Origin: Cryomorphaceae bacterium 1068
GTDB lineage: Bacteria; Bacteroidota; Bacteroidia; Flavobacteriales_D; Cryomorphaceae
Assembly: GCA_027214385.1 (NCBI GenBank)
Contig: JAPVXR010000005.1
Location: 62,001-126,000 of the forward strand
Direction: 5' to 3'
DNA length: 64,000 nt
In this document: positions 1 to 64,000 of the stretch, piece by piece
How positions within the stretch are numbered: position 1 is the stretch's first letter
Layout of the letters: each line of letters begins with the position of its first letter
Program-made: the position numbers and the translations under genes
The notes under the pieces: generated by a model
The model's database searches: none
What the model was told of the DNA's origin: nothing
Seen by the model: only the letters and a program-made list of their open reading frames with translations

Positions 1-68
1 TTTTTTCATTGGAAATAGGTAGCAGGATCCCATCTTAACCATTGCCGAAAGGCTAACTCAGTTTAATA

Positions 69-98
69 TTTGCTTTATGGTTGAGGGTTTTATCTTTA
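69..98 (+). promoter_or_regulatory. putative promoter of the DUF5995-like gene
   Basis: A TTTG at 69-72 and a TATCTTTA at 91-98 are separated by 18 bases. This resembles the Bacteroidota sigma factor pattern (TTTG, spacer, TAnnTTTG), with one mismatch in the last base. The gene start lies 21 bases downstream. Pattern match only. Confidence 0.35.
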
Positions 99-118
99 GC
101 ACAACCAACGCGCGCTGA

Positions 119-865
119 ATGAAGGCTACAACCATCAATGAGGTCATCGAATACCTGGATCAAATAATCGAGGACTCAAAAAGAGAAAGCTCATACAGGG
201 GCTACTTTCCCGCCCTTTACCGGAAGGTGACAATTCGTGTAAAAGAAGGGATTGAGAAGGGCGAGTTTGAAGACGGACCGCGTATGGAGCGTCTCGATGT
301 GCTTTTTGCCAATCGCTACCTCGATGCCTATTACCGCTACAAGAGCGACCTACCGGTAACCAAAAGTTGGGCCTTTGCTTTTGAGAAAACCAAGAATTGG
401 TGGCCACTTACGTTGCAACATTTGTTGTGGGGAATCAATGCTCATATCAATCTTGATCTTGGTATAGCAGCCGTTGATACAACGGGCGTGACGCCCATCT
501 CAGAATTGAAAAATGATTTTGATAAGATCAACGAAGTGCTGGCCGAGTTGGTTGAGGAGGTGCAGGATGAACTATGCGAAATATGGCCTTTTCTGAAAGT
601 TCTATTGAAACTATCAGGAAAGCTGGATAATAAGCTAATCAACTTTAGCATGAAGCTTGCCCGCGACGGAGCTTGGGAATTTGCGGAAGAGCTCGCTGCT
701 ACTTCTCCTCAAGAGCGCTCTCAGGCTATAACCAAGCGAGATATCCGAATTGAGGAAATAGCCGAATACGTTTATCCCGCCAATATTTTAGCTCGAATCC
801 TTTTTGGAATCATCAGAGTTGGACTCAGAAAATCGGTACCTAAGCGAATTGAGATATTGGAATAG
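119..865 (+). CDS. DUF5995-like conserved protein
   Basis: A soluble protein of 248 residues without signal peptide or membrane segment. The overall look, with a Trp-rich stretch and the run QHLLWGINAHINLDLG near residues 99-114, matches my recollection of the DUF5995 family; its His residues could bind a metal, but no function is established. The ATG at 119 is the only good start and follows a promoter-like pattern. The gene is convergent with the polyphosphate kinase gene downstream, with about 170 bases between them, so it is probably transcribed alone. Family assignment is from memory of the motif pattern; biochemical role unknown. Confidence 0.7.
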   Translation: MKATTINEVIEYLDQIIEDSKRESSYRGYFPALYRKVTIRVKEGIEKGEFEDGPRMERLDVLFANRYLDAYYRYKSDLPVTKSWAFAFEKTKNWWPLTLQHLLWGINAHINLDLGIAAVDTTGVTPISELKNDFDKINEVLAELVEEVQDELCEIWPFLKVLLKLSGKLDNKLINFSMKLARDGAWEFAEELAATSPQERSQAITKRDIRIEEIAEYVYPANILARILFGIIRVGLRKSVPKRIEILE

Positions 866-1037
866 TTTTTCGTATTGCGATACTCGCAGCATGCAGTACA
901 TAGCGGGTATTGCTCGGTTCGACACTTGCACCATTCATAAGCAGTTCGACCTTATTTTAAGCTCTCCAAAAACGAATGTCTACTTAGATAATGCGAACAA
1001 CTTACTAAGCGTCGCGAATTACGAGCTTCGAAATGCG

Positions 1038-1814
1038 CTACGAACTAAACGGTATTGTACTCAATACATGATTTATAGCTTCAAGCCTTGCAACTGATTT
1101 TTGATTGGCGTCGATAACTTTCCAAGGAGCGTGATCAGTATTTGTTTTCTCAAACATTACCTCCTTATACGTGGTGTATTCATCCCATAGCTCCTGAGCT
1201 TTCTCATCCACGGGAGTCATTTTCCATCGTTTCAACGGATTTTCTTTGATGTCGTCAAAACGCCGTGCCTGCTCATCTTTGGTTATAGAAAAGTAAAATT
1301 TGATGAGGTAAGTATCCGAGTCAATCAGCATTTTTTCGAACTCATTGACTTGCGACATAAACACCTCGTACTCGTGATCGGTGCAGAAGTTATTTACCGG
1401 CTCTACAACAGCTCGGTTGTACCACGATCTGTCGAAGAGAACGATCTCACCAGGCTTGGGTAGTTGATTGATGTATCGTTGAAAAAACCATTGATGTCGT
1501 TCATCATCTGTGGGTTTATCAAGAGCCACAATTCGAAAATGCCGAGGATTGATGTACTCCGTTATTCTTCTGATGGCACCACCTTTCCCTGCTGCATCGC
1601 GCCCTTCAAAAACCAGAACAACCTTCTTCCCGCTCTCGATCACCCAATTCTGTAGCTTGATGAGTTCCTCTTGCTTCTTACGAAATTCAACGGCGTATTT
1701 TGTTTCTTTCAATGCTTTAGGGACACTCACCTTTTTGCTTCGCAGTAGTGAATGCAGCCCTAGCTTTGAGTTCAACAGCTCGAGATCTTCCGGACTTATA
1801 TGTGAATTACTCAT
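1038..1814 (-). CDS. PPK2-family polyphosphate kinase (copy 1)
   Basis: Polyphosphate kinase 2 enzymes move phosphate between inorganic polyphosphate and nucleotides (mainly making NDP or NTP from polyphosphate) in the cytoplasm. The 258-residue protein has the family Walker A loop GRDAAGKGG at residues 71-79, the Walker B/lid start DRSWYNR at 128-134 and the later NPLKRWK segment, so all expected catalytic elements are present. Length is normal for a single-domain PPK2. It lies 67 bases downstream of a second, clearly paralogous PPK2 gene on the same strand, so the two may be co-transcribed. Which nucleotide each copy prefers cannot be told from sequence by eye. Confidence 0.93.
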   Translation of the reverse strand: MSNSHISPEDLELLNSKLGLHSLLRSKKVSVPKALKETKYAVEFRKKQEELIKLQNWVIESGKKVVLVFEGRDAAGKGGAIRRITEYINPRHFRIVALDKPTDDERHQWFFQRYINQLPKPGEIVLFDRSWYNRAVVEPVNNFCTDHEYEVFMSQVNEFEKMLIDSDTYLIKFYFSITKDEQARRFDDIKENPLKRWKMTPVDEKAQELWDEYTTYKEVMFEKTNTDHAPWKVIDANQKSVARLEAINHVLSTIPFSS

Positions 1815-1881
1815 ATTGTATTTTTATTAATTCGATTCTAGAATAAGCAATAATGCCTTCATTTAGATTTCATGAGAGAAA

Positions 1882-2730
1882 TCAATTGTCTATTTGGATC
1901 GCGCTGCGATGATACCTCATGATAACGTTAGGGTCGGGTAGGAGGCTCACTTTTTGCTCACCTTTACCTTTGTAATCAAATAGAGAAAGGATGTAGCGCA
2001 TACTTTCCAAGCGGGCTTGCTTTTTGTCGTTAGTCTTCACAATGATCCAAGGACTAAATGCCGTGTGCGATTTGCTGAACATCTGCTCCTTGTAATGGGT
2101 GTACTTGTCCCAAAGTTCTTGTCCTTTCATATCGACAGGGCTAAATTTCCAGCGTTTCAAAGGGTTGTTCAATCTGTCATTAAAGCGCTTCTTTTGTTCT
2201 TCTTTCGAAATGGAAAACCAGAACTTGATGATGATCATATTGTCTTCATAGAGCAAGTGCTCAAATTCGGGCACTTGTACGATGAATTTGTCGTATTGCT
2301 CTTTGGTGCAAAAATCCATTACGGGCTCTACCACAGCGCGGTTGTACCAACTCCGATCAAAGAATACCACTTCACCTGGGTTTGGCAATACCTTAATGTA
2401 CCGCCTGAAGTACCACTGGCCGCGCTCCACCTCCGTGGGCTTAGTGAGTGCTACCACTCTGGAAGTACGAGGGTTCAGGTGTTCTTTGAATCGCTTGATC
2501 GATCCTCCTTTACCGGCAGCATCTCTACCTTCAAAGATGATAGCCACCCGAAGTTTATTATCCGCGATATGTTTTTGAAGCTGTACGAATTCTGCTTGAA
2601 GCTTTTCCAGCTCTGCCAGGTAGCCAATTTTTTTCAGCGTTTTGCGAATACGAATGTTCTTTGCCGTGGCAATGGAGATGAGGTCCTTCCGCGTTTTTGA
2701 TTGAAGAAGGTCTTCAGCGTTATAGGTCAT
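1882..2730 (-). CDS. PPK2-family polyphosphate kinase (copy 2)
   Basis: The second PPK2 paralogue, 282 residues, with Walker A GRDAAGKGG at residues 68-76, a DRSWYNRAVVEP segment and NPLKRWKFSPVD. It is longer than copy 1 at the C-terminus by about 25 residues. The two proteins align along their whole length with many identical blocks, indicating an old tandem duplication or a paired arrangement of two PPK2 types. Being upstream on the same strand, it is the likely first gene of a two-gene unit. Substrate class (ADP, AMP or both) is not assigned. Confidence 0.93.
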   Translation of the reverse strand: MTYNAEDLLQSKTRKDLISIATAKNIRIRKTLKKIGYLAELEKLQAEFVQLQKHIADNKLRVAIIFEGRDAAGKGGSIKRFKEHLNPRTSRVVALTKPTEVERGQWYFRRYIKVLPNPGEVVFFDRSWYNRAVVEPVMDFCTKEQYDKFIVQVPEFEHLLYEDNMIIIKFWFSISKEEQKKRFNDRLNNPLKRWKFSPVDMKGQELWDKYTHYKEQMFSKSHTAFSPWIIVKTNDKKQARLESMRYILSLFDYKGKGEQKVSLLPDPNVIMRYHRSAIQIDN

Positions 2731-2898
2731 ATGTTTAATTTGAAATAGTCAATGTAGTAGACTTTAAACCTACGAAATAGCCCACTCAAATGCACCTTTT
2801 TCAGCTTGACTTTTTAGCTCTCGAACACATTTAAAATGATTCTATTTAAGGAACTGTTGAATCAGAAAAATGAAAAGCGATGAAAGTATTTTCAGTAC

Positions 2899-4329
2899 CT
2901 ATTTACCTTGCTCTTCATACTCCTTAAGTTTGTAAATGCGGTAGTCTTCATTGTCGAATACGACTTCGTGGTCGTTCAATTCCATTTCTTTGCCAAAGGC
3001 TCTTTTCAATATGACGATATACTTGAGGCCTTTGCTTTGGAGATCCTCCAAGTACTCCTTGACTTGAATCTGTTCGTTGGTATTTACCCATCCCTTGCGG
3101 TGTGCAAAATACATAGGTGTGGGGTAGTAACCACTGTTGATCAATATCAAATCACTACGTTCTGAGAATTGGTCCAAGTCACTTTCCAGGTTCAAAATCT
3201 TCGCACTTCTTTCCTTTATCCTAAAATCCTGATGCTGATTTGCAATACCCTCCGCACAGATGGCGACCAAAAGGAAAACCGCAATTTTTTGGCTTTCGAT
3301 TTGGCTTAAGCCATATCCGGCTACCAATGCCATAATTGGCACAAATGGGATGATGTAGTAATTGTGGTGTGAAAAAGTAAAACCTGCTTTGAATACCACC
3401 AAAAGGAAGCCTGAAAAACCCAAAGCGAAAAGGGTGTAGATTCTCCACTCCTTCTTGGCTATAGAGATAATGAGCCCTAAAAGAAAAGCAGCAAACCCGA
3501 CGTACTTCATTGCCGTATCGTAAAACCTGCTTACCGTCTGTCCGCCATTCTCAAGGATTTCGCTAAAACCTTGACTGATGCTGCTCCCCATAAAGAAGTG
3601 CCAAAAACCGTACGCTTCTACCAGGTGAGGTACCCAGTAATAATACCACGCTACGACAGGAATCAAGCCGACAAATGATGCCAGTGCAAAAACCAGCTTT
3701 TTCTTGAGGTCAATGTCCTTGTCGAGAAATGGAATGGCAAAAACGATAAGGATGTACCCTGCCGGTAACTTAGAAAGCATCCCTAAAACAAGGAGTGAGA
3801 AGTACACGACTAGCTGTATTGCTTGATTCTTCTTGTTTTCCAAATAGTTGGTGCCATAGTAGATGCAAGCCAAAATCATTGACATCGAAAAGGTATCGGG
3901 CATGATTTTTCGCGAGAATTGGAACCAGACGGATACCGCCAGAATAATGGTGGAGTAGAAGGACACATTCTCGGGAAAGTACTTTCGTAAGAGTCGGTAG
4001 AAGAACCACAAGCCAAGGCTGGAGATGATGAGATTGATCAGCCGCCCATACCAGTGTTGGTAGACGAACACTTCAGAGACGCAATAGATCAGGTAGTTGA
4101 GGACGGGGAATTCCATTCCTGTAATTCCCGTTTTCTCGCCGGCGATGTCAATTCGGGGATAGAATATGGAGTTGTCCACTTCCAGGAAATTCCGCGCCAC
4201 CATGGTGACCGTGGTTTGCCGCCAGTTGTGACCTACTTCGAGTGGCGGATTGGTGATGCCGAATAGCCTGATCAGGAAGAAGAAGACGATCCAAAACCGT
4301 ATGTCGCGCAGGAGTTTCTTACCGTCCAT
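2899..4329 (-). CDS. GT39/ArnT-like membrane glycosyltransferase
   Basis: A 476-residue polytopic membrane protein with roughly ten hydrophobic segments. The N-terminal part, ending in a short periplasmic loop with GHNWRQTTVTMVARNF (about residues 33-48), and the later loop with a conserved acidic residue after the second helix fit the GT-C fold of dolichyl-phosphomannose/ArnT-type glycosyltransferases, which transfer sugars from polyprenyl phosphate carriers on the outer face of the inner membrane. The C-terminal 90 residues form a soluble domain. No other glycan genes lie beside it, so the acceptor is unknown. The start at 4329 is close to the upstream gene, with 53 bases between. Confidence 0.8.
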   Translation of the reverse strand: MDGKKLLRDIRFWIVFFFLIRLFGITNPPLEVGHNWRQTTVTMVARNFLEVDNSIFYPRIDIAGEKTGITGMEFPVLNYLIYCVSEVFVYQHWYGRLINLIISSLGLWFFYRLLRKYFPENVSFYSTIILAVSVWFQFSRKIMPDTFSMSMILACIYYGTNYLENKKNQAIQLVVYFSLLVLGMLSKLPAGYILIVFAIPFLDKDIDLKKKLVFALASFVGLIPVVAWYYYWVPHLVEAYGFWHFFMGSSISQGFSEILENGGQTVSRFYDTAMKYVGFAAFLLGLIISIAKKEWRIYTLFALGFSGFLLVVFKAGFTFSHHNYYIIPFVPIMALVAGYGLSQIESQKIAVFLLVAICAEGIANQHQDFRIKERSAKILNLESDLDQFSERSDLILINSGYYPTPMYFAHRKGWVNTNEQIQVKEYLEDLQSKGLKYIVILKRAFGKEMELNDHEVVFDNEDYRIYKLKEYEEQGK

Positions 4330-4382
4330 TTCTCATTGCATTCAAAATCATGCGCCAAAGTAAAGAATCCACAACAATGAGA

Positions 4383-4847
4383 TTACAAACGCCAACGAAC
4401 CTTTACTGCTGATATCCGTGGAAGTTCGAGCCTAACGTTCTCCAATACTTCAAACCCATTCTTTTGGTAGAACTCTAATGGCGAACGATACGGCTGCCCT
4501 TCTTTTCTCAGCTTGGCTTCGGAGTCAATCACCCAACCGCTTAGTTCTTTCTCAATGGATTTCGCTCGATCGAGTAGCGCCTTCCCAAAGCCCTGACCAT
4601 GCAAAGAAGAGTTTATGATAAGCCCAAACCATTTCTCACCATCGCGACGGAAGTCGAAGTACCAACCCTTGATGAGGCCCTCTTTATCTGTAAGGAGGAA
4701 ATGAGCTACATCTTCCAACTTATCGAGGTACCCGTCGAAGTGATCTAAAGTAAGGTAATTGAGGCCTGCCGGGTATTCGGTATTCCACAACTGCATGAGC
4801 TTTTTCTTTTGCGCACTGTTTAGTTCTGTATGTGTTTGAAGAGTCAT
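4383..4847 (-). CDS. GNAT-family N-acetyltransferase
   Basis: A 154-residue protein with a GNAT fold: the acetyl-CoA binding loop is visible as SLHGQGFGKALLDRA (about residues 80-94), followed by a C-terminal strand region with FYQKNGFEVLENV. Such enzymes acetylate amines of small molecules or proteins; the substrate is not evident. Its ATG overlaps the TGA of the upstream gene in an ATGA at 4844-4847, so translation of the two is probably coupled. Confidence 0.85.
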   Translation of the reverse strand: MTLQTHTELNSAQKKKLMQLWNTEYPAGLNYLTLDHFDGYLDKLEDVAHFLLTDKEGLIKGWYFDFRRDGEKWFGLIINSSLHGQGFGKALLDRAKSIEKELSGWVIDSEAKLRKEGQPYRSPLEFYQKNGFEVLENVRLELPRISAVKVRWRL

Positions 4848-5791
4848 TTGACTGTTTCCTCTATTTCCACAAAGGTATCGCCGTCAAAGACAAATTCACA
4901 GTGGCATTCCTGTCCATAAATTGGCTCTTCATCTTGGGAATAGTTATAGTTGCCGTTTTCAAAATCACGACGTGTTTCGCAACTGCAGTCTGTGGTAAGA
5001 TCATCAGTCAGGTAATCCGCTCTAATCGTTTTGCTTCCGGGGTAATAGTCCAATTCAGCGTCCCATGAGCGCGACTCTATGGAATAGTAGAATTCACTGT
5101 AGAATTCTCCATTCTCATACCTAACCATTTCGACATAAGTCAAAAAGCAGGCATTGCACCCTTGAACCGAACCGATGAGGATATAGCAAACTTGATCGCC
5201 TGCATGGATGGTGTCAATGCGGTCGTAACCGTTTGTCTCAAAGCCATAAAATATCGATTCACTATCGGGCTCTTCTTGTTGATCTGCCACATCTAATATT
5301 CCCTCTTCTTGCTCTGTGAAGTGCATCCAAGAGACTCGGCTGCGGTAGGATCCACCCGTTTTTTCGTCGAGCGAAAAGTTATAGATTTTGCCATCGGTAG
5401 AGCGCACCACACCGAGTTCGTAGTTTTGGAATATCTCAACCAAATTGTAAGATTTAAGATCGGCCACTTGAGTGATTTTTTCGACGGTCGATTGCACACG
5501 GTCTTGAATGTAGAAGATGAGATCCGTTGCATAAATTGAATCGCCATGGAAATAATCGGTATCGTCATTGTCTGCTTTCAAATAGGCGATTTCCCGAGAA
5601 GATAGATCGAGATCGGCGTAGGCCAGTAAGTCGTCAAAAGGGGAGAGGTGTGAGTAGAAATCCAGAAGTACTTTTGTGTCGGAAATCAGGCTGTCGACCT
5701 GCGAGCTTTGCTGTGCAGGGCATATTGCGCTGAGGGGCATCACAAATATTAGGAGCCCAAAACACCGAAGTTTCCACGGAACTTTTTTCAT
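4844..5791 (-). CDS. secreted protein of unknown function
   Basis: I chose the ATG at 5791 rather than the longer frame to 5869, because it opens a clear signal peptide (MKKVPWKLRCFGLLIF, then a small-residue site near AICPAQQ). The mature protein is acidic, about 290 residues, rich in Asp, Glu, Tyr and Ser, with seven or so cysteines in the C-terminal half (for example CNACFL and CSCE), which suggests disulfides in the periplasm or outside the cell. I do not recognise a family. It overlaps the downstream GNAT gene by four bases. Confidence 0.7.
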   Translation of the reverse strand: MKKVPWKLRCFGLLIFVMPLSAICPAQQSSQVDSLISDTKVLLDFYSHLSPFDDLLAYADLDLSSREIAYLKADNDDTDYFHGDSIYATDLIFYIQDRVQSTVEKITQVADLKSYNLVEIFQNYELGVVRSTDGKIYNFSLDEKTGGSYRSRVSWMHFTEQEEGILDVADQQEEPDSESIFYGFETNGYDRIDTIHAGDQVCYILIGSVQGCNACFLTYVEMVRYENGEFYSEFYYSIESRSWDAELDYYPGSKTIRADYLTDDLTTDCSCETRRDFENGNYNYSQDEEPIYGQECHCEFVFDGDTFVEIEETVK

Positions 5792-6110
5792 TGGGATGAA
5801 GAACGGTAATGTTGTTGAAATGCTAAGATGAATTAGCAAAACTTGGCATAAGGAAGGCACTATTTTCACAAAATGAAATCGATATTGTGCTATCTGCCGG
5901 CACCAACCGGAGACTGAGGTGAAACCGGATTTGGATTAGTCATTCTATCCGTTTAGCGCGAGCTTCGCATCAGAATTATTACATGTGAAAAAAATGAAAA
6001 AGGACATAACCTTGTCAAAGGGGTTAGAATTGATACTAGATTTACTCGAATCCAAAGTTCATAGCCACTTTAAAGTTTATTTCAGCCAATTACACATTCA
6101 TCAATCATAA
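5792..6110. other. intergenic region, divergent promoters expected
   Basis: This 319-base stretch separates divergent genes and must hold both promoters, but I see no exact TAnnTTTG element on either strand, no strong hairpin and no credible reading frame. Confidence 0.5.
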
Positions 6111-7769
6111 ATGAAGTTTTTTATTAGAATCAAAAGGCCGTCGTTTTCGTTTTTATTCGCTTTCCTCTTCTGTCTCAAAGTCTTTGCACAAGACCAGAAA
6201 GTAGATCGACTTTACTCTGTGGGTGAGGGTGAGCCCGGATATTCCGTGGCGGTATACCAAGGGGACAAGATCATTCTCGAAAGACAATACGGCAGTGCAG
6301 CTCTTGAATACGACATCCATATTTCCAGCGAAACTGTTTTCGATATAGGCTCTATTGGCAAGCAGTTTACGGCTGCAGCCATACTTCTGCTTGAACTGGA
6401 GGGAAAGCTGTCCCTGAGTGACCCTGTCTATAAATACATAGAAAATCTACCTCGATACAAATTGGGCGATCCGACTATTGAGCATTTGCTCAATCAAACC
6501 AGTGGAATCAGAGAGGTGGATCCTTTTTTAGAGGTTGCGGATATCTATTTTCGTGATTACAGATCGCAATCACAGATGGTGAATATTATCACCAAGATCG
6601 AAGATCTTGCTTTTGCGCCCGGAGATTACTTTTACTATACCAATGCCAACTACGTCTTGCTGGCATCTGTAATTGAACAGGCTTCAGGACAATCCTACAC
6701 GAGCTACTTGGAAGAAAATATTTTTGACCCGCTTGGAATGGATCGCACCTTTGTAGATCGTAATGTCTACACGAAAATAAAAAATCGCGCACTCGGCTAC
6801 ACCGAAGATGAAGGCAGGTATTATAAGACAAATCTTTATTTTTTAAAATATGTAGGTGATGGACAGATACTGACTACGGCTCGCGATATGTTTAAATGGC
6901 ATCAAAACCTGAAGCACTCGACCATTGGCTCACCGGAGCTCTGGAAGAAAATGTACACCAAAGCAATCCTCAACGATGGAACGACCATAAATTTTGGCTT
7001 GGGAGCAGAGTTTGAAACCCACAATGGATACGATGCTATGGGCTTCGATGGAATGATTCGTGCGGGGTTCGTTTCCAAATACTTGTACTTCCCGGTTCTG
7101 GATATGGCATTTTTTACTGCTCAGAACACTTTCGACTGGGAGTTTAGAGACCGATTCTTTCAATTTGTTGATTTGTACGTTCCAATGGCTGAGTCGAAAA
7201 GTCAACCTATACATCAATTTGAAGAGATCAATTTGACTAAACAGGAATTAGAGAAGTACGAGGGCAACTACTTGTTTTACCGCCACGACGAAGACCGCAA
7301 GGCCAACATTGTTCAGCTAAAGAACGACCAACTTTTTGTGTTTACCCTTGATGGTGATAGGGTTGCTAAATTGGTACCCATTGGCAATGATCAATTCTAC
7401 TTCGGTGAAGATCGAGATGCTATTGTGACCTTTGGCATTAACGGTGACAAAAAGCATTATACTTATGATGAGCTTGATCATACAATTCCTTGGGTTTTCA
7501 ATGAATATGAGCCATTCGAGCACTCCGACAGGGAGCTTAGAGAGTTTGAGGGAACCTATTACAATGAGGATTTTCAATTGAGTAAAAAACTTGAATTAGA
7601 AAATGGCGTACTCTTCTACTATTGGAAGAATGGTGCTTGGCGCGAAGAGATGACCTCGCTCTCAAAAGACTTGATGGAGATACCGAGTAGTCCAATCGAA
7701 TTTATCAGAAACGGCAATAATCAGCTTAGCGGTTTTTCGATAATGGGCTTAGTTTTTCAAAAAATGTAA
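6111..7769 (+). CDS. serine hydrolase, class C beta-lactamase-like (CubicO type)
   Basis: A 552-residue exported protein with an N-terminal signal peptide ending near VFAQ. The penicillin-binding/beta-lactamase class C fold is shown by the SxxK motif SIGK at residues 81-84 (catalytic Ser81, Lys84) inside FDIGSIGKQFTAAA, and the YxN motif YTN at 176-178. The third motif is probably the HNG in the segment around residue 304. The last 180 residues form a separate beta-rich domain often found in this family. Members are peptidases or esterases more often than true beta-lactamases, so antibiotic resistance should not be assumed. The gene stands alone between divergent and unrelated neighbours. Confidence 0.88.
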   Translation: MKFFIRIKRPSFSFLFAFLFCLKVFAQDQKVDRLYSVGEGEPGYSVAVYQGDKIILERQYGSAALEYDIHISSETVFDIGSIGKQFTAAAILLLELEGKLSLSDPVYKYIENLPRYKLGDPTIEHLLNQTSGIREVDPFLEVADIYFRDYRSQSQMVNIITKIEDLAFAPGDYFYYTNANYVLLASVIEQASGQSYTSYLEENIFDPLGMDRTFVDRNVYTKIKNRALGYTEDEGRYYKTNLYFLKYVGDGQILTTARDMFKWHQNLKHSTIGSPELWKKMYTKAILNDGTTINFGLGAEFETHNGYDAMGFDGMIRAGFVSKYLYFPVLDMAFFTAQNTFDWEFRDRFFQFVDLYVPMAESKSQPIHQFEEINLTKQELEKYEGNYLFYRHDEDRKANIVQLKNDQLFVFTLDGDRVAKLVPIGNDQFYFGEDRDAIVTFGINGDKKHYTYDELDHTIPWVFNEYEPFEHSDRELREFEGTYYNEDFQLSKKLELENGVLFYYWKNGAWREEMTSLSKDLMEIPSSPIEFIRNGNNQLSGFSIMGLVFQKM

Positions 7770-7907
7770 GCTGATTTTGATCCACTCCGTCATTGTATTT
7801 AACAACGTGAGGATAGAAACTGCGCATTGTTATAGTGGGATATCAAATAAATCCTAACTGGCAAAGGGTACATCAGTTCAACTTATCTTCGACCATTAAA
7901 AAAACCG

Positions 7908-8126
7908 ATGACAGAACACCACTACGAACTCAGTGAAGAGGAAAGATTCATCACCTTGGATAAGCTTTTAAAACGAATGAACCTGGTTGGTTCGGGTAGT
8001 GAGGCTCGAGCTGCCATTGTCGACGGTATGGTGTCTGTAAATGGGAATGTCGAATCTCAAGGGCGCAAGGAGGTTAAAGCTGGAGATGATGTGATTTTTA
8101 ATGGAAATTCGATTCAAGTAAGCTGA
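7908..8126 (+). CDS. small S4-domain RNA-binding protein (YbcJ-like)
   Basis: A 72-residue protein made almost entirely of an S4 RNA-binding domain: ITLDKLLKRMNLVGSGSEAR, then a VNGNVE turn and GDDVIFNG near the C-terminus. The family resembles E. coli YbcJ and probably binds structured RNA or ribosomes in the cytoplasm; partners are unknown. It is followed after 91 bases by the M1 peptidase gene on the same strand, and no terminator was seen between them. Confidence 0.88.
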   Translation: MTEHHYELSEEERFITLDKLLKRMNLVGSGSEARAAIVDGMVSVNGNVESQGRKEVKAGDDVIFNGNSIQVS

Positions 8127-8217
8127 GGTTTGCTCAGCTCCTTGACTTCTTTCGCCTGCATGCGTGATTTGTGTATTTTGGCTTGAGCATTATTCTGCCA
8201 ATATTCGATATTTCTAT

Positions 8218-9894
8218 ATGAATCCAAATAGCTACATCCGAATAGCCTTGTTCACCCTCGCCATATTGGTATTTCAATCTTGTTATTACAAACCTTTTAT
8301 AGGTTATCAACTCAATAAGAAGGGCTTTAAGAATTTTAGCAAAGCCGAGAGAGTGGCGGGTGACAATGCCAATCCACAGCGCGATTATCATGTCAATCGC
8401 TACGACTGGGCGATAGAGATTTTTCCTGAGAAGAAGAAGATCTCGGGACGGATGGACATCACATTCACGGCAAGGGCAGCGCAGGACACCTTTCTCTTTG
8501 ATCTTCAGAAAAGCTTGAAGATTGATTCAATCGCATCTTCCCACGGCAGCCCGTCGGTAAAACGAAAGGGAGATCTGCTCTACTTCATTTTCGATGAAGT
8601 CGTTCATACTGATACCCGTATTGAGCTGAGCATTGCTTACGCCGGCAAACCTGTAAATGTGGCAGGTGAAGGCCCCATTCAATGGAAGGAAGACGAGAAA
8701 GGACGAACTTGGATCTCTTCCGTAACGGAGGGAATTGGTCCGCATTTCATGATGCCTTGCAATGCCTTGCTTCGTGCCGAGCCCGATTCAGTGACCATTG
8801 CCGTTACCGTTCCCGATGATCTGGTCGTGGCCGCTAATGGTATGCTGACAAGTGTCGAAGACCACAGTGAGAACCAAACCAAGACATACACCCATGAGGT
8901 GGTAAACCGCATAAACATCTACAACATCTCCTTCAATGTGGGGCACTTTGTAGAGCTCGTTAAACCTTACACGGACATCAACGGCGTAGAGCGAGAACTG
9001 AGCTTTCAGGTATTGGACTACCACCGAGCGACTGCCGATACTTTCTACGATCAAACACCCATGGTACTCAAAGAGTTGGAAATGCTTTACGGTGCGTTTC
9101 CATTTTGGGAAGACGGCTGTAAGTTTATCGAATCCACTTTTTCGGCTATGGAGCACCAATCGGGAATAGCGATGGGCAATGACTATCGATACGACTGGAA
9201 GAATTACAATCTGACATTGATACACGAGCTGTCGCATGAGTGGTGGGGCAATAGCATCACGGGCTACGACTATTGCGACATCTGGATTCACGAAGGGATG
9301 GCTACCTATTCTGAAGCATTGGTGTTGGAAAAACTCTACGGTGCCGAAGGCTATGAGTTATTGATGAGATACAATGCTTACGGCACGGAGAATACCATTC
9401 CCATTCTCAAAGAATGCGACGTCCTTTACAACAGTTGGACGAATAGTGCAGATCAGGACATCTACGATAAAGGCGCCTTGATGATGCATTCACTGCGCAA
9501 AGTGGTGGATAATGATGACTTGTTTTTTGCAACTCTGAGAACGCTATCGGAAGATTTTCCGCATCAAAACCTTTCGACTATCGAACTCAGAGCACAGTTT
9601 AACGAGCTATTGGGTCAGGACTACAGCGATTTATTTGATTGGTATCTCCTAAAAGCCAAGCCACCTGTTTTGGAAGTTTTTCCCAACAAGGACTCGGGGC
9701 TGATTTACTACAGGTGGAGGGAAGATGTTCCTTTCTATCCCAATGGAGTGATTTACCTGAAGCGCGAAAAAGAAACCTTGTCTCTGGTGCCTACTACCGA
9801 CTACCAATCGGTAAAAGTTAAGATCGGCGACAAGATTGAGTTTTTGCCAGAGAAGTCAATCTATCACATCATTGATTTTCGAAAGAAGAAGTAA
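8218..9894 (+). CDS. M1-family metallopeptidase lipoprotein
   Basis: I set the start at the ATG at 8218 because it opens a lipoprotein signal with lipobox FQSC; the frame itself is open from 8164. The 558-residue product is a zinc aminopeptidase-like protein with the gluzincin motif HELSH at residues 336-340 followed by EWWGN, and a downstream Glu in IHEGMATYSE as the third zinc ligand. The N-terminal half is the beta-sandwich domain of M1 peptidases. It should sit on the outer membrane and trim peptides. The C-terminal helical domain looks short compared with full aminopeptidase N. Confidence 0.9.
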   Translation: MNPNSYIRIALFTLAILVFQSCYYKPFIGYQLNKKGFKNFSKAERVAGDNANPQRDYHVNRYDWAIEIFPEKKKISGRMDITFTARAAQDTFLFDLQKSLKIDSIASSHGSPSVKRKGDLLYFIFDEVVHTDTRIELSIAYAGKPVNVAGEGPIQWKEDEKGRTWISSVTEGIGPHFMMPCNALLRAEPDSVTIAVTVPDDLVVAANGMLTSVEDHSENQTKTYTHEVVNRINIYNISFNVGHFVELVKPYTDINGVERELSFQVLDYHRATADTFYDQTPMVLKELEMLYGAFPFWEDGCKFIESTFSAMEHQSGIAMGNDYRYDWKNYNLTLIHELSHEWWGNSITGYDYCDIWIHEGMATYSEALVLEKLYGAEGYELLMRYNAYGTENTIPILKECDVLYNSWTNSADQDIYDKGALMMHSLRKVVDNDDLFFATLRTLSEDFPHQNLSTIELRAQFNELLGQDYSDLFDWYLLKAKPPVLEVFPNKDSGLIYYRWREDVPFYPNGVIYLKREKETLSLVPTTDYQSVKVKIGDKIEFLPEKSIYHIIDFRKKK

Positions 9895-10025
9895 AAAGAA
9901 ACGAGAACCGTTGGAAGCAGAATTGTCCTACAATTTGTTCTTGATCCTTCTATGGCGGACTTCCTCCAATTTTTACCCTGCATCGAAAATCACTCGAACT
10001 GACAAGATTCACTTGTTGCTCATTA

Positions 10026-11177
10026 TTATTCCCACCCCTTGTCTTGTATCTCCGCTTTGATCTCAGCTAAAAGCTCTTCGTAGTAAGGCTCGGATTGCTC
10101 AAAGGCTTGCGCCAATTCGTAAGACTTCATCAAATGCATTTTGGCTTTTTCGGGATTTCTTTCCGCGTAAAGCACATAAAGCTGCAGGTGGAAGTCATAA
10201 TAGTTCGGATGGTGCTTCACCCCCTCTTCGTAAAGTGCTATGGTGTGCTCTTCATAATCACTGTTCCAATACCTGCTGGTAAGGCCGTTGAGTTCGTCAA
10301 TCTCAGCGGGGTAATACGCACTGCCGACTTTTGAGGCTTCTTCGATCGTCTTCATCTCTTCCTCAACACTACCTGGTGTCTCCTTTAGTTTGTATTCCAA
10401 ATCTACCATGGCTATCTCGCTAAATCTTCGGCTAAAAGGGTAGAAGAACTTTGATAGAAAATAGGGATTGGCCACGATGGGAACGGCATTGTGAGTAGAC
10501 TCATTTGCTTCGTAGGTTAGGATGGAATCAAAAAGCTCGGGATGCTTTTCTTTCGTCTTATCGTATACCGCTCGATGGTAACTATCCTTGTCGTGGTCTG
10601 CGCTGCCTATGGAAATAGCAATTGAACTTGGATTGACATTCGGATTTCCGTCCAAGGCTTCCACCAATTCTCCAAAACTATCAAGGGGCGAGTGTGCCAG
10701 CACCGCACTGTAAAAACCCTCGCTTCTCAGCTGAGAATACAGCGAAAAGGAAGCCGTGAACGAGTGACCGATGATCATTCGATAGGAGCCCGGATGGTAA
10801 GGAGCTAGCGCGGCTTCTACCTCTTCGGTAATGAAGGTATGCAGGGGCAATGCGGGACCATCAAGACTATCGATAGCGCACTCAGTATACCTGTCCTTAT
10901 GCGGAATGACCACTACGAGGGCAAAAGGGATTTCGTGGGTAGTGCTGAGGTATTTGAGATTGCTCAACACCGGTTCGGCGAACCACTCGTGCTGTCCGTC
11001 CAAGACATAGATCACGGGCACTTTCACATCCGGAGAGAGGTATTTGGTAAGATTGTGTTTGTGCACGTAGACGCTTCGTTCTTGACCAAAAGCCTCCGAA
11101 TGAATGGTGAGCGTATCGATGGTTTGCGCGAGCATTACGCAAGGCAAAAGGAAGAGAGATAAGAGGATTGATTTCAT
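10026..11177 (-). CDS. secreted alpha/beta-hydrolase, esterase D-like
   Basis: A 383-residue protein with an N-terminal signal peptide (cleavage near VMLAQ). The alpha/beta-hydrolase core spans about residues 20-260, with the nucleophile elbow GHSFTA, Ser139, and a later Asp and His (THNAVP) as the likely triad. This layout is that of the putative esterase (Esterase D/enterochelin esterase) group in Bacteroidota. The last 100 residues are helical and may contain one TPR-like repeat (YYDFHLQLYVLYAERNPEKA). The natural ester is unknown. Confidence 0.85.
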   Translation of the reverse strand: MKSILLSLFLLPCVMLAQTIDTLTIHSEAFGQERSVYVHKHNLTKYLSPDVKVPVIYVLDGQHEWFAEPVLSNLKYLSTTHEIPFALVVVIPHKDRYTECAIDSLDGPALPLHTFITEEVEAALAPYHPGSYRMIIGHSFTASFSLYSQLRSEGFYSAVLAHSPLDSFGELVEALDGNPNVNPSSIAISIGSADHDKDSYHRAVYDKTKEKHPELFDSILTYEANESTHNAVPIVANPYFLSKFFYPFSRRFSEIAMVDLEYKLKETPGSVEEEMKTIEEASKVGSAYYPAEIDELNGLTSRYWNSDYEEHTIALYEEGVKHHPNYYDFHLQLYVLYAERNPEKAKMHLMKSYELAQAFEQSEPYYEELLAEIKAEIQDKGWE

Positions 11178-11275
11178 GACTCAGGATTGGTTTGCGAAAA
11201 GTAAGAATTTCACTAAAATCAATAAGACAGATAATTTTCACGAAGTGAAAAAAAACGAGTTGTTGTTATCCTGGC

Positions 11276-11575
11276 TTACTCACCCTCATACAGCCTCAAT
11301 CGATTTCTGAGCGTGGTCAGTTCATCGCGGAGCGCTCGCTCTTTTTCCAAAAGGTTAAACACCACGTCGATGCCTTCGAGGTTTACGTTCAGGTCGTAGT
11401 GCAGACGGATGATCTTCTCCAAATCGCTGATGCGGTCGCGGTGTATGCACTGGTCTTCCTCGACGATCTCGATTTGGATCAGCCCCATTTGGTTCAACGA
11501 ATCCACAAAGGATAGTTCAATTTCGTATTGAGAACAAAGGGTGGTGATGGATATGAAATGCGCTTCGGTCGTCAT
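11276..11575 (-). CDS. cbpM: chaperone modulator CbpM
   Basis: A 99-residue protein resembling CbpM, which binds the J domain of CbpA and blocks its co-chaperone and DNA-binding activity. A MerR-like helix pair is followed by a C-terminal coiled coil (LEKERALRDELTTLRNRLRLYEGE region, residues 75-99). The start codon overlaps the stop of the upstream cbpA in an ATGA at 11572-11575, so the inhibitor is made together with its target. The pairing strongly supports the assignment. Confidence 0.88.
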   Translation of the reverse strand: MTTEAHFISITTLCSQYEIELSFVDSLNQMGLIQIEIVEEDQCIHRDRISDLEKIIRLHYDLNVNLEGIDVVFNLLEKERALRDELTTLRNRLRLYEGE

Positions 11576-12489
11576 TTTTGAATGCTTTGTAATTCCTTAT
11601 AGAGTTCTTTTTCTCGGTCGCTGAGACCAGTGGGAGTTTGAAGGTTGTAGGTGACGATCAGGTCTCCGAACTGACCTTCCTTTTTATAAACGGGAAAGCC
11701 TTTTCCTTTCAGTCGTACTTTGGTGCCGTTCTTGGTCTCGGGTTTGATCTTCAGCTTCACTTTTCCGCCCATGGTGTCGGCTTCCACTTCTCCACCAAGA
11801 ATGGCGGTGTAGAGGTCTATGTCCAGATCCTTGTATAAATTGTTGCCCTCGCGTTTGAAGGCCGTATCGTTATTGAGGATAAACTTGATGTACAAATCAC
11901 CGTACGGGCCGCCGTTGATGCCCGGGCTTCCCTTGCCGGTGATTTTGATCACCTGACCGTTCTCCACTCCTGCGGGGATGGTTAATCGTATTTTTTTACC
12001 GTTGACGGTGAGCACCTGTTTTTGCGACGTGTAGACATCCGATAGGTTCAAGTGGAGCTCGGCATTGAAGTCCTGCCCTCTGAATTTGGTGCTCCTGCGG
12101 CCTGACGAAGCCCTACCGCCACCGCCAAACATCGATTCGAAAAAGTCGGAATAGTCACCGCCGCCGAAGTCGCCAGCGAAGCTTTGTCCGCCCGATTGGT
12201 ATTGCGACTGCCGCTGCTGTTGCTGCTGCTCGTATTGTTTTTGGGCTTTCTCGTATTCCTCGCCGTGCTTCCAGTCCTTGCCGTACTTGTCGTATTTCTT
12301 GCGGTTTTCGGGATTGCTCAGCACCTCGTTGGCCTCGTTTATTTCCTTGAATTTCCGTTCCGCTTCCTTATCGTCGGGGTTGATATCGGGATGGTACTTT
12401 CGGGCCAGCTTTCGGTACGCCGATTTGATTTCCTTCTCCGTTGCCGTTTTGGAAATCCCTAAGATCTTGTAGTAATCAATAAATGCCAT
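11572..12489 (-). CDS. cbpA: DnaJ-type co-chaperone CbpA
   Basis: A 305-residue type II J-domain protein. The J domain covers residues 1-70 with the HPD motif at 33-35 that triggers DnaK ATP hydrolysis; a Gln-rich and Gly-rich linker follows, then two beta-barrel client-binding domains with the LTIPAGVENGQVIKITGKG segment. The CxxCxGxG zinc fingers of true DnaJ are absent, which separates CbpA from DnaJ. It is coupled to cbpM by a four-base overlap. It probably helps DnaK during stress or stationary phase. Confidence 0.93.
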   Translation of the reverse strand: MAFIDYYKILGISKTATEKEIKSAYRKLARKYHPDINPDDKEAERKFKEINEANEVLSNPENRKKYDKYGKDWKHGEEYEKAQKQYEQQQQQRQSQYQSGGQSFAGDFGGGDYSDFFESMFGGGGRASSGRRSTKFRGQDFNAELHLNLSDVYTSQKQVLTVNGKKIRLTIPAGVENGQVIKITGKGSPGINGGPYGDLYIKFILNNDTAFKREGNNLYKDLDIDLYTAILGGEVEADTMGGKVKLKIKPETKNGTKVRLKGKGFPVYKKEGQFGDLIVTYNLQTPTGLSDREKELYKELQSIQK

Positions 12490-12587
12490 GGTTTGGTTTT
12501 ATTCGGTTGAGTAAACCAAGTGGTCAGTGCACACGGATGCGCAAAAACCTTTGATGGATGCCGTTTAATCCTATACAGTTCGAGTGC

Positions 12588-12797
12588 TTACTTCTCTTTC
12601 ATCGGGCAAGTTCTGAATCCGAATAAGGTGTAAAGCGGGCAAAAGCTTACCAAGCTGGTCAGAACGAATACGCCCGCCAATACCAAAAGGATGATTCCCA
12701 AAGTACCGCTGATAACGTTGGTGAAGAATAATGTGGCAACTACTGCAGCGATCAGAACTCTGATGATTCGATCGGCTGCTCCCATATTTCTTTTCAT
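12588..12797 (-). CDS. DUF2892 (YgaP-like) small membrane protein
   Basis: A 69-residue protein with two transmembrane helices and the family hallmarks MGAADRIIR at the N-terminus and CPLYTLFGFRTC near the C-terminus, as in the inner-membrane part of YgaP. The ATG at 12797 is preferred over an upstream start at 12845 since it matches the usual N-terminus. Function is unknown; family members often lie near rhodanese or sulfur and redox genes, but none is adjacent here. Confidence 0.85.
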   Translation of the reverse strand: MKRNMGAADRIIRVLIAAVVATLFFTNVISGTLGIILLVLAGVFVLTSLVSFCPLYTLFGFRTCPMKEK

Positions 12798-13162
12798 GAT
12801 GTAATGTATTAGGGTGATGAATAAATTTAAAATGTCAAATACCAACTCTACATTGCTGCGAAACAGATTGATCTTCCTGCCTTGCAGCGGTTTTAAGTCC
12901 TATCAAATTTAGTGATTATATCGGTGGGGTGGAATGCCTTTTGGTTTTAACTTAGTTTTGGTGTGGGCGGCTTTGGGAGTTCTTTTTTATGCGTGGCTTT
13001 CGCTTTGGATTTCTGAGATTTGTAAATGAGAATTCTTCAATAAAATCATTACCTCCGTGTGTTGGATCACTTCCGATTAAGAAATAAACAAAAGGTTTAG
13101 AGCGAAGAGCGTGGTTTATTGAGGTGGCTGGCAGTCAAGCCAGTGGTTTACAGGATGCGCAC
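12798..13162. other. intergenic region with a single -7-like element
   Basis: A stretch of 365 bases without a credible gene. The only signals I see are a CAAATTTA at 12904-12911 (TAAATTTG on the minus strand, an exact Bacteroidota -7 match, 107 bases before the DUF2892 gene) and a small stem CTGGC/GCCAG at 13128-13143 downstream of the next gene. Confidence 0.4.
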
Positions 13163-13423
13163 CTACTTCCGCATCGCGGCTTCTTCTCTGGTTAAGCCTT
13201 GGTCATTCTTTTTGCACAGACCACAGTATTCGGCTTCGTTGTATTCGTTGCCACAGTGAGCACATCCCTTTGCGTTTTTCTTGGCTAAAGTCATCACCAC
13301 AATAAGGCCTACCAATGGGGAGAGCACTAACCCAAGAAAGAAAGCAAGCCAAAATCCCCCTTTGCGGTTTGTGCCGGCAAAACCAACCAAGACGGCTAAT
13401 ATGATCCAAAAGGCTATCTGCAT
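13163..13423 (-). CDS. small membrane protein with C-terminal zinc-ribbon
   Basis: An 86-residue protein: two hydrophobic helices (residues 3-20 and 25-47) followed by a cytoplasmic tail with two CxxC pairs, CAHC and CGLC, typical of a small zinc ribbon, and a charged end. I do not recognise a named family. It has its own stop 38 bases before the next gene on the same strand and could be co-transcribed with the upstream YdeI-like gene. Confidence 0.7.
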   Translation of the reverse strand: MQIAFWIILAVLVGFAGTNRKGGFWLAFFLGLVLSPLVGLIVVMTLAKKNAKGCAHCGNEYNEAEYCGLCKKNDQGLTREEAAMRK

Positions 13424-13461
13424 GTTCTACTTTTTCAGGTTTGATGATGACAGGCTTAATA

Positions 13462-14037
13462 CTATCTCAACTGTTTCGGTTTCAAGCGTTGACCCGCATT
13501 TTCTGCCAGTTCTGAGATTCTCTTTTGCCTGGTTTCTTTTCGTTTGGCAGATACAACCCAGTACAATAAGATTTTTTTTGCAGAATTGCTCAGGCTGTCG
13601 AAGAATGACATTGCACCGTCGTATTTTGCCAAAGCTGATTTCAGATCGTCGGGTACAACGAGTGACTCAACTTGGTCTAAAAAAGTCCAAGAGCCATTCT
13701 CTTTCGCAATTTCAATGCTTTGGTATCCTGATTCTCGCATTAGCCCTTGGTCTATCAAGGCCTTTACTTTGTCTTTATTGATCTTCGACCAATTGCTTTT
13801 GGGTTTACGCTTGCTGAAGTACTGCTTGTACTTCTCACTGTCTATAGGCCTTGCTGTGCTATCTATCCAGCCAAAACAAAGAGCTTCATCTACGGATTCG
13901 CTCCAATTGAGGTTATGGTCAGGCGTGTGCTTCTTATAGAAGATTAGCCAAACGGATTCTTTCTTGTCGTGGTTTAATTCGAGCCATTTCCTCCAGTCAT
14001 TCTTGTCGGCAGGGCAAAACTCTTCTGCATTTCTCAT
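13462..14037 (-). CDS. YdeI/OmpD-associated family protein
   Basis: A 191-residue cytoplasmic protein with the family landmarks SVWLIFYKKH, ALCFGWIDS (residues about 51-59) and a C-terminal basic region KKILLYWVVSAKRKETRQKR, as in YdeI-like bacteriocin-protection proteins. E. coli relatives affect tolerance to cationic peptides, but the mechanism is poorly known and the role in Bacteroidota is inferred only from similarity. The nearest genes are unrelated. Confidence 0.85.
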   Translation of the reverse strand: MRNAEEFCPADKNDWRKWLELNHDKKESVWLIFYKKHTPDHNLNWSESVDEALCFGWIDSTARPIDSEKYKQYFSKRKPKSNWSKINKDKVKALIDQGLMRESGYQSIEIAKENGSWTFLDQVESLVVPDDLKSALAKYDGAMSFFDSLSNSAKKILLYWVVSAKRKETRQKRISELAENAGQRLKPKQLR

Positions 14038-14179
14038 AGGTGGTATTGGATTCTGCTGAAGTCATAGAGCGAACCAGCGAAGTTAAAACGTGAGGGGGGA
14101 GTTAAGTGGATCATTCTCACTGTTTGGTTAGTTAACCATCTAAATCTAAAGAATAATAGTGAGGGCAAATGGTGAGGGT

Positions 14180-14647
14180 TTACTTCTCTAAAACAATATA
14201 AACTTTGCGACCATCCTCGGCTTTGCTATTATTCCAGATTAATTGATTTCCTTCAATCTGAACGACTTCTGTGAATTCTTCAGTTATGGTGAGTCTTTTG
14301 CCGTCTATGCCATGCTCGTGCAGGCTATCGTTTTTCCAACGGTTCGTTTGATACCTCAGGTAGAGGGAATCATCGGTGTGGTGCCATGTTCCCGTTATGA
14401 TATTCGCACAAGTTGTCATGTAGAAAGTAGAATCCGTATTCAACTCCAATTCGGTACCGGTCGTAAAACCTTCATATCCTTCAAAGACGTACTTCCATCC
14501 CTTCTTGATCAGATTAGGATCTTCCGTTTTGTAGGTACCCGCAACTTCGGTTTGTTGAAAGGTGCATGCAGAGATGAACACCGGAAGAGCCGCTAATTGA
14601 ATCAAGGCTTTCACTATTTTTCTAAAGTAGAGTGCAGAACTTGTCAT
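14180..14647 (-). CDS. lipoprotein of unknown function
   Basis: A 155-residue predicted lipoprotein with lipobox ISAC after a hydrophobic N-terminus. The mature part reads as a lipocalin-like or META-like beta barrel: AGTYKTEDP, STFYMTT, GTWHHTDDSLYLRY, which recalls Bacteroidota lipoproteins that bind small ligands, though I cannot name a family. It is flanked on both sides by same-strand genes with gaps above 130 bases. Confidence 0.65.
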   Translation of the reverse strand: MTSSALYFRKIVKALIQLAALPVFISACTFQQTEVAGTYKTEDPNLIKKGWKYVFEGYEGFTTGTELELNTDSTFYMTTCANIITGTWHHTDDSLYLRYQTNRWKNDSLHEHGIDGKRLTITEEFTEVVQIEGNQLIWNNSKAEDGRKVYIVLEK

Positions 14648-14779
14648 GTCTCATTCAGCTTTGGTTTATCTCAAAGCTAGTGATTCCAAGTCAAATTGGG
14701 TTCAAGCAGGCTAACCGACTTGGTTGAGAAAGAGAATCCAAGAAGTTTGTGGGTGCTGATCAAGCGTCTCACGACTCTA

Positions 14780-16675
14780 TCAGTCATTGTACACTCTCAC
14801 CTGTTTGATATAGAGATCTCTATTGCCTCGATCTAGTTTGAACTCCACGTCCAAACCGAAGTCGAAGTACGATTTAGGTGTATAAGTATTCCTGATAAAG
14901 TACTTTTTTATGGCTTCAAGCTGATTCGCTAAAAATTGTATTTCGGCTTCCGTCATCACTAATTGATCGTCGTTCAAACTTGATTGAGTGATGATGTTGA
15001 TCGTGTTTTTATCCTTGTACATGTTTTCTGTATCGTTCGGATAGCAGATAAACTGATCGTTGGTAATGCCTTGTGATGGTTTCACTACATTTTCATTCCC
15101 CAATTGAGCATTGACTACAAACCCCGAACTCTCCGGACGGTAAAGGTTTTTTGTAATCGCTACGCCGTTTACCTCCTCATGGGGAAAAGACCGATGGACG
15201 AGTATACCCATATAAACAGATTCGTGAGCGATATTGTAGTATTCGCGCTCTGAGTAGGCTTCGAAAGACCATAGGCTGGCCCACACTTTTTTTATCGCTT
15301 TTTCAAAGGTCTTCTTGTCGTCATTTAGAATTCCCGTTTTTGAAGTGTACAATCCTGCTCCTGAAAATCCTTTTGCATCCTCAGCATTGGTAGATGAGCG
15401 AAATCTCATTCGTGTAAATTCAGGATTTCGCATCACTTTATCGGTTATGCTCTTTAGCAGAACAGAGTCTACAGGGGCTGATTTAATGGCCTCTCTGATA
15501 TTGCCCAGCAATAATTTCAAGGAGTCATTGCGAATGATTTGATTCTCTCTGGTTCGCAAATCCTCGATCAATTGATTCGCTTGACAGGTGTTAACGTGTT
15601 CGTTGTAGAAATGGAAGGGAATGACAAAGGCAGATTCGGGCACTTTAAATTCATGAATCTGACTCAGTTGATATAAGGTTCCAAAATTGCAGGCTTTATG
15701 ACCTGTGTATTTGTAGGACTTCTCGTTGAGGTTTTCAATGCTTATGAGTGAATCCACATCGAGGTCGAATTTTAAGGCTGTTTTCCTCTTGTTGGATTTG
15801 GGAGCCTTTATCTTCTTGGCCTCTTCAAGCTTGAAAGTGTCGCTCATAACGGTATAGCAAACCTTTTGACCGTTGAGTTGAAGTAGTGTTGAGTCTTTAA
15901 AAGCCGATTTGTAAGCGCTTACGGGAATCTTTCTGTTTTGACCTAGAATGGTCAAATGACTTAACGGCGTTTGAAATTCATTTACCAGAATACCCGCCAC
16001 CTGAGGTAAGACCAATGGAGTTTCATTGAGCACAATAATATCCATTGGATTGATTTCATCCTGTTGTTGTTTCAGGTCATCAATAAAATGCAGGATTCCG
16101 CAGCTTTTGTATTTACTGATGGCCTGGTAGCTCAAGTTGCGATAGATGTCAGAAGGATTGAGCAAGGGGACAGTTTGGCTAAGAGAGGAACTCATGCTTT
16201 GCAATCTGGTATTGTTGAGGAGTATATGTAAATCGGTCTTTATAAAAGTTGATTTGGAAACTACATTCCACAGAAAAACCAGATCCTCTTCAGTCATTAA
16301 ATCCACTGGTGAAATCTCTAGAGCATATATCCCTAAAGAGCGGTAGTAGTTAATATTGGCAAGCAGGTACTTCCTTCGCGGGTCATTCGAATAGTTAATT
16401 CTGTTGAACTGTTCCAATTGAACATTAGGCTCTAGTCTGAAGCCACAGAACTCATGATGGTATTTGAAGTATTTGGAATTGATGTAATAGACCTGCTTGT
16501 CCTTCAAATCATAGAGGAGCTTCAGCGCTGAAACACCTCCATATTTCTTAACTAGTGGAAGTCCGGAAAAATCGTCGAAATCTGCCTTGCTATCTAACGT
16601 ACCGGCAGATGTTTGACCGCAGATGCTCGTGGATAGTAGAAACAGAAAAAAGAATAAAATCAACCTTTCCAGCAT
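14780..16675 (-). CDS. exported protein with phosphohistidine and ATP-grasp domains (PPDK/GWD-like)
   Basis: I chose the ATG at 16675, which opens a signal peptide (MLERLILFFFLFLLS, cleavage near ICGQ); the frame is open to 16735. The 631-residue protein has a swivelling phosphohistidine domain with TPLSHLTILGQ, His240, and further on an ATP-grasp segment MRFRSSTNAEDAKGF at 423-437 as in pyruvate phosphate dikinase and PEP synthase. The order, phosphohistidine before ATP-grasp, is that of glucan water dikinase. A signal peptide is odd for an ATP-using enzyme. The substrate is unknown; the N-terminal 200 residues are unrecognised. Confidence 0.8.
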   Translation of the reverse strand: MLERLILFFFLFLLSTSICGQTSAGTLDSKADFDDFSGLPLVKKYGGVSALKLLYDLKDKQVYYINSKYFKYHHEFCGFRLEPNVQLEQFNRINYSNDPRRKYLLANINYYRSLGIYALEISPVDLMTEEDLVFLWNVVSKSTFIKTDLHILLNNTRLQSMSSSLSQTVPLLNPSDIYRNLSYQAISKYKSCGILHFIDDLKQQQDEINPMDIIVLNETPLVLPQVAGILVNEFQTPLSHLTILGQNRKIPVSAYKSAFKDSTLLQLNGQKVCYTVMSDTFKLEEAKKIKAPKSNKRKTALKFDLDVDSLISIENLNEKSYKYTGHKACNFGTLYQLSQIHEFKVPESAFVIPFHFYNEHVNTCQANQLIEDLRTRENQIIRNDSLKLLLGNIREAIKSAPVDSVLLKSITDKVMRNPEFTRMRFRSSTNAEDAKGFSGAGLYTSKTGILNDDKKTFEKAIKKVWASLWSFEAYSEREYYNIAHESVYMGILVHRSFPHEEVNGVAITKNLYRPESSGFVVNAQLGNENVVKPSQGITNDQFICYPNDTENMYKDKNTINIITQSSLNDDQLVMTEAEIQFLANQLEAIKKYFIRNTYTPKSYFDFGLDVEFKLDRGNRDLYIKQVRVYND

Positions 16676-16872
16676 CGGTGTTTTTGTTGAATACTTTTTA
16701 TCCAAAGGCGACACGACTAATTGAAGGAGTCCCAATCAATCCAGTTACCACGTCGGGAAGATAGACTGAATTCGCTCAACCAATCGGTTCCGTTTTATCT
16801 TCGGTACGATGCTGCGAAATGCTTTCAATTCATGTGAAGTAAAAAAAGTTTGTAGCCGAGTTGGATAGGAAA

Positions 16873-17343
16873 TCAGGTTGAACTCATGACGATTTCAAAA
16901 GCACATTTACCATCGTTTTTATAAATGCCGAGCAAGCTTGGAAGTACAGCCCCCGCGCCAATACGAAGTGATCCCGGGATAACCCACAGAAAGTATGTAG
17001 CACTTAAGAATACACCTGATACAATTCCTACTGCTATCATTATCCCTCCTGCCATAATTAAAGCACCACCAAGCAGCACGGGAATCCACACATTCACGCG
17101 CTTGAGCTCAGCAATATCTGCCAAGCTGATCAATTCACCTTTTATAGAAATAGTGCTGTCGCCTTTTACTCTAAACGGACCTTTCAACTTTCGTCCATCT
17201 TCGGTCTCTACTTTTATTCGTTGGTTCTCTTCAATGACCACCTCTCTTTGCGATTTCCCATGGGTGATCTTGATTGCAGGCTCTTGGGCAAAGATTAAGT
17301 TAAACAACAACAGACCAAATAATAGAAGAATCTGTTTTTTCAT
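16873..17343 (-). CDS. membrane protein of unknown function
   Basis: A 156-residue protein with a signal peptide ending near IFAQ, a short soluble stretch (residues 20-85) of small beta strands, and then two hydrophobic segments around residues 88-132, rich in Gly. I do not recognise the family; similar exported two-helix proteins are common in Bacteroidota. It starts 15 bases after the stop of the DUF2007 gene, so the two are likely co-transcribed. Confidence 0.6.
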   Translation of the reverse strand: MKKQILLLFGLLLFNLIFAQEPAIKITHGKSQREVVIEENQRIKVETEDGRKLKGPFRVKGDSTISIKGELISLADIAELKRVNVWIPVLLGGALIMAGGIMIAVGIVSGVFLSATYFLWVIPGSLRIGAGAVLPSLLGIYKNDGKCAFEIVMSST

Positions 17344-17358
17344 CGTGCGTCTCGCTTA

Positions 17359-17592
17359 CTAGTTCCGGCTAGCCTTCTTGGCCTCCTCTAGGATTTTTTT
17401 AGCGCGATCAAAGTCATCGGCTGCCACGTGCAGTTCCACGCTATTTTGAGGTACTCCAAAACCCGCTACTCTGGCTGATTCTACATTATCTTTCGTAAAG
17501 ATGGCGATACTATTGTCTTCCAAAAGGGCGGCAATCCGACTCACTTCTATTGAGCTTCCTGTCAATAATTTGACTAGTTTGTTGTTTTCCAT
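17359..17592 (-). CDS. DUF2007-family protein
   Basis: A 77-residue soluble protein with the ferredoxin-like pattern of DUF2007 (putative signal-transducing protein): an N-terminal strand, EVSRIAALLEDNSI helix, VELHVAADDFDRAKKIL near the C-terminus. These domains resemble PII-like folds and their ligand is unknown. A second DUF2007-like protein occurs at 29857-30267 in this window. It probably heads a two-gene unit with the downstream membrane protein. Confidence 0.82.
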   Translation of the reverse strand: MENNKLVKLLTGSSIEVSRIAALLEDNSIAIFTKDNVESARVAGFGVPQNSVELHVAADDFDRAKKILEEAKKASRN

Positions 17593-17702
17593 ATTGTTTC
17601 AATTATTGTCAATAGCAGAAGGTACCATTTATTGACATATCTACCATCAAACACTTTCTTTATTTCTCCCTTTCAAAAAGGATCAACTCCACCCGTTTTC
17701 AT

Positions 17703-17960
17703 TCACGCCACCATTTTCTCAATCTGCTTTTTGGTGTAAAAGAAGCGAGCAATTCCTACCGCTAGAATAAGGACAGCCATAGCGATAAAGAAATATCCTA
17801 AGATGGCTAGCTTGTCGAAGAGTTCGATTTTGAGAATGGCCATTCCCGATCCCAGAAAAACAACAAAAGTTCTGAAGTAAGCAAGGAAGGTGCGTTCATT
17901 CGCAAGCTTGGTACGCTCCAGCGCCAGCAGGTCGGTTCGGTTCATTTCGTTTTGAGCCAT
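17703..17960 (-). CDS. DUF202 (YidH-like) membrane protein
   Basis: An 85-residue protein with the typical N-terminus of DUF202, LALERTKLANERTFLAYFRT (about residues 11-30), followed by two transmembrane helices. Its function is not known; in many bacteria such proteins are short inner-membrane proteins found singly or in pairs. The gap of 77 bases to the upstream methyltransferase gene leaves open whether they form one transcript. Confidence 0.87.
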   Translation of the reverse strand: MAQNEMNRTDLLALERTKLANERTFLAYFRTFVVFLGSGMAILKIELFDKLAILGYFFIAMAVLILAVGIARFFYTKKQIEKMVA

Positions 17961-18037
17961 GACAAGGATTGTTGTAGCGAAGGTAGAAGGTTTTTGAAAC
18001 TCTCTCGAACGGGCCTATCCAAAACCAGCCCGATGTT

Positions 18038-18655
18038 TTACATCGTCTTTCTCCCGACGAAACGAATGACCTTGGCGATCCCATTGTGGTATTCACCTTC
18101 ACTTAAATCGGTTTCTACTTCTGCCAATTCTAAAACCTCAAAATTTGGAAAATCACGGATTATGCTTTCTTCTGAAAAAAGCATTTCTTTTTTAGCCGGA
18201 CCGCCAATACCGGGATTCTTTTCTCTGAGTGGAAGGTTGCTTTTACTAAAACCTTCGAGGATGACCAGACCATTGGGTTCCATCAATCGTGCAATTGTCT
18301 TGTGGTATTCCGACAAGAGATGCCGCGGGAAGTGTGCGTAGATCAAAGCTGCGGCATCAAAATGGTTGTCGGGAAAATCCATTTCCATAAAATCGCCCAC
18401 CAGGTAATCGATACTCACCTTTTCTGCTTGTGCCAATTGCAGAGCTTTGTTTCTCCCTTCTACACTTATGTCAAAAGCAGTGACTTCCAAACCTAACTTG
18501 GCGGCGTAAACACCATTTCTGCCCTCGCCCTCGGCAGGCATCAGAATACGGCCTTTAGGCCTGTATTTCTCTAAAGAAGTCTTGAAGAAATCATTGGGCG
18601 CTTTTCCATAGGCGTATGTTGCAGCGCTGTATCGGTTGTCCCACATTTCTTTCAT
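18038..18655 (-). CDS. class I SAM-dependent methyltransferase
   Basis: A 205-residue cytoplasmic protein with a Rossmann methyltransferase core: motif I as LMPAEGEGRNGVYAA (about residues 38-52), the acidic loop ending strand 2 at FDIS, and LVGDFMEMDFPDNHFDAA as motifs II and III. The N-terminus, MWDNRYSAATYAYGKAPNDF, is common to the TehB/thiopurine-like group of small-molecule methyltransferases. The acceptor is unknown. It is the last gene of a minus-strand run that begins with the aspartyl protease, nine bases after the upstream gene. Confidence 0.87.
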   Translation of the reverse strand: MKEMWDNRYSAATYAYGKAPNDFFKTSLEKYRPKGRILMPAEGEGRNGVYAAKLGLEVTAFDISVEGRNKALQLAQAEKVSIDYLVGDFMEMDFPDNHFDAAALIYAHFPRHLLSEYHKTIARLMEPNGLVILEGFSKSNLPLREKNPGIGGPAKKEMLFSEESIIRDFPNFEVLELAEVETDLSEGEYHNGIAKVIRFVGRKTM

Positions 18656-18664
18656 AAAGCTGTA

Positions 18665-19105
18665 TTAAGGTGATTTCGTGTAATTGCCGTAGAGGCTTAA
18701 AACTATGGCCGATGCAGAAATCAATGTCATGATCGTACCGGGTACGAAGTTAACGAAGCCACCCAGATCCAAAAAGAGGAAATAGCCCAAATCAGCCAAG
18801 CCCCCGACAAGCGCTGCGAGGAAGATGGCATTCTTTTTTCCTTTCCAAACATGTAAGGCCGAAACGAAAGTGATGATGCCAATCCATAAGAGATTGAACC
18901 CGTGCTGACCGATTACGGCACCTGCGGCATCGTGGTAATCCATTTTGAGGAGATCAGGATCTACCGCATCGGCTATGCCGGTAAGCGAAGCACTGATATT
19001 CCCTGTCAGTACACCTTTCATGGTCATTACGCCTGCAAGAATGTGTACCAGTCCCCAGATGATCCATAAGACGGCAGAAACTTTAAATAGAGCGGAAGCT
19101 TTCAT
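18665..19105 (-). CDS. four-helix membrane protein
   Basis: A 146-residue protein with four predicted membrane helices (about residues 8-30, 68-85, 92-112 and 118-138) and a conserved-looking periplasmic stretch containing QHGFNLLW. I do not recognise a named family, although similar short membrane proteins lie beside DoxX-like genes in Bacteroidota. It sits between the DoxX-like gene and the methyltransferase gene with gaps of 18 and nine bases, so it belongs to their transcript. Confidence 0.7.
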   Translation of the reverse strand: MKASALFKVSAVLWIIWGLVHILAGVMTMKGVLTGNISASLTGIADAVDPDLLKMDYHDAAGAVIGQHGFNLLWIGIITFVSALHVWKGKKNAIFLAALVGGLADLGYFLFLDLGGFVNFVPGTIMTLISASAIVLSLYGNYTKSP

Positions 19106-19123
19106 AAGAATTGTTGTTTTGAA

Positions 19124-19510
19124 TTAAATGTCAAGTCCCGACAGGGAAGGTTTTCTAAGCATAGTGCCTACATAAAGGAGCGTTGTAATAATTATAGCAG
19201 GAACAGGTATGCCGCCATTTATAATCACCTCCGCAAGTAGTGCACCACCCATAAAGCCGAGTAATAGAAAGAATCCCATGTTCATTGTCTTTGGAATCCA
19301 ATACAGAAAGATTAAGGTCAATTCCAAGCCACCGATCAGTTGCATAGAGTTTTCCCAATTGGGCAATTTGGCAAAATTTTGAGCCATTTCTTCTGTACCT
19401 GTTAGTTTGGTAATTCCCGCCATAATTATCATCAACGAGGGCATAGCCGATATCACGTATCCTGCAATCCTTCTGATTTTACCGATTTCTTCTTCGTGTA
19501 GTTTTTTCAT
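19124..19510 (-). CDS. DoxX-like family membrane protein
   Basis: A 128-residue protein with four membrane helices and the DoxX-like pattern: MLIIMAGITKLTG-type second helix (here SLMIIMAGITKLTG), NWENSMQLIGGLEL and a third helix ending GFMGGALLAE. Relatives are inner-membrane proteins often linked to redox or thiosulfate metabolism, but function is mostly unproven. An FNR-consensus palindrome lies in the 87 bases upstream, centred 36.5 bases from a -7-like element, which points to control by a Crp/Fnr regulator, possibly the one encoded immediately upstream. Confidence 0.82.
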   Translation of the reverse strand: MKKLHEEEIGKIRRIAGYVISAMPSLMIIMAGITKLTGTEEMAQNFAKLPNWENSMQLIGGLELTLIFLYWIPKTMNMGFFLLLGFMGGALLAEVIINGGIPVPAIIITTLLYVGTMLRKPSLSGLDI

Positions 19511-19538
19511 TTCCTGAATGGTAAAGGTTTATTAGGAT

Positions 19539-19546
19539 CAAAGGTG
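19539..19546 (-). promoter_or_regulatory. -7-like element of the doxX promoter
   Basis: CAAAGGTG on the plus strand reads CACCTTTG on the minus strand, one base off the Bacteroidota TAnnTTTG consensus. Its last base is 36.5 bp from the centre of the FNR-like palindrome. The predicted transcript start is a few bases downstream, before the DoxX-like gene. Confidence 0.4.
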
Positions 19547-19568
19547 CGGCTGCATAAACTGCCCTGCA

Positions 19569-19582
19569 TTGATCTAGATCAA
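19569..19582. promoter_or_regulatory. FNR-type operator, perfect palindrome
   Basis: TTGATCTAGATCAA is a perfect 14-base palindrome and an exact match to the FNR consensus TTGATnnnnATCAA. It lies in the 87-base gap between the Crp/Fnr-type gene and the DoxX-like gene, both transcribed leftwards, at a position fitting class II activation of doxX. Confidence 0.6.
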
Positions 19583-19597
19583 GAAAAGACGCGAGGC

Positions 19598-20071
19598 TTA
19601 TTTCTGCCCTACCAATTGGTGGCGTACTCGACTGAGGGCTTCAGGGGTGATACCCAGATAAGAGGCGATCATGCGCTGAGGAACGCGCTGAACGATGTCG
19701 GGATAGGTTTCTATAAAGTCAAGGTACCGATCCATGGCTGTGGCACTCATGAGCATGATCACCCTGCGCTGCAGTACAGAAAGACGGTTGATCAGACTCT
19801 GTGAATCCTTAGTATGTTTCATATCCTTTTCCCTCTCTATAAGCGTAGCATCTTCGAGCACATCTATAAAAAGTTGAGCCGGTATATCAGCAGGGTTGGT
19901 GTCGGCAATAATCCAACCTTCAGGTGCAAAGAGATAGATGTGCTCTTTTCCCTTTTCATCGATAGTATAGCTGCGTAGTAACCCCGTTTGCACCACGTAT
20001 ACTTTCGTATTCAGGTCGCCTATTCGTTGCAGGATTTCTCCTTTTTTTACGGTGATGGTTTTTGGGGGCAT
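19598..20071 (-). CDS. Crp/Fnr-family transcriptional regulator (short)
   Basis: A 157-residue regulator with a cyclic-nucleotide-type sensor barrel (residues 1-85, for example VYVVQTGLLRSY and HIYLFAPEGWI) and a C-terminal helix-turn-helix, VPQRMIASYLGITPEALSRVRHQL region, 129-152. It lacks about 30 residues of the usual N-terminus; the in-frame stop just upstream (shared with the end of the aspartyl protease gene) shows the start at 20071 is real. No FNR-type cysteine cluster is visible. It follows the protease gene by 12 bases. Candidate ligands and targets are unknown, but Crp/Fnr-type palindromes lie nearby at 19569 and 22245-22317. Confidence 0.88.
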   Translation of the reverse strand: MPPKTITVKKGEILQRIGDLNTKVYVVQTGLLRSYTIDEKGKEHIYLFAPEGWIIADTNPADIPAQLFIDVLEDATLIEREKDMKHTKDSQSLINRLSVLQRRVIMLMSATAMDRYLDFIETYPDIVQRVPQRMIASYLGITPEALSRVRHQLVGQK

Positions 20072-20083
20072 CGGGAGAGGTCT

Positions 20084-21376
20084 TTATGGATCTAAAGGTA
20101 GCATCCTCATCCGCTCCAATTGAAAAGTCAGTACTTCTTCACCGCGCTCTATTGTCATCTCAATCACATCTCTTTCTTTAAATCTGATTTCTCTAGAATT
20201 GACCAATTCGCAAATCAAATCGCTGGCATCAGCCGAAAAGTCGTACTCGTCAATCTTGAGAATTCGGTCACCGATTTCAAGTTTTCCGTCGGCCGCAGAG
20301 CCATTGTAAATAGAACCGATTTCCATTCCTCCATTCACCAAGTTTACTCCATATCCGTGACTATTCAATGTGCTGTTTTCATAGGGAGATACAGATTTCA
20401 TATAGATCTTTCTGTTCTTCCAATCGAGGACTACATCGTAATGTTTGAAGAATGCATTTCCAAAATTATCGGAGTGTGCATCGAAGGCGACTATACTATT
20501 GGGTACAGTCAAGTTGCTAAGCTCCATGGTGTCAATCACCGCATAGAAAATCGTGTCGGCGAGAGCTTTTCCTCCTACGCCATAGCTCGTTGCTCCGAGC
20601 TCCCATGTAGTGGAAATGGGTTTCCTTTTTTGTGCCTCTCTCAGGTAGTTTAGTGGGAATGAGAACTCCTTGTTCGAACCCGTATCGAAAATCATATTTT
20701 TTGCCGTTACCCCGCCAAACGAAATATCGATTATGGGAGTGCCTGTCATCTTTACATCAAAGGGGAGAACAGCATAACTACTGTCTATCCCAAAATCGTT
20801 AAGGTCGGAGCTCAAGCTCATGGTCTCATTCTCATAATCTATTTTCCAAAAGGCTTGTCGCATCAGGTTAGCACCTATAATGCCATCTATTTCCAAGCAT
20901 TTAAAAATGTCTGATGCGCTCAAGTTCTGAATTACTGCACCGGTATTTTTAAAGTGGACCCCACCCACATTGATATCCTCCAAGCGCACAAATGCGTTGC
21001 CTTTCGTGGAGTTTCCTCCAGAGTCTTTCACACCGCCTTTAGTTTCGGTAACGAGATTTAGCCTTTCGGCCAATTTCTCTGAAACCAGATTGGGCGCCCC
21101 CGTGTCGAATAGAAACCAAGCCTTTTCACCATTCACTTCCACATTAATAAAGCAGAGCCCACCACGATATTCAAAAGGCACGGTCACATTGAATTTCTCT
21201 TGTTCAACCGAGCCCTCTTGCATGAGTTTAAAAACCTTTGACGATTGACAGCTACTGAGAAATATGAGAAGCAACGCCAAATAAGCTTGGTTAAAAACAG
21301 TCCTTGCGCTGAGTGATGTACGGGGGCTTTTTCGAAATAGGATGTTCACTGTACTCGCGATTTGAATTTTCCCCAA
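20084..21376 (-). CDS. retropepsin-like aspartyl protease with PDZ domain, lipoprotein
   Basis: A 430-residue protein with a lipobox LSSC at about residue 43. Two aspartyl-protease lobes are visible: WFLFDTGAPNLVS with Asp in DTG, and NMIFDTGSNKEFSF with a second DTG, which is the arrangement of a pepsin-like single-chain enzyme. A C-terminal PDZ domain follows (ISVSPYENST onward, with GDRILKID). Such lipoproteins are common in Bacteroidota, but substrates are unknown. The N-terminus before the lipobox is unusually long, and no better internal start is available. It is the first gene of the run that includes the Crp/Fnr regulator, 12 bases downstream. Confidence 0.86.
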   Translation of the reverse strand: MGKIQIASTVNILFRKSPRTSLSARTVFNQAYLALLLIFLSSCQSSKVFKLMQEGSVEQEKFNVTVPFEYRGGLCFINVEVNGEKAWFLFDTGAPNLVSEKLAERLNLVTETKGGVKDSGGNSTKGNAFVRLEDINVGGVHFKNTGAVIQNLSASDIFKCLEIDGIIGANLMRQAFWKIDYENETMSLSSDLNDFGIDSSYAVLPFDVKMTGTPIIDISFGGVTAKNMIFDTGSNKEFSFPLNYLREAQKRKPISTTWELGATSYGVGGKALADTIFYAVIDTMELSNLTVPNSIVAFDAHSDNFGNAFFKHYDVVLDWKNRKIYMKSVSPYENSTLNSHGYGVNLVNGGMEIGSIYNGSAADGKLEIGDRILKIDEYDFSADASDLICELVNSREIRFKERDVIEMTIERGEEVLTFQLERMRMLPLDP

Positions 21377-21408
21377 AGAAAAGCATAGTTCGATTTACAG
21401 GACCTATA

Positions 21409-21927
21409 TTACTCAGTGGGAGTATTCGAATTGAAAATGTCTCTGAACAGTTTCCATCGTCCGTCTTCTTTTTTCCAAAGCACGATGTACTTTTCTTCGG
21501 CCACGGCATCATCGCCAACGTAAAGCGTGAGCTCGCCTACTTCTGCGAGTAAAGCTTCTGTTCCGTAGACTTCTTCCAGTCTGATGTCAACAGCGGTAAT
21601 ACCTGATTGAACAATGCCTGACATGGCGGATTGAATGGCCGCTCTTCCCTTAACTGCAGGTGCTCCTGAGTTCATGAATTGCGCATCGACGGTATAAGAG
21701 TTGGCTAATCCGACAGAATCGCCTGCGGCAACTAGGGCGGCAAAGTTTTTATTGGCTTCTTCAATCTCTGCTTTAGCGGCTTCGAGATCAAATTCAGGAA
21801 CGATTTCCTCTACAACTTCTATCTCCACTTCTTCAGTTGGCTGCTCGCAGCTTTGAAGTCCAATGCTTAACGTGAAAAGGGCAAGAAATGCAATGAATGA
21901 ATGAGGAAAGAAAGCTGATTTTTTCAT
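21409..21927 (-). CDS. DUF4440/SnoaL-like lipoprotein
   Basis: A 172-residue lipoprotein with lipobox LQSC, an acidic linker rich in Glu and Val (EEVEIEVVEEI) and a SnoaL/NTF2-like DUF4440 domain, residues 50-172: AEIEEANKNFAALVAAGDSVGLANSYTVDA-type start, then MNSGAPAVKGRAAIQ and a final beta sheet ending in EKYIVLWKKEDGRWKLFRDIF. Such cone-shaped domains often bind small hydrophobic ligands, role unknown. It is 32 bases upstream of the protease gene. Confidence 0.85.
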   Translation of the reverse strand: MKKSAFFPHSFIAFLALFTLSIGLQSCEQPTEEVEIEVVEEIVPEFDLEAAKAEIEEANKNFAALVAAGDSVGLANSYTVDAQFMNSGAPAVKGRAAIQSAMSGIVQSGITAVDIRLEEVYGTEALLAEVGELTLYVGDDAVAEEKYIVLWKKEDGRWKLFRDIFNSNTPTE

Positions 21928-22244
21928 GGGTTTGGTTTGTTCAAGGGTTTAGAGTAGGACTTCAAAAAGTTCGGTTGAAGTTAAGGCAATTTGTCGTTAA
22001 AGTATTAAACCAATTGCTAGAGCCAGTTCCTGTCAGGACTCGCTGTTTTAAGTCGTACCTATCCTAGTTTGTAACGAAGGCTTTCCCGGTTTTTGAATCA
22101 GATCGATTCAACCCTACTTTATGAGTGGTGCAAATGCATCATGAAATCTTCATTTTTCTGCCCCGCATCAGAAATGGGGATTATTGAGAACTCAATTCTC
22201 TCAAACCAAACATAGTTGGCAACTGTATTTTTCCATTGAGTCTT

Positions 22245-22262
22245 GTGTAACATTAGTCACAC
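22245..22262. promoter_or_regulatory. operator palindrome 1 (GTGTAAC...GTCACAC type)
   Basis: The sequence GTGTAACATTAGTCACAC is an 18-base inverted repeat with one mismatch per arm. It is the farthest upstream of three related sites and its centre is 28 bp from the next. Confidence 0.55.
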
Positions 22263-22274
22263 GGAATGCCCTTT

Positions 22275-22288
22275 GTAACGTGGGTTAC
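22275..22288. promoter_or_regulatory. operator palindrome 2 (GTAACgtggGTTAC)
   Basis: A perfect 5-4-5 inverted repeat, GTAAC and GTTAC around four bases, centred at 22281.5. It has the same arm sequence as the third site, 29 bp downstream. Confidence 0.65.
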
Positions 22289-22303
22289 CTGAAGCCGAGT
22301 TAA

Positions 22304-22317
22304 GTAACATTGGTTAC
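22304..22317. promoter_or_regulatory. operator palindrome 3 (GTAACattgGTTAC)
   Basis: A perfect 5-4-5 inverted repeat centred at 22310.5, flanked by AA and TAA. The centre is 36.5 bp from the last base of the downstream -7 element, so if transcription starts about five bases after the -7 element the site is centred near -41.5, the position used by class II Crp/Fnr activators. Confidence 0.65.
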
Positions 22318-22339
22318 TAAGCTCGGCGTTCTATGCCTC

Positions 22340-22347
22340 TACTTTTG
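22340..22347 (+). promoter_or_regulatory. -7 element of the RND operon promoter
   Basis: TACTTTTG is an exact match to the Bacteroidota consensus TAnnTTTG. No TTG is found at the usual -33 distance, which fits a promoter that needs an activator. The operon starts 76 bases downstream. Confidence 0.5.
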
Positions 22348-22422
22348 CGCTTTAATTCATAACCGAGGGCTTTTCAAAAGCATTCATTTGATCAGCCCGA
22401 AATCAAAATTCATTGTGAAAAT

Positions 22423-23733
22423 ATGAGGCATCGGATAGCATTGGTTTGGATCTTTCTCTACACGGGTTCAGGTCTTTTTTCTCAGGATACGGTTTCAATT
22501 TCAAACGCAAATGTCCTGGCGGAAATACAAGAGTCAAATCTCCAAGTAAGACTCGCTCAGAGTGATTTCGAATCGGCTCAGGCTGATTATCGTCAGTCGA
22601 ATGCCCTGTTCTTGCCCAATATCAGCGCTTCTTATTCGGCTATACTCACCACAAATCCATTGATGGCTTTTGGCTCAAAGCTGAATCAGGAAATATTGAC
22701 GCAAAGCGATTTTAATCCTGATTTGCTCAACGACCCCGATCAAATTGACAACTACGCCACGATGATTGAGGTACAGCAACCTCTCATTAACATGGATGGG
22801 CTTTTTGAACGACAAGCGGCAAAAAGTAAAATGGATGCCTATGAGCTGAAGGCTCAACGCACAGGCGAATACCTCAATCTGGAATCGCAAAAAGCCTACA
22901 TGCAATTGCAGATAGCCTATAAGGCCGTGGAAGTGCTGCGCAAAGCTGATGCTACTGCCGACGCCAACCTGAAGTTAGTACAAGACTATTACGATCAGGG
23001 CCTTTTGCAAAAGATGGATTTGCTCGATGTAGAAGTGCGCGTAAATCAAGTGAAAAACCAACTTCAGATGGCTCTGAGTAATTTGCAAAATGCCTCCGAC
23101 TACCTCGCTTTTCTTTTGAATCAAGATATGTCGGGTAAGGTATATCAACCAACGGAAGACTTGAACGCTGAGATGGAATCGTTGGAATCGATTGCGATGG
23201 TACCCGAATTCCGAAAGGATATTCTGGCAGTGGAAAAGTCAGCTGAAGCCTATGGCAAAATGCTCCAATCAGAAAAGATGGGCTTTCTACCGCGTCTCAA
23301 TGCATTCGGAAACTACCAAATATACGATGGCGATCCATTTGGATTTGGTGCCAATGGATACCTCGTCGGAGCCAGTTTGTCCTGGTCGCTTTTCGATGGG
23401 TACAAATCCATCGGGAAATACCAAAAGTCGAAAGTGGAATATGCCAAAGCTCAGACAGAAGCACAACAGTATCGCAACCAGAGTCAAATGGAGTTAAACC
23501 AGGCCAATCGTCAGCTTGAAGACGCTTCAAACAAACTCAACAATAGCCGGTTGGCCTTCGAGCAGGCCGAGGAAGCTTACCGCATCAGAAGCGATCGCTT
23601 CAAGGAAGGATTAATGAAAACTACGGATTTATTGATGTCTGAAACGCAGATGTTCAAAAAGGAACTCGAATACCTACAAGCAATTTTCGAATTTAATTAC
23701 AGCAAAAAGTACCTCGAATTTTTAACCCGCTAG
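22423..23733 (+). CDS. TolC-family outer-membrane efflux protein
   Basis: A 436-residue protein with a signal peptide (cleavage near LFSQ) and two OEP repeats made of long coiled-coil helices joined by short strands, for example NLQVRLAQSDFESAQADYRQ region and the second copy near residues 315-400. It forms the outer-membrane exit duct of a tripartite efflux pump. Length and repeat architecture are normal. It is the first gene of a five-gene operon and ends two bases before the adaptor frame opens. Confidence 0.9.
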   Translation: MRHRIALVWIFLYTGSGLFSQDTVSISNANVLAEIQESNLQVRLAQSDFESAQADYRQSNALFLPNISASYSAILTTNPLMAFGSKLNQEILTQSDFNPDLLNDPDQIDNYATMIEVQQPLINMDGLFERQAAKSKMDAYELKAQRTGEYLNLESQKAYMQLQIAYKAVEVLRKADATADANLKLVQDYYDQGLLQKMDLLDVEVRVNQVKNQLQMALSNLQNASDYLAFLLNQDMSGKVYQPTEDLNAEMESLESIAMVPEFRKDILAVEKSAEAYGKMLQSEKMGFLPRLNAFGNYQIYDGDPFGFGANGYLVGASLSWSLFDGYKSIGKYQKSKVEYAKAQTEAQQYRNQSQMELNQANRQLEDASNKLNNSRLAFEQAEEAYRIRSDRFKEGLMKTTDLLMSETQMFKKELEYLQAIFEFNYSKKYLEFLTR

Positions 23734-23747
23734 AAATGGTCAACACT

Positions 23748-24827
23748 ATGAAAAATATACACAAAAGCATTTTTGGTCTCAGTTTACTCTTGTTCGCTGC
23801 AGGATGCTCGCACGAGGCAGAAAAAAGCACGATTGAATCTCCATCCATAGCCGTAAAAGTTCAGAAGGCCTCAGGAGGTGAAAACACGCGATACATCTCG
23901 GCAACGGGACAAGTAGAAGCTACAAAAAGCGCCAATCTCAGCACCCGAATGATGGGCTACGTTCAAGACCTTCCGGTAAAGACGGGTCAAAATGTCAATA
24001 AAGGCGATTTGTTGATCAGCGTTTCCAACACGGATTTGCTGGCCAAAAAAGGACAGGTTGAAGCAGGCGTGATGCAAGCTGAGGCTGCCTTTAAAAATGC
24101 CGAAAGGGATTACGAACGCTTTCAGGCCTTGTTTGCCAAGAAGAGTGCTTCCCAAAAGGAGCTCGACGATATGACTACCCGCTACGAGATGGCCAAGGCC
24201 GGACTTGAAGTGGCCCGTCAAATGGAAAATGAAGTCAATGCACAGTTTTCGTACGCCAATATCAGAGCTCCCTTCAGCGGTGTGGTGATCAACACTTTCG
24301 TGAAAGAAGGAGATATGGCCAATCCGGGAATGCCCTTGGTGAGTATGGAAGCTCCTGGCAAAATGCAAATCGTGGCTATGGTTTCAGAGTCGGAAATAAA
24401 ATACGTTCGCGAAGGATTGGCAGCAGATATTTCGCTCAAATCCTTAGGCAAAACGATAGAAGGTACGGTGAGTGAAGTGAGCCTTTCGGCAAAAAACACG
24501 GGAGGCCAATATGTGGTGAAGATCGATATGGAATCAGATAGCTCCGTATTTGCCGGTATGTATGCCAATGTGCGAATCCATGCCAATAGAAAGAACAATC
24601 AAATAGAAAACGAAAGTGTGTGGATACCTGAAGCTGCCCTCGTTCACCAAGGACAACTCACGGGAGTCTACACCATTGGAAATGAAAATGCAGCCATTTT
24701 ACGCTGGCTCAGAACGGGTAGAAATAACGGTGAAGAGGTCGAGGTACTTTCGGGCTTAAAGTCTGATGAAACAATTATCGTCTCAGCCGAAGGTCGTTTA
24801 TACAATGGCGTCACAGTTACATTTTAA
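23748..24827 (+). CDS. RND efflux periplasmic adaptor, lipoprotein
   Basis: The start at 23748 is preferred over 23736 since it gives a tight lipoprotein signal (MKNIHKSIFGLSLLLF, lipobox AAGC). The 359-residue protein has the membrane-fusion layout: a lipoyl half-motif at GYVQDLPVKTGQNVNKGDLL, a coiled hairpin from about residue 95 to 160, the second lipoyl half AQFSYANIRAPFSGVV, then beta-barrel and membrane-proximal domains. It bridges the RND pump and TolC. It follows the TolC gene directly and is followed after 132 bases by the pump gene. Confidence 0.92.
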   Translation: MKNIHKSIFGLSLLLFAAGCSHEAEKSTIESPSIAVKVQKASGGENTRYISATGQVEATKSANLSTRMMGYVQDLPVKTGQNVNKGDLLISVSNTDLLAKKGQVEAGVMQAEAAFKNAERDYERFQALFAKKSASQKELDDMTTRYEMAKAGLEVARQMENEVNAQFSYANIRAPFSGVVINTFVKEGDMANPGMPLVSMEAPGKMQIVAMVSESEIKYVREGLAADISLKSLGKTIEGTVSEVSLSAKNTGGQYVVKIDMESDSSVFAGMYANVRIHANRKNNQIENESVWIPEAALVHQGQLTGVYTIGNENAAILRWLRTGRNNGEEVEVLSGLKSDETIIVSAEGRLYNGVTVTF

Positions 24828-24959
24828 TTTTTGCTGAAACTCAACTAGACGAACACGCGCGTGAGGGATAGAAGCATTTATCCTTTTTGGCCTTTTCAGC
24901 CAAAAAGATAGTAGCGGATAGCCCGGCCCGAAGGGACACGCCCAAAGAAATATAAAGAC
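24828..24959. other. intra-operon gap with a hairpin and a GC-rich conserved-looking motif
   Basis: Between adaptor and pump genes lie 132 bases. A perfect nine-base stem CTTTTTGGC/GCCAAAAAG occupies 24883-24907. Immediately after it, 24913-24943 starts AGCGGATAGCCCG and ends ACACGCCC, a motif that I recall as recurring in noncoding DNA of Flavobacteriales. It could attenuate or process the transcript. Confidence 0.4.
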
Positions 24960-27900
24960 ATGCAAGAAGGAATATCGGGTAAAATTGCCAACTTCTTTAT
25001 CAATTCCAAGCTGACCATTTTGCTGATGATCGGACTGATGGTGATCGGGGTGTACAGCTCTACGCTCATCCCTCGTGAGGAGGAACCGCAGATCGTAGTG
25101 CCCATGGCCGACGTGATGATAGGTTATCCGGGGGCCAATCCTCAGGAGGTGGAAAGTCGCGTAATCGTGCCCCTGGAGAAGGTGCTCGCCAATATTAAGG
25201 GTGTGGAACACCTGCATAGCTCGGCGATGAATGGAATGGGGATGATCATCGTTCAGTTTTACGTGGGAGAGGATGTGGAGCGTTCATACGTCAATCTGTA
25301 CGATGCATTGATGAAGAACCGCCACCTGTTTCCCGAGGGCGTTTTTGAACCTATTGTAAAAACCCGCTCCATTGACGATGTGCCGATGTTGGGGCTGACA
25401 TTGTGGAGTGAGAACTACGACGATTTTGAGATTCGGGAAATGGCTGAGGAGCTGGTGACTGAGATCAAAAAAGTAGAGGATGTGGCCATTACCAATATCA
25501 TCGGTGGGCGAAATCGCGAACTGCGCGTGGTGCTCGACAAGGATAAAATGGCCGAAAGCGGGATAGATGCATTGGGAATAATCGAGATGATCAAGGCCAA
25601 TAATTATAGCTCACAATCGGGTCGTTTTAATAGCGGCGACGAAGAGTTTTTGGTTACCACGGGGCAGTTTTTGGGCTCTGCCGAAGATGTGGGAAACATC
25701 GTGGTTGGCGTGCATCAAAATATGCCCGTTTACCTCAATCAAATTGCAAGCGTTGAAGACGGGCCAGAAGTGCCTGCCACTTACGTTTCTTTTGGCTACG
25801 GCTCTGCCCAAGAGGCACATGCAAATGCTCCGTCTGAATATCCTGCCGTGACCATTTCGGTGGCCAAGGTGAAGGGTGCAGATGCCATGAAAATCTCGGA
25901 AAAAATTCTGGATAGAGTAGAGGGCTTGAAGCTTTCGCTCATACCCGATGATCTCAATATTGAAGTAAGCCGTAACTATGGGGAAACGGCATCGCACAAG
26001 GTAAGCGAGCTTTTGCTACACCTTGGGGTGGCCATTTTGGCCGTTACCATTTTGGTGATGTTTGCCATGGGATGGCGCGGTGGTTTGGTGGTGTTTTTCT
26101 CTGTTCCACTCACCTTTGCGCTTACGCTGTTTAGCTACTACATGCTGGGATATACCCTAAACAGGATTACCCTTTTTGCCTTGGTTTTTGTGGTGGGAAT
26201 TGTGGTGGACGACAGCATCATTATCGCTGAGAACATGCACCGCCACTTCAAGATGAAGCGCCTGCCGTTTAAACAAGCCGCCATCTACGCCATCAACGAA
26301 GTAGGGAACCCTACGATACTGGCCACCTTTACCGTAATCGCAGCGATTTTGCCGATGGCTTTTGTGTCGGGAATGATGGGGCCTTATATGAGCCCAATGC
26401 CGATCGGTGCATCCATCGCCATGATATTATCGCTCTTTGTAGCATTGACCATTACGCCTTATCTGGGCTATTACCTCCTTCGCGAGAAAGATTCTCAAGA
26501 GCACAAAGAAGCGGAAGGAATGGAAACGGGCTGGATTTACCGTGTGTACAAAAAGATAGAGCAGCCAATGCTCGACAGTTCTTCCAAACGCTATATTATG
26601 CTTGGGATTACAGTGGTGTTATTGTTGGGTTCGGTAGGGATGTTTTTCACCAAATCGGTGGCTGTAAAAATGCTTCCATTCGATAACAAAAACGAATTTC
26701 AGGTGGTGATAGATATGCCCGAGGGAACCACGCTGGAACGCACGGCGGCTGTGACCAAGGAGATCGCTCAGTACCTGTCTACGGTTCCCGAGATTGTGAA
26801 TTACCAGAACTATGTGGGTACTTCTGCACCGATCACTTTCAACGGATTGGTAAGGCATTACGATATGCGTTCTACCAGCAATGTGGCCGACATACAAGTG
26901 AATCTCTTGCACAAAGGCGAGCGCTCCGATCAGAGTCACGACATTGCCAAGCGGGTGCGTCCGGAAGTGCAAAAAATCGCTGCCCGATACGGAGCGAACG
27001 TGAAGATTGTAGAGGTACCACCAGGGCCTCCCGTTCTTTCCACTTTGGTGGCTGAGATTTATGGCCCCGATTACGATGGGCAAATAAAAGTCGCTCAAAG
27101 TGTGATCGATATTCTGGACAGTACAGATGCCGTGGTAGATATCGACTGGCGAGTGGAAGCTCCACAAACCGAATACAGATTGGTGGTAGACAATGAGAAG
27201 GCCATGCTTAATGGAGTGGCTCCTGCACAAGTGGTGGGAAACATTACCTACGTACTCGGCGAGCATACGGTATCGAATTTATATGATGAGAACTCCAGCG
27301 ACCCTGTCGGAATCGTTCTGGCCCTGGATGATCGGGATAAAACCGATCTGCAGGCTATTCAGAACTTGCAAGTGAAAGGACAAGCGGGCAATATGGTGCC
27401 GATGAGTTCATTGGTGCGGATAGAGGAAAACACCTTGAAGCATTCCATTTACCGCAAGGATCAGAAAAGGGTGGTATACGTAATGGCCGATATGGCGGGA
27501 GGACTGGAAAGTCCGGTGTATGCCATTTTGGGGATGGAAGAGAAGTTGAAGGAAATTAAACTTCCGGAGGGCTACACCATGAATGAAATGTACATGGGCC
27601 AACCCGAAGACGAGCAAAACTACACCGTAAAGTGGGATGGCGAATGGCAGATTACGCTGGAAGTATTCCGAGACTTGGGAGCGGCCTTTTTGGTGGTGAT
27701 TATTGTGATTTACATGTTGATCGTCGGATGGTTCCAGAATTTTAAAACCCCTCTGGTGATGATGGTAGCTATTCCGCTGTCTTTGGTGGGAATTGTGTTG
27801 GGGCACTGGATTTTGGGTGCCTTCTTTACCGCGACTTCTTTTATCGGAATGATTGCCTTGGCGGGAGTAATGGTTCGGAACTCCGTGCTGCTCATCGACT

Positions 27901-28175
27901 TTATTGAAATCAGATTGAAAGAAGGCGTTCCGATGAAACGCGCGATAATCGATGCGGGTGCGGTGCGAACTACGCCTATTCTGCTCACCACGGGAGCTGT
28001 AGTGATCGGAGCTTCTATTATTCTGTTCGACCCGATTTTCCAAGGATTGGCCATTTCATTGGTGGCAGGAGCCATAGTGTCCACCTTGTTAACCCTGATT
28101 GTGGTTCCACTTATTTACTACATGACGGAGTATAAAAAATGGGAAAAGATTCACGCCGAAATGAAAGGTGAGTAA
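24960..28175 (+). CDS. RND-family efflux permease (HAE-like)
   Basis: A 1071-residue inner-membrane pump with 12 helices and two large periplasmic loops. The proton-relay aspartates are present as Asp417-Asp418 in GIVVDDSIIIAEN, equivalent to Asp407-Asp408 of AcrB. The C-terminal half repeats the fold, with GVMVRNSVLLIDFIEIRL in place of the second helix-4-like motif. The family moves drugs, dyes or other amphipathic compounds, or metals, using the proton gradient. The lack of the metal-binding Met or Glu signature that I would expect of CusA favours hydrophobic substrates, but the substrate is unknown. The adjacent PII-like gene is unusual for pure drug pumps. Confidence 0.93.
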   Translation: MQEGISGKIANFFINSKLTILLMIGLMVIGVYSSTLIPREEEPQIVVPMADVMIGYPGANPQEVESRVIVPLEKVLANIKGVEHLHSSAMNGMGMIIVQFYVGEDVERSYVNLYDALMKNRHLFPEGVFEPIVKTRSIDDVPMLGLTLWSENYDDFEIREMAEELVTEIKKVEDVAITNIIGGRNRELRVVLDKDKMAESGIDALGIIEMIKANNYSSQSGRFNSGDEEFLVTTGQFLGSAEDVGNIVVGVHQNMPVYLNQIASVEDGPEVPATYVSFGYGSAQEAHANAPSEYPAVTISVAKVKGADAMKISEKILDRVEGLKLSLIPDDLNIEVSRNYGETASHKVSELLLHLGVAILAVTILVMFAMGWRGGLVVFFSVPLTFALTLFSYYMLGYTLNRITLFALVFVVGIVVDDSIIIAENMHRHFKMKRLPFKQAAIYAINEVGNPTILATFTVIAAILPMAFVSGMMGPYMSPMPIGASIAMILSLFVALTITPYLGYYLLREKDSQEHKEAEGMETGWIYRVYKKIEQPMLDSSSKRYIMLGITVVLLLGSVGMFFTKSVAVKMLPFDNKNEFQVVIDMPEGTTLERTAAVTKEIAQYLSTVPEIVNYQNYVGTSAPITFNGLVRHYDMRSTSNVADIQVNLLHKGERSDQSHDIAKRVRPEVQKIAARYGANVKIVEVPPGPPVLSTLVAEIYGPDYDGQIKVAQSVIDILDSTDAVVDIDWRVEAPQTEYRLVVDNEKAMLNGVAPAQVVGNITYVLGEHTVSNLYDENSSDPVGIVLALDDRDKTDLQAIQNLQVKGQAGNMVPMSSLVRIEENTLKHSIYRKDQKRVVYVMADMAGGLESPVYAILGMEEKLKEIKLPEGYTMNEMYMGQPEDEQNYTVKWDGEWQITLEVFRDLGAAFLVVIIVIYMLIVGWFQNFKTPLVMMVAIPLSLVGIVLGHWILGAFFTATSFIGMIALAGVMVRNSVLLIDFIEIRLKEGVPMKRAIIDAGAVRTTPILLTTGAVVIGASIILFDPIFQGLAISLVAGAIVSTLLTLIVVPLIYYMTEYKKWEKIHAEMKGE

Positions 28176-28194
28176 GCAATTAAAACCAAAGGAT

Positions 28195-28509
28195 ATGAAG
28201 TTTTTAGTCATCACAGCCATTAGCGCATACGAGACGGATGTAAAGCACATCCTCAAGAAGTGCAAGGTTCAAACCTTTTCCTTTCACGAAATAGCGGGTT
28301 ATAAAACCCACGAAGAGGCCGAGGAAGTTCCGCATTGGTTTGCGGGGGATGAGTCACATACCACACAGTCTGTTATGTTTTATGTTTTTGCTTCCGCAGA
28401 AATGGCTGATTGTGTTTTCAAGGAAGTAAATCACGCGAATTCCAAACAAGAATTTGAGTCAAAAATTCACCTTGTTTCACTCAATGTGGAGCAGTCAAAT
28501 ATCCAATAG
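28195..28509 (+). CDS. putative PII-like protein linked to RND pump
   Basis: I placed the start at the ATG at 28195, preceded by AAAGGAT; a GTG at 28168 inside the end of the pump gene is possible but weaker. The 104-residue soluble protein has a ferredoxin-like pattern: MKFLVITAISAYETDVKHIL, a loop with HEIAGYK, then VMFYVFASAEMADCVFKEV. This recalls small PII-like proteins (PII-NG/CutA-like) that sit in RND metal-efflux operons. Classical PII contacts are not recognisable, so the ligand and the partner are unknown. It overlaps the operon and is followed three bases later by the DUF2892 gene. Confidence 0.65.
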   Translation: MKFLVITAISAYETDVKHILKKCKVQTFSFHEIAGYKTHEEAEEVPHWFAGDESHTTQSVMFYVFASAEMADCVFKEVNHANSKQEFESKIHLVSLNVEQSNIQ

Positions 28510-28512
28510 ATC

Positions 28513-28716
28513 ATGATCAATCGAATCGTTCACGCCGTAGCTGGCAGTTTTATTCTGATAAGTTTAATTCTGGCCATTTCCGTTAATATCAATTGGCTTT
28601 GGTTTACCGCTTTTGTAGGAGCCAATTTGCTTCAATCTTCATTTACCCAATGGTGCTTGATGGAAAAGATTTTGAAGGGAATCGGAGTAAAAGATACACC
28701 AAGAGGAAGCCTGTAA
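28513..28716 (+). CDS. DUF2892-like small membrane protein
   Basis: A 67-residue protein with two membrane helices and a CLMEKILKGIGV tail, similar to the YgaP-type DUF2892 family. It is the last gene of the efflux operon, three bases after the PII-like gene. Its role is unknown. A rho-independent terminator lies about 90 bases downstream. Confidence 0.8.
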   Translation: MINRIVHAVAGSFILISLILAISVNINWLWFTAFVGANLLQSSFTQWCLMEKILKGIGVKDTPRGSL

Positions 28717-29085
28717 TCGTAAAAGAGTGCACTGACTAAACCCATTAAGATGAAGGGTGGAGCTTAAACTACTTTGAGATTTCCAGCATCATATTTCGAA
28801 GAGTACCTGTCTTTCCCATCGGAAGGGCAGGTTTTTTTTTGGAGTGATGAGGTCGGTGCCTTCGAGTGCTATCAAATCAAATTAATCTGCCACACTCCAC
28901 CTGATTCTTCCACTTTAGAAGGGGAATGATCTCTGAGAACCGATGATCATAAAGTTGATCGGAATCTTCCAGTCTTCCAATAATCTGTTGATGAAAATTA
29001 ATTTTATCAATCGACCTTTTTCTAAAATTCATATTTTACAGGCCTAATTGACTATAAACCATTATTAAACCTAATCATTACAACT
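28717..29085. other. intergenic region between efflux operon and aquaporin gene
   Basis: A 369-base gap holding the operon terminator at 28805-28840 and, further right, the promoter of aqpZ. No exact TAnnTTTG was found before aqpZ. No gene was seen. Confidence 0.5.
28805..28840 (+). terminator. rho-independent terminator of the RND operon
   Basis: A 12-base stem, ACCTGTCTTTCC pairing with GGAAGGGCAGGT through two G-T wobbles, has a CATC loop and is followed by a run of nine T. Confidence 0.85.
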
Positions 29086-29799
29086 ATGAAAAAGTTAGTA
29101 GCAGAGTTTATTGGAACTGGATGGCTCGTCTTGGGCGGTTGTGGAAGTGCTGTTTTGGCTGCGGGATATCCTGAGCTGGGAATTGGTTTTGCAGGAGTGG
29201 CTCTTGCCTTTGGTCTTACCGTGCTTACTATGGCATATGCCATCGGCCACATCTCAGGCTGTCATTTGAATCCTGCCGTTACCATCGGGCTTTGGTCGGG
29301 TGGACGTTTTCCCGCTAAAGACATTCCGGGATATATCATTGCTCAGGTTCTTGGAGGAATTGCGGGAGCAGGAATTCTTTACGTCATTGCTTCAGGTGCT
29401 CCCGGCTTCGAATTGGGTGGCTTTGCTGCCAATGGATATGGAGATCACTCTCCCGGTGGATACGGTATGGTGGCCGCACTTACCATTGAGATCGTCATGA
29501 CATTCTTCTTTTTGATGATTATTCTTGGTGCCACACATTCAAAGGCGCCTGTCGGCTTTGCCGGACTAGCGATTGGTTTGGGGCTTACGCTTATTCACTT
29601 GATTAGTATTCCCGTTACCAATACCTCTGTAAATCCTGCCAGAAGTACGAGCCAAGCACTTTTCGTCGGAGATTGGGCTACCGGCCAATTATGGCTCTTT
29701 TGGGTAGCACCAATAGTCGGAGCTGTGCTTGCCGGGCTAGTGTATAAGTTTATTTCTCCTGAGGCGGATGTCGCCCCGGATATTGAGGGACACGCATAA
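29086..29799 (+). CDS. aqpZ: aquaporin Z
   Basis: A 237-residue channel of the MIP family with six helices and both pore motifs intact: HLNPAVTIG around residues 62-70 and SVNPARSTS around 185-193. The residues around the pore, including the His after the third helix and the Arg of the second motif, fit an orthodox water channel rather than a glycerol channel. The gene is probably transcribed alone, with a terminator directly downstream. Confidence 0.95.
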
Positions 29800-29820
29800 G
29801 CTCAAGAGTGTTTTCTGTAC

Positions 29821-29852
29821 AAAGCTTGCTACGAAGGTGGCGAGCTTTTTTT
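29821..29852 (+). terminator. rho-independent terminator of aqpZ
   Basis: A 12-base stem AAAGCTTGCTAC with GTGGCGAGCTTT (wobbles in the middle), GAAG loop, T-rich end. It also lies just beyond the convergent gene to its right. Confidence 0.8.
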
Positions 29853-29856
29853 GTTT

Positions 29857-30267
29857 TCAGTAAAAAATCGTATTCCGAAAAATCAAAGCAGCCATTCCTG
29901 CCAGGAGGATGAGAACCACGGCGAAGGTTGCCATCACTCGCTGCTCAAATTTCCAATTTTTTATTAGTGGAATCTTTGCAGTGAACTTTTCCAAGTGCAG
30001 CATTAGTACGGAGTGGTTCGGTACTTCTTCTATTACATATCCATGTCGAATCAAAAGGGTTCGGGCTTTTAATGCATCGTATTGACCTACCTGCAATTCA
30101 GTACCTTCTAAAAAATCGGTCATGGCATAGTAGTAGCTTCTGACCATTTCTTCTTTGATAAAACAGTGAATTCCTCTTGATTCCAAAAATGCTCTGGCGA
30201 TATATGCCTCTCCAATGGCACCGAAGACTCCTATTGTGGTCGGTTTTCCATTAAGAGGTGTTCTCAT
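29857..30267 (-). CDS. DUF2007-like domain protein with C-terminal membrane helix
   Basis: A 136-residue protein. Residues 9-75 follow the DUF2007 pattern (AIGEAYIARAFLESRGIHCFI, LQVGQYDALKARTLL), ending in a charged linker and a single helix near residues 112-132. The family is thought to be involved in signalling without proof; tail anchoring puts the domain in the cytoplasm. It is 14 bases downstream of the GH16 gene, with which it may be co-transcribed. Confidence 0.72.
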   Translation of the reverse strand: MRTPLNGKPTTIGVFGAIGEAYIARAFLESRGIHCFIKEEMVRSYYYAMTDFLEGTELQVGQYDALKARTLLIRHGYVIEEVPNHSVLMLHLEKFTAKIPLIKNWKFEQRVMATFAVVLILLAGMAALIFRNTIFY

Positions 30268-30281
30268 GGGTAGATGGAGTT

Positions 30282-31904
30282 CTAATCAATTTTTACAAAA
30301 GGAACTGATTCGGCTGAATCATCACTTCGGTACATAGCCACATAAGAACCTGCAGGCAAATTATCCAATGAGATGATGGTTCTGGCACCTACTGTATTTT
30401 GCGAAAGCACCTTTACACCCGTAACCGAGAATATTTCGATCACGGCTTGATCTGTGATGGAGGACTCCACCATTAGTACATCTTGAGCAGGATTAGGGTA
30501 GATCTTCAATTGAATGCCTTCTGCATTGCGCGTGGAAGTAGGATTTCCCTCTTGGTACACTCGAATGTAGTCCAGTATCATTTCACTCTCTTGAAAAGAC
30601 GAACTCACGTTTTCTTCCATGGCAATATTTAGCAAAATGTATTGATCTTCCGTATAAGGCCAAGTTTCAGGGTTTTGATCTTCAGGGGCATATACGTAGT
30701 AGACGGATCCATCCAGGCTGAATTTAATAGCTTCCGGGGACCACTCCATTTCATAGAGGTGATAGTCTTGGGAAACATTCTCGTCAAAAATCGTTGCGTG
30801 ATTTTCGGTAGCTCCATATGATGAAGGCGTGTGCAACGCTGCAGAAACAATGTTTTGATTGTAGCCCCAATGTTCCATAATATCGATTTCACCGCATTCG
30901 GGCCATCCTGTTGTTCCAAATTCATCAGCCCAGTAGCCGCCTTCTTCAGCAATATTTTTTCCCAACATCCAGATGGCAGGCCATGTTCCTCCTCCTTCCG
31001 GTAAAATGGCTCTCGCAACTACCCGGCCGTAGGTGAAGGCGAATTTCGAATTTAATCTAGCTGAAGTGAATTCCCTAGTTAACCCTTGATCAGTAAACGT
31101 TTCTCGTTTGGCTGCGATATGAAGATTTCCATCGGTTACATAAGAATTTTCAATGCGATCCGTGTAGTGTTGCGATTCGCCGTTAAACCAACCCCAACTA
31201 TTGGGAAGAAGTGTTTGATGATGCCAATTTGCAGGGTTCACCACACCGTCCATTTCAAATTCATCTGACCAAACCAAGTTGTTGTAGATGGATGTGGTTG
31301 GATTCGCATCGGGGTCCAAAACCCCATCATATGAAAAATCATCAATGTAAGCGGTGACGAGATCGTTGTTTGCCTCTCCATTGATTTGGATCAATACTCG
31401 ATTTAAGTCGAATCGCTCAATTGGTGGGGGGGAAGCACTATTCTGGTTGTTGAACTCGTTAGTCGAAAAGTCAAAACTCAATTCTTGCCATTGGTCCAAC
31501 TCAATGCTTTTGACAATTTCTGTTTGTGTAACCCATGCTTGAGCCAAATTGGCATTTTGAAGCTTAAAAGCAATTTGATTGGGCTGTTCTCCTGTTATGC
31601 TGGAGGAGGAAACATATATTTTTAGTGTAAAGGTGCTGTTCTCAGTCAAGTCGAAATTTAGTGGAGCATCAACTCTAAAGTATGAGTAATCGTCCCCATA
31701 GTCAATGTATTCCAGCACTCCCGATGAGGTATTGATTCCCGATGGAAAAGGGTTGGAAACATTCTCATTTACAACAGCTATGTCGCCAAACCATTCCAAG
31801 CCCTCAGAAGGAGATTCGAAGTCATCCGTCAGCTCAATTGTTTGAGCGATTGATGAAAATTTAAGAAGAATAAAAATCGCACTTACTATTATAGAAAATT
31901 TCAT
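30282..31904 (-). CDS. secreted GH16 beta-glucanase (laminarinase-like) with T9SS sorting domain
   Basis: I set the start at 31904 (signal peptide, cleavage near SSIAQ); the frame is open to 31934. The 540-residue protein has an N-terminal carbohydrate-binding-like beta sandwich (about residues 20-205), a GH16 catalytic domain with the signature GEIDIMEHWG (nucleophile Glu339, acid/base Glu344, Asp341) and a C-terminal T9SS type A sorting domain with IYPNPAQ. GH16 of this type cleave beta-1,3 or beta-1,3/1,4 glucans; algal laminarin is the likely substrate. No SusC/D genes are nearby, so this is not a complete utilisation locus. Confidence 0.92.
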   Translation of the reverse strand: MKFSIIVSAIFILLKFSSIAQTIELTDDFESPSEGLEWFGDIAVVNENVSNPFPSGINTSSGVLEYIDYGDDYSYFRVDAPLNFDLTENSTFTLKIYVSSSSITGEQPNQIAFKLQNANLAQAWVTQTEIVKSIELDQWQELSFDFSTNEFNNQNSASPPPIERFDLNRVLIQINGEANNDLVTAYIDDFSYDGVLDPDANPTTSIYNNLVWSDEFEMDGVVNPANWHHQTLLPNSWGWFNGESQHYTDRIENSYVTDGNLHIAAKRETFTDQGLTREFTSARLNSKFAFTYGRVVARAILPEGGGTWPAIWMLGKNIAEEGGYWADEFGTTGWPECGEIDIMEHWGYNQNIVSAALHTPSSYGATENHATIFDENVSQDYHLYEMEWSPEAIKFSLDGSVYYVYAPEDQNPETWPYTEDQYILLNIAMEENVSSSFQESEMILDYIRVYQEGNPTSTRNAEGIQLKIYPNPAQDVLMVESSITDQAVIEIFSVTGVKVLSQNTVGARTIISLDNLPAGSYVAMYRSDDSAESVPFVKID

Positions 31905-31948
31905 CTGCACTGATTTAAATAGGAAAATACCCATCGGTGTAAGGAATA

Positions 31949-31956
31949 CAAATATA
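31949..31956 (-). promoter_or_regulatory. -7 element of the GH16 gene
   Basis: CAAATATA on the plus strand reads TATATTTG on the minus strand, an exact TAnnTTTG match about 45 bases before the GH16 start. No convincing -33 element. Confidence 0.4.
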
Positions 31957-31988
31957 TACCTGCAATACCTAACATCCTTGTGACACTT

Positions 31989-31996
31989 TATGTTTG
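31989..31996 (+). promoter_or_regulatory. -7 element of the 32046-32387 gene
   Basis: TATGTTTG matches TAnnTTTG exactly, 50 bases before the start of the divergent gene and 33 bases from the -7 element of the GH16 gene. No -33 element is apparent. Confidence 0.4.
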
Positions 31997-32045
31997 CGAT
32001 ATGGAAAAACGTTAGATTCGCCCTCTAAAACCGAATCAGACAAGC

Positions 32046-32387
32046 ATGGCTTACGGAGATACTCTTAATCGCGGCGCAATAAGTGTTGTGCCAAAACAAG
32101 CATACCACGATTGGGCAAATGCCGTACTACCCGATGAGGAGCCCACACAGCCCTCTGAGAAGGATGAAGCCACCATATATTTGGTGGAGGGAAATTGGAA
32201 AAACATAGACGAGCCGCTTATTAAGCATTGGGAGGACATCTTCGCCAACGAACTATTTTTAACCACTACTGACGAAGATCATTGGCCCGATGAAATAGAT
32301 CTCGAGATGTTTAAAGAATGGTTTTCTTATTCCATCGGGTCTATCCTCATCGATTTAGAAGAGGGGGAATTAGGCAGCGAGGACTAA
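32046..32387 (+). CDS. small acidic protein of unknown function
   Basis: A 113-residue, strongly acidic cytoplasmic protein with many Trp residues (DWANAV, EGNWKNID, KHWEDIF, EMFKEWFSYSIG). There is no signal peptide and no membrane segment. I do not recognise the family, but the codon use looks ordinary and the ATG is preceded by a promoter-like element, so it is probably real. It ends 24 bases from the convergent sensor gene. Confidence 0.7.
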   Translation: MAYGDTLNRGAISVVPKQAYHDWANAVLPDEEPTQPSEKDEATIYLVEGNWKNIDEPLIKHWEDIFANELFLTTTDEDHWPDEIDLEMFKEWFSYSIGSILIDLEEGELGSED

Positions 32388-32411
32388 CCTGAAAAGTTTG
32401 AATTGCACGAT

Positions 32412-33557
32412 CTAAACAATCGTTTTTGATTGTGAAAGCATTTTTTGGAAATCAACTTTTTTCTTTGAGTAAGTCTTATTGAGCTGTTTGGTGAACTTCT
32501 CGAGTTCTTCCGATACTGTTTTCACATAAGACTTAAAATTATCGTTTTCCTCTTGAGACATTTTGTCTTTTTCGAATATATCGATCAGGCCCAGGAGGTT
32601 GCTCACCGGTTTTCTCAAACCGTGTGAGATATCAAAAGCGATACCCTCCAATGTGAGCTGGTATTCTTTCAGGTAATTGATATTCTCAAAAACACCGTAC
32701 CATTCGGTCACGTTTTTATGCCTTTTAGGAACAGCTGTTCCGCGAAACCAATGGCTTCCTTCATTAGAGACCAATCTGAATTCTTTGACCCAAGGCTGAA
32801 AGTCGCGAATGGCTGCACCGATGCTATTTTGAAAAGACTTCCTGTCATCGGGATGAACCAAGTCTGATACAATGAATGGATCTTCCCGCAGTTGCTTTGG
32901 CTTTAGAGCCGGGTGAAGAGTCGAAATTCCTGCGCTGATAAATGAGAACTCGTACCGATTCTGACCATGGTGGTAGTCCAATTGAAAAATAGCTCCTGGC
33001 ACATGGTCGGTCAGGTATCTAAGTCGCTCTTGGTCAAACTCAATTTGTTTGCTTTGGGCAATGAGTTGTTTTCGCTTCTCTAAAGATCGGATTACGCGTT
33101 TGGCAATTAGCTTGATGGCTCTGTTTTTTTCTTCACTGAGCTCGCGCTCTTGATGGTCCAGCAAGCAAATAGTACCTATCGCAGAGCCAGTTGGTGTTAT
33201 CAAAGGTGTACCCGTATAAAACCTAATATGGGGCTCTCCTTTTACGTATTTATTCGACTTAAATTGATCGTCTTCAGCGGCATTTTTAACTGTAAACAAA
33301 TCTCCTTTTGATTTCAACGTTTCGATACAAAAAGAGTCGGCCAGGGCTATTGATTCCATATCAGTTCCTGTTCGGGCGACAAAATACTGTTGATCTCCGT
33401 CTGAGAGCGTGATCAAAGCAATTGGAGTTTCGCAGACTACTGCTAGAATCTCGACCAGTTCGTTTAGCTCCTCATCTTGTTCATTATTGGTGAGGCCATA
33501 TTTTCGGATTTCTACAGAAGGATCGTCTGTTGGATTCAAGGGAAGGGCAGATGGCAT
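32412..33557 (-). CDS. GAF-PAS-HisKA sensor protein lacking an ATPase domain
   Basis: A 381-residue cytoplasmic protein. Residues 18-160 form a GAF domain (ALITLSDGDQQYF, IGTICLLDHQ), 185-300 a PAS domain (VPGAIFQLDY through the GVFENINYL region), and the C-terminus a HisKA-like helix pair with phospho-acceptor His in FDISHGLRKPVSNLLG. The protein ends about 60 residues later, without any N, G1 or G2 box of a histidine-kinase ATPase domain. It may be a degenerate kinase or a phospho-acceptor served by another kinase. No response regulator is adjacent. Confidence 0.82.
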   Translation of the reverse strand: MPSALPLNPTDDPSVEIRKYGLTNNEQDEELNELVEILAVVCETPIALITLSDGDQQYFVARTGTDMESIALADSFCIETLKSKGDLFTVKNAAEDDQFKSNKYVKGEPHIRFYTGTPLITPTGSAIGTICLLDHQERELSEEKNRAIKLIAKRVIRSLEKRKQLIAQSKQIEFDQERLRYLTDHVPGAIFQLDYHHGQNRYEFSFISAGISTLHPALKPKQLREDPFIVSDLVHPDDRKSFQNSIGAAIRDFQPWVKEFRLVSNEGSHWFRGTAVPKRHKNVTEWYGVFENINYLKEYQLTLEGIAFDISHGLRKPVSNLLGLIDIFEKDKMSQEENDNFKSYVKTVSEELEKFTKQLNKTYSKKKVDFQKMLSQSKTIV

Positions 33558-33808
33558 AATATATTTTACCGATAAGGTTTATTTTCAGAAGGTATTACGA
33601 AAACTCTTAAAACAAGGTTTGGTTCATGACGGGACTTGTAGAATGTTGTACTCCTTTTTATTTGTAAGGACATGTTTAGATGATTAGACTTGTAATACCT
33701 TTCCACACGGTATATGAGGTACTTTTAATTCTATAACAAAGAATTAGTGCGGATATCGTGGAACTAAATTTCCCTAAAACAGGTAAAGGTTTTGTAAGTA
33801 GCTCACAC

Positions 33809-34921
33809 ATGAAAAGCACCAAACAGATAGCCTTATCAATAGCTTTCAGCCTCTTTGCCATTTTAAACGTCAGAGCCCAGGAAGCACCAAACATTTCCGA
33901 GCAATTCTTTTCAGACGGTTCCCGCTTGGACTCTCTCGTTAAAAACCACTTTGATGCAATGGATGAATCCTCTCGTGTTGCTCAAATGATTGTAACGTCT
34001 GCGGGTGATTTAGGAAAGTCCGATCAAAAAGTTTATCAATTGGCTCGGGACAATGAGATCGGAGGAGTCGTTTTTCTCAAGGGAACCAAACAACACCATA
34101 AAGCAATGATCGATAGCCTCAATGCTATTTCCAGTTCAAAAGGATATGCGCCTTTGGTCTTTTCGATTGATGCCGAACCGAGCCTTTTCAATGGTCGCTT
34201 ATCGGGATTTGATCCCGTGATGAATACTATCGATATCAAAACGGAGGAAGCTTCTGATTCTATTGCCGCGTTAATCAGCGGACATTTGCAAGAAGTCGGC
34301 TTTCACCACAATTTTGCTCCGGTGTGCGATTTGAGTCCGCAGAATGAGGCCATCAAAAACCGCAGCTATGGAAACGATCGCAACCAAGTTGTTGCCTTGA
34401 GCAAAGCCTTTATCGAATCAAGTCAAGAAATGGGAATTGTGGCCACCGCTAAGCACTTTCCCGGACACGGACTGGTAACCGGTGACACACACAAGAAATC
34501 TGTCTACATCGATGGCGAATTAAGAGAACTGGACGTTTATCCTCCGCTTATCGAAGCAGGGGTTATTTCAGTTATGGTCGCTCATATTACGGTAAGAAAC
34601 AACAACAAGTATGGTACAGATGGCTTACCGTCAAGTTGCTCTCGTACAATTGTAAATGACTTGCTGAAAGAGGAACTCGGTTATGAAGGTTTGATCGTAA
34701 CTGACGCACTCAATATCATGAAAGCCGTTACCATTATTGACAATGCTCCGCTTTTGGCTTCCAAAGCAGGCTGCGATGTACTGCTGATGCCGATAGACGA
34801 AAAGGAAACCATTGACTCGATTTTAGCTGAAATGGAAAAGGATGCCGATTACAAAAAGCAAGTGCATGAATCAGTGAAGAAGATTCTGAGGTTGAAGATC
34901 TGTTTGGGTTTATTGGAATAA
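33809..34921 (+). CDS. secreted GH3 glycosidase (NagZ-like)
   Basis: I placed the start at 33809, giving a signal peptide with cleavage near NVRAQ; the frame is open to 33758. The 370-residue protein is a single-domain GH3 with KHFPGHG near residue 217, followed by DTHKKS, and the catalytic Asp in GLIVTDALNIM. The short form lacking the second GH3 domain fits beta-N-acetylhexosaminidase NagZ of peptidoglycan recycling, but the export signal would place it in the periplasm. It is separate from the flanking genes. Confidence 0.88.
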   Translation: MKSTKQIALSIAFSLFAILNVRAQEAPNISEQFFSDGSRLDSLVKNHFDAMDESSRVAQMIVTSAGDLGKSDQKVYQLARDNEIGGVVFLKGTKQHHKAMIDSLNAISSSKGYAPLVFSIDAEPSLFNGRLSGFDPVMNTIDIKTEEASDSIAALISGHLQEVGFHHNFAPVCDLSPQNEAIKNRSYGNDRNQVVALSKAFIESSQEMGIVATAKHFPGHGLVTGDTHKKSVYIDGELRELDVYPPLIEAGVISVMVAHITVRNNNKYGTDGLPSSCSRTIVNDLLKEELGYEGLIVTDALNIMKAVTIIDNAPLLASKAGCDVLLMPIDEKETIDSILAEMEKDADYKKQVHESVKKILRLKICLGLLE

Positions 34922-34934
34922 TGAGAATAAGGCC

Positions 34935-36617
34935 TTAGTGCGAAACGACTACTTTTTTGGTCGCGATGCCTTTATCAGTGGTAATCTTCACTACAAAAAT
35001 CCCATTCGGAAAGTTTTCAATTTCTACAAGATTGCCTTGATTTACTACTCCTTCCTGAATTCGCCTGCCAAATGCATCAAAAATCTGGTATGAATGAATG
35101 AGTAAGTCTGATTCAATTCGGAATTCTGCAGTCGCAGGGTTGGGGAAAAGGTTGATTCGCCTTTCAATAGCTATATCAGAAACGGAGAGAAATGGGGAGA
35201 GGTCAATACATTCAGAATCATTGTCTCGGTTAATGTCTATGTCTAAATCGGGTTGGGTCACAAATACGCAGGCTTCAACAGGTGGATTCTCTTCTCCTCC
35301 CGTGAATAGGAATCCTTCGACATCACTGAACAAAACGGTCATTTCATCACCATTGCCCAATCCATCATTTACTTGTAAATGACCTATTTCAGGTGTGCAG
35401 ATGCCAAAGGCATCTACAAAGTTTAGATAAAATGATGAGACCGGAAATGTTCCGCTATTTCTTACCGTTACCCATAAATCAGAGCTAAAGCTAAGGGAAA
35501 ACTCATCTGATGATGTCACAGCAGCATTCTCAACCGTCACTTCGGTTATTTCCAAGTCCGAGTTCCACAATTGAAAAGCACCTCCATGCGTAGTGGCTCG
35601 ATAGGCAGAGTACTCGTGCCTTATGTTAAAGAAAGAAAACTGATCAGAAACCTTCGAGCCCGTTAGGAAAATGCCATCAGAATTTGCGGACATGTGAGAA
35701 GGTTCAAATCCTTGGATATTTACAAATTCGTTTTGGCCGACCATCTCGCCCTCATTGGAAATGATGATAATATCTTCTCCAGTGTAGAGTGCAAAGCCGC
35801 CTTCAAAATCGCTCATTAAGCCCAAACCTGCTTCTACACTAACGCTGCCAAGTAAGTCGAGTTGCGAAGAGTAGACGAATACCTGATTGTTTATTAAAAC
35901 CGCAAGACTCTGATTGTTGCTTGATATTGTAGTAGGCAGGCCGATTACTTCAACTGAATCTACCTTGATCCCGCTCTCGTCATATCGCCGCAGGACATTA
36001 GCTGAGGAAACGATAAAATCTCCTTCCAAATCTCCCACTGCCTCAAATCCTTGCTCCAGTTCGAATGTGTTGAGCGCTTCTCCCTGTTGAGAGAAATAAT
36101 AGGCCGTAGTTGGTTCCACCCCAAATTGAACAATTGAAAAGCCCCATGTATTGGCAGATACTTTTAATTCTTGATTGAAGAATGACGTTTGCATGGCTTC
36201 TTGGTTCAACGCGCTGTCCGAATAATCCAGTAACGTTCCATCAGAAATGCGTCGCAATTCATAAAAGGGAAAAGGCTCAGAGCAATCGCAGCACTCAATG
36301 CGGTATCCAAGGGCTCCGAAGGTAGAATCGCTTATTGCCACCAGGTTTTGGTAAGTCACTACCTCACCATCATAGTCTGCCTCAACCTCCCAGAGAGTAT
36401 TTCCTTCTTCGTTCACCGAAAAGAGATTGGAAGTCGTGGTAAAGTTTGGCCCGAGAACTACTTCAGATCCTATAAATGCTCCCTCTACTGAAGATAGCGA
36501 AGAACTAAAGTGGTTTAAGGTACCTTTCTGCTTAGAATACTGGAAGGATTGAGCTTTTAAGGAGGTGCAAAAGTAGACAGCGATAAACGCAAGGATAACT
36601 GTAGTTTGTGTCTTCAT
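34935..36617 (-). CDS. secreted T9SS-sorted protein, no enzymatic domain recognised
   Basis: A 560-residue protein with a signal peptide (cleavage after LKAQ) and a C-terminal type IX sorting domain (residues about 485-560, INLFPNPAT). Between them are WD- or Kelch-like beta stretches (repeated short strands such as EVNEEGNTLWEVEADYDG and FEGGFALYTGEDIIIIS) and, near residues 385-460, a CARDB-like beta sandwich. No catalytic motif is visible, so a surface adhesin or sensor role is a guess. It converges on the GH3 gene with 13 bases between. Confidence 0.85.
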   Translation of the reverse strand: MKTQTTVILAFIAVYFCTSLKAQSFQYSKQKGTLNHFSSSLSSVEGAFIGSEVVLGPNFTTTSNLFSVNEEGNTLWEVEADYDGEVVTYQNLVAISDSTFGALGYRIECCDCSEPFPFYELRRISDGTLLDYSDSALNQEAMQTSFFNQELKVSANTWGFSIVQFGVEPTTAYYFSQQGEALNTFELEQGFEAVGDLEGDFIVSSANVLRRYDESGIKVDSVEVIGLPTTISSNNQSLAVLINNQVFVYSSQLDLLGSVSVEAGLGLMSDFEGGFALYTGEDIIIISNEGEMVGQNEFVNIQGFEPSHMSANSDGIFLTGSKVSDQFSFFNIRHEYSAYRATTHGGAFQLWNSDLEITEVTVENAAVTSSDEFSLSFSSDLWVTVRNSGTFPVSSFYLNFVDAFGICTPEIGHLQVNDGLGNGDEMTVLFSDVEGFLFTGGEENPPVEACVFVTQPDLDIDINRDNDSECIDLSPFLSVSDIAIERRINLFPNPATAEFRIESDLLIHSYQIFDAFGRRIQEGVVNQGNLVEIENFPNGIFVVKITTDKGIATKKVVVSH

Positions 36618-36753
36618 AGTCTTCTAAAGATAATGATTTGCAAAATTTGAACGGGAGAATTTTTTAATACTATGGTAGTCCCAAAACAAGTAGTCCCCTC
36701 TGTTCGACATTCTTTTAATTTTGTAGCATTATTTTATTTGAATTACCCGAATC

Positions 36754-37164
36754 ATGGAAATGAACATCACCCTCTCCCGAAAGGACGAGCACTTGCACTT
36801 TGAAGCCATGAACGATAGAGGAAATCGAGTCTCTATTGATGGTGGTGCGGACTCAAAAGGAATGCGGCCGATGGAGCTATTGCTTTCGGCTATGGCCTCC
36901 TGTAGCGCGTTTGATGCAGTGCTGATTTTGGAAAAGCAGCGGCAGAAGATTCGAGACTTTCGGGTAGAAGCGAGTGGAATACGTCCCGATGAGGGAGCTC
37001 CCAAGCCTTTCAATTCCATTCACTTGATCTATACCCTCGAAGGCGAGATAGATCGACAAAAGGCTGAAAGAGCGCTTAAACTTTCCGTTGAGAAATACTG
37101 TTCGGTTAGTGCTACATTTCGCCCCGAAACCAAGATCACTTACGAGCTTAAACTGATAAACTAG
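36754..37164 (+). CDS. OsmC-family protein
   Basis: A 136-residue cytoplasmic protein with the OsmC fold. The two redox cysteines are visible: MASCSAFDAV around residue 50 and VEKYCSVSATF near 113. Members reduce organic hydroperoxides with thiols. An RP-x-ELLLSAMASC run is typical. It is six bases before cysE, so peroxide defence and cysteine supply may be co-expressed. Confidence 0.9.
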   Translation: MEMNITLSRKDEHLHFEAMNDRGNRVSIDGGADSKGMRPMELLLSAMASCSAFDAVLILEKQRQKIRDFRVEASGIRPDEGAPKPFNSIHLIYTLEGEIDRQKAERALKLSVEKYCSVSATFRPETKITYELKLIN

Positions 37165-37170
37165 ATTTCG

Positions 37171-37995
37171 ATGAAAGAGTCTTTCCTGAAAATGCTTTTC
37201 GAAAAGAATACGAAATGCGCTGACTGTCCGTCACCATCTGAGATTATCTCATTTGCCGATGGAGTCATTTCGTTGCTTTTCCCTGCTTTCGACAAAAAAA
37301 CGTTTGAGTCTTTTGCTGAATTTGAGTCACACGTAGAAAAGCTAAAGGTGGAATTAAACATCCTGCTGTCTCGCAATCCCGATCGAAGTCCAAAACCGGA
37401 TGAAGTGACAAGTCGCTTTTTTGAAGCATTGCCACACATCCATGATTTGCTTCAAGAAGATGTAGATGCCATGTTTGCGGGAGATCCTGCCGCAAAATCT
37501 ACCACCGAAATCATCCGATCCTATCCCGGCTTTTACGCGGTGGCTGCATACCGCATTGCGCATTGCTTGGCCGATTTGAAAGTAGAATTGATCCCGAGAA
37601 TCATCTCGGAACTGGCACACGCCAAAACAGGTATCGACATTCACCCGAAAGCTGAGATCGGCAGACACTTCTGTATTGACCACGGAACGGGAATCGTAAT
37701 AGGAGAGACCACGCATATCGGTGATCACGTGAAAATATACCAAGGGGTGACTTTGGGAGGACTAAGTGTGGCTAAAGATGATGCCGAGAAAAAGCGCCAC
37801 CCGACTATCGAAGACCATGTGGTGCTCTACGCTGGTGCGACTATTTTGGGCGGGCATACTACCATTGGTCACCACAGCATTGTAGGAGGAAATGTATGGC
37901 TTACGCGAAGCGTTCCTCCACACACCAAGGTATATTACAAAGCCGCATTGACAAACAACGACGGCGAAACGGACATTATAGAATTCAAATCATGA
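37171..37995 (+). CDS. cysE: serine O-acetyltransferase
   Basis: A 274-residue enzyme that acetylates serine with acetyl-CoA, the first step of cysteine synthesis. An N-terminal helical half is followed by a left-handed beta-helix of hexapeptide repeats: the catalytic DHGTGIVIGET and IGDHVKIYQGVTLGGL segments are clear. The N-terminus is longer than in classical CysE and has a CADCPSP motif near residue 16. Its TGA overlaps the ATG of cysM in the sequence ATGA, giving translational coupling. Confidence 0.93.
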   Translation: MKESFLKMLFEKNTKCADCPSPSEIISFADGVISLLFPAFDKKTFESFAEFESHVEKLKVELNILLSRNPDRSPKPDEVTSRFFEALPHIHDLLQEDVDAMFAGDPAAKSTTEIIRSYPGFYAVAAYRIAHCLADLKVELIPRIISELAHAKTGIDIHPKAEIGRHFCIDHGTGIVIGETTHIGDHVKIYQGVTLGGLSVAKDDAEKKRHPTIEDHVVLYAGATILGGHTTIGHHSIVGGNVWLTRSVPPHTKVYYKAALTNNDGETDIIEFKS

Positions 37996-38873
37996 CACTC
38001 GAAAGACTCATTGGCAATACCCCTCTGGTAGAAATCAGAACCATCAGCCAAAATAAAGGTGTGCGCCTTTTCGGTAAACTAGAAGGGCATAACCCCGGCG
38101 GAAGTGTAAAAGACCGCGCTGCCTATGGAATGCTCAAAGGAGCCCTAGATCGTGGTGACATCAAGAAGGGAGATAAGTTGGTGGAAGCTACCAGCGGAAA
38201 TACGGGAATAGCCTTGGCCATGATAGCCCGACTGCTCGGAGTAGAGATGACGCTGATTATGCCCGAAAGTGCTACCATAGAGCGACGGAAAACCATGAAA
38301 GCTTTCGGTGCTGAGCTGATCCTGACACCTGCCGAAAAGACCATCGAATACTCCCGAACCCTGGCCGAAGAGATGGCAGCCAACGAGGGCTACTACATGC
38401 TCAACCAATTTGGCAATGCCGACAATTGGAAAATGCACTACAGAACCACAGGCCCTGAGATTTGGAATGACACCGAAGGAAAGGTCACCCATTTCGTATC
38501 GGCCATGGGAACTACAGGAACGATTATGGGCGTGTCGCGCTACCTGAAAGAAATGAATCCCGAGGTGCAAATCGTTGGCACTCAACCCACGGAAGGTTCC
38601 AAGATTCCCGGCATTCGCCGATGGAGTCCTGAGTTCTTGCCCAAGATTTTTGAAGCGAGTCGGGTAGATCGAACCATTGACGTAAGTCAAGACCAAGCCG
38701 CCGATATGACGCGACGACTAGCCAAAGAAGAGGCCATCTTCTCGGGCATGAGCAGTGGGGGAGCGCTCACCGCAGCCCTCAAAATAGCCGAAGAGATCGA
38801 CCAAGGAGTAATCGTCTTTATTCTTTGTGATCGAGGGGATCGGTATTTGAGCTCAGAGCTTTTTAATGAGTAG
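37992..38873 (+). CDS. cysM: cysteine synthase, CysM type
   Basis: A 293-residue PLP enzyme. The start at 37992 is chosen because it gives the standard N-terminus MTLERLIGNTPLVEI and overlaps cysE; the frame is open to 37896. The PLP lysine is Lys40 in GGSVKDRAA, followed by EATSGNTGIALAMIA and the phosphate loop GTTGTIMG. It makes cysteine from O-acetylserine and sulfide or thiosulfate. The C-terminal CDRGDRYLSSELF region is typical of CysM rather than CysK. Confidence 0.94.
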   Translation: MTLERLIGNTPLVEIRTISQNKGVRLFGKLEGHNPGGSVKDRAAYGMLKGALDRGDIKKGDKLVEATSGNTGIALAMIARLLGVEMTLIMPESATIERRKTMKAFGAELILTPAEKTIEYSRTLAEEMAANEGYYMLNQFGNADNWKMHYRTTGPEIWNDTEGKVTHFVSAMGTTGTIMGVSRYLKEMNPEVQIVGTQPTEGSKIPGIRRWSPEFLPKIFEASRVDRTIDVSQDQAADMTRRLAKEEAIFSGMSSGGALTAALKIAEEIDQGVIVFILCDRGDRYLSSELFNE

Positions 38874-38948
38874 ATAGCCATCCCTATTAGATTTCAACAG
38901 CACAGTCAATTAGGTTTTAACAAAACGGGACGAATTGTCTAAATTAAT

Positions 38949-39332
38949 ATGAAATCCTTCACTCACTATTTCCTCCACTTCGGTTTTCCCCTGCTTATTG
39001 CGCTGGTGTTTTTTCGCAAGGAGTGGAAGAAAGCATACTTGATATTGCTTGCTACCATGTTGGTTGATTTAGATCATCTCTTGGCTAACCCCATTTTTGA
39101 TGCCAATAGATGCAGCATCAATTATCACCCCTTGCATTCGTATTATGCCATGATGGTTTATGTGGTCATGCTCTTTTTTCGAAAACCTTTTTATATCATC
39201 GGCATTGGTTTGCTGTTTCACATGTTTACTGATTTGGTGGATTGTATGATGACCTTTTCAAGCTGCTGTGATTGTTTGGCAGGTTCTCCTGCCATAGGTC
39301 TTTTAGAAGCCATCTTGGGAATGGTACATTAG
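38949..39332 (+). CDS. DUF6122-like membrane protein
   Basis: A 127-residue protein with four helices and a conserved acidic-histidine string MLVDLDHLLANPIFDANRC, then LHSYYAMM and FHMFTDLVDC, which I recall as the DUF6122 family; the His and Asp residues resemble a metal site in a membrane-bound hydrolase, but no activity is known. Four Cys lie near the end (MTFSSCCDCL). It is followed 17 bases later by the methyltransferase gene. Confidence 0.8.
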   Translation: MKSFTHYFLHFGFPLLIALVFFRKEWKKAYLILLATMLVDLDHLLANPIFDANRCSINYHPLHSYYAMMVYVVMLFFRKPFYIIGIGLLFHMFTDLVDCMMTFSSCCDCLAGSPAIGLLEAILGMVH

Positions 39333-39349
39333 CCGCAGCATTAAATACG

Positions 39350-40300
39350 ATGAAGAGCACGAAGCACCTCTACATTTTTGATTACCACCATACCGAGCGC
39401 GACTTGTGCAAGCTCGAGTCGAAGCATGTTTTTGGTGAGGAGGTAGGGGAGAAGCTGCTGTGGTCGAATACCCTGATTCACCCGTCGAGTAGTACTTTTA
39501 TCAAAAAGCGGCTCGATATAATGGCCACGTCTCAAGACTATGGGCGGTTGCTTACAGAGATTGAAGCAGCGGGCATTTCTGCCGAAGGATTTAAAGTAGA
39601 ATACCTGGTTTTTGATGGCGATAACACGCGCTACCCGCAAAGGCTGAATAAGCTCAGGGATATCGGCTTTCGCATCGAGGGCATTCCCGATTACCATAAC
39701 CCCAAGAGTTTTTACGCCCTTTGCCAATGCGACGGGACATGGACTTTCGGAAAGTTGATCAAAGACCGCTTTGATTGGTACAAGCACAAAGAGAAACCTC
39801 GATCGTATAGCAACTCCATCACGATAGGCATTGCCAAAGCCTTGGTCAACATTGCCGCTAAGGGCAAGAAGGAGGCCACACTGCTGGATGCCTGCTGCGG
39901 TGTGGGCACCATACTGATGGAAGCTTGCTACGCCGGATACGCGATAGAAGGATGTGATTTCAATTGGAAAATCTGCGCCGATGCGCGGGAGAATCTGGCG
40001 TATTTTGACTATTCAGCCACTGTACATTGCTCTGATATCGGTGGCATTGACAAGAGGTACGACGCGGCCATCGTAGATTTGCCTTACAATCTATTGAGCG
40101 ATGCCAGTGAAGCCGATATCGCACACATCATAGCCTCAGCAGGAAGGCTTACCGACCGAATGGTTATTGTTTCTACATCCGACATTTCAGATCTAATAAG
40201 CAAGGCCGGGTTTCGAACGGCAGATCATTGCAGCGTTAGCAAAAAGGGAAAGCGAAATTTCGCCAGACGGGTATGGGTGTGTGTTAAGAAAGTGGTCTAA
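39350..40300 (+). CDS. TRM11-like RNA/DNA N-methyltransferase
   Basis: The start at 39350 (MKSTKHLYIFDYHH) is preferred over the longer frame at 39272, which overlaps the previous gene. The 316-residue protein has an N-terminal domain followed by an SAM-binding core: LDACCGVGTILMEACYAG, EGCDFNWKICADAREN and the catalytic motif IVDLPYN, characteristic of amino-methyltransferases acting on guanosine or adenosine (TRM11/RsmD-like). A tRNA target is plausible but unproven. Confidence 0.87.
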   Translation: MKSTKHLYIFDYHHTERDLCKLESKHVFGEEVGEKLLWSNTLIHPSSSTFIKKRLDIMATSQDYGRLLTEIEAAGISAEGFKVEYLVFDGDNTRYPQRLNKLRDIGFRIEGIPDYHNPKSFYALCQCDGTWTFGKLIKDRFDWYKHKEKPRSYSNSITIGIAKALVNIAAKGKKEATLLDACCGVGTILMEACYAGYAIEGCDFNWKICADARENLAYFDYSATVHCSDIGGIDKRYDAAIVDLPYNLLSDASEADIAHIIASAGRLTDRMVIVSTSDISDLISKAGFRTADHCSVSKKGKRNFARRVWVCVKKVV

Positions 40301-40332
40301 GTTTCTCAAAAAAAAGTAGTCAAAACCCGCTC

Positions 40333-41958
40333 TCAATCACCACTAGGTGTTTCATCAATCTTGGAAGGAAGTGTCAAACCATTTCCATCTCTTTCCGCTC
40401 GATAGTGCGGCGAAAGAATTTCTACTTTGTTTTCAGCAAAAACATCTTGAATGTGGCCGTATAGCTCGCTGTATATTCTCGAAGCCTTATCGGCTTCCAG
40501 GGTGTAGCAGTTGATCTGATAGTTGACGTAAAAGTCATCTAGGCTCGTTTGCAGAACAAAAGGCTTCGGGTCTTTTTGCAGTTTCTCCGTTCGCTCTGCC
40601 GCCTCGATCAGCATAGCGTGCACCTTTCGCCACGGTACGTCGTAACCGATGGTCACCGAAGTGTTGAGGATCAAACCTTCCTCTGTGGTATTGGCGGTGT
40701 AGTTGTAGGTATTTCCATTTAGAATGGAGGCATTGGGAATGGTCACATCCTCATTTTTGATGGTGCGGAGGCGGGTTACAAGGAGTGTTTTTTCGATTAC
40801 ATCGCCTTGGGCATCCCCTATTCTCACTCGGTCGCCTATTTGATATGGCCGCATGTAGGTGATGACTAGTCCCGCGATGATATTTCCGATGGCTGAGCTT
40901 GAACCCAAGGAAATAAGCAACCCGATAAATACACTTACGCCTTTGAACACATCAGAACCACTTCCCGGTATTAAGGGAAAAACGGCCACAAATGAAAAGA
41001 CGATGACCAGAAACTTGAATAGGTTGTACGTGGGTTTGGCCCATTCGGGATAAAAGCCATTAATCTCCAGGCTTCCTCTTTCTATTTCTACCGAAAGGTA
41101 GTGTAAGAACCTAATGATACCGCGTGCAATTAAAATGATTACCACGATGGCAATAAACTGGGGTATGTAATCAATCAGTGCACTTCCGAAACTCTTTAAG
41201 GGATCCAATACGTACCCCATTAATGTGCGAGCTATCCCCTCGGTGCTGGGGAAGATACTGAAGCCTAATGGCAGTAGTGCATACACTAGAATAATCAGGA
41301 ATATCCATTTGATAAATCGAAGTACCAAGCGAATCAGCTCGGCCAACCGCGACATGGTAAAGAAGCGATTGCGCGGATTGGTGAGTGTTTTTATTCTCTT
41401 TTGAATCTGTTTGTAGATCCATAAGTTTCCTTTAGAGATAGCCTTATTGAGCAATTTCACAATCAAGAAGAAGGAGAGGATCAGTGCCACCAGGAGCCCG
41501 ATTCGCTTGACTATATCAGCTATCGAATCTACTCCCAATCTATTGATGGCGTGGCTCTTGATTTGGTCTACAGCCTCTTTGACTAAAGCTTCTTGGCTTA
41601 AGCCGGTACCTAAGGTGTCATCGGGAAAAATAGAAAAGATAGCTTCGCCATTGTAGGTAATGATCATTTCTTCTCCCATTCGAAAAGAGTCAAAAGAATC
41701 AAACTTGGCATCTTCCGTCAGAATGACTTTTTCTAAACCGATCGAGATAGCACTTGCTCTGGCAGCCGTCGATTCAAAATTTCCTTTAGCGGATACTTCA
41801 AAGAGTACTTCGCCTTCGTGAACTACAGGAAAGGAAGCAGGGGCTTCACCGACTGAAAGTGTGTCCTGTGCGTTCAATGACCAACCAAAGGCCAGAGTCA
41901 CTGCCAGACAAACGATTAATTTTTTCAAGATTGAAGATTCTTTAACTAGTCTGCTCAA
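40333..41958 (-). CDS. mechanosensitive ion channel, MscS family
   Basis: A 541-residue membrane protein with a signal-like N-terminus, a periplasmic domain of about 120 residues, and five or so helices, of which the last pore helix carries GLLISLGSSSAIGNIIAGLVIT. It is followed by the MscS beta domain PYQIGDRVRIGDAQGDVIEK and a C-terminal alpha/beta domain. It opens on membrane tension to release solutes on osmotic downshift. It lies 31 bases downstream of the UspA-like gene. Confidence 0.92.
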   Translation of the reverse strand: MSRLVKESSILKKLIVCLAVTLAFGWSLNAQDTLSVGEAPASFPVVHEGEVLFEVSAKGNFESTAARASAISIGLEKVILTEDAKFDSFDSFRMGEEMIITYNGEAIFSIFPDDTLGTGLSQEALVKEAVDQIKSHAINRLGVDSIADIVKRIGLLVALILSFFLIVKLLNKAISKGNLWIYKQIQKRIKTLTNPRNRFFTMSRLAELIRLVLRFIKWIFLIILVYALLPLGFSIFPSTEGIARTLMGYVLDPLKSFGSALIDYIPQFIAIVVIILIARGIIRFLHYLSVEIERGSLEINGFYPEWAKPTYNLFKFLVIVFSFVAVFPLIPGSGSDVFKGVSVFIGLLISLGSSSAIGNIIAGLVITYMRPYQIGDRVRIGDAQGDVIEKTLLVTRLRTIKNEDVTIPNASILNGNTYNYTANTTEEGLILNTSVTIGYDVPWRKVHAMLIEAAERTEKLQKDPKPFVLQTSLDDFYVNYQINCYTLEADKASRIYSELYGHIQDVFAENKVEILSPHYRAERDGNGLTLPSKIDETPSGD

Positions 41959-41989
41959 TGTAGTATTTTTCAGAAAGATCGAGGAAAAC

Positions 41990-42808
41990 CTACATCCCGA
42001 TAAAGGTGTACTGGCCTTTCACGCGGCCTACATCCGTAGCATTGAATATAAGTACCGGAACTTGAAGCCCATTGGTGATTAGCTCCTGTGAAAAGCGATC
42101 AAACTGGGGTAGAATACTCTCCGTAAAGTGGGCTACTGCAAATAGATCCGCATTGTTGTGAGCACCGTAGTCGATCACTTCCTCAGCAAATGATTTCTTT
42201 CCGGGAAGGCTTACCACAGTGTGCTTTACTTTTTCCTTGTTGAGAAAATTGTTAACATGAGCCACATTTATTTTGATCTTTTTCACCAACCATTCATCCG
42301 TTTCAGGTTCATGTACGATGTGAATATCTGCATCAAATCGTTTCGCTGCATTGGCTGCAAACTCTACAATCTGAAGACTTTCCTTGGTAAGGTTTACAGG
42401 CATCACTATTCGCTTGATCGTATCTTTTGGACCTTTGGACTGAGTTACCAAAAACGGCAAGTTGCCACTGGTGATGACTTTAATGGCGTTGGATCCCAAT
42501 ATCTTTTGAAGCCCTTTTTCGCCATGAGTTCCCATGACCAATAGTTGAAAATCGCCTTCAGCTCCCTCTTTGGCAATGTCTTTAAAAATGTCACCGATCT
42601 TCACCTTTGTGCTGATCAGAGATCTATCTTCTTCCGAAAAAAGCTTTTTCAACTCGCTGAAGTTGTGCTCTGCATCAGCCTGCTTACTTTCTTTGTCAAC
42701 AATATGGAGTAGCTCTATTTTGGCATCGGCCAACTTGGCTAAAAACAAGGCATGATCTAAAGCAGTGCGCGTGATGGGGGTGAAATCGTAAGGGACAAGT
42801 ATTTTCAT
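41990..42808 (-). CDS. tandem universal stress protein (UspA family)
   Basis: A 272-residue cytoplasmic protein with two Usp domains. The first (1-125) starts MKILVPYDFT and ends with the nucleotide-binding MGTHGEKGLQKILGSNA motif, G-2X-G-9X-G(S/T)-like, suggesting ATP binding. The second (130-272) is more divergent and lacks that motif. It lies upstream of the MscS gene and both may respond to osmotic or other stress. It has its own start at 42808 after an intergenic space. Confidence 0.9.
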   Translation of the reverse strand: MKILVPYDFTPITRTALDHALFLAKLADAKIELLHIVDKESKQADAEHNFSELKKLFSEEDRSLISTKVKIGDIFKDIAKEGAEGDFQLLVMGTHGEKGLQKILGSNAIKVITSGNLPFLVTQSKGPKDTIKRIVMPVNLTKESLQIVEFAANAAKRFDADIHIVHEPETDEWLVKKIKINVAHVNNFLNKEKVKHTVVSLPGKKSFAEEVIDYGAHNNADLFAVAHFTESILPQFDRFSQELITNGLQVPVLIFNATDVGRVKGQYTFIGM

Positions 42809-42978
42809 GGAGCCTATTCTAATACGATGGTAAAGAAAAGTTTTTTGCTCAAATTATGCGAATTATGGAGCAATTGAAATGAATCTTCCACCGGTTGACG
42901 GGATCTGAAACGGGTAAAAAAATGTAAATGATTTGTAAAAGTGCAGCTTTCGATTATCATAGATCGTAAATTGCAGTC

Positions 42979-43830
42979 ATGTTAAAAATGGTTTCATTTC
43001 GGACATTCTTGATTTTTGCTTTTCTGTGTTCAGCGATAGTCTCGGACGCTTCAAGCGCAGATGAGTTTAGCAATAAAGTAAATCTGGCACTCAGACAAAC
43101 GGCTGACGCGTTGCTATGGCATTACGATGATTCGACTACGGTTATTCCTCCCGTTTCGCAAAATGGCACCAACGAGTATGTGCTCGAAATGAAAAATGGG
43201 TTTAGCTACCGAGAGTTGCCGCATTTTCTTGAAAAGGCTTTCAAAGACTATGGCATCGACCAGCCATATGAAATCATGGTTCGCTCTTGCGAAACGGGCT
43301 TTCTGGTTTTGGGGTACAATCGAGCCGCTGCTGAGAGAGATTCCGTGGCATGTGGCGACCGCCTTCCCGACATTCCTTGTGCTACCATCCACGTTCAATT
43401 TGCTCCACAAGAGTCGAAAGAAAAGAAGAGCCTGGCGGGATTGGCTTGGCTTCTGGTTCCTGCAGCGGGTTTAGGTGGTATTTTCCTTTTTAGGAAAAAG
43501 GAAAACCACTCCGAAGAGACGACAGTTGATGAAGGAATGAAATTGGGTAATTTCCGCTTCAATACAAAGAATCAAAAGCTAACTCTTGGCGATCAAACCT
43601 TTGAGCTGACCTTCCGGGAAAGCAAGTTGCTGCGCTACTTCGCCACCCACCCGAATAAAGTGCTCAATCGGGATGAAATATTGGCAGCAGTTTGGGAAGA
43701 TGAAGGAATCGTGGTAGGCCGAAGCTTGGATGTCTTTATTTCTCGCCTTCGCAAGATTCTCAAAGCCGATGAATCCGTCACTATCAAAACAGTGCATGGC
43801 GTCGGCTACCGCATGGAGATTCAGAATTGA
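42979..43830 (+). CDS. membrane-anchored winged-helix regulator (ToxR-like topology reversed)
   Basis: A 283-residue protein with a signal peptide at the N-terminus, a periplasmic domain (about residues 25-150) with three cysteines (VRSCETG, SVACGD, IPCATI), one membrane helix near 152-171, and a C-terminal OmpR-type winged helix (residues 187-283; LTFRESKLLRYFATHPNKVLNR). N-out/C-in topology places the DNA-binding domain in the cytoplasm, hence a one-component signal-transducing regulator. A receiver domain is absent. The input signal and targets are unknown; the sulfatase genes downstream are possible targets. Confidence 0.85.
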   Translation: MLKMVSFRTFLIFAFLCSAIVSDASSADEFSNKVNLALRQTADALLWHYDDSTTVIPPVSQNGTNEYVLEMKNGFSYRELPHFLEKAFKDYGIDQPYEIMVRSCETGFLVLGYNRAAAERDSVACGDRLPDIPCATIHVQFAPQESKEKKSLAGLAWLLVPAAGLGGIFLFRKKENHSEETTVDEGMKLGNFRFNTKNQKLTLGDQTFELTFRESKLLRYFATHPNKVLNRDEILAAVWEDEGIVVGRSLDVFISRLRKILKADESVTIKTVHGVGYRMEIQN

Positions 43831-43833
43831 TCC

Positions 43834-43841
43834 TACCTTTG
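43834..43841 (+). promoter_or_regulatory. -7 element before the lipoprotein gene at 43864
   Basis: TACCTTTG is an exact TAnnTTTG match located right after the stop of the regulator gene and 22 bases before the next start, so that gene may have its own promoter. No clear -33 element is seen. Confidence 0.45.
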
Positions 43842-43863
43842 CCGCCTTTGGCAAAATCACACA

Positions 43864-45219
43864 ATGAGAGAATTCAAAAGTGCTGTCGGGTTTGACAGTT
43901 CGTTCTTTACCCCTCTACTTATTTTATTGCTTCTAACGGCTGTCATTGGTTGCGAATCGACGGAAGTAATCGATAAAACTGAACTTACCGAAGAGAATAA
44001 GAACTACCAACTGGCCATAACCAACCTCAGCGATCAGGAGTATCCCGACAATCCCGATATCGGTTTCAGGTCAGCAAACTATCAGAACCATTACTTCTCC
44101 AGTGGTCTCTTGTTTCACGCAAATGTTGAAGACAAGTTTTTAATTGATTTGGAATTCAATGGAAGCGAAGGGGACATCATTCATTTTCACGATCTTGATA
44201 TTTCAGAATTCATACCGACCATTCCCGTGGGAGTGAAGAAAGACGAATACGTGAGTTATCTCTCGTGCATCAACCAGGAGTGGAATAGAAATCAAGTGAG
44301 GTTCTCGCCAGAGCAGTTTGAGTCAAACAATCCTGAGATCGTTCGGGTCGATATCGCTCGCAATTGCCTCAATGCATATCTCTGGGAAATTGCCGTTTAC
44401 ATCAAAGAGAATGAAAAAGTGGTGCCCTATGCCCACGCGTGGTTTGACTTCCCGCACAGTCTGTATGCCGAACTTTTTGAAAAGAAGAATGAGCTGCCTT
44501 TTGCTCGATTTAAGGAACCACTTGAAAATTGGGTAGATCCCGAAAGCAACTTCATCAATTTGAATCTGCTTCGAAACGTCGTCGATTCAATCCAAGTAGC
44601 TGTAGAAGATCTCAGTGAAGAAATGTACCCCATAGCAGGAGCGAGAGAAAAGAAATTCAAGGAGATCATCTATCCAACGACCTTCAACTCAATGCGCGAT
44701 CTCCAAACCGATTCTGCCCTTTTCGCCACTTTTACACCTCCAGGCTATTACAATAGAGCCGACCCTCGGAAAACAGAACTGGGACGTTTTTACCATCTCG
44801 AATCCTCCATTTGGTCAAATGTTGAAAGCAAAATCAATGGCGACACTTTGAGCGAACTAATGCTCAATTATAGACACCGAAATGATTCTACGTTCACCAC
44901 CCTGGTAATTGGCGGATTGGATTTTAACGATTTCCCCGTACTCACCGAAGAGAATGCCAATAGCGGATGGAAGAGTTCAATGGGCATTGGAAATCATCCC
45001 TTTTACGAATCGTACGATGAGCACATGTCAACGCCTTCTGCTCAGAACCCTTATTACGCTTTACTTTTGGATGCGGACGGAAGATGGCTAGATAGTCATC
45101 AGCTTGGTATCGACGGACCTATTTTTCATTTTTCGGATGAAGAAAGAACACAACTTCACTTGTGGCTATTGTCATTTGAGCGCCATGCTCTGGTAGGACA
45201 CTACGAGTTCGACATATAG
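43864..45219 (+). CDS. lipoprotein of unknown function
   Basis: A 451-residue predicted lipoprotein with lipobox VIGC at about residue 34 (AVIGCE). The rest is beta-rich, without a motif I recognise; it has FHFSDEERTQLHLWLLSFERHALVG at the end. It is followed by the sulfatase genes after 65 bases. Nothing in it suggests a sugar-active catalytic centre. Confidence 0.65.
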   Translation: MREFKSAVGFDSSFFTPLLILLLLTAVIGCESTEVIDKTELTEENKNYQLAITNLSDQEYPDNPDIGFRSANYQNHYFSSGLLFHANVEDKFLIDLEFNGSEGDIIHFHDLDISEFIPTIPVGVKKDEYVSYLSCINQEWNRNQVRFSPEQFESNNPEIVRVDIARNCLNAYLWEIAVYIKENEKVVPYAHAWFDFPHSLYAELFEKKNELPFARFKEPLENWVDPESNFINLNLLRNVVDSIQVAVEDLSEEMYPIAGAREKKFKEIIYPTTFNSMRDLQTDSALFATFTPPGYYNRADPRKTELGRFYHLESSIWSNVESKINGDTLSELMLNYRHRNDSTFTTLVIGGLDFNDFPVLTEENANSGWKSSMGIGNHPFYESYDEHMSTPSAQNPYYALLLDADGRWLDSHQLGIDGPIFHFSDEERTQLHLWLLSFERHALVGHYEFDI

Positions 45220-45284
45220 ATTGGCCAAACTTTCCTAGGAAACTCCTATTTTGTCGCCCTTAATCACTTAAATCTATATTTTTT

Positions 45285-46844
45285 ATGAAACGAATTAGTC
45301 TAGCACTATTCGCGTTTTTCGGCTTGGCAATGCTGGCAGAGGCGCAAGAGAAACCCAATATCCTGGTGATATGGGGAGATGACATTGGGACTTGGAACAT
45401 CAGCCACAACAATAGAGGTATGATGGGATACCAAACCCCGAATATTGACCGCATTGCCAAAGAAGGTGTCGGATTTACCGATTACTACGGTCAGCAAAGT
45501 TGTACCGCAGGTCGTGCTGCCTTTTTAGGTGGTAACGTTCCTGTAAGAACCGGAATGACAAAAGTAGGTATGCCTGGCGCCAAAGAAGGCTGGCAAATGT
45601 CTGATGTCACCATTGCGACTGTTCTAAAAAGTTTAGGCTACAGCACAGGTCAATTTGGTAAGAATCATCAAGGAGACAGAGACGAGCATCTTCCTACCAT
45701 GCACGGCTTTGACGAATTTTTCGGAAACCTTTATCACTTAAATGCTGAAGAGGAACCCGAGAATGAAGACTATCCTGCAGACTTGGTTTTGGCCAATGGA
45801 AAAACTTTCGTTGAAGTATACGGGCCACGTGGAGTTATCCATAGCTGGGCCGATGGAAAAGGCGGACAGAAAATAGAAGATACCGGAGCTTTGACCAAGA
45901 AAAGAATGGAGACCATTGATGATGAGACCATCGCTGCGGCTAAAGAATTTATTAGGGACAAAGCCGAAAACGATGAACCATTCTTTACGTGGTGGAATGC
46001 CACCAGAATGCACTTTAGAACGCACGTGCGAGATGATCATCGCAATCCGGGAAACGATGAGTATACCGACGGAATGATCGAACACGACAATCATGTAGGT
46101 GAGTTATTGGCTCTTCTCGATGAACTTGGGATAGCTGATAACACGATCGTGCTTTATTCTACCGACAACGGCCCACATTACAATACATGGCCCGATGCGG
46201 GAACGACTCCTTTTCACGGAGAGAAAAACAGCTCATGGGAAGGCGCCTTTCGTGTGCCTGCTTTCGTAAGATGGCCTGACAATTTCCCCGCTGATGTGAT
46301 GCTGAACGGAATTTTTGCCCACGAAGATTGGCTTCCGACTTTCGCCGCAGTCGCCGGAGATGATGAGATCTCTGAGAAGCTTAAAAAAGGTGTTACCCTT
46401 AACGGCAGAAGCTACAAGAACTACATTGACGGAGTAAATCAACTTGACTACCTGAAAGGAGAAGTAGAAGAATCTCCCAGAAAAGGCTTCATCTATGTGG
46501 ACGACGGTGGATCTGTAGCAGCTCTTCGTTACACAGATTGGAAGGCGATGTTTTTAGAGAATAGAGCGGACAAGCTCCAAATATGGCTGGAGCCGTTTAT
46601 CGAGCTTCGCGCGCCGTATCTGTTCAACTTGAGAAGAGACCCCTTCGAAAAAGCTCTGGTTGGATCGAATACCTATTACGACTGGTACATTGATCGAGCG
46701 TACATTCTCATTGCGATGCAAGGTTATGCTTTTAATTTCTTATCGACTTTCGAAGAATATCCTCCAAGCCAAACGGCGGGGGATTGGAGTCTGAGCAAAG
46801 TTGAAGAACAAATCAACAAAATGGTCAAACCGACCAACCAATAG
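45285..46844 (+). CDS. secreted arylsulfatase (CxAxR type)
   Basis: A 519-residue exported enzyme (signal peptide, cleavage near AEAQ) of the formylglycine-dependent sulfatase family. The metal-binding WGDDIG (Asp31-Asp32) and the sulfatase signature GQQSCTAGRAAFLGG are present. The modified Cys73 lies in C-T-A-G-R, the CxAxR variant that formylglycine-generating enzymes also accept, not the usual CxPxR. It hydrolyses sulfate esters of a carbohydrate or aromatic substrate. A terminator follows. Confidence 0.9.
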   Translation: MKRISLALFAFFGLAMLAEAQEKPNILVIWGDDIGTWNISHNNRGMMGYQTPNIDRIAKEGVGFTDYYGQQSCTAGRAAFLGGNVPVRTGMTKVGMPGAKEGWQMSDVTIATVLKSLGYSTGQFGKNHQGDRDEHLPTMHGFDEFFGNLYHLNAEEEPENEDYPADLVLANGKTFVEVYGPRGVIHSWADGKGGQKIEDTGALTKKRMETIDDETIAAAKEFIRDKAENDEPFFTWWNATRMHFRTHVRDDHRNPGNDEYTDGMIEHDNHVGELLALLDELGIADNTIVLYSTDNGPHYNTWPDAGTTPFHGEKNSSWEGAFRVPAFVRWPDNFPADVMLNGIFAHEDWLPTFAAVAGDDEISEKLKKGVTLNGRSYKNYIDGVNQLDYLKGEVEESPRKGFIYVDDGGSVAALRYTDWKAMFLENRADKLQIWLEPFIELRAPYLFNLRRDPFEKALVGSNTYYDWYIDRAYILIAMQGYAFNFLSTFEEYPPSQTAGDWSLSKVEEQINKMVKPTNQ

Positions 46845-46866
46845 AATTGTCAATCTAGTTAATTTT

Positions 46867-46893
46867 AAGCCGCTCATTTTGAGCGGCTTTTTT
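46867..46893 (+). terminator. rho-independent terminator after the first sulfatase
   Basis: A perfect nine-base stem AAGCCGCTC/GAGCGGCTT with ATTTT loop and a T tract. Confidence 0.9.
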
Positions 46894-46984
46894 GTCAATA
46901 ATACTCGATTGGCGCAATTTCCTTCGGCGTGTTTTCTCTATATTGCGGCCTTAAAATTTCTACCAAACCAAATCATCAAATTTT

Positions 46985-49432
46985 ATGTTCAAACCCTTAA
47001 AGAAAATTGGTGCGCTGCGCATCAATGCCTTGGCTTTTACAGCTATTGTTATGTTCTTCGTCGGTTGTCAACCCACGAGTGAAAAGAAAGAATCAACCCA
47101 AGAAGACGATAACTTCAATGGAAAGATCGCCCTTGATATCCGCGATTCAGAAGCAGACTGGTCTGCTTTTACACCGAAGTCGGCACCTGAGGGTGCGCCG
47201 AATATTCTCTTTGTATTGTATGATGATACAGGTTTAGGAGCTTGGTCTCCTTACGGTGGTGCCATCAATATGCCTACGATGGATCGTCTGGCTGAGAATG
47301 GCTTGACTTACACGCAATGGCATACCACGGCCCTCTGTTCACCTACGCGCTCTACCATCCTTACGGGAAGAAACCATCACCTGAACGGAATGGCTTCTAT
47401 CACCGAAACTGCAGATGGATATCCCGGGGCAAATGGACGTGTACCCGATGATTGTGCACCTTTTGCACAGATTCTTCGCGACAATGGCTGGAGTACTTTC
47501 TGGCTTGGGAAAAACCACAACGTACCTGAGCAAGATGTAGCTCCAGGTGGAAACCGAAGCGAATGGCCTACTCAAATTGGCTTTGACCGTTTTTACGGAT
47601 TCTTGGGTGGGGAAACCAACAATTGGTACCCTGATCTTGTAGAGGACAATCACTTCATCGAACCCCCTGCTACTCCTGAAGAAGGTTACCACCTCTCGAA
47701 AGATCTGGCTGATAAAGCCATATCCATGCTTCGTAATAAGAATGCAACGAACCCTTCGAAGCCATTTTACATGTGGTTTAACCCTGGGGCAAACCACGCT
47801 CCTCACCATTCTCCTGCTGAGTATACCGCTAAGTATGCAGGTAAGTTCGATGAGGGATACGATGCCTACCGCGACTGGGTAGTGGGAAGAATGAAAGAGA
47901 AAGGAATTCTCCCGGAGAATACGGACATGGTTGATTTCAATCCTATGCCGGAAGATATGGCTAACCCCGCAGACTACGTAAGACCATGGGATGAACTCAA
48001 TGCCGATGAAAAGAAGCTTTTCGCACGAATGGCTGAAGTATATGCGGGGTTCTCAGAATACACCGATGCTCAGGTAGGACGAATCATCGACTACCTCGAA
48101 GAGACCGGACAGCTAGAAAACACGATTGTGCTTTACGCTGCTGATAACGGTGCTTCAGGTGAAGGAAGCCCGAACGGATCGGTTAACGAAAACAAGTTTT
48201 TCAACGGCTATCCCGACGAACTTGAAGAGAATATGAAGTACCTCGATGTTCTTGGCGGACCTGACACCTATAATCACTTCCCAACGGGTTGGGCAGCAGC
48301 TTTTTCAGCACCCTTTAAAATGTTCAAACGCTACTCGCAATATGCCGGAGGTACGAATGACCCATTGGTGATTTCTTGGCCAAAAGGAATCAAGGCCAAA
48401 GGGGAGATCCGTCACCAATATCACCACTCGACTGATATTGTTCCTACACTTTTGGAAGCTTGCGGATTGGAGATGCCCGAAGTTTACAACGGCGTTGAGC
48501 AAACACCACTTTCGGGAGTGTCAATGGTTTATTCTTTCGATGCTGAGCCCGACGCAGCAACTCAAAAAGAGGTTCAATACTACTGTATGCTCGGTACCAG
48601 AGGTATCTGGAAAGATGGCTGGAAAGCCGCTGCGGTTCACTCTCCGCTTAGCGGAAAAAGCAATTTTGATGAGGACGTTTGGGAGCTCTACAACATAGCC
48701 GAAGACCGCTCGGAATCTCACAATCTCGCTGAGGAGAACCCCGAGAAGCTTCAAGAGCTTATCGATGAGTGGTTCAGACAGGCAGAGATCAACAAGGTGC
48801 TTCCACTGGATGACAGAAGTGCGGCAGAAATCCTTGGGACAGAGAGACCAACACAAGAGAAGAAGCGCGACCGATACGTGTATTACCCAAATACATCTCC
48901 TGTTCCAGAAGGGGTAGCGGTAAATGTGAGAGGTAGGAACTACAAGATTCTGGCAAATGTCGAGATCGAAGAATCAGATGCGAGTGGAGTGATTTTCGCT
49001 CACGGGTCAAGATTTGGAGGACATTCACTCTTTATCAAAGACAGCAAACTTCACTATGTCTACAATTTCTTGGGCATCAAGCCAGAGCAAGTCTTTGTTT
49101 CGAGCAAGAAGCTCACGCCTGGCACTTACACGCTCGGTATGGAATTTATTCGCGAAAGCGCAGGTGAATATGGTGAATCAATCGGAACCATGAAACTTTA
49201 CATCGACGAAGAAGTGGTGGCAGAAGGGCCGATGAAAACGCAACCAGCCAAGTTCACCCTTTCAGGCGATGGCCTTTGCGTGGGTTACGATAGTGGTGAT
49301 GCGGTGAGCGAGCTGTATGAAAGTCCAGGCGAATTTGAAGGTGGAATCATTCAAGGAGTAGGGGTTACCGTTGAGGGCACACCTTATGTAGACTTGGAAG
49401 CAGAGGCAAAGCGTCTGATGATGACACAATAG
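46985..49432 (+). CDS. arylsulfatase lipoprotein (CxPxR type)
   Basis: An 815-residue sulfatase with a lipoprotein signal (lipobox VGC near residue 28). The canonical motif CSPTR is at Cys118 in LCSPTRSTILTGRNHH, with DDTGLGAW as the metal-binding loop. Beyond the catalytic domain (to about residue 640) is a beta-rich C-terminal region ending in GTPYVDLEAEAKR. It belongs to the large arylsulfatase A-like group that includes the family with long C-termini. It is separated from the first sulfatase by a terminator, so it is likely expressed independently. The substrate is unknown, possibly sulfated algal polysaccharide. Confidence 0.93.
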   Translation: MFKPLKKIGALRINALAFTAIVMFFVGCQPTSEKKESTQEDDNFNGKIALDIRDSEADWSAFTPKSAPEGAPNILFVLYDDTGLGAWSPYGGAINMPTMDRLAENGLTYTQWHTTALCSPTRSTILTGRNHHLNGMASITETADGYPGANGRVPDDCAPFAQILRDNGWSTFWLGKNHNVPEQDVAPGGNRSEWPTQIGFDRFYGFLGGETNNWYPDLVEDNHFIEPPATPEEGYHLSKDLADKAISMLRNKNATNPSKPFYMWFNPGANHAPHHSPAEYTAKYAGKFDEGYDAYRDWVVGRMKEKGILPENTDMVDFNPMPEDMANPADYVRPWDELNADEKKLFARMAEVYAGFSEYTDAQVGRIIDYLEETGQLENTIVLYAADNGASGEGSPNGSVNENKFFNGYPDELEENMKYLDVLGGPDTYNHFPTGWAAAFSAPFKMFKRYSQYAGGTNDPLVISWPKGIKAKGEIRHQYHHSTDIVPTLLEACGLEMPEVYNGVEQTPLSGVSMVYSFDAEPDAATQKEVQYYCMLGTRGIWKDGWKAAAVHSPLSGKSNFDEDVWELYNIAEDRSESHNLAEENPEKLQELIDEWFRQAEINKVLPLDDRSAAEILGTERPTQEKKRDRYVYYPNTSPVPEGVAVNVRGRNYKILANVEIEESDASGVIFAHGSRFGGHSLFIKDSKLHYVYNFLGIKPEQVFVSSKKLTPGTYTLGMEFIRESAGEYGESIGTMKLYIDEEVVAEGPMKTQPAKFTLSGDGLCVGYDSGDAVSELYESPGEFEGGIIQGVGVTVEGTPYVDLEAEAKRLMMTQ

Positions 49433-49458
49433 AGTACTTTTAGACTAGAAATTTAAAG

Positions 49459-49483
49459 GGGAGCTTCAGCTCCCTTTTTTTTT
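49459..49483 (+). terminator. rho-independent terminator after the second sulfatase
   Basis: Stem GGGAGC/GCTCCC with a TTCA loop, flanked by an A-rich base and followed by nine T at 49475-49483. Confidence 0.85.
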
Positions 49484-49486
49484 GTG

Positions 49487-49831
49487 CTATGGGAACCAAA
49501 TGACTTCAGTGATTCCCAGGGGTCCGTACATTCTGATTTGATAGTGACCTTCTTTGAATAGTGCGGCAGGAATAGAAATAGTCAAATCAATGTCTTCTGA
49601 ATTCCAGATGATTTCGTTGGATGGACTGATTACTTCCAACCGTTCGATTTCTACCTTCGGATTAAAATAATAGAATGTTGAGTCATGGGAGATTTCCAAT
49701 TCATTTTGCCAATAGAATTCGTGGAATTCATCTTCAGGTTTTTCGAACAAAAACGAACTGTCTGCAACGGTTTGACTTAACAATGAGAAAGGAGAAATGA
49801 CAAGAATGAGGTTGGTTAAAATCTGTTTCAT
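49487..49831 (-). CDS. small secreted protein of unknown function
   Basis: I prefer the ATG at 49831 (MKQILTNLILVISPFSLLSQ, a signal peptide) over 49852. The mature 95-residue protein is beta-rich (EISHDSTFYYFNPKVEIERL) and ends in YQIRMYGPLGITEVIWFP. It has no recognised family. It converges on the second sulfatase gene, whose terminator lies between them. Confidence 0.6.
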   Translation of the reverse strand: MKQILTNLILVISPFSLLSQTVADSSFLFEKPEDEFHEFYWQNELEISHDSTFYYFNPKVEIERLEVISPSNEIIWNSEDIDLTISIPAALFKEGHYQIRMYGPLGITEVIWFP

Positions 49832-49999
49832 AGCAGTCTTGGTTGTCTCCAAGATACTAATTATCTCAAAAACCCAAATTGATCTTCTAAGATTCTTCGT
49901 CTGAATTAGTAAATACTATCAATTCAGTGATAGAACTTTATTATTCAATCGTGTCTAAAGTTTCTCGTTCAATGTCGTCCTTTGTAGAAAATTAGAATC

Positions 50000-50260
50000 A
50001 TGCGACTCCCGATAATAAAGCACCTCAACGAATTTGTAAAAGAGAACGACGAAGACTTCATTCATGAAGCCATTCAAGTTTTGGAGGATTTGGCGGAAGC
50101 CAAAGGAATCAAAGATGAAGAACTGGAAGTTATGGGGGAATTACTCTCAAACATGTATGGAGCCCTCGAAGTACGTAAGCTTATCGAAGAGCAGAGCTTG
50201 TCGGATAAAGACGCCCTGAACACTTTTATGAAAAGGGTTCAAGGCGCTATAGAGAAGTAA
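50000..50260 (+). CDS. DUF6952-like small protein
   Basis: An 86-residue helical, acidic protein: MRLPIIKHLNEFVKENDEDF, then ELEVMGELLSNMYGALEVRKL and a basic end KRVQGAIEK. I recall this as the Bacteroidota family DUF6952, which often lies beside peroxiredoxin or thioredoxin genes, though no such neighbour is in view here. No signal or membrane segment. Confidence 0.72.
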   Translation: MRLPIIKHLNEFVKENDEDFIHEAIQVLEDLAEAKGIKDEELEVMGELLSNMYGALEVRKLIEEQSLSDKDALNTFMKRVQGAIEK

Positions 50261-50268
50261 AGTGTGGT

Positions 50269-50301
50269 TTGTCTCTAGTTGCACATTGCAATTAGACACA
50301 A
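50269..50301. terminator. possible bidirectional terminator hairpin
   Basis: TTGTCTCTAGTTGC and GCAATTAGACACAA form a 14-base stem with one mismatch and one wobble, ACATT loop, between convergent genes. No T run, so only a weak call. Confidence 0.35.
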
Positions 50302-50333
50302 GCAACGCGCTGCGATAATGGCACTACTACAGG

Positions 50334-53300
50334 CTAATCAAGACTCACCTTCTTCACATTGTCCTTGGTTACTCTTTCGATAAGGATTCGCCTCGGGTCA
50401 ATTGCCGCTTTTGCCGGAAGGCTATCGACAATGATTGAAACGGTAGATTCCTCCTCATTAAATTTCACGCGCTTCCAAGCCATCAGCTCTTCTTCGTCGT
50501 CGTCAGCATATACGCCAATGTCAACCCATTCACGAAGGTCAGTCTTGGTCTCGTTTCCAAGCGTATCGGCGTAAAGTTTTTTGGCGATTACATCCATTTC
50601 CACTTCGTATTGTCCGTTTGCCAATTCGGTCATTCGAGTTTCTTCCAATCTAAAGTCGTACAGCGTAATGTTCTTGAACCAGTCTTCGATCAGGTAATTC
50701 AAACTGTCGGGAACGCGAGGTTCCAAATGCCTTAAAAAGTCGTAGGAGTTAGGATAGGGCGGCTCGGCATATCGGTATTCCTCAAGGAAAGATCTCAGTG
50801 CCGCATTGACTGAATCGGCTCCGATATAGTCTTGCAGTGCATAGAGAATCACTGATCCTTTTCCATAGTGGATATAGCCTTGGTTTTCTACCTTGTAAAG
50901 CGGCAGTTCCTTAAGGCGTTCACTGGTCCTTCCTCTCAGGTATCGGTTGAAGTCGTACTTCAAGAAGTTCTTCATTTTTATGTCATCCGACTCTTGCTTC
51001 ATCGTCATTAAACTCGAATACTCTGAGAAACTCTCGGTGAGCATCGTTCCTCCTTGCATCTCTGCAGGAGTCTCTTGGTGTGCCCACCATTGGTGTGCCA
51101 TCTCGTGTGCAATCACCGCATCGATCACGTTGTTTTCCGTTTCATCTTCCAGATTCACAATAAACCCGAAGCTTTCGGAATAAGGCATGGTGCCCGGGAA
51201 AGCTTGAGCAAATGTTGAGAAGCGTGGGAATTCCAAGATTCTCGCTTGTTTGTGGTAATACGGGCCGAAGTTTTCTTCGTAGTATTTGAGCGATTTCCTT
51301 ACGGCATCGACCATCTTCGGCACATTCACGCTGTGTTCAGGATGGTAGTAAATTTCAATGTCGATGTCATTGTATTTCTCCCTAGCTACCTCATACCGAG
51401 CCGACATGAAGTTGTAGAAGTTCAAAGATGGCTGATCCAATTTGTAGTGGAAGTACTTGCGACCGTCTTCTTCCCATTCTTTGATAAGTGATCCGGGAGC
51501 TACCGCAATTTGATCAGCTGAGGTTGAGATAATAGACTCTACTTCGACCCAGTGGGAGATATCACCCGTGATGTAATTCTTATTGCACAACTCACCACAA
51601 TTTAATTCCAAATCAGGGGTTCGTTTCTTCTCAGGTAGGTCATATTTCTTTCGATCGTTCTTGTCTGAAAGTTCAACCCCCGAGGCATAGCCCATCCCCG
51701 GTAAGATGCCGCTATTGTTCAGAAATGTACCATTGGCAACAATTGAAGTATTTCCTCTGGAATTCGTAAATCCTTTGGTGACGTAGTCATTCTTAATCGA
51801 AATTTCTCTCGTCTCTCCGGGCTGCCATGGTTCGTTAAGGGTGTAGATTTGAAAACCCATAATGGTATCGTCCATAGCAAGCTCCGCCCCTGGAATATTG
51901 ATTTCAGTATCCCAAGACTGGTTGAGATTGAAATAAAGAGAATCAAGCGCTACATCCTCATCATTTACAAAAGTGGCATTAGCTCGGACAAAAATATCGC
52001 GCTCTTCCGGATGAATATCGATCTCATATTTTATCGACTTCATCTCAGGAAGTGGTCGATTTTCGTATTTCTTGTAAGCCAACTCGTAGTCCACCGCTTG
52101 CTGTTCACGTTCAGGAATACTGAGGTAGGGGTTAAGGATTTGCGTATTATAAAAAACCCAAGCTCCCACTGCTATCCACAGGCCAGTGACAATGAGCATA
52201 CCTGTTCTAAAGCTTCCGCTAAAATTGGCCATTGCAGTCTTGACCTTTTCTTTAAAACCTGATACTGCACTTCTTGGCCAGTATAACGCGGCTTTAGCCA
52301 ATAGAATTAGTGCAAATAGTAACCAATAGGTATTGAACCAAAGTGTTCCCGTCATACCGGGCCCGAAACCGCTCATATCGGAATAGAAGATGCCCGGTGA
52401 GCCACCGGGTATAAGCATATTCGAAGACCACTCGAAAACGGAGTTGATTAAAATACTCCACCCAACAAAGAATAAGATACTGGCGAAATAACCGATGTAT
52501 CTGTTGCTCACCAATGTTTGGATCAATACGAAAATAGATGCCGTTACAATAAATCCGGGAAGTGTATCAACAAAGAAGTCTATAAGGTAAACATCGAGCT
52601 CTATGGCCGTATAGCCCCGCATCAGTTGGGAAACGACTCCCATAAAGATGAACACTCCCTGTAGCAGAGTAGCAGCTGCTACGAGCGAAACAATTCTAGC
52701 CAAAACCGAAGCAAATGTGCTATGAGGCGTAGCATTAATGACTTCTTCAATGTGGAACATACGGTCCCGCCACACCAATTCTCCGCTGAAGAATACCACG
52801 ATAATGACCAGAAACAGACCTGTAGAACCGGCAATATCACTGATTACTTTGTAGGTTACCGGATAGCTTTGCAGTCCGAAGTATTCATAGCCCTCAATAA
52901 GGCTTACGAATAACAGAATAATCCCAAAGATCGATAAGATGCGAAATGCCGAGCTTTTCACAATACTTAAGAAGCTGGTTTTGAAAAAGCTGACAAATTG
53001 TAGCCATTCCGTGCTTCTTGAGAAGCCTTGTGCAACGGTGGGCTTTTCCAGATTAGCAACTACTGTAGTTACTTCGGGAATCAGCGCTTTCTTTTTACGG
53101 AATCTCATTTTCTCTTTAAAAGAGAATACCTTGAATGAAATGATCGAAACGATCACTCCAACAGTTAACCAAAGGAGACGATTTTGAAGAATGATACCTT
53201 CAAACTGCGGACTCAACGCGTTCCGCTCAGCGGGAGTAAAGTAGCGGCTATAAACGGCATATGTTCTAACCGAAAACATATCGACGATACCTGCAAGTGT

Positions 53301-53918
53301 TTCATTGTCAATGTCCGAGAGTAATGTTCCCGAAGCGATATAACCCACTATAAGCGCCATCGCACCTACAAAGGAGATGACTGTACTCTTGAACTTGTGC
53401 GCGAGAAAGAAAACAATCGATCCGGCGATAAACATGTTCGGTAGGATGAACATAAAATAGTTAGCAATGATTGTTTCGAAAAAGAAAGGCCCGATACGGT
53501 CAGCATCCAGCCAACCGGCTGCAGGGCCGATAATCGCACCCAGCCAAGCACCAAGGAAGACACCAAGCAGTGGAATACTTGAAAGTACGAGTGCCCCAAG
53601 AAAGCGACCCCAGAAATAGCCGCTCTTTTTAATCGGAAGTGAAAACATGATCTCGTTGAACTGATTGTTGTGGTCACGTAAGGCTGCATTATTAAAAAAT
53701 GCCGTGGCAAATAACAATCCGAAAATTCCCAAGATCAAGACAAAATTGGTCAAGGTATGAGGACTGTTTTTATAGACATTTCCAATGGCACCACCAATCT
53801 GAACACTGTCGCTGGCCACCGCTCCAAAGGCCATTAATGCAACCAGGAAGAAAAAAACATACACCATCGGACTCTTGAAGGCCGACCTGAGCTCTAGCTT
53901 AAAAAATTCTCCAAACAT
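50334..53918 (-). CDS. ABC-2 permease fused to M1-family peptidase
   Basis: A 1194-residue protein. Residues 1-600 form two sets of about six helices each, like ABC-2 type permease domains; the C-terminal 590 residues are an M1 metallopeptidase-like domain with HEMAHQWW, His938, and a later Glu in ESFSEYSS as the third zinc ligand. The helical half includes the periplasmic loop ahead of the peptidase, so the peptidase should be periplasmic. Fusions of this kind occur in Bacteroidota. It follows its ATPase gene by three bases and works with it as an exporter; the cargo is unknown. Confidence 0.9.
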   Translation of the reverse strand: MFGEFFKLELRSAFKSPMVYVFFFLVALMAFGAVASDSVQIGGAIGNVYKNSPHTLTNFVLILGIFGLLFATAFFNNAALRDHNNQFNEIMFSLPIKKSGYFWGRFLGALVLSSIPLLGVFLGAWLGAIIGPAAGWLDADRIGPFFFETIIANYFMFILPNMFIAGSIVFFLAHKFKSTVISFVGAMALIVGYIASGTLLSDIDNETLAGIVDMFSVRTYAVYSRYFTPAERNALSPQFEGIILQNRLLWLTVGVIVSIISFKVFSFKEKMRFRKKKALIPEVTTVVANLEKPTVAQGFSRSTEWLQFVSFFKTSFLSIVKSSAFRILSIFGIILLFVSLIEGYEYFGLQSYPVTYKVISDIAGSTGLFLVIIVVFFSGELVWRDRMFHIEEVINATPHSTFASVLARIVSLVAAATLLQGVFIFMGVVSQLMRGYTAIELDVYLIDFFVDTLPGFIVTASIFVLIQTLVSNRYIGYFASILFFVGWSILINSVFEWSSNMLIPGGSPGIFYSDMSGFGPGMTGTLWFNTYWLLFALILLAKAALYWPRSAVSGFKEKVKTAMANFSGSFRTGMLIVTGLWIAVGAWVFYNTQILNPYLSIPEREQQAVDYELAYKKYENRPLPEMKSIKYEIDIHPEERDIFVRANATFVNDEDVALDSLYFNLNQSWDTEINIPGAELAMDDTIMGFQIYTLNEPWQPGETREISIKNDYVTKGFTNSRGNTSIVANGTFLNNSGILPGMGYASGVELSDKNDRKKYDLPEKKRTPDLELNCGELCNKNYITGDISHWVEVESIISTSADQIAVAPGSLIKEWEEDGRKYFHYKLDQPSLNFYNFMSARYEVAREKYNDIDIEIYYHPEHSVNVPKMVDAVRKSLKYYEENFGPYYHKQARILEFPRFSTFAQAFPGTMPYSESFGFIVNLEDETENNVIDAVIAHEMAHQWWAHQETPAEMQGGTMLTESFSEYSSLMTMKQESDDIKMKNFLKYDFNRYLRGRTSERLKELPLYKVENQGYIHYGKGSVILYALQDYIGADSVNAALRSFLEEYRYAEPPYPNSYDFLRHLEPRVPDSLNYLIEDWFKNITLYDFRLEETRMTELANGQYEVEMDVIAKKLYADTLGNETKTDLREWVDIGVYADDDEEELMAWKRVKFNEEESTVSIIVDSLPAKAAIDPRRILIERVTKDNVKKVSLD

Positions 53919-53921
53919 GGC

Positions 53922-54803
53922 TTATACGGTTTCAGGTTGGTTGATCTTTACAAAGAAAACGTCCTCGAGATTGGGTTCGACGGACGTGAAACCTGCTCCG
54001 GGACTGCTGTCGCTCAGCACGTGTATTTGCGGACGACCTGCTACCATCTTATCGCTAATCACATCCATCGAGGCTTTTAGCGAATCGAGCTCCTCTCGAT
54101 CCACCATCTTCATCCACACCTTACCGCGCAATTCATCGATCACCGTAAATGGCGATCCTTTGTACATGATCTTACCCAAGTTCATAATGGCCATGTCTGA
54201 GCAGAGCTCTCTAACGTCTTCAACGATATGGGTAGAGAGAATTACGGTTACTTCTTCGCCTACATCGGCCAGAAGGTTGTGAAAGCGGTTTCGCTCACCC
54301 GGATCCAAACCTGCCGTTGGTTCGTCTACAATGATAAGTTTCGGATTTCCAATCAGCGCTTGAGCTATACCCACACGCTGCTTCATTCCACCCGAAAAGC
54401 CCTTGACACTCTTATTGCGTTTGTCGTATAGATTGACCTTTTGCAGAAGATACTTTACCAATTCTTTACGCTCTTTGCTATTGGTAATTCCTTTCAGAAT
54501 AGCCACATGGTCTAGCAGTTGCTCAGCAGTTACTCTGGGGTAAACACCAAACTCTTGCGGCAAGTATCCGAGTAGTTTTCTAACCTCAATGGGTTGATTC
54601 AGCATATCGATATCGTCCAGCATGGCGGTACCTGAATCTGCCTCTTGCAGGGTGGCAAGGGTTCGCATCAAACTCGATTTCCCTGCACCATTCGGACCTA
54701 ATAGTCCAAACATTCCATTCTTGATTTCCAGTGAAACATTGTCCAATGCTTTCACTCCATTCGGGTAAGTCTTACTTAGGTTTTCTATGCGAATCGTGGC
54801 CAT
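53922..54803 (-). CDS. ABC transporter ATP-binding protein
   Basis: A 293-residue ATPase with all motifs: Walker A GPNGAGKS at 36-43, Q-loop LPQEFGVYP, signature FSGGMKQRVGIAQAL, Walker B LIIVDEPTAGLDP and the switch His in LSTHIVED. The C-terminal 70 residues are an extra regulatory domain common among bacitracin/ABC-2-type exporters. It is translated just before the permease-peptidase with a three-base gap, forming an exporter. Confidence 0.95.
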   Translation of the reverse strand: MATIRIENLSKTYPNGVKALDNVSLEIKNGMFGLLGPNGAGKSSLMRTLATLQEADSGTAMLDDIDMLNQPIEVRKLLGYLPQEFGVYPRVTAEQLLDHVAILKGITNSKERKELVKYLLQKVNLYDKRNKSVKGFSGGMKQRVGIAQALIGNPKLIIVDEPTAGLDPGERNRFHNLLADVGEEVTVILSTHIVEDVRELCSDMAIMNLGKIMYKGSPFTVIDELRGKVWMKMVDREELDSLKASMDVISDKMVAGRPQIHVLSDSSPGAGFTSVEPNLEDVFFVKINQPETV

Positions 54804-54993
54804 ATCTTTGGTTTTAGAATGTGCAAAATAGGCATGGAACCGCAGAGACCTTTGTTTTTATGATAAATTGTTCTTCACAAATGAAGATTGGAAGTTTGAA
54901 AGGATAAGCGGTGGATGGATATGCCTCCTTTAAGAATATTTCGAAGAACAATTCTGTCTGTATCAGAATTTCGAGATTTCCACTTGGTGTATG

Positions 54994-55334
54994 TTATTTC
55001 TTAAAGTTGGCACTGTGGAAAGCCCTTATTCCAACCAAGTAAAGGAAGCCGCTATTGTGAATTTCCAGGACGAGGGTTCCGATAGTCGGATTCCTCTGTA
55101 GAATTTGAGAAGGTATCTCAATTCGGATAATTTGGCCTTGAGCCTGCTTCTTGGAGTCGATGTTAATGTATTCAATTATGTCAAGCAATCGATACGCTCT
55201 CGGCCTGGAGATTCCAAAGGTCCGACATAATTCTAGGATACTGTATTTTCCCGTACGCCATTCACAAATATACCTGACTGTCGGTAGATAGGTTCACTCT
55301 TTTGTTCCATTGTTGTACTTACTTTCCAAGGCAT
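54994..55334 (-). pseudogene. IS481-family transposase remnant (N-terminal part)
   Basis: On the minus strand an ATG at 55332-55334 starts MPWKVSTTMEQKSEPIY, and after a frame change the second frame, open from 55293 to 54994, reads VRYICEWRTGKYSILELCRTFGISRPRAYR. The stretch ELCRTFGISRP is the helix-turn-helix of IS481 transposases, here with the usual MPWK start. The catalytic DDE domain is missing, so the element is dead. Downstream of AYR the sequence (to 54994) does not resemble the transposase to my eye. Confidence 0.65.
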
Positions 55335-55372
55335 CCTAATCTGATTTTAACCTTAAATTACCCCCTAAAAAG

Positions 55373-55416
55373 TGTAAACCATGTCCATTTAACTTTGTAA
55401 ACTATATCCCTTTAAC
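55373..55416. repeat. tandem 21-base repeats beside the IS481 remnant
   Basis: TGTAAACCATGTCCATTTAAC at 55373 and TGTAAACTATATCCCTTTAAC at 55396 are repeated with a period of 23 bases and three differences. They resemble the end sequences of IS481-type elements, but their orientation relative to the transposase is not settled. Confidence 0.6.
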
Positions 55417-55518
55417 GGACCAATCGTACATGTTAATTATTCCCTTTCTTTATATACAAAGGCTAAGCTTCATCTAGTATTTAATTCCTATTGTTGGCGT
55501 CGCTAATTGATACACACT

Positions 55519-56979
55519 ATGAAAAAAATTCTAATCCTACTTACTTCCATTTGTATTGTCGGCTATTCAAAAGCCCAAACTACTTCCATTCCGGATTCCA
55601 ACTTTGAACAAAAGTTGATTGATTTGGGATACGATGTAGGTATACCTGATGGAACAGTACCTACTTCCAACATTTCTGATGTAACCTCTTTAATAGTATT
55701 CAACGAGCAAATCAGTGATCTTACCGGTATCGAAGATTTTGCGGCCCTCATGTATCTCGACTGTGGTGCCAACAATCTAACGTCTTTAAACCTCACTCAA
55801 AATGGCTCATTGACTCAATTGGTCTGCAACGCCAATTCATTGACGGGCATTGACCTTTCAGGAAATCCATTACTGGAGAGAATCAATATTTCTTACAATG
55901 ATTTAACTTCTTTGGATATCGCCCCATGTCAAAACTTGCAATTAATCAGGGCAGGCTATAATGATCTATCGGGCATTTCGCTTTCTCAAAATGTGAACTT
56001 AAATCACGTCGATCTCCAAGGGAATAATCTCGGATTAATAGATGTGAGTTCTAATAGCAACATAGATACCTTAAACGTAGCTCAATGTGACTTATCTTCT
56101 CTTGATGTCACGAATAATACTGAATTGAGAAGCCTCGATTTTTGGGGCAATTCCGTTACTTCCATAGACCTGTCTCAAAACACGAACATCGTCATTCTTT
56201 CGTGTTACCAGAATCAGCTCACTTCTTTAGATATCTCTGCTCTTACCGAACTCGAAGGCCTCTTTTGCTGGTTCAATCAGCTGACGAGTATCAACTCTTC
56301 TTCCAACCCTAATCTGAAGGCACTTTCTTGCTACAACAACAACATTACGAGCTTAGATCTAATCAATAACCTTCAATTGGAAGCGCTGGCTTGTGAGTTC
56401 AATAACTTGACTGCGCTCGATGTTTCCAACAATTTATTGCTCAATCAAATCAGGTGTCACGACAACCAAATAGGTGAGTTGAACTTGAGCAACAATTCAC
56501 AATTGTTCAATATTAAGTGTCAAAACAATAATCTCACTTGCTTAAACGCAAGTACGGGCTCTAGCAGTACCATACAGACAGGCGGATTTAATGCAAATAA
56601 TAATCCGGGGTTATCGTGCATAGAAGTGGATGACGTGGATTGGAGCACTTTCAACTGGATTAACGTGGATCCTGGCGTATCCTTTTCGCTGGATTGTAAC
56701 AACGCTTGTTCAGGTGCTCCCTTATCTCTCGATTCAGAGAGTCACGTTAATGTTTTCAGCATTTATCCGAACCCTGCTTCGAGCAATGTGATAATAGAAC
56801 TTCGTGCCACGGACATAGTAGAAGTCAGACTACTGGATCTTTCCGGTCGCTTGGTTATGACTGTCCGCCCTGAGCGATCGGTGGTGAAATTTAACGTGGA
56901 TGCTGTGGTGAGCGGAACCTACCTGGTTCAAGTACTAACTGAGAATAGTGTCCAAACTCAAAAATTACTTATTGAGTGA
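55519..56979 (+). CDS. leucine-rich repeat surface protein with T9SS sorting domain
   Basis: I place the start at 55519, giving a signal peptide (MKKILILLTSICIVGYS, cleavage after SKAQ). The 486-residue protein has about a dozen short leucine-rich repeats of the LTSLDLSxNxxL type from residue 60 to 370, a cysteine-bearing cap (about 345-400) and a T9SS C-terminal sorting domain (IYPNPAS region). It is exported to the cell surface by T9SS, probably as a binding protein. Cysteines recur once per repeat in several repeats (LYLDCG, LVCN, LSCYQN). It lies in the accessory stretch right of an IS remnant. Confidence 0.88.
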   Translation: MKKILILLTSICIVGYSKAQTTSIPDSNFEQKLIDLGYDVGIPDGTVPTSNISDVTSLIVFNEQISDLTGIEDFAALMYLDCGANNLTSLNLTQNGSLTQLVCNANSLTGIDLSGNPLLERINISYNDLTSLDIAPCQNLQLIRAGYNDLSGISLSQNVNLNHVDLQGNNLGLIDVSSNSNIDTLNVAQCDLSSLDVTNNTELRSLDFWGNSVTSIDLSQNTNIVILSCYQNQLTSLDISALTELEGLFCWFNQLTSINSSSNPNLKALSCYNNNITSLDLINNLQLEALACEFNNLTALDVSNNLLLNQIRCHDNQIGELNLSNNSQLFNIKCQNNNLTCLNASTGSSSTIQTGGFNANNNPGLSCIEVDDVDWSTFNWINVDPGVSFSLDCNNACSGAPLSLDSESHVNVFSIYPNPASSNVIIELRATDIVEVRLLDLSGRLVMTVRPERSVVKFNVDAVVSGTYLVQVLTENSVQTQKLLIE

Positions 56980-57045
56980 TGTCTGCCCTACCTCATGAAT
57001 TGATGCCTTCTTTTCACATTTTGGTTGCTGTAGGAAGGGTTGATT

Positions 57046-57108
57046 GAGCGCAACGCCAACTGTAGGGTGCGGATCCCGGAGGGAATGTACTATACCCGTT
57101 GTTGCCGC
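57046..57108. repeat. attC-like hairpin site A
   Basis: GCGCAACGCCAAC at 57047 pairs imperfectly with a right arm ending GTTGCCGC near 57108, with GCGG/CCGG islands inside. It lies just downstream of the minus-strand gene at 57130. The match to attC is looser than for sites B and C. Confidence 0.4.
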
Positions 57109-57129
57109 ATCGTGTTTTTTCATTTTAAT

Positions 57130-57807
57130 TCAAAATAGTTGCGCTTCTCTAGTCAGTTCAGACTTTCGAACCCCTAAGAAGTCTACAAACCAATTTTCAA
57201 GTATTTTATCAAGCTCATTCTTATTAATTGTCTGAGAGTTTCTTCTGGATTTCACGTAGTTCTCTCTTGTCATTTTTTCGGATAACTCCCTAACAGTTTT
57301 GACATTAAGTTCGTTACCGAGTTTATTTGAAATCCAAATGCCACCTATTGCGAGCCCAAGTCCAATAAGTCCATATGGCCAATCAATGAAAAGCACGATA
57401 AATGAAGCTAATAACAAAATCGCTAAAAACCCTGTAACAAAATGAGGTGGTCGCAATATTGACAGCTTAAATCCCAAATTCATTTCAAGGGTTTTTACCT
57501 GATTTTTTCTAGTCTTCCTCGGAAATATTTCCGCAAGTTCTGTAGTCGGGGTGATTTCCTTTTTTTCAGTTTCTGTCGATTTTGTTAATGCTTCCCTTAG
57601 TTTATAAAAAGCTTGTTGAGTGGTGCAATCTTCAGAATGGTCGAGACTGATTTTGTCTTTTATCGCGTCACAGAATTCTCCATAAGTTCTAACATGGGCT
57701 AATTCATTAGTCTCAAATCTAATGTCGAACGAATCTTCGATTTTAAGAAGCATGTGTTCTAAGTCTTCTGAGTCTATTTTCAATTCCATGTCTGTCGTTT
57801 TTTGCAT
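57130..57807 (-). CDS. cassette-borne membrane protein of unknown function
   Basis: A 225-residue protein, AT-rich by comparison with its neighbours, starting at 57807 or at the second ATG at 57789. The N-terminal 90 residues resemble an acyl-carrier-like helical domain (EDSFDIRFETNELAHVRT, CTTQQAFYKLREALTKS) and two membrane helices lie near residues 130-165. I recall such proteins from cassette regions of Bacteroidota, but no function is known. Hairpin sites lie at both ends. Confidence 0.65.
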   Translation of the reverse strand: MQKTTDMELKIDSEDLEHMLLKIEDSFDIRFETNELAHVRTYGEFCDAIKDKISLDHSEDCTTQQAFYKLREALTKSTETEKKEITPTTELAEIFPRKTRKNQVKTLEMNLGFKLSILRPPHFVTGFLAILLLASFIVLFIDWPYGLIGLGLAIGGIWISNKLGNELNVKTVRELSEKMTRENYVKSRRNSQTINKNELDKILENWFVDFLGVRKSELTREAQLF

Positions 57808-57885
57808 GTGCGCTAACGCTCAGAGTAAGATGTCGTAGCTGACGATAGGAAGCTATGCATTCTTATATAATGTTAGCGTGCATCT
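57804..57885. repeat. attC-like hairpin site B
   Basis: An imperfect palindrome of about 80 bases with outer arms GCATGTGCGCTAAC and GTTAGCGTGCATC, and inner arms containing TAAGA/TCTTA and TAGCT/AGCTA. The core GTTAGC occurs at both ends, as in integron attC R' and R'' sites, although not an exact match to the GTTRRRY consensus. Confidence 0.6.
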
Positions 57886-58490
57886 TTTTTTATTTTTATA
57901 TCTCTATCATACACTCCAATTAAAAGTCTTAGAATTTCGTATTCGAATTTATCAAGATCACAGTTTCTAAAGGTCATTAAGCTGTCATTGTTCGAAAAGT
58001 CAATCTCACAGACATCATGCTCTAGTGATAATGTCAGACTATCGAATTCATGATAAAACTTCCCCCTGATCTTACTCGAATCATTATTAAACGTTAAATA
58101 ATAATGATCAACTAATCTACCACTTTTTGTAGTCGCATAATCCCAATACTCTGCTTTAATGTCGCCGTTGTTATAATAATTTTCTACACGATCCAGGGAT
58201 AGGGTATGGCCGCCGTAAAGATATTCCCATTGTCCTATTCTCATATCATCCTTAAAGTAGCCACGAATTTCGGCGATTGGGGAATAATGTGCATTATACC
58301 GACATCCTGCGTCACTTCCCAAGTCAGCGTATGAGCTAGAAGTTAATCTGTTTTTTTTATAAATCCATAATCCCTGTTTCAACCCAACCGAATCAATACA
58401 ATTAACGGCTACCCCGTCATAAGTGTCGCAAGACTGCCCGAGACATGCTAGACTAAAAGCAAGTAAAAGTATTGTCAAAATTCTAGTCAT
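57873..58490 (-). CDS. cassette-borne secreted MORN-like protein
   Basis: A 205-residue protein with a signal peptide (LACLGQ, cleavage near the C of LGQSC, which could also serve as a lipobox variant) and MORN-2-like strips: GLKQGLWIYK, IRGYFKDDMRIGQWEYLYGG and ENYYNNGDIKAEYWDY. It is AT-rich and lies between attC-like sites B and C. MORN repeats are often found in Bacteroidota surface proteins; role unknown. Confidence 0.65.
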   Translation of the reverse strand: MTRILTILLLAFSLACLGQSCDTYDGVAVNCIDSVGLKQGLWIYKKNRLTSSSYADLGSDAGCRYNAHYSPIAEIRGYFKDDMRIGQWEYLYGGHTLSLDRVENYYNNGDIKAEYWDYATTKSGRLVDHYYLTFNNDSSKIRGKFYHEFDSLTLSLEHDVCEIDFSNNDSLMTFRNCDLDKFEYEILRLLIGVYDRDIKIKKDAR

Positions 58491-58499
58491 ATTCTTATG

Positions 58500-58575
58500 C
58501 TCGCTAACAATAGTATAAGCGCAATTACCTTCGGTGAGAACGCTCCGCTTAGTTGCGCTTATTCAGCTTATGGCC
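58500..58575. repeat. attC-like hairpin site C
   Basis: On the minus strand the site ends in GTTAGCG at 58502; the inner stem ATAAGCGCAA/TTGCGCTTAT is perfect. Loop region TTCGGTGAGAACGCTCC. It lies upstream of the MORN-like gene on the minus strand, completing its cassette boundary. Confidence 0.55.
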
Positions 58576-58649
58576 TTACCTGAAGTTTAGTTGTACTGGA
58601 AGGTCTCAGCTCTATTGTAAATTCTACCTACAAGTATAACGAATGTGAG

Positions 58650-58696
58650 GCTCAACGCGACATGGCAGGTGCCATTGCCTGTCATAGCCGTAGAAT
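58650..58696. repeat. possible attC-like hairpin site D
   Basis: GCTCAAC at 58650-58656 matches the attC R'' pattern RYYYAAC, and GTAGAAT at 58690-58696 matches GTTRRRY with one base off. Between them lies the stem ATGGCAGG/CCTGTCAT. Spacing is shorter than in typical attC sites, so this is tentative. Confidence 0.3.
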
Positions 58697-58735
58697 CGGA
58701 TTATACGTATAAATATACGTGTAAATGGATTCTAC
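58690..58735. repeat. 46-base imperfect palindrome
   Basis: GTAGAATC...TACGTAT on the left matches the reverse complement of the right arm at 17 of 21 positions around an AAAT loop. It could fold into a long RNA or DNA hairpin. It does not overlap a gene. Confidence 0.6.
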
Positions 58736-58880
58736 ACTTTTGTCCGTTTTGTTTGGTTAACAGGTTTTACAACAGTGCCATACCGTCGGCAGTTCCGACA
58801 GGTGAGCGTTGTTTTTGTGTCCATACAAGCTACTGCTTCTTCTTTTTAACCCATCGCCGCAGGTGGATTGTTCTATTGCC

Positions 58881-58888
58881 TAAATTTG
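58881..58888 (+). promoter_or_regulatory. -7-like element before the sensor kinase gene
   Basis: TAAATTTG is an exact TAnnTTTG match, but ends only four bases before the ATG at 58893, so the transcript would be nearly leaderless. No -33 element at the normal distance. Could be a chance match. Confidence 0.3.
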
Positions 58889-58892
58889 GAAA

Positions 58893-60284
58893 ATGAATCT
58901 GATCCAAGAATTTCGAAAGAACGAGTCGCTGCAGGATATAGCCGATAAGCATCTGCAATTCATGGTCGATCATGGAGAGGTAAGAAGCTACAAGAAAGGC
59001 GACTTTATTTTCAAGGCAGGAGATTCTGCAGACGAACTTCTTTACATCTTAAGTGGCCGTTTCCGATTGATCCTTACTCAGAATGGCGAACAGCGAGAAG
59101 TTGCAATGATGACGCAATACGATATTTCAGGCGTGTTGCCATACAGTCGAATGACCCATGCGCAAGGTGCTGCAGAATGCCGTGAAGATGCTGAGATTTT
59201 TGCCATGGATAGAAAACACTTTCGCGAAATGATTGTGAACCATGAACCGCTCGCCGAAGCCTTGGTTCATCATATGGCTTCGCGTATTCGGAGTTTTACC
59301 AAGTTGCGTATGCAAGATGAAAAGCTGATTTCTTTGGGAAAGCTCTCGGCAGGGCTTGCCCATGAACTGAATAACCCTGCCAGTGCCATGGTGCGTAGCT
59401 CAGAGGAATTGTCCAAGCATCTCAAGCTATTGCCCGATGGATTTAAGCAGGTGATGAAGTCAAACCTCGATCCTGACAAGGTTGATAAAGTGAATGATTG
59501 GCTTTTTTCTATTCTAGATCATGAACGCCCATCATTGACCCTGATGGAAAGAAATGATCGAGAAGATGAAGTTTCAGATCTTTTGGAAGAGTATGGCATA
59601 GACGATCCTTTTGAGCTTTCAGAAGAATGCGTGGATTATGGCCTGAGCGGCGATGATATTGAAAGCCTTCATGAACTCACCGGGGAAGGTGATTTTCACA
59701 CAGTCATTCATTGGGTCGTCAATAACTTGAGCACCGAACGAATGGTGGAAGAGATTCATACGTCTGCTGAGCGCATATCGACCTTGATTGGAAGTATCAA
59801 AGAGTACAGTCACATGGATCGGAGCCAAGACAGGCAGGATGTTGACATCAACTCTGGCTTAAAGAGCACTATTACGATGTTGCGTCACAAGGCGAAGAAT
59901 GCGCAAATAGAAATAGAAGAAGCCTATTGCGACGGTATTCCTCACCTTTCGGGAATGCCGGGAGAATTGAATCAAGTTTGGACCAATATCATCGACAATG
60001 CGCTCGATGCCATGGAGGGAGGTGGTACCCTGCGTATTCAAACCGATTGGGTTGAACCCAATGTTTGTATTAAAATTTCCGATACCGGTTCGGGGATCCC
60101 TGAAGAAATTCAAAGCCAAATCTTTGATCCATTCTTTACCACAAAATCTGTCGGTAAAGGAACAGGGTTGGGCTTGGACATTGTCAATAAAATTGTGGCT
60201 CGGCATAGTGGCCGAATTGATTTAAAATCAAAACCCGGGCACACCGAATTTACCATAACCTTACCTGCAGTAGAAGCGATATAG
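58893..60284 (+). CDS. sensor histidine kinase with cyclic-nucleotide-binding domain
   Basis: A 463-residue cytoplasmic kinase. Residues 1-130 form a cNMP-binding-type barrel (KAGDSADELLYILSGRFRLI), followed by a HisKA helix with His157 in GKLSAGLAHELNNPAS, a middle acidic linker (residues about 195-275) and a HATPase domain with N box NIIDNALDAM, G1 DTGSGIP and G2 GKGTGLGLDIV. It should sense a ligand and phosphorylate the response-regulator/flavoprotein encoded next. The stop TAG directly abuts the ATG of that gene, so they are one operon. Confidence 0.93.
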   Translation: MNLIQEFRKNESLQDIADKHLQFMVDHGEVRSYKKGDFIFKAGDSADELLYILSGRFRLILTQNGEQREVAMMTQYDISGVLPYSRMTHAQGAAECREDAEIFAMDRKHFREMIVNHEPLAEALVHHMASRIRSFTKLRMQDEKLISLGKLSAGLAHELNNPASAMVRSSEELSKHLKLLPDGFKQVMKSNLDPDKVDKVNDWLFSILDHERPSLTLMERNDREDEVSDLLEEYGIDDPFELSEECVDYGLSGDDIESLHELTGEGDFHTVIHWVVNNLSTERMVEEIHTSAERISTLIGSIKEYSHMDRSQDRQDVDINSGLKSTITMLRHKAKNAQIEIEEAYCDGIPHLSGMPGELNQVWTNIIDNALDAMEGGGTLRIQTDWVEPNVCIKISDTGSGIPEEIQSQIFDPFFTTKSVGKGTGLGLDIVNKIVARHSGRIDLKSKPGHTEFTITLPAVEAI

Positions 60285-61616
60285 ATGGCAAAGCAACCCT
60301 TGATTATAGTAGTGGATGACGACCCTCAGGTCTTGAGGGCTGTTTCGAGAGATTTGAAAAAGCAATACCGCAAAGAGTACCGCATCATTAGCACGGACAG
60401 TGCCAATGAAGCACTCGACTCTTTACTCGATTTAAAAAAGAAAGGAGATGAAGTGGCTCTTTTTCTCAGCGATCAACGCATGCCCGAAATGCCCGGAGTC
60501 GACTATTTGGAAAAAGCCGCCGAGATTTTCCCCGGAGCTAGGCGAGTTTTATTAACTGCCTACAGCGATACCGACGCGGCCATAAAGGCGATTAACGAAG
60601 TTCAGCTCGACTACTACCTGATGAAACCATGGGACCCTCCCGAAGAAAAACTCTATCCGGTCATTACGGATCAGTTGGAAGAATGGAAGGCAAACAACAG
60701 TGCGACCGTCGGTGGTCTTCGTTTGTTGGGCTATCAATATTCTCCCAAGTCGCATAGCGTTAAGGATTTCCTTTCGGGAAATTTATTTCCCTACAAATGG
60801 TTGGATGTCGAAAACGACCCCGCTGCCGCGGAAACGATGATGCTTCACGGCATCGATCACAAGACCTTGCCCGCGGTGATTTTTGAAGATGGCGAGGTCA
60901 TTCTTGGAGATGACCTTAGTCCAATTGCCAAGAAGCTTGGGCTGCAGCCTACTGCTCAGTCTGAGATGTACGACGTGGCCATTATCGGAGCGGGGCCTGC
61001 GGGACTCGCGGCAGGTGTCTACGGAGGTAGCGAAGGGTTGAATACCGCATTGATTGAAAAACGAGCTCCGGGCGGACAGGCGGGTACAAGTTCTCGAATT
61101 GAGAATTACCTCGGATTTCCAAATGGCTTAAGTGGAGCAGATTTGAGTCGCAGAGCTATTTCGCAAGCTACCCGATTCGGAATTGACTTTTTAGTTCCAC
61201 AGGCGGTAGATTCTATAGAATTCAATTCGGGCTACAAATGCTTAACTATGGCCGATGGAACTCATTTACACACCCATGCGGTGATCATAACCACGGGGGT
61301 ATCTTATAGAATGCTCGAGTCTACAGGACTTCAGGATTTTACGGGTGCGGGTGTTTATTACGGTGCCGCGACTACTGAGGCTACCTCCTGCAAGAACAAA
61401 GACGTTTTCGTGGTCGGTGGTGGAAACTCAGCTGGACAAGGAGCCGTTTATTTGAGCAATTATGCCAAGCATGTTCACATCTTACTTCGGCGGGATAATC
61501 TGCATGATACCATGTCCAGCTATTTAATCGATCAGATTGACTCAATCGACAATATCACGGTAGAGCCTTTCCGAGAAGTGGTAAAGGCCACGGGTGATGA
61601 CCGCCTGCAAAAATAG
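60285..61616 (+). CDS. response regulator fused to thioredoxin-reductase-like flavoprotein, cut by an amber codon
   Basis: The open frame encodes 443 residues. Residues 1-125 are a receiver domain (phospho-acceptor Asp63 in LFLSDQRMP, Thr91, Lys114), 126-225 a glutaredoxin-like region without CxxC, and from Asp230 an FAD-binding fold with IIGAGPAG and a NADPH-binding VVGGGNSAGQG. The CxxC of true thioredoxin reductase is absent (TEATSCKNKDV instead), so it is more likely a redox-sensing or other flavin output than thioredoxin reductase. The TAG at 61614-61616 falls inside the fold; the reading frame continues beyond with the remaining FAD-binding end (see next entry). Confidence 0.85.
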   Translation: MAKQPLIIVVDDDPQVLRAVSRDLKKQYRKEYRIISTDSANEALDSLLDLKKKGDEVALFLSDQRMPEMPGVDYLEKAAEIFPGARRVLLTAYSDTDAAIKAINEVQLDYYLMKPWDPPEEKLYPVITDQLEEWKANNSATVGGLRLLGYQYSPKSHSVKDFLSGNLFPYKWLDVENDPAAAETMMLHGIDHKTLPAVIFEDGEVILGDDLSPIAKKLGLQPTAQSEMYDVAIIGAGPAGLAAGVYGGSEGLNTALIEKRAPGGQAGTSSRIENYLGFPNGLSGADLSRRAISQATRFGIDFLVPQAVDSIEFNSGYKCLTMADGTHLHTHAVIITTGVSYRMLESTGLQDFTGAGVYYGAATTEATSCKNKDVFVVGGGNSAGQGAVYLSNYAKHVHILLRRDNLHDTMSSYLIDQIDSIDNITVEPFREVVKATGDDRLQK

Positions 61617-61949
61617 GAAATAAAGGACAATCAAAAAGACAATTCCTATGAAGTAGATGCCGGAGCACTCTTTATCTTCATTGGCGCCAAGCCTTACACG
61701 GAGTGGCTTCCTTCCTCAATACTAAAAGATCCAAAAGGTTTTGTCTTAACCGGTCGTGATCTTTTGAATCATCCCGACTTCAAGAAGGGTTGGCCGTTAA
61801 AACGTGATCCATTTTCCTTGGAGACATCAGTACCAGGAGTCTTTGCAGCAGGTGATGCACGCTCTGGTGCGATGAATCGAGTCGCTTCAGCAGTAGGAGA
61901 AGGGGCTATGGCGGTATCTTTTACGCATAAATATCTAGCGGAAGTTTAG
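61617..61949 (+). pseudogene. C-terminal remainder of the interrupted response regulator/flavoprotein
   Basis: Reading on in the same frame past the TAG gives EIKDNQKDNSYEVDAG and on through FIFIGAKPYTEWLP to GVFAAGDARSGAMNRVASAVGEG, the conserved FAD-binding end of this flavoprotein family. So the upstream gene is missing this end through one nonsense codon, with no frameshift. Full length would be 555 residues. A sequencing error, a recent mutation or readthrough are all possible. Confidence 0.8.
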
Positions 61950-62128
61950 TTAGCTGACATCTGACACTGTTCTGTGATATCTGAAACCTGTCTTCTTGCC
62001 GACACTTGGGAACTATCAGGGGGTGATCCCATTCGACATACTTGTATTCTTGTTGATCAGAAGCGATGGGGAACTTGTCTTCCATGCTTCTTTTGAACGG
62101 CTCAAACCTGATTTTCAATTCTATCAAC

Positions 62129-63055
62129 ATGAGAAAATATCCCTTTTTATTACTCCTAGTGCTGGCTGGATGCATTGGTACTGATGAAGTTGATGACCCC
62201 ATTGTCGGCGAATCGATTGTATTGGATCAAGAACAGATTTCTCTTTTGATTGGAAATTCTGCTCAAGCCAATGCCACTTTTTACAATCGATATGGAATTG
62301 AAGAAGATATACAGCTTATTTGGAGTTCATCGAATGAGTCTGTGGCAACAGTTGATATGGCCGGATTGGTAACAGGAGAAGGAAGTGGGCAAGCAAATCT
62401 GACTTGTTCCGTCGGAAGCACTACTAGTCTTCCGCTGCTGGTAACTGTGGTTGAAGATGAACAAGATGTTGCTCAGGTATCCGTTTCGTCTCCGGTCGGG
62501 AATCAAATCAGCATAGGGCAGGAAGTCACTCTTTCGGTGCAAGTGCTCAACGTTCTCGGTGATCCGATTGAAGGACTGGAAATTGAGTACACCGCTCTGG
62601 ACCAGGAAATCCTTTCAGTCAATCAAAACGGAGTTGCCACAGGAGTTGCCAACGGATTTGGCCGTATCATCGCTACAGTCGAAGGTGTGCAAAGCAATAC
62701 TCTCGGAATCCAAGTCGGTCAAACTAGCAGAACAGGAACTTTTAGCGGAGCCAATGGATACGACGCTGAAGGATCTACTGAATTGTTTTTGGCTGATAAT
62801 GGAGATTTGATGCTCAGACTTGAAGACAACTTTGATACCGACTTTGCTTTAGGAACATTTATCTATTTGAGTAATTCTACCTCGGGTAGCGTCACTCGAA
62901 ATGAAGGACTGGAAATACAAGAGGTCAGTTCAGGAGGAGCCTACCTTTTCAATGTTTCGTCAATTGATCCTACTGTGACTATCGATGATTTCAATTACGT
63001 CATTGTCCTGTGTAAACCTGCAACCATCACCTTCGGCTATGCCCAACTCAATTAA
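62129..63055 (+). CDS. lipoprotein with bacterial Ig-like (BIG2) domains
   Basis: The start at 62129 (MRKYPFLLLLVLAGC, lipobox LAGC) is preferred over the open frame from 62066. The 308-residue protein carries two Big_2-type domains (about residues 35-115 and 120-205; signature SVATVDMAGLVTGEGSG) and a C-terminal region ending in CKPATITFGYAQLN. Such proteins are exposed lipoproteins, often adhesins. The gene ends one base before the next start, so they are one operon. Confidence 0.8.
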   Translation: MRKYPFLLLLVLAGCIGTDEVDDPIVGESIVLDQEQISLLIGNSAQANATFYNRYGIEEDIQLIWSSSNESVATVDMAGLVTGEGSGQANLTCSVGSTTSLPLLVTVVEDEQDVAQVSVSSPVGNQISIGQEVTLSVQVLNVLGDPIEGLEIEYTALDQEILSVNQNGVATGVANGFGRIIATVEGVQSNTLGIQVGQTSRTGTFSGANGYDAEGSTELFLADNGDLMLRLEDNFDTDFALGTFIYLSNSTSGSVTRNEGLEIQEVSSGGAYLFNVSSIDPTVTIDDFNYVIVLCKPATITFGYAQLN

Positions 63056-63056
63056 A

Positions 63057-63899
63057 ATGAAAAAGCTATTCTTACTTCTATTTCTGGGTTGTACTTCTGC
63101 ATCTGTCGTGGCGGGCGGTGGCTGGACGTACGTCAAAGGAAAAGGCTTTGTGAAAGTAAGCCAGAATGCCATCTACAGCGATCAACTCTTCAATCCTGAT
63201 GGAGAAATTATCGACATTACTACCATCGGCTACTATGCCACTTCTATATACGGAGAATACGGTCTGACTGACAAACTGACGGCTATAGCTTATGTGCCTT
63301 TCTTCACTCGCAATACACTCAACAAAACACGTTTTAATCAGTCGGGAATGGAAATCCCCGGCGATGAATTGAATTCTATCGGAGATATTGATTTGTCGCT
63401 ACAATATGGGTTTTACAAATCAGACACTTGGGTGGCTTCGGTGCGCGTTCTCTTTGGACTGCCCACAGGTGAAGTATCAGGTGGTGAGACTGGCATTCTT
63501 CAAAGTGGAGATGGCGAATTCAATCAGATGATCCGCTTTGATTTGAGTCGTCCTATCTCAAAGAATGCATGGATTTCAGTCTATGCGGGATTGAACAACC
63601 GTACCAATGATTTCTCTGACGAGTACCGTTTGGGTGCCGAAATCGGTTCTAAATTTTGGACCAGTTTTCTAGCTATCGCTAAAGTGGATGTGGTGCAGTC
63701 TTTTTTCAATGGCGATGCGGATCCATCTCAAGGAGGAACGATTTTCTCAAACAATACTGAATTTGTCAGTCCATCGCTGGAGCTTGCCTACGAAATGAAA
63801 AATGAGATAGGATTTTCGCTTTCCGCTGCAGGTGCTTTTGCCGGAAAGAATATTCTCGCTTCGCCTAACTATGGGGTAGGGATTTACAAGAAGTTTTAG
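63057..63899 (+). CDS. outer-membrane beta-barrel protein
   Basis: The start at 63057 gives a signal peptide (MKKLFLLLFLGCTSASVVAG). The 280-residue product shows alternating beta strands: VSQNAIYSDQLF, DIDLSLQYGFYKSD, WVASVRVLFGLPTGEVSGG, ending with aromatic F (GVGIYKKF) as in outer-membrane barrels. Family resemblance to the porin-like transporter group (MetA-pathway type) is inferred from the strand pattern; cargo unknown. It follows the lipoprotein gene by one base. Confidence 0.8.
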   Translation: MKKLFLLLFLGCTSASVVAGGGWTYVKGKGFVKVSQNAIYSDQLFNPDGEIIDITTIGYYATSIYGEYGLTDKLTAIAYVPFFTRNTLNKTRFNQSGMEIPGDELNSIGDIDLSLQYGFYKSDTWVASVRVLFGLPTGEVSGGETGILQSGDGEFNQMIRFDLSRPISKNAWISVYAGLNNRTNDFSDEYRLGAEIGSKFWTSFLAIAKVDVVQSFFNGDADPSQGGTIFSNNTEFVSPSLELAYEMKNEIGFSLSAAGAFAGKNILASPNYGVGIYKKF

Positions 63900-63916
63900 A
63901 AGAGACTCGATTAGGT

Positions 63917-64000
63917 TTATGATGTGATCGGCAGCTTAGACGCTCTCCAAGCGTTTGGCGACATTCCTTCATACTTCTTAAACGTTCGAGAGAAATAATT
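63917..64000 (-). CDS. AraC-family transcriptional regulator, C-terminal end (partial)
   Basis: The minus-strand frame reads NYFSRTFKKYEGMSPNAWRA from the window edge to the TAA at 63917-63919. NYFSRTFKKYEGMSP is the second helix-turn-helix of AraC/XylS regulators, the end of the DNA-binding domain. The rest of the gene is beyond the window. It converges on the outer-membrane protein gene. Confidence 0.85.
   Translation of the reverse strand, partial: NYFSRTFKKYEGMSPNAWRASKLPITS

Follow-up and report, generated by a model that had tools for sequence, protein, structure and literature searches.

The efflux operon encoded in the window, i.e. the whole 64-kb stretch of DNA analysed here, is preceded by a palindrome that is probably a class II operator, from which a Crp/Fnr-type protein called CrpS would activate the pump genes within a sulfide/persulfide regulon. 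This regulon is not visible from the window alone. It emerges from the sequence architecture shared by the promoters of sulfur genes and RND operons in related genomes.

Predicted operators and promoter upstream of the efflux operon

The operon, on the forward strand, starts with the gene of a TolC-type outer membrane efflux protein (22423-23733; Pfam OEP), followed by those of an RND periplasmic adaptor (MFP; 23736-24827; Pfam HlyD_D23, and NCBIfam RND_mfp above the cut-off) and an RND permease (24960-28175). The latter matches Pfam ACR_tran (3e-153) and scores under every NCBIfam permease cut-off. Together, the OEP, adaptor and ACR_tran permease assignments define an RND tripartite efflux operon. 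The next gene (28168-28509) codes for a small protein with no Pfam or NCBIfam match, P-II-like by eye only; most orthologous loci have it at the same position. The last one codes for a YgaP-like transmembrane protein (28513-28716; PF11127) and likewise stands last in nearly all orthologous operons. A terminator-like hairpin, CCTGTCTTTCCCATCGGAAGGGCAGG followed by a T run, can be read at 28805-28840 on the same strand. Among the relatives that have the operon, the two nearest are G005 (to which the named record L134, Cryomorpha ignava, corresponds) and G002; their TolC orthologues are 83% and 51% identical, respectively, and their permease orthologues 89% and 71%. Elsewhere in the window, inspection of the translations by eye revealed a cyclic-nucleotide-binding domain fused to a histidine-kinase-like region (58893-60284) and, adjoining it, a response-regulator/thioredoxin-reductase-like fusion (60285-61616).

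As described in the initial annotation, three inverted repeats lie ahead of this operon on the forward strand, with start-to-start spacings of 28 and 29 bp. They are palindrome 1 (GTGTAACATTAGTCACAC, GTGTAAC-ATTA-GTCACAC, with the core GTAACATTAGTCAC at 22247-22260), palindrome 2 (GTAACGTGGGTTAC, 22275-22288) and palindrome 3 (GTAACATTGGTTAC, 22304-22317). All three read GTRAC-N4-GTYAC, with a 14-bp core of the size bound by a Crp/Fnr dimer. With at most one mismatch, GTAACN4GTTAC has three matches in the window, just these palindromes, for 0.86 expected. Three palindromes inside 72 bp were found in none of 200 first-order Markov shuffles of the window, and two palindromes within such a distance in one of 200. 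Palindrome 3 is also the sole place in the window that matches all 16 positions of a pattern combining the palindrome, a gap of 21-23 nt and the Bacteroidota -7 element TAnnTTTG. It is enclosed in a 34-bp inverted repeat (22294-22327; GCCGAGTTAAGTAAC-ATTG-GTTACTAAGCTCGGC), the outer GCCGAG/CTCGGC arms of which are not present in G005 or G002.

The -7 element itself, TACTTTTG (22340-22347, forward strand), follows palindrome 3 after 22 nt. The centre of palindrome 3 (22310.5) lies 36.5 bp before the end of this element, and a -33 partner is missing, the nearest upstream TTG (22310-22312) leaving 27 bp to TACTTTTG; the earlier reading was correct on both points. Relative to the transcription starts mapped in Flavobacterium psychrophilum, TAnnTTTG spans -12 to -5; leaderless mRNAs make up 5.5% of the total in this bacterium (PMC9723704). 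This placement puts the predicted +1 at 22352 on the forward strand and thus the centre of palindrome 3 at -41.5; with the same +1, those of palindromes 2 and 1 are at -70.5 and -98.5. When 144 promoters of the same pattern are aligned, a purine occupies +1 in 86% of them, and a TTG is found at the -33 place in eight. Start codons (ATG or GTG) located exactly 4 nt after TAnnTTTG form an isolated peak of 13 regulon genes (e.g. L104, L107, L111 and L112), which suggests that their mRNAs are leaderless and begin at +1. The purine peak and these putative leaderless genes agree with the predicted position of the start.

Class II activation by Crp/Fnr proteins is a textbook mechanism. The initial annotation had proposed this geometry for the efflux operon, and the conserved 22-nt spacing, the centre at -41.5, the purine at +1 and the linked Crp/Fnr gene all bear it out. 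Crp/Fnr-type class II activation of the operon is therefore a strongly supported prediction.

Conservation of palindrome 3 and genes with the same promoter architecture

In G005 and in G002, a single palindrome is retained. It occupies the position of palindrome 3, with a 22-nt gap to TAnTTTTG, in flanking DNA that has diverged. Palindromes 1 and 2 have no counterpart at the orthologous loci of these two nearest relatives, and only two of the other orthologous loci showed a further palindrome close to the RND promoter. The expectation of conserved triple sites thus held for palindrome 3, which is conserved in relatives, but the triple arrangement is local to the window genome. Palindromes 1 and 2 are predicted accessory sites peculiar to that genome and probably represent a lineage-specific addition that raises occupancy or output. 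As palindrome 2 is near the class I register and palindrome 1 is not, our guess is that they may raise the local occupancy or contact the alpha subunit of the polymerase.

We collected 80 orthologous RND-permease loci from named genomes, mostly of Flavobacteriaceae, with records labelled Cyclobacteriaceae, Chryseolinea, Ferruginibacter and others. The upstream region was present for 70 of them and was scored over the 16 positions of the pattern (palindrome, gap of 21-23 nt, TAnnTTTG). Forty-nine of the 70 operons score 16/16 and 14 score 15/16 (i.e. 63 score 15-16), whereas the best of 1400 Markov-shuffled controls scored 14/16 and none reached 15. The gap is 22 nt in nearly all orthologous operons. 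Palindrome 3 is thus predicted to be an ancient, precisely placed activator site. Genes for persulfide dioxygenase, SQR, YeeE/DUF6691, rhodanese and CrpS adjoin orthologous RND operons. One contig labelled as a Bifidobacterium breve MAG (L140, CALPUN020000106.1) looks mis-binned; it contains a persulfide dioxygenase gene together with an RND operon that is Flavobacteriia-like (77% identical).

The palindrome alone is a poor search pattern. In the window genome (G000), it yielded 13 matches without promoter context, many of them inside genes, versus 37 for the reversed control; hence, specificity comes only from its combination with a TAnnTTTG 22 nt further on. Allowing two mismatches gave 17 matches in the same genome for 15 in the control, and only matches with zero or one mismatch were therefore used. 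In contrast, palindrome-N22-TAnnTTTG occurs in 83 of the 199 genomes of the order, at about 150 places among the matches listed. The reversed pattern gave four matches in the 199 genomes, and a gap of 17 nt, half a helical turn off, gave one.

We sorted by family the genes that follow 153 distinct sites (gap of 21-23 nt) at the loci sampled, and the number of families is small. The TolC gene of the RND operon comes after 50 of them, most at loci that had been fetched deliberately. The other families include persulfide dioxygenase/rhodanese (36 sites), DUF983 (18), TauE (9) and thioredoxin (7), with YeeE, DsrE, molybdopterin oxidoreductases and an SulP-like transporter as singles or pairs. Thus, the RND operon aside, the site-bearing genes are overwhelmingly sulfur genes, coding for persulfide dioxygenase, TauE, thioredoxin, rhodanese, YeeE, SQR and DsrE, in addition to DUF983. 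The proteins of the latter group, identified by eye as DUF983-like zinc-ribbon membrane proteins (e.g. L111, L112, L118, L119, L123 and L132), are outnumbered as targets only by persulfide dioxygenase and the RND operon, which ties this family to sulfide/persulfide handling.

In the window genome, sites precede genes for SQR, a peroxiredoxin and a second persulfide dioxygenase, and a molybdopterin oxidoreductase/rhodanese operon. The TauE-persulfide dioxygenase operon beside the CrpS gene has a weak site (14/16, two mismatches), so that its assignment rests on position. In G005, sites precede genes for a peroxiredoxin and persulfide dioxygenase, a DoxX-DsrE-nucleotidase-like group, an SQR-like flavoprotein and DsrE. 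The shared architecture in front of sulfur genes indicates that the RND operon is one member of a sulfide/persulfide gene set. As predicted from these sites, this set spans the Flavobacteriales and some other Bacteroidota.

CrpS as the probable regulator, and alternative candidates

CrpS is the Crp/Fnr protein encoded in the TauE-persulfide dioxygenase cluster of G000, G002, G003 and G005. Its domains above the cut-off (PF00027, PF13545 and PF00325) correspond to a cNMP-binding fold and a Crp helix-turn-helix. In the window genome, the CrpS gene (G000:C10:76688-77329) adjoins those of TauE and persulfide dioxygenase. A gene for a CrpS paralogue (G000:C6:123086-123703; L068 8987-9595) has a perfect site 382 nt upstream, with a small YgaP-like gene in between. 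CrpS was detected in 79 of the 83 genomes with the site and in 59 of the 116 without (Fisher p 1e-12, a value that ignores the kinship of the genomes); these 59 thus have CrpS and no strict site, among the 199. Three of the four site-bearing genomes in which CrpS was not detected are 82-88% complete, and the fourth, G044, is 99% complete. Among the 150 sites listed, 42 are no more than 3.5 kb from a CrpS gene, typically directly 3' of its stop codon or ~450 bp 5' of its start, and CrpS adjoins the RND operon in several of the 80 orthologous loci. CrpS is most likely the cognate regulator, predicted to bind these sites.

CrpS proteins were aligned with a CRP sequence. They keep an Arg at the position of CRP Arg180 and have Glu or Val as residue 181, whereas the cAMP-contacting Glu72 and Arg82 of CRP are replaced; CrpS thus does not have the hallmarks of a cAMP-CRP. 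The corresponding loop contains an invariant Cys and, in most cases, another one six residues further along. The loss of Glu72 and Arg82 together with the invariant Cys makes a thiol (per)sulfidation trigger plausible. The structure model of CrpS (pLDDT 79, pTM 0.55) was set aside because its confidence is low exactly around the cysteines. Residues 180 and 181 have been correlated with the operator motif in Crp/Fnr proteins (Rodionov et al. 2005, PMC1274295). For the Arg180/Glu181 pair of Cryomorphaceae CrpS, this correlation predicts TGTGAC halves, yet two of the three sites in the window are pure GTAAC.

The same correlation leaves room for another Crp/Fnr paralogue as the protein that binds the sites, for instance the widespread Arg-Gln type (G000:C18:39342), since Arg180/Gln181 is also compatible with GTAAC; NssR, with A180/Q181, binds TTAAC (PMC1274295). 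However, the Arg-Gln paralogue was not detected in G005, which carries the sites, and it does occur in G001, a genome devoid of both the sites and the RND operon. We consider this explanation improbable, and the Arg-Gln paralogue was rejected as the regulator because of its lack of detection in the site-bearing G005.

Palindromes 2 and 3 match exactly the HcpR2 operator consensus, GTAACnnnnGTTAC, predicted for Clostridia, Bacteroides, Thermotogales and Treponema (PMC1274295); the site motif is therefore already published for another regulator. The sites might thus belong to an HcpR-type regulon that responds to NO or nitrosative stress. The targets are sulfur genes, however, and no hybrid cluster protein gene (hcp; PF03063) was found in G000, G005 or G002, nor any hcp among the sampled regulon targets. 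In addition, HcpR2 has Pro181, where CrpS has Glu or Val. A function as an HcpR regulon is very unlikely, and it was rejected since hcp is absent from these three genomes.

Another view is that the palindromes are repressor operators, with a dimer at -41.5 that blocks RNA polymerase until a signal releases it. Such a dimer would overlap the -33 region, and several persulfide regulators, CstR, SqrR and BigR, are repressors (PMC9774590; PMC7315123). Nevertheless, the exact 22-nt spacing and the lack of a -33 element in 136 of the 144 promoters fit activation better, because activation needs a fixed geometry. We thus assign repression a very low probability.

Finally, the Crp/Fnr protein encoded at 19598-20071, proposed in the initial annotation, has a cNMP-binding domain and lies 2.2 kb from the operon, but it is most unlikely to be the activator and was rejected, as its recognition helix (GITPEALSR) has a Pro in place of the DNA-contacting Arg180, it has no homologue near any of the 80 orthologous RND operons and its genomic neighbours are outside the regulon.

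Proposed mechanism and comparison with known systems

CrpS thus remains the best candidate. From the geometry of the promoter, a CrpS dimer centred at -41.5 would replace the missing -33 contact and hold RNA polymerase on the TAnnTTTG -7 box, and we infer that the bound dimer touches the polymerase. Encoded elsewhere in the genome, CrpS would thereby activate genes for persulfide dioxygenases, SQR, TauE, YeeE, rhodanese, thioredoxin and peroxiredoxin and the TolC-MFP-RND-YgaP operon, plausibly when triggered by thiol (per)sulfidation. More tentatively, and with somewhat less than even confidence, we propose a regulon that extends over Flavobacteriales and some other Bacteroidota, whose strictly spaced class II promoters are driven by a Crp/Fnr activator that carries a cysteine and responds to sulfide/persulfide rather than to cAMP. 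The RND pump would be a core member and would export a sulfur species such as thiosulfate, sulfite, polysulfide or a thiol persulfide. Here we infer the signal, the sensing chemistry and the pump substrate.

In the open-access papers searched, we found no Crp/Fnr-type sulfur regulator described for Bacteroidota, nor any sulfide/persulfide regulon under such control that includes an RND pump. A review of sulfur sensing published in 2022 names CstR, SqrR and FisR, without mention of Fnr or of 'Bacteroid-' (PMC9774590). The regulators and operators of Bacteroidota are poorly known, and their promoters differ from the E. coli model. A single 44-bp pattern, nearly free of false positives, picks out the predicted regulon in dozens of genera and points to its likely regulator. 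It also places a conserved RND pump in the physiological context of sulfide/persulfide handling and makes the functions of DUF983 and of the YgaP-like protein testable. If CrpS senses persulfide, a Crp/Fnr-type activator would join the CsoR-, ArsR- and Fis-type sulfur sensors.

The proposed promoter resembles the class II promoters of E. coli CRP (e.g. galP1), with a dimer at -41.5, weak or absent -35 contact and an operator of 16 bp (TGTRACN4GTYACA here, TGTGAN6TCACA for CRP). In contrast with the CRP system, the promoter has the TAnnTTTG element typical of Bacteroidota, the halves are mostly GTAAC and the putative regulator is devoid of the residues that contact cAMP. The HcpR2 regulon (PMC1274295) has the same consensus and also a Crp/Fnr regulator devoid of the FNR cysteine cluster, but in our case the targets are sulfide/persulfide genes and the RND pump rather than hcp, and residue 181 is not Pro. 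The regulons of FisR and CstR/BigR/SqrR likewise comprise genes for SQR, persulfide dioxygenase, TauE and YeeE (e.g. FisR/BigR of Acinetobacter, PMC7315123). However, those regulators are a sigma-54 activator and CsoR- or ArsR-type repressors, whereas we propose a Crp/Fnr-type activator, with the RND operon as a core member of its regulon. Lastly, the pump operon resembles those of AcrAB-TolC, MdtABC and MexAB in that TolC, adaptor and ACR_tran permease genes are found in one operon, and it differs from them by its two small conserved 3' genes and by its link to sulfide/persulfide genes.

Follow-up and report, generated by a model that had tools for sequence, protein, structure and literature searches.

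We found that a 64,000-nucleotide stretch of the genome of Cryomorphaceae bacterium 1068, analysed as a whole and called the window here, likely carries (probability of about 0.85) a small array that lacks its own recombinase and belongs to an integron-like system of gene capture, one that appears to be widespread in Bacteroidota and uses a recombinase other than IntI. No recombination was observed. The homology of the sites, the pairing of cassette-end tags, the chaining of cassettes, the direction of their genes, the attI-like palindromes and the presence or absence of the array are shown at the sequence level; that the system works like an integron, yet is not an IntI integron, is inferred from sequence alone.

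An array of cassette-like genes in the window

The initial annotation of the window had pointed to two minus-strand genes of no known function lying between palindromes. This description held: both genes are open reading frames (ORFs), and neither product, P1 or P2, matched a Pfam or NCBIfam family above cut-off. By eye, P2 has an N-terminal signal-like stretch and the C-terminal half of P1 contains hydrophobic stretches. A search of 60 genomes for relatives of the P2 protein returned a single weak match besides P2 itself. On the minus strand the order is site C (an attI-like palindrome), P2, hairpin B, P1 and hairpin A, with one hairpin 3′ of each gene and an extra palindrome ahead of P2. The features are as follows.

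Site C, 58502-58578, minus strand: attI-like array head; palindrome GAATAAGCGCAA ... TTGCGCTTATAC, then GTTAGCG.
P2 gene, 57873-58490, minus strand: ORF of 205 aa; first cassette gene.
Site B, 57811-57878, minus strand: attC-like hairpin separating P2 from P1; R″ CGCTAAC, R′ GTTAGCG.
P1 gene, 57130-57807, minus strand: ORF of 225 aa; probable second cassette gene.
Site A, 57048-57111, minus strand: attC-like hairpin after P1; sequence weaker than that of the other sites.
Possible third cassette, 55493-57060, plus strand: around the LRR gene 55507-56979; ends GTTGGCGTCGC and GCAACGCCAAC.
Variable interval, 54804-58892, no strand: contains the LRR gene, P1 and P2; about 0.2 kb stands instead in a genome of the same genus (G001).

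The GTTAGCG at 58502-58508 is both the end of site C and the start of cassette P2, and the P2 stop codon falls within the CGCTAAC end of site B. Several further claims of the initial annotation could be judged at this point. GTTAGCG does stand at the ends of sites B and C (B is CGCTAAC..GTTAGCG, and C ends in GTTAGCG), and the GTTRRRY core is indeed unmet. The cassette layout, with a hairpin downstream of each gene, was confirmed for B and A; site C is an attI-like head, not an attC. Good pairing of the inner arms held for C, where they are 10-11 nt long, while the single-strand folds were not clearly better than those of shuffled sequences: folding of single-stranded DNA gave z = -1.07 for B, -1.25 for C and -0.81 for A, and did not single the sites out. 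Since many shuffled sequences fold as well as these three sites, structure alone proves nothing, and the case for the window sites rests on homology, covariation and cassette-end tags, not on folding.

The patterns GCTAAC-N30..60-GTTAGC and GCGCAAC-N30..60-GTTRGC each occur once in the window, against 0.06 and 0.09 expected. Over the whole genome the exact pattern GCTAAC-N38..68-GTTAGC showed no excess (5 versus 16 per strand in a backwards control), and several of the 5 places look like chance matches in coding sequence; the pattern still led to an array on contig C20. A first hairpin scan gave 0 candidates in the window, its filters being too strict for the window sites. An Rfam search of the region returned AniS as its sole match, at chance level (E 0.96), which was discarded.

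The cassette-end tags support P2. Its tag was matched at 10/11 nt at the cassette ends, and only 5/5000 shuffles did as well. The P1 tag reached 7/11, which is not significant (773/5000 shuffles as good), and P1 as a tagged cassette is thus unsupported. The tag of the LRR gene at 55507-56979, whose product has a secretion-tail domain, was matched at 10/11 (7/5000 shuffles as good). This gene could form a third cassette that shares site A and runs opposite to P1 and P2; its orientation is unresolved because the inner end overlaps site A.

Hairpins fixed at one location across relatives would have refuted the cassette reading; in the one same-genus genome compared, G001, the insert is missing. 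The orthologues of the flanking genes, 53922-54803 and 58893-60284, are adjacent in that genome, only 192 bp apart (ORFs at 26589 and 26782 of its contig C15). The insert of about 4.1 kb contains only three ORFs longer than 200 aa, and no transposase or conjugation gene was seen in it. The two genomes therefore differ in the 4.1-kb interval with the LRR gene, P1 and P2, and either state could be the older.

Relatives of the window sites

Similar sites at other positions and in other genomes, as expected of mobile cassettes, were found in arrays on contigs C12, C20 and C16 of the same genome and in a genome of another family (G053). Site B is identical at 49/49 nt to a site in the C12 array, at 45/50 nt to the C20 site, at 33/36 nt to a C16 site, and at 32/33 nt to one from the array that follows the recombinase of G053. 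Site A shares 86% identity over 37 nt with a C12 site (L171) found with the covariance model described below. Site C matches the head of the C12 array at 22/23 nt and has 11/11 nt in common with the attI-like palindrome adjoining a recombinase gene on C16; a degenerate copy (28/30) lies at the start of contig C5, to which the window belongs. The array on C20 (L027), the second one, alternates genes and hairpins: a gene of 131 aa with a hairpin after it, then one of 264 aa with a second hairpin, which is close to site B. The core of site B was not found in viral contigs.

A covariance model, R1, was built from 20 short-loop sites, none from the window and 4 from C16 of this genome. In the alignment AAC and GTT are invariant and the L arms covary, with 51 double-change cells against 18.7 in shuffles (0/500 shuffles as high); sliding the partner gave at most 14 such cells. 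By this covariation the 20 sites fulfil the attC requirement of an imperfect hairpin whose R and L boxes pair. In the window, site B was the sole match of R1 (E 5.5e-4) and site A was not matched. In the genome R1 matched 31 places at E ≤ 1, of which 27 at E < 0.05, grouped on contigs C16, C20, C13, C3, C21, C12, C9, C5 and C7. R1 had no match at E ≤ 1e-4 in the one-contig genome G099 although the array there is clear, so the model captures some of the sites and misses others. In a set of 100 genomes from the order, R1 matches (39 genomes) were not associated with the recombinase (59 genomes): 25/59 versus 14/41, p = 0.53. This may reflect a model restricted to short-loop sites, incomplete assemblies and orphan arrays, but it still counts against a simple picture.

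In this genome attC-like sites were also observed near contig ends (C3:60-120, C5:60-120, C16:99925-100000 and C9:1197-1804). Arrays thus probably break the assembly and are under-counted.

A tyrosine recombinase without the IntI insertion

The initial annotation had noted that no integrase lies in the window; this held, and a PF00589 search found no tyrosine recombinase anywhere on contig C5. The five PF00589 matches in the genome are all on other contigs. The suggested genome-wide search for an IntI-type integrase led to a tyrosine recombinase on C16 (81999-83123, equal to L016:18000-19124) that is not IntI. It scored 226 bits with NF040815 (cut-off 220) and 184.5 bits with the IntI model TIGR02249, under the cut-off of 265, and no TIGR02249 match over the cut-off exists anywhere in this genome. 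The IntI-specific insertion is missing: residues 186-244 of IntI4 (2a3v) have no counterpart, the query jumping from 282 to 299, and TIGR02249 positions 180-239 are unmatched. An alignment of 11 relatives shows conservation of the catalytic residues. A structure predicted for the Winogradskyella eckloniae member (pLDDT 84.4, pTM 0.59) has as its nearest solved folds XerA 5hxy (31%) and IntI4 2a3v (29%). Members of the family often have about 100 extra N-terminal residues, a region without any Pfam domain. In a quick tree of 93 rows, which has open forks, the ten IntI proteins from the phylum group in a single clade (support 100, branch length 2.06), and the array-bearing loci are spread over the remainder, outside the IntI clade.

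In 27/93 distinct loci a small protein encoded divergently upstream, 88-772 nt away, resembles the 117-aa zinc-ribbon protein of this genome, whose gene lies at L016:17516-17869. In Pfam the protein has treble-clef matches only, all sub-threshold. It is possibly a partner or regulator of the recombinase. When contig C15 of G001 (L074) is compared with C16 (L016), from the genome of the same genus studied here, identity is 78% for the zinc-ribbon proteins and only 35% for the recombinases, as might be seen if the recombinase had been exchanged.

Directly 3′ of the C16 recombinase gene lies ATAAGCGCAATAGCGCTTAT-CCAATT-GTTGGGCC, followed by genes. Similar attI-like palindromes were sought at the 76 distinct loci with at least 90 nt behind the recombinase gene. 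A stem with a score of at least 10 ending 2-9 nt before a GTT was present in 24/76 loci, against 5/1520 shuffles; the other 52/76 had no strong palindrome within 200 nt. Three loci of one family (L045, L062 and L063) show where the shared sequence stops. Up to the GTT, 130-143 of 150 nt are identical between them, and the 150 nt after it gave 76-81 identities with 18-28 gaps in a gapped alignment, approximately the level of unrelated sequence; the genes after the GTT are different. In an ungapped version the comparison was clear in only 1/3 pairs because of a one-base indel. The criterion of an attI site adjoining the integrase gene is met, by sequence only, by the attI-like palindrome. The earlier suggestion of a related mobile cassette type is thus supported by the homology of the sites, by the absence of the insert from G001, and by the C16 recombinase with its attI-like site and array.

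Cassette-like arrays behind recombinases in Bacteroidia

In the order, 80/100 genomes matched the recombinase at E ≤ 1e-30, the lowest matches being probably XerD-like; 59/100 were counted as carriers, by hand, at 166 bits or more. In the class Bacteroidia 145/295 sampled genomes matched at E ≤ 1e-48. Carriers include Winogradskyella, Flaviramulus, Saonia, Pontibacter, Flavobacterium, Terrimonas and Chryseobacterium. Some recombinase loci are labelled as other phyla, and every one of those is a metagenome-assembled genome (MAG). One such MAG, labelled Oscillospiraceae (Bacillota; L124), has a family recombinase and two linked cassettes, and either transfer or mis-binning could explain it.

A cassette was called linked when a GTT closes a hairpin and the 11-nt tag of this GTT is matched at 9/11 or better by a stretch that ends in AAC and in turn opens a hairpin. 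The recombinase loci of the set L059-L132 were all used, L078 and L117 apparently being one region. Downstream of the recombinases, 386 kb of sequence contained 47 linked R″ ends; upstream, 376 kb contained 1, and letter shuffles gave 0. Many recombinase loci yielded no linked cassette. Closer inspection of 19 regions, picked mostly for having links, gave 49 linked cassettes in 15/19, with a median of 762 bp. The longest ORF runs in the direction of the array in 43/49 of them, and the criterion of one-gene, one-orientation cassette arrays is met by this count. Three linked cassettes lie near the contig end of C16, and nine form a chain at L059, in the one-contig genome G099. Most attC-like sites of L059 are 155-180 nt long and alike; long attC-like sites that resemble one another occur in Vibrio superintegrons. 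In the core of the sites the GTT is invariant and the next bases differ by cassette, and GTTRRRY is not met.

True IntI was found over the TIGR02249 cut-off in 84/296 genomes of the phylum. Among the 86 phylum genomes with any TIGR02249 match, only G136 belongs to the same class. IntI is hence frequent in the phylum outside Bacteroidia, and commoner there than an older survey suggests.

tet(X) genes and the recombinase family

The tet(X) genes inactivate tetracyclines, tigecycline included. TnpF, which adjoins tet(X3) on plasmids pHH1107 and pJAT2044, is a member of the recombinase family (54% over residues 145-377), and a palindrome ending in TTGTTATGTGCC lies between TnpF and tet(X3) (L178:4836-4893 on pHH1107; fold z -3.75). 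On the Sphingobacterium faecium plasmid pWB1, tet(X2) (cassette region L182:13615-14955) starts after GTTATGTGCC with the same start tag as tet(X3) and its cassette ends with GGCACATAAC, the tag being matched at 10/11 (45/5000 shuffles as good). A hairpin 3′ of tet(X2) (z -4.17) ends in CGTTG and is followed by estT. The pWB1 palindrome ahead of tet(X2) is weak (z -0.79), the downstream tag of tet(X3) is not recognisable on the Acinetobacter segment (7/11, 614/2000 shuffles as good), and R1 had no convincing match on the plasmid loci (best E 0.022, L181; none on the tet(X) loci). We conclude that tet(X2) on pWB1 is bounded as a cassette of this system, a conclusion that rests on the tag and the fold. 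On balance, and by a narrow margin, we favour the view that Bacteroidia possess an IntI-independent integron lineage of their own, with a XerA/IntI-like recombinase that lacks the IntI insertion, is often paired with a zinc-ribbon protein and inserts cassettes at a palindromic attI following its gene, and that mobile tet(X) genes were first captured by this lineage.

Proposed mechanism and alternative explanations

In the model that we propose, a tyrosine recombinase with an IntI/XerA-like fold but without the IntI insertion would have behind it an attI-like palindrome ending in CGTT or TGTT, and circular cassettes would insert at the GTT of this palindrome. Each cassette would hold one gene, occasionally more, start with GTT and about 6-8 cassette-specific bases, and end with the reverse complement of these bases plus AAC, followed by the folded attC-like site. 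We infer that the recombinase cuts at the GTT, that the folded single strand is the substrate of recombination, that the choice of strand may come from unequal spacers (3 nt versus about 5 nt, by eye), and that cassettes may be expressed from the head of the array. In the window, site C would act as a secondary head of the attI-like kind; P2 would be a cassette whose attC is B, and P1 probably one whose attC is A. These cassettes would be served in trans by the C16 recombinase, or would be remnants of earlier insertions.

A first objection is that these are classical cassettes of an IntI integron that was missed in, or lost from, this genome. The shared logic of attI, attC, tags and one gene per cassette speaks for it, as does the commonness of true IntI in the rest of the phylum (84/296 genomes). 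We nevertheless hold it to be very unlikely: no IntI match exceeds the cut-off in the genome and G136 alone represents the class among the matching genomes, arrays stand directly behind the non-IntI recombinase in many genomes, and the cores do not follow GTTRRRY but have variable bases after the GTT. Equally improbable in our judgement is that the hairpins are interspersed repeats (REP- or MITE-like), terminators or mRNA stabilisers and that P1 and P2 are genes of the ordinary kind. In its favour, the hairpins are multi-copy and stand behind genes, and those of the window fold no better than shuffles; but this explanation predicts neither cassette-specific ends that pair across a whole gene, nor chains such as the nine cassettes of L059, nor divergence exactly at the GTT behind the recombinase.

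The arrival of P2 and P1 on a larger mobile element (ICE, plasmid or IS), with the hairpins marking former cassettes, deserves more weight and is still unlikely. It would fit a window array without an adjoining recombinase, and arrays and single sites scattered over about nine contigs. Against it, the insert measures only about 4 kb, with three ORFs above 200 aa and no transposase or conjugation gene seen, and the minus-strand head is an attI-like site common to other arrays of the genome. The integron-like reading remains the one that we prefer. If the system works as proposed, the definition of integrons by IntI, which is the accepted one, is too narrow, a large pool of Bacteroidota cassettes has been overlooked, and the need for the IntI insertion in recombination of hairpin sites becomes directly testable; tet(X) mobility, too, gains a concrete hypothesis of origin.

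Comparison with known systems

Bacteroidota, or the Bacteroidetes/Chlorobi group, have been listed among integron-bearing lineages (PMC8618304, PMC9668308, PMC2426708). In Bacteroidetes only In0 had been known before one complete integron was reported, in Salinibacter ruber (PMC9024848); that IntI-based survey found almost no Bacteroidetes integrons, whereas the recombinase described here was matched in about half of the Bacteroidia genomes in our sample. We found no description of the system in the titles and abstract openings of the open-access literature searched; subscription papers and preprints were outside this search, and a prior description is possible.

The tnpF/xerD-tet(X) segments of Acinetobacter plasmids resemble the system in having a family recombinase and an attI-like palindrome before tet(X3), but their published description is of a transposon or ISCR2 context and not of an integron (PMC8693923). 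The XerA-type proteins of NF040815, 'site-specific tyrosine recombinase/integron integrase', are close to the C16 recombinase (226 bits), and the nearest folds are XerA 5hxy and IntI4 2a3v; the family described here differs in often having about 100 extra N-terminal residues and in fronting cassette arrays.

The closest parallel is with IntI integrons, sedentary chromosomal ones and CALIN included. Both have a recombinase gene adjoining an attI or attI-like site, single-gene cassettes in one orientation with mutually complementary ends, attC-like hairpins that have R and L boxes, long repeats that are nearly identical within an array (as at L059), and orphan clusters such as that of the window. 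A CALIN is defined by two or more attC sites and no integrase nearby; the window does have two sites, B and A, and no recombinase on its contig C5, but these sites are non-canonical as attC, and there is also an attI-like head. The system differs from IntI integrons in a recombinase without the IntI-specific insertion that does not group in the IntI clade, in a core of GTT plus variable bases where IntI sites have GTTRRRY, in a palindromic attI-like site that immediately follows the recombinase gene, the array running in that gene's direction, and in the divergent zinc-ribbon gene upstream in 27/93 loci.
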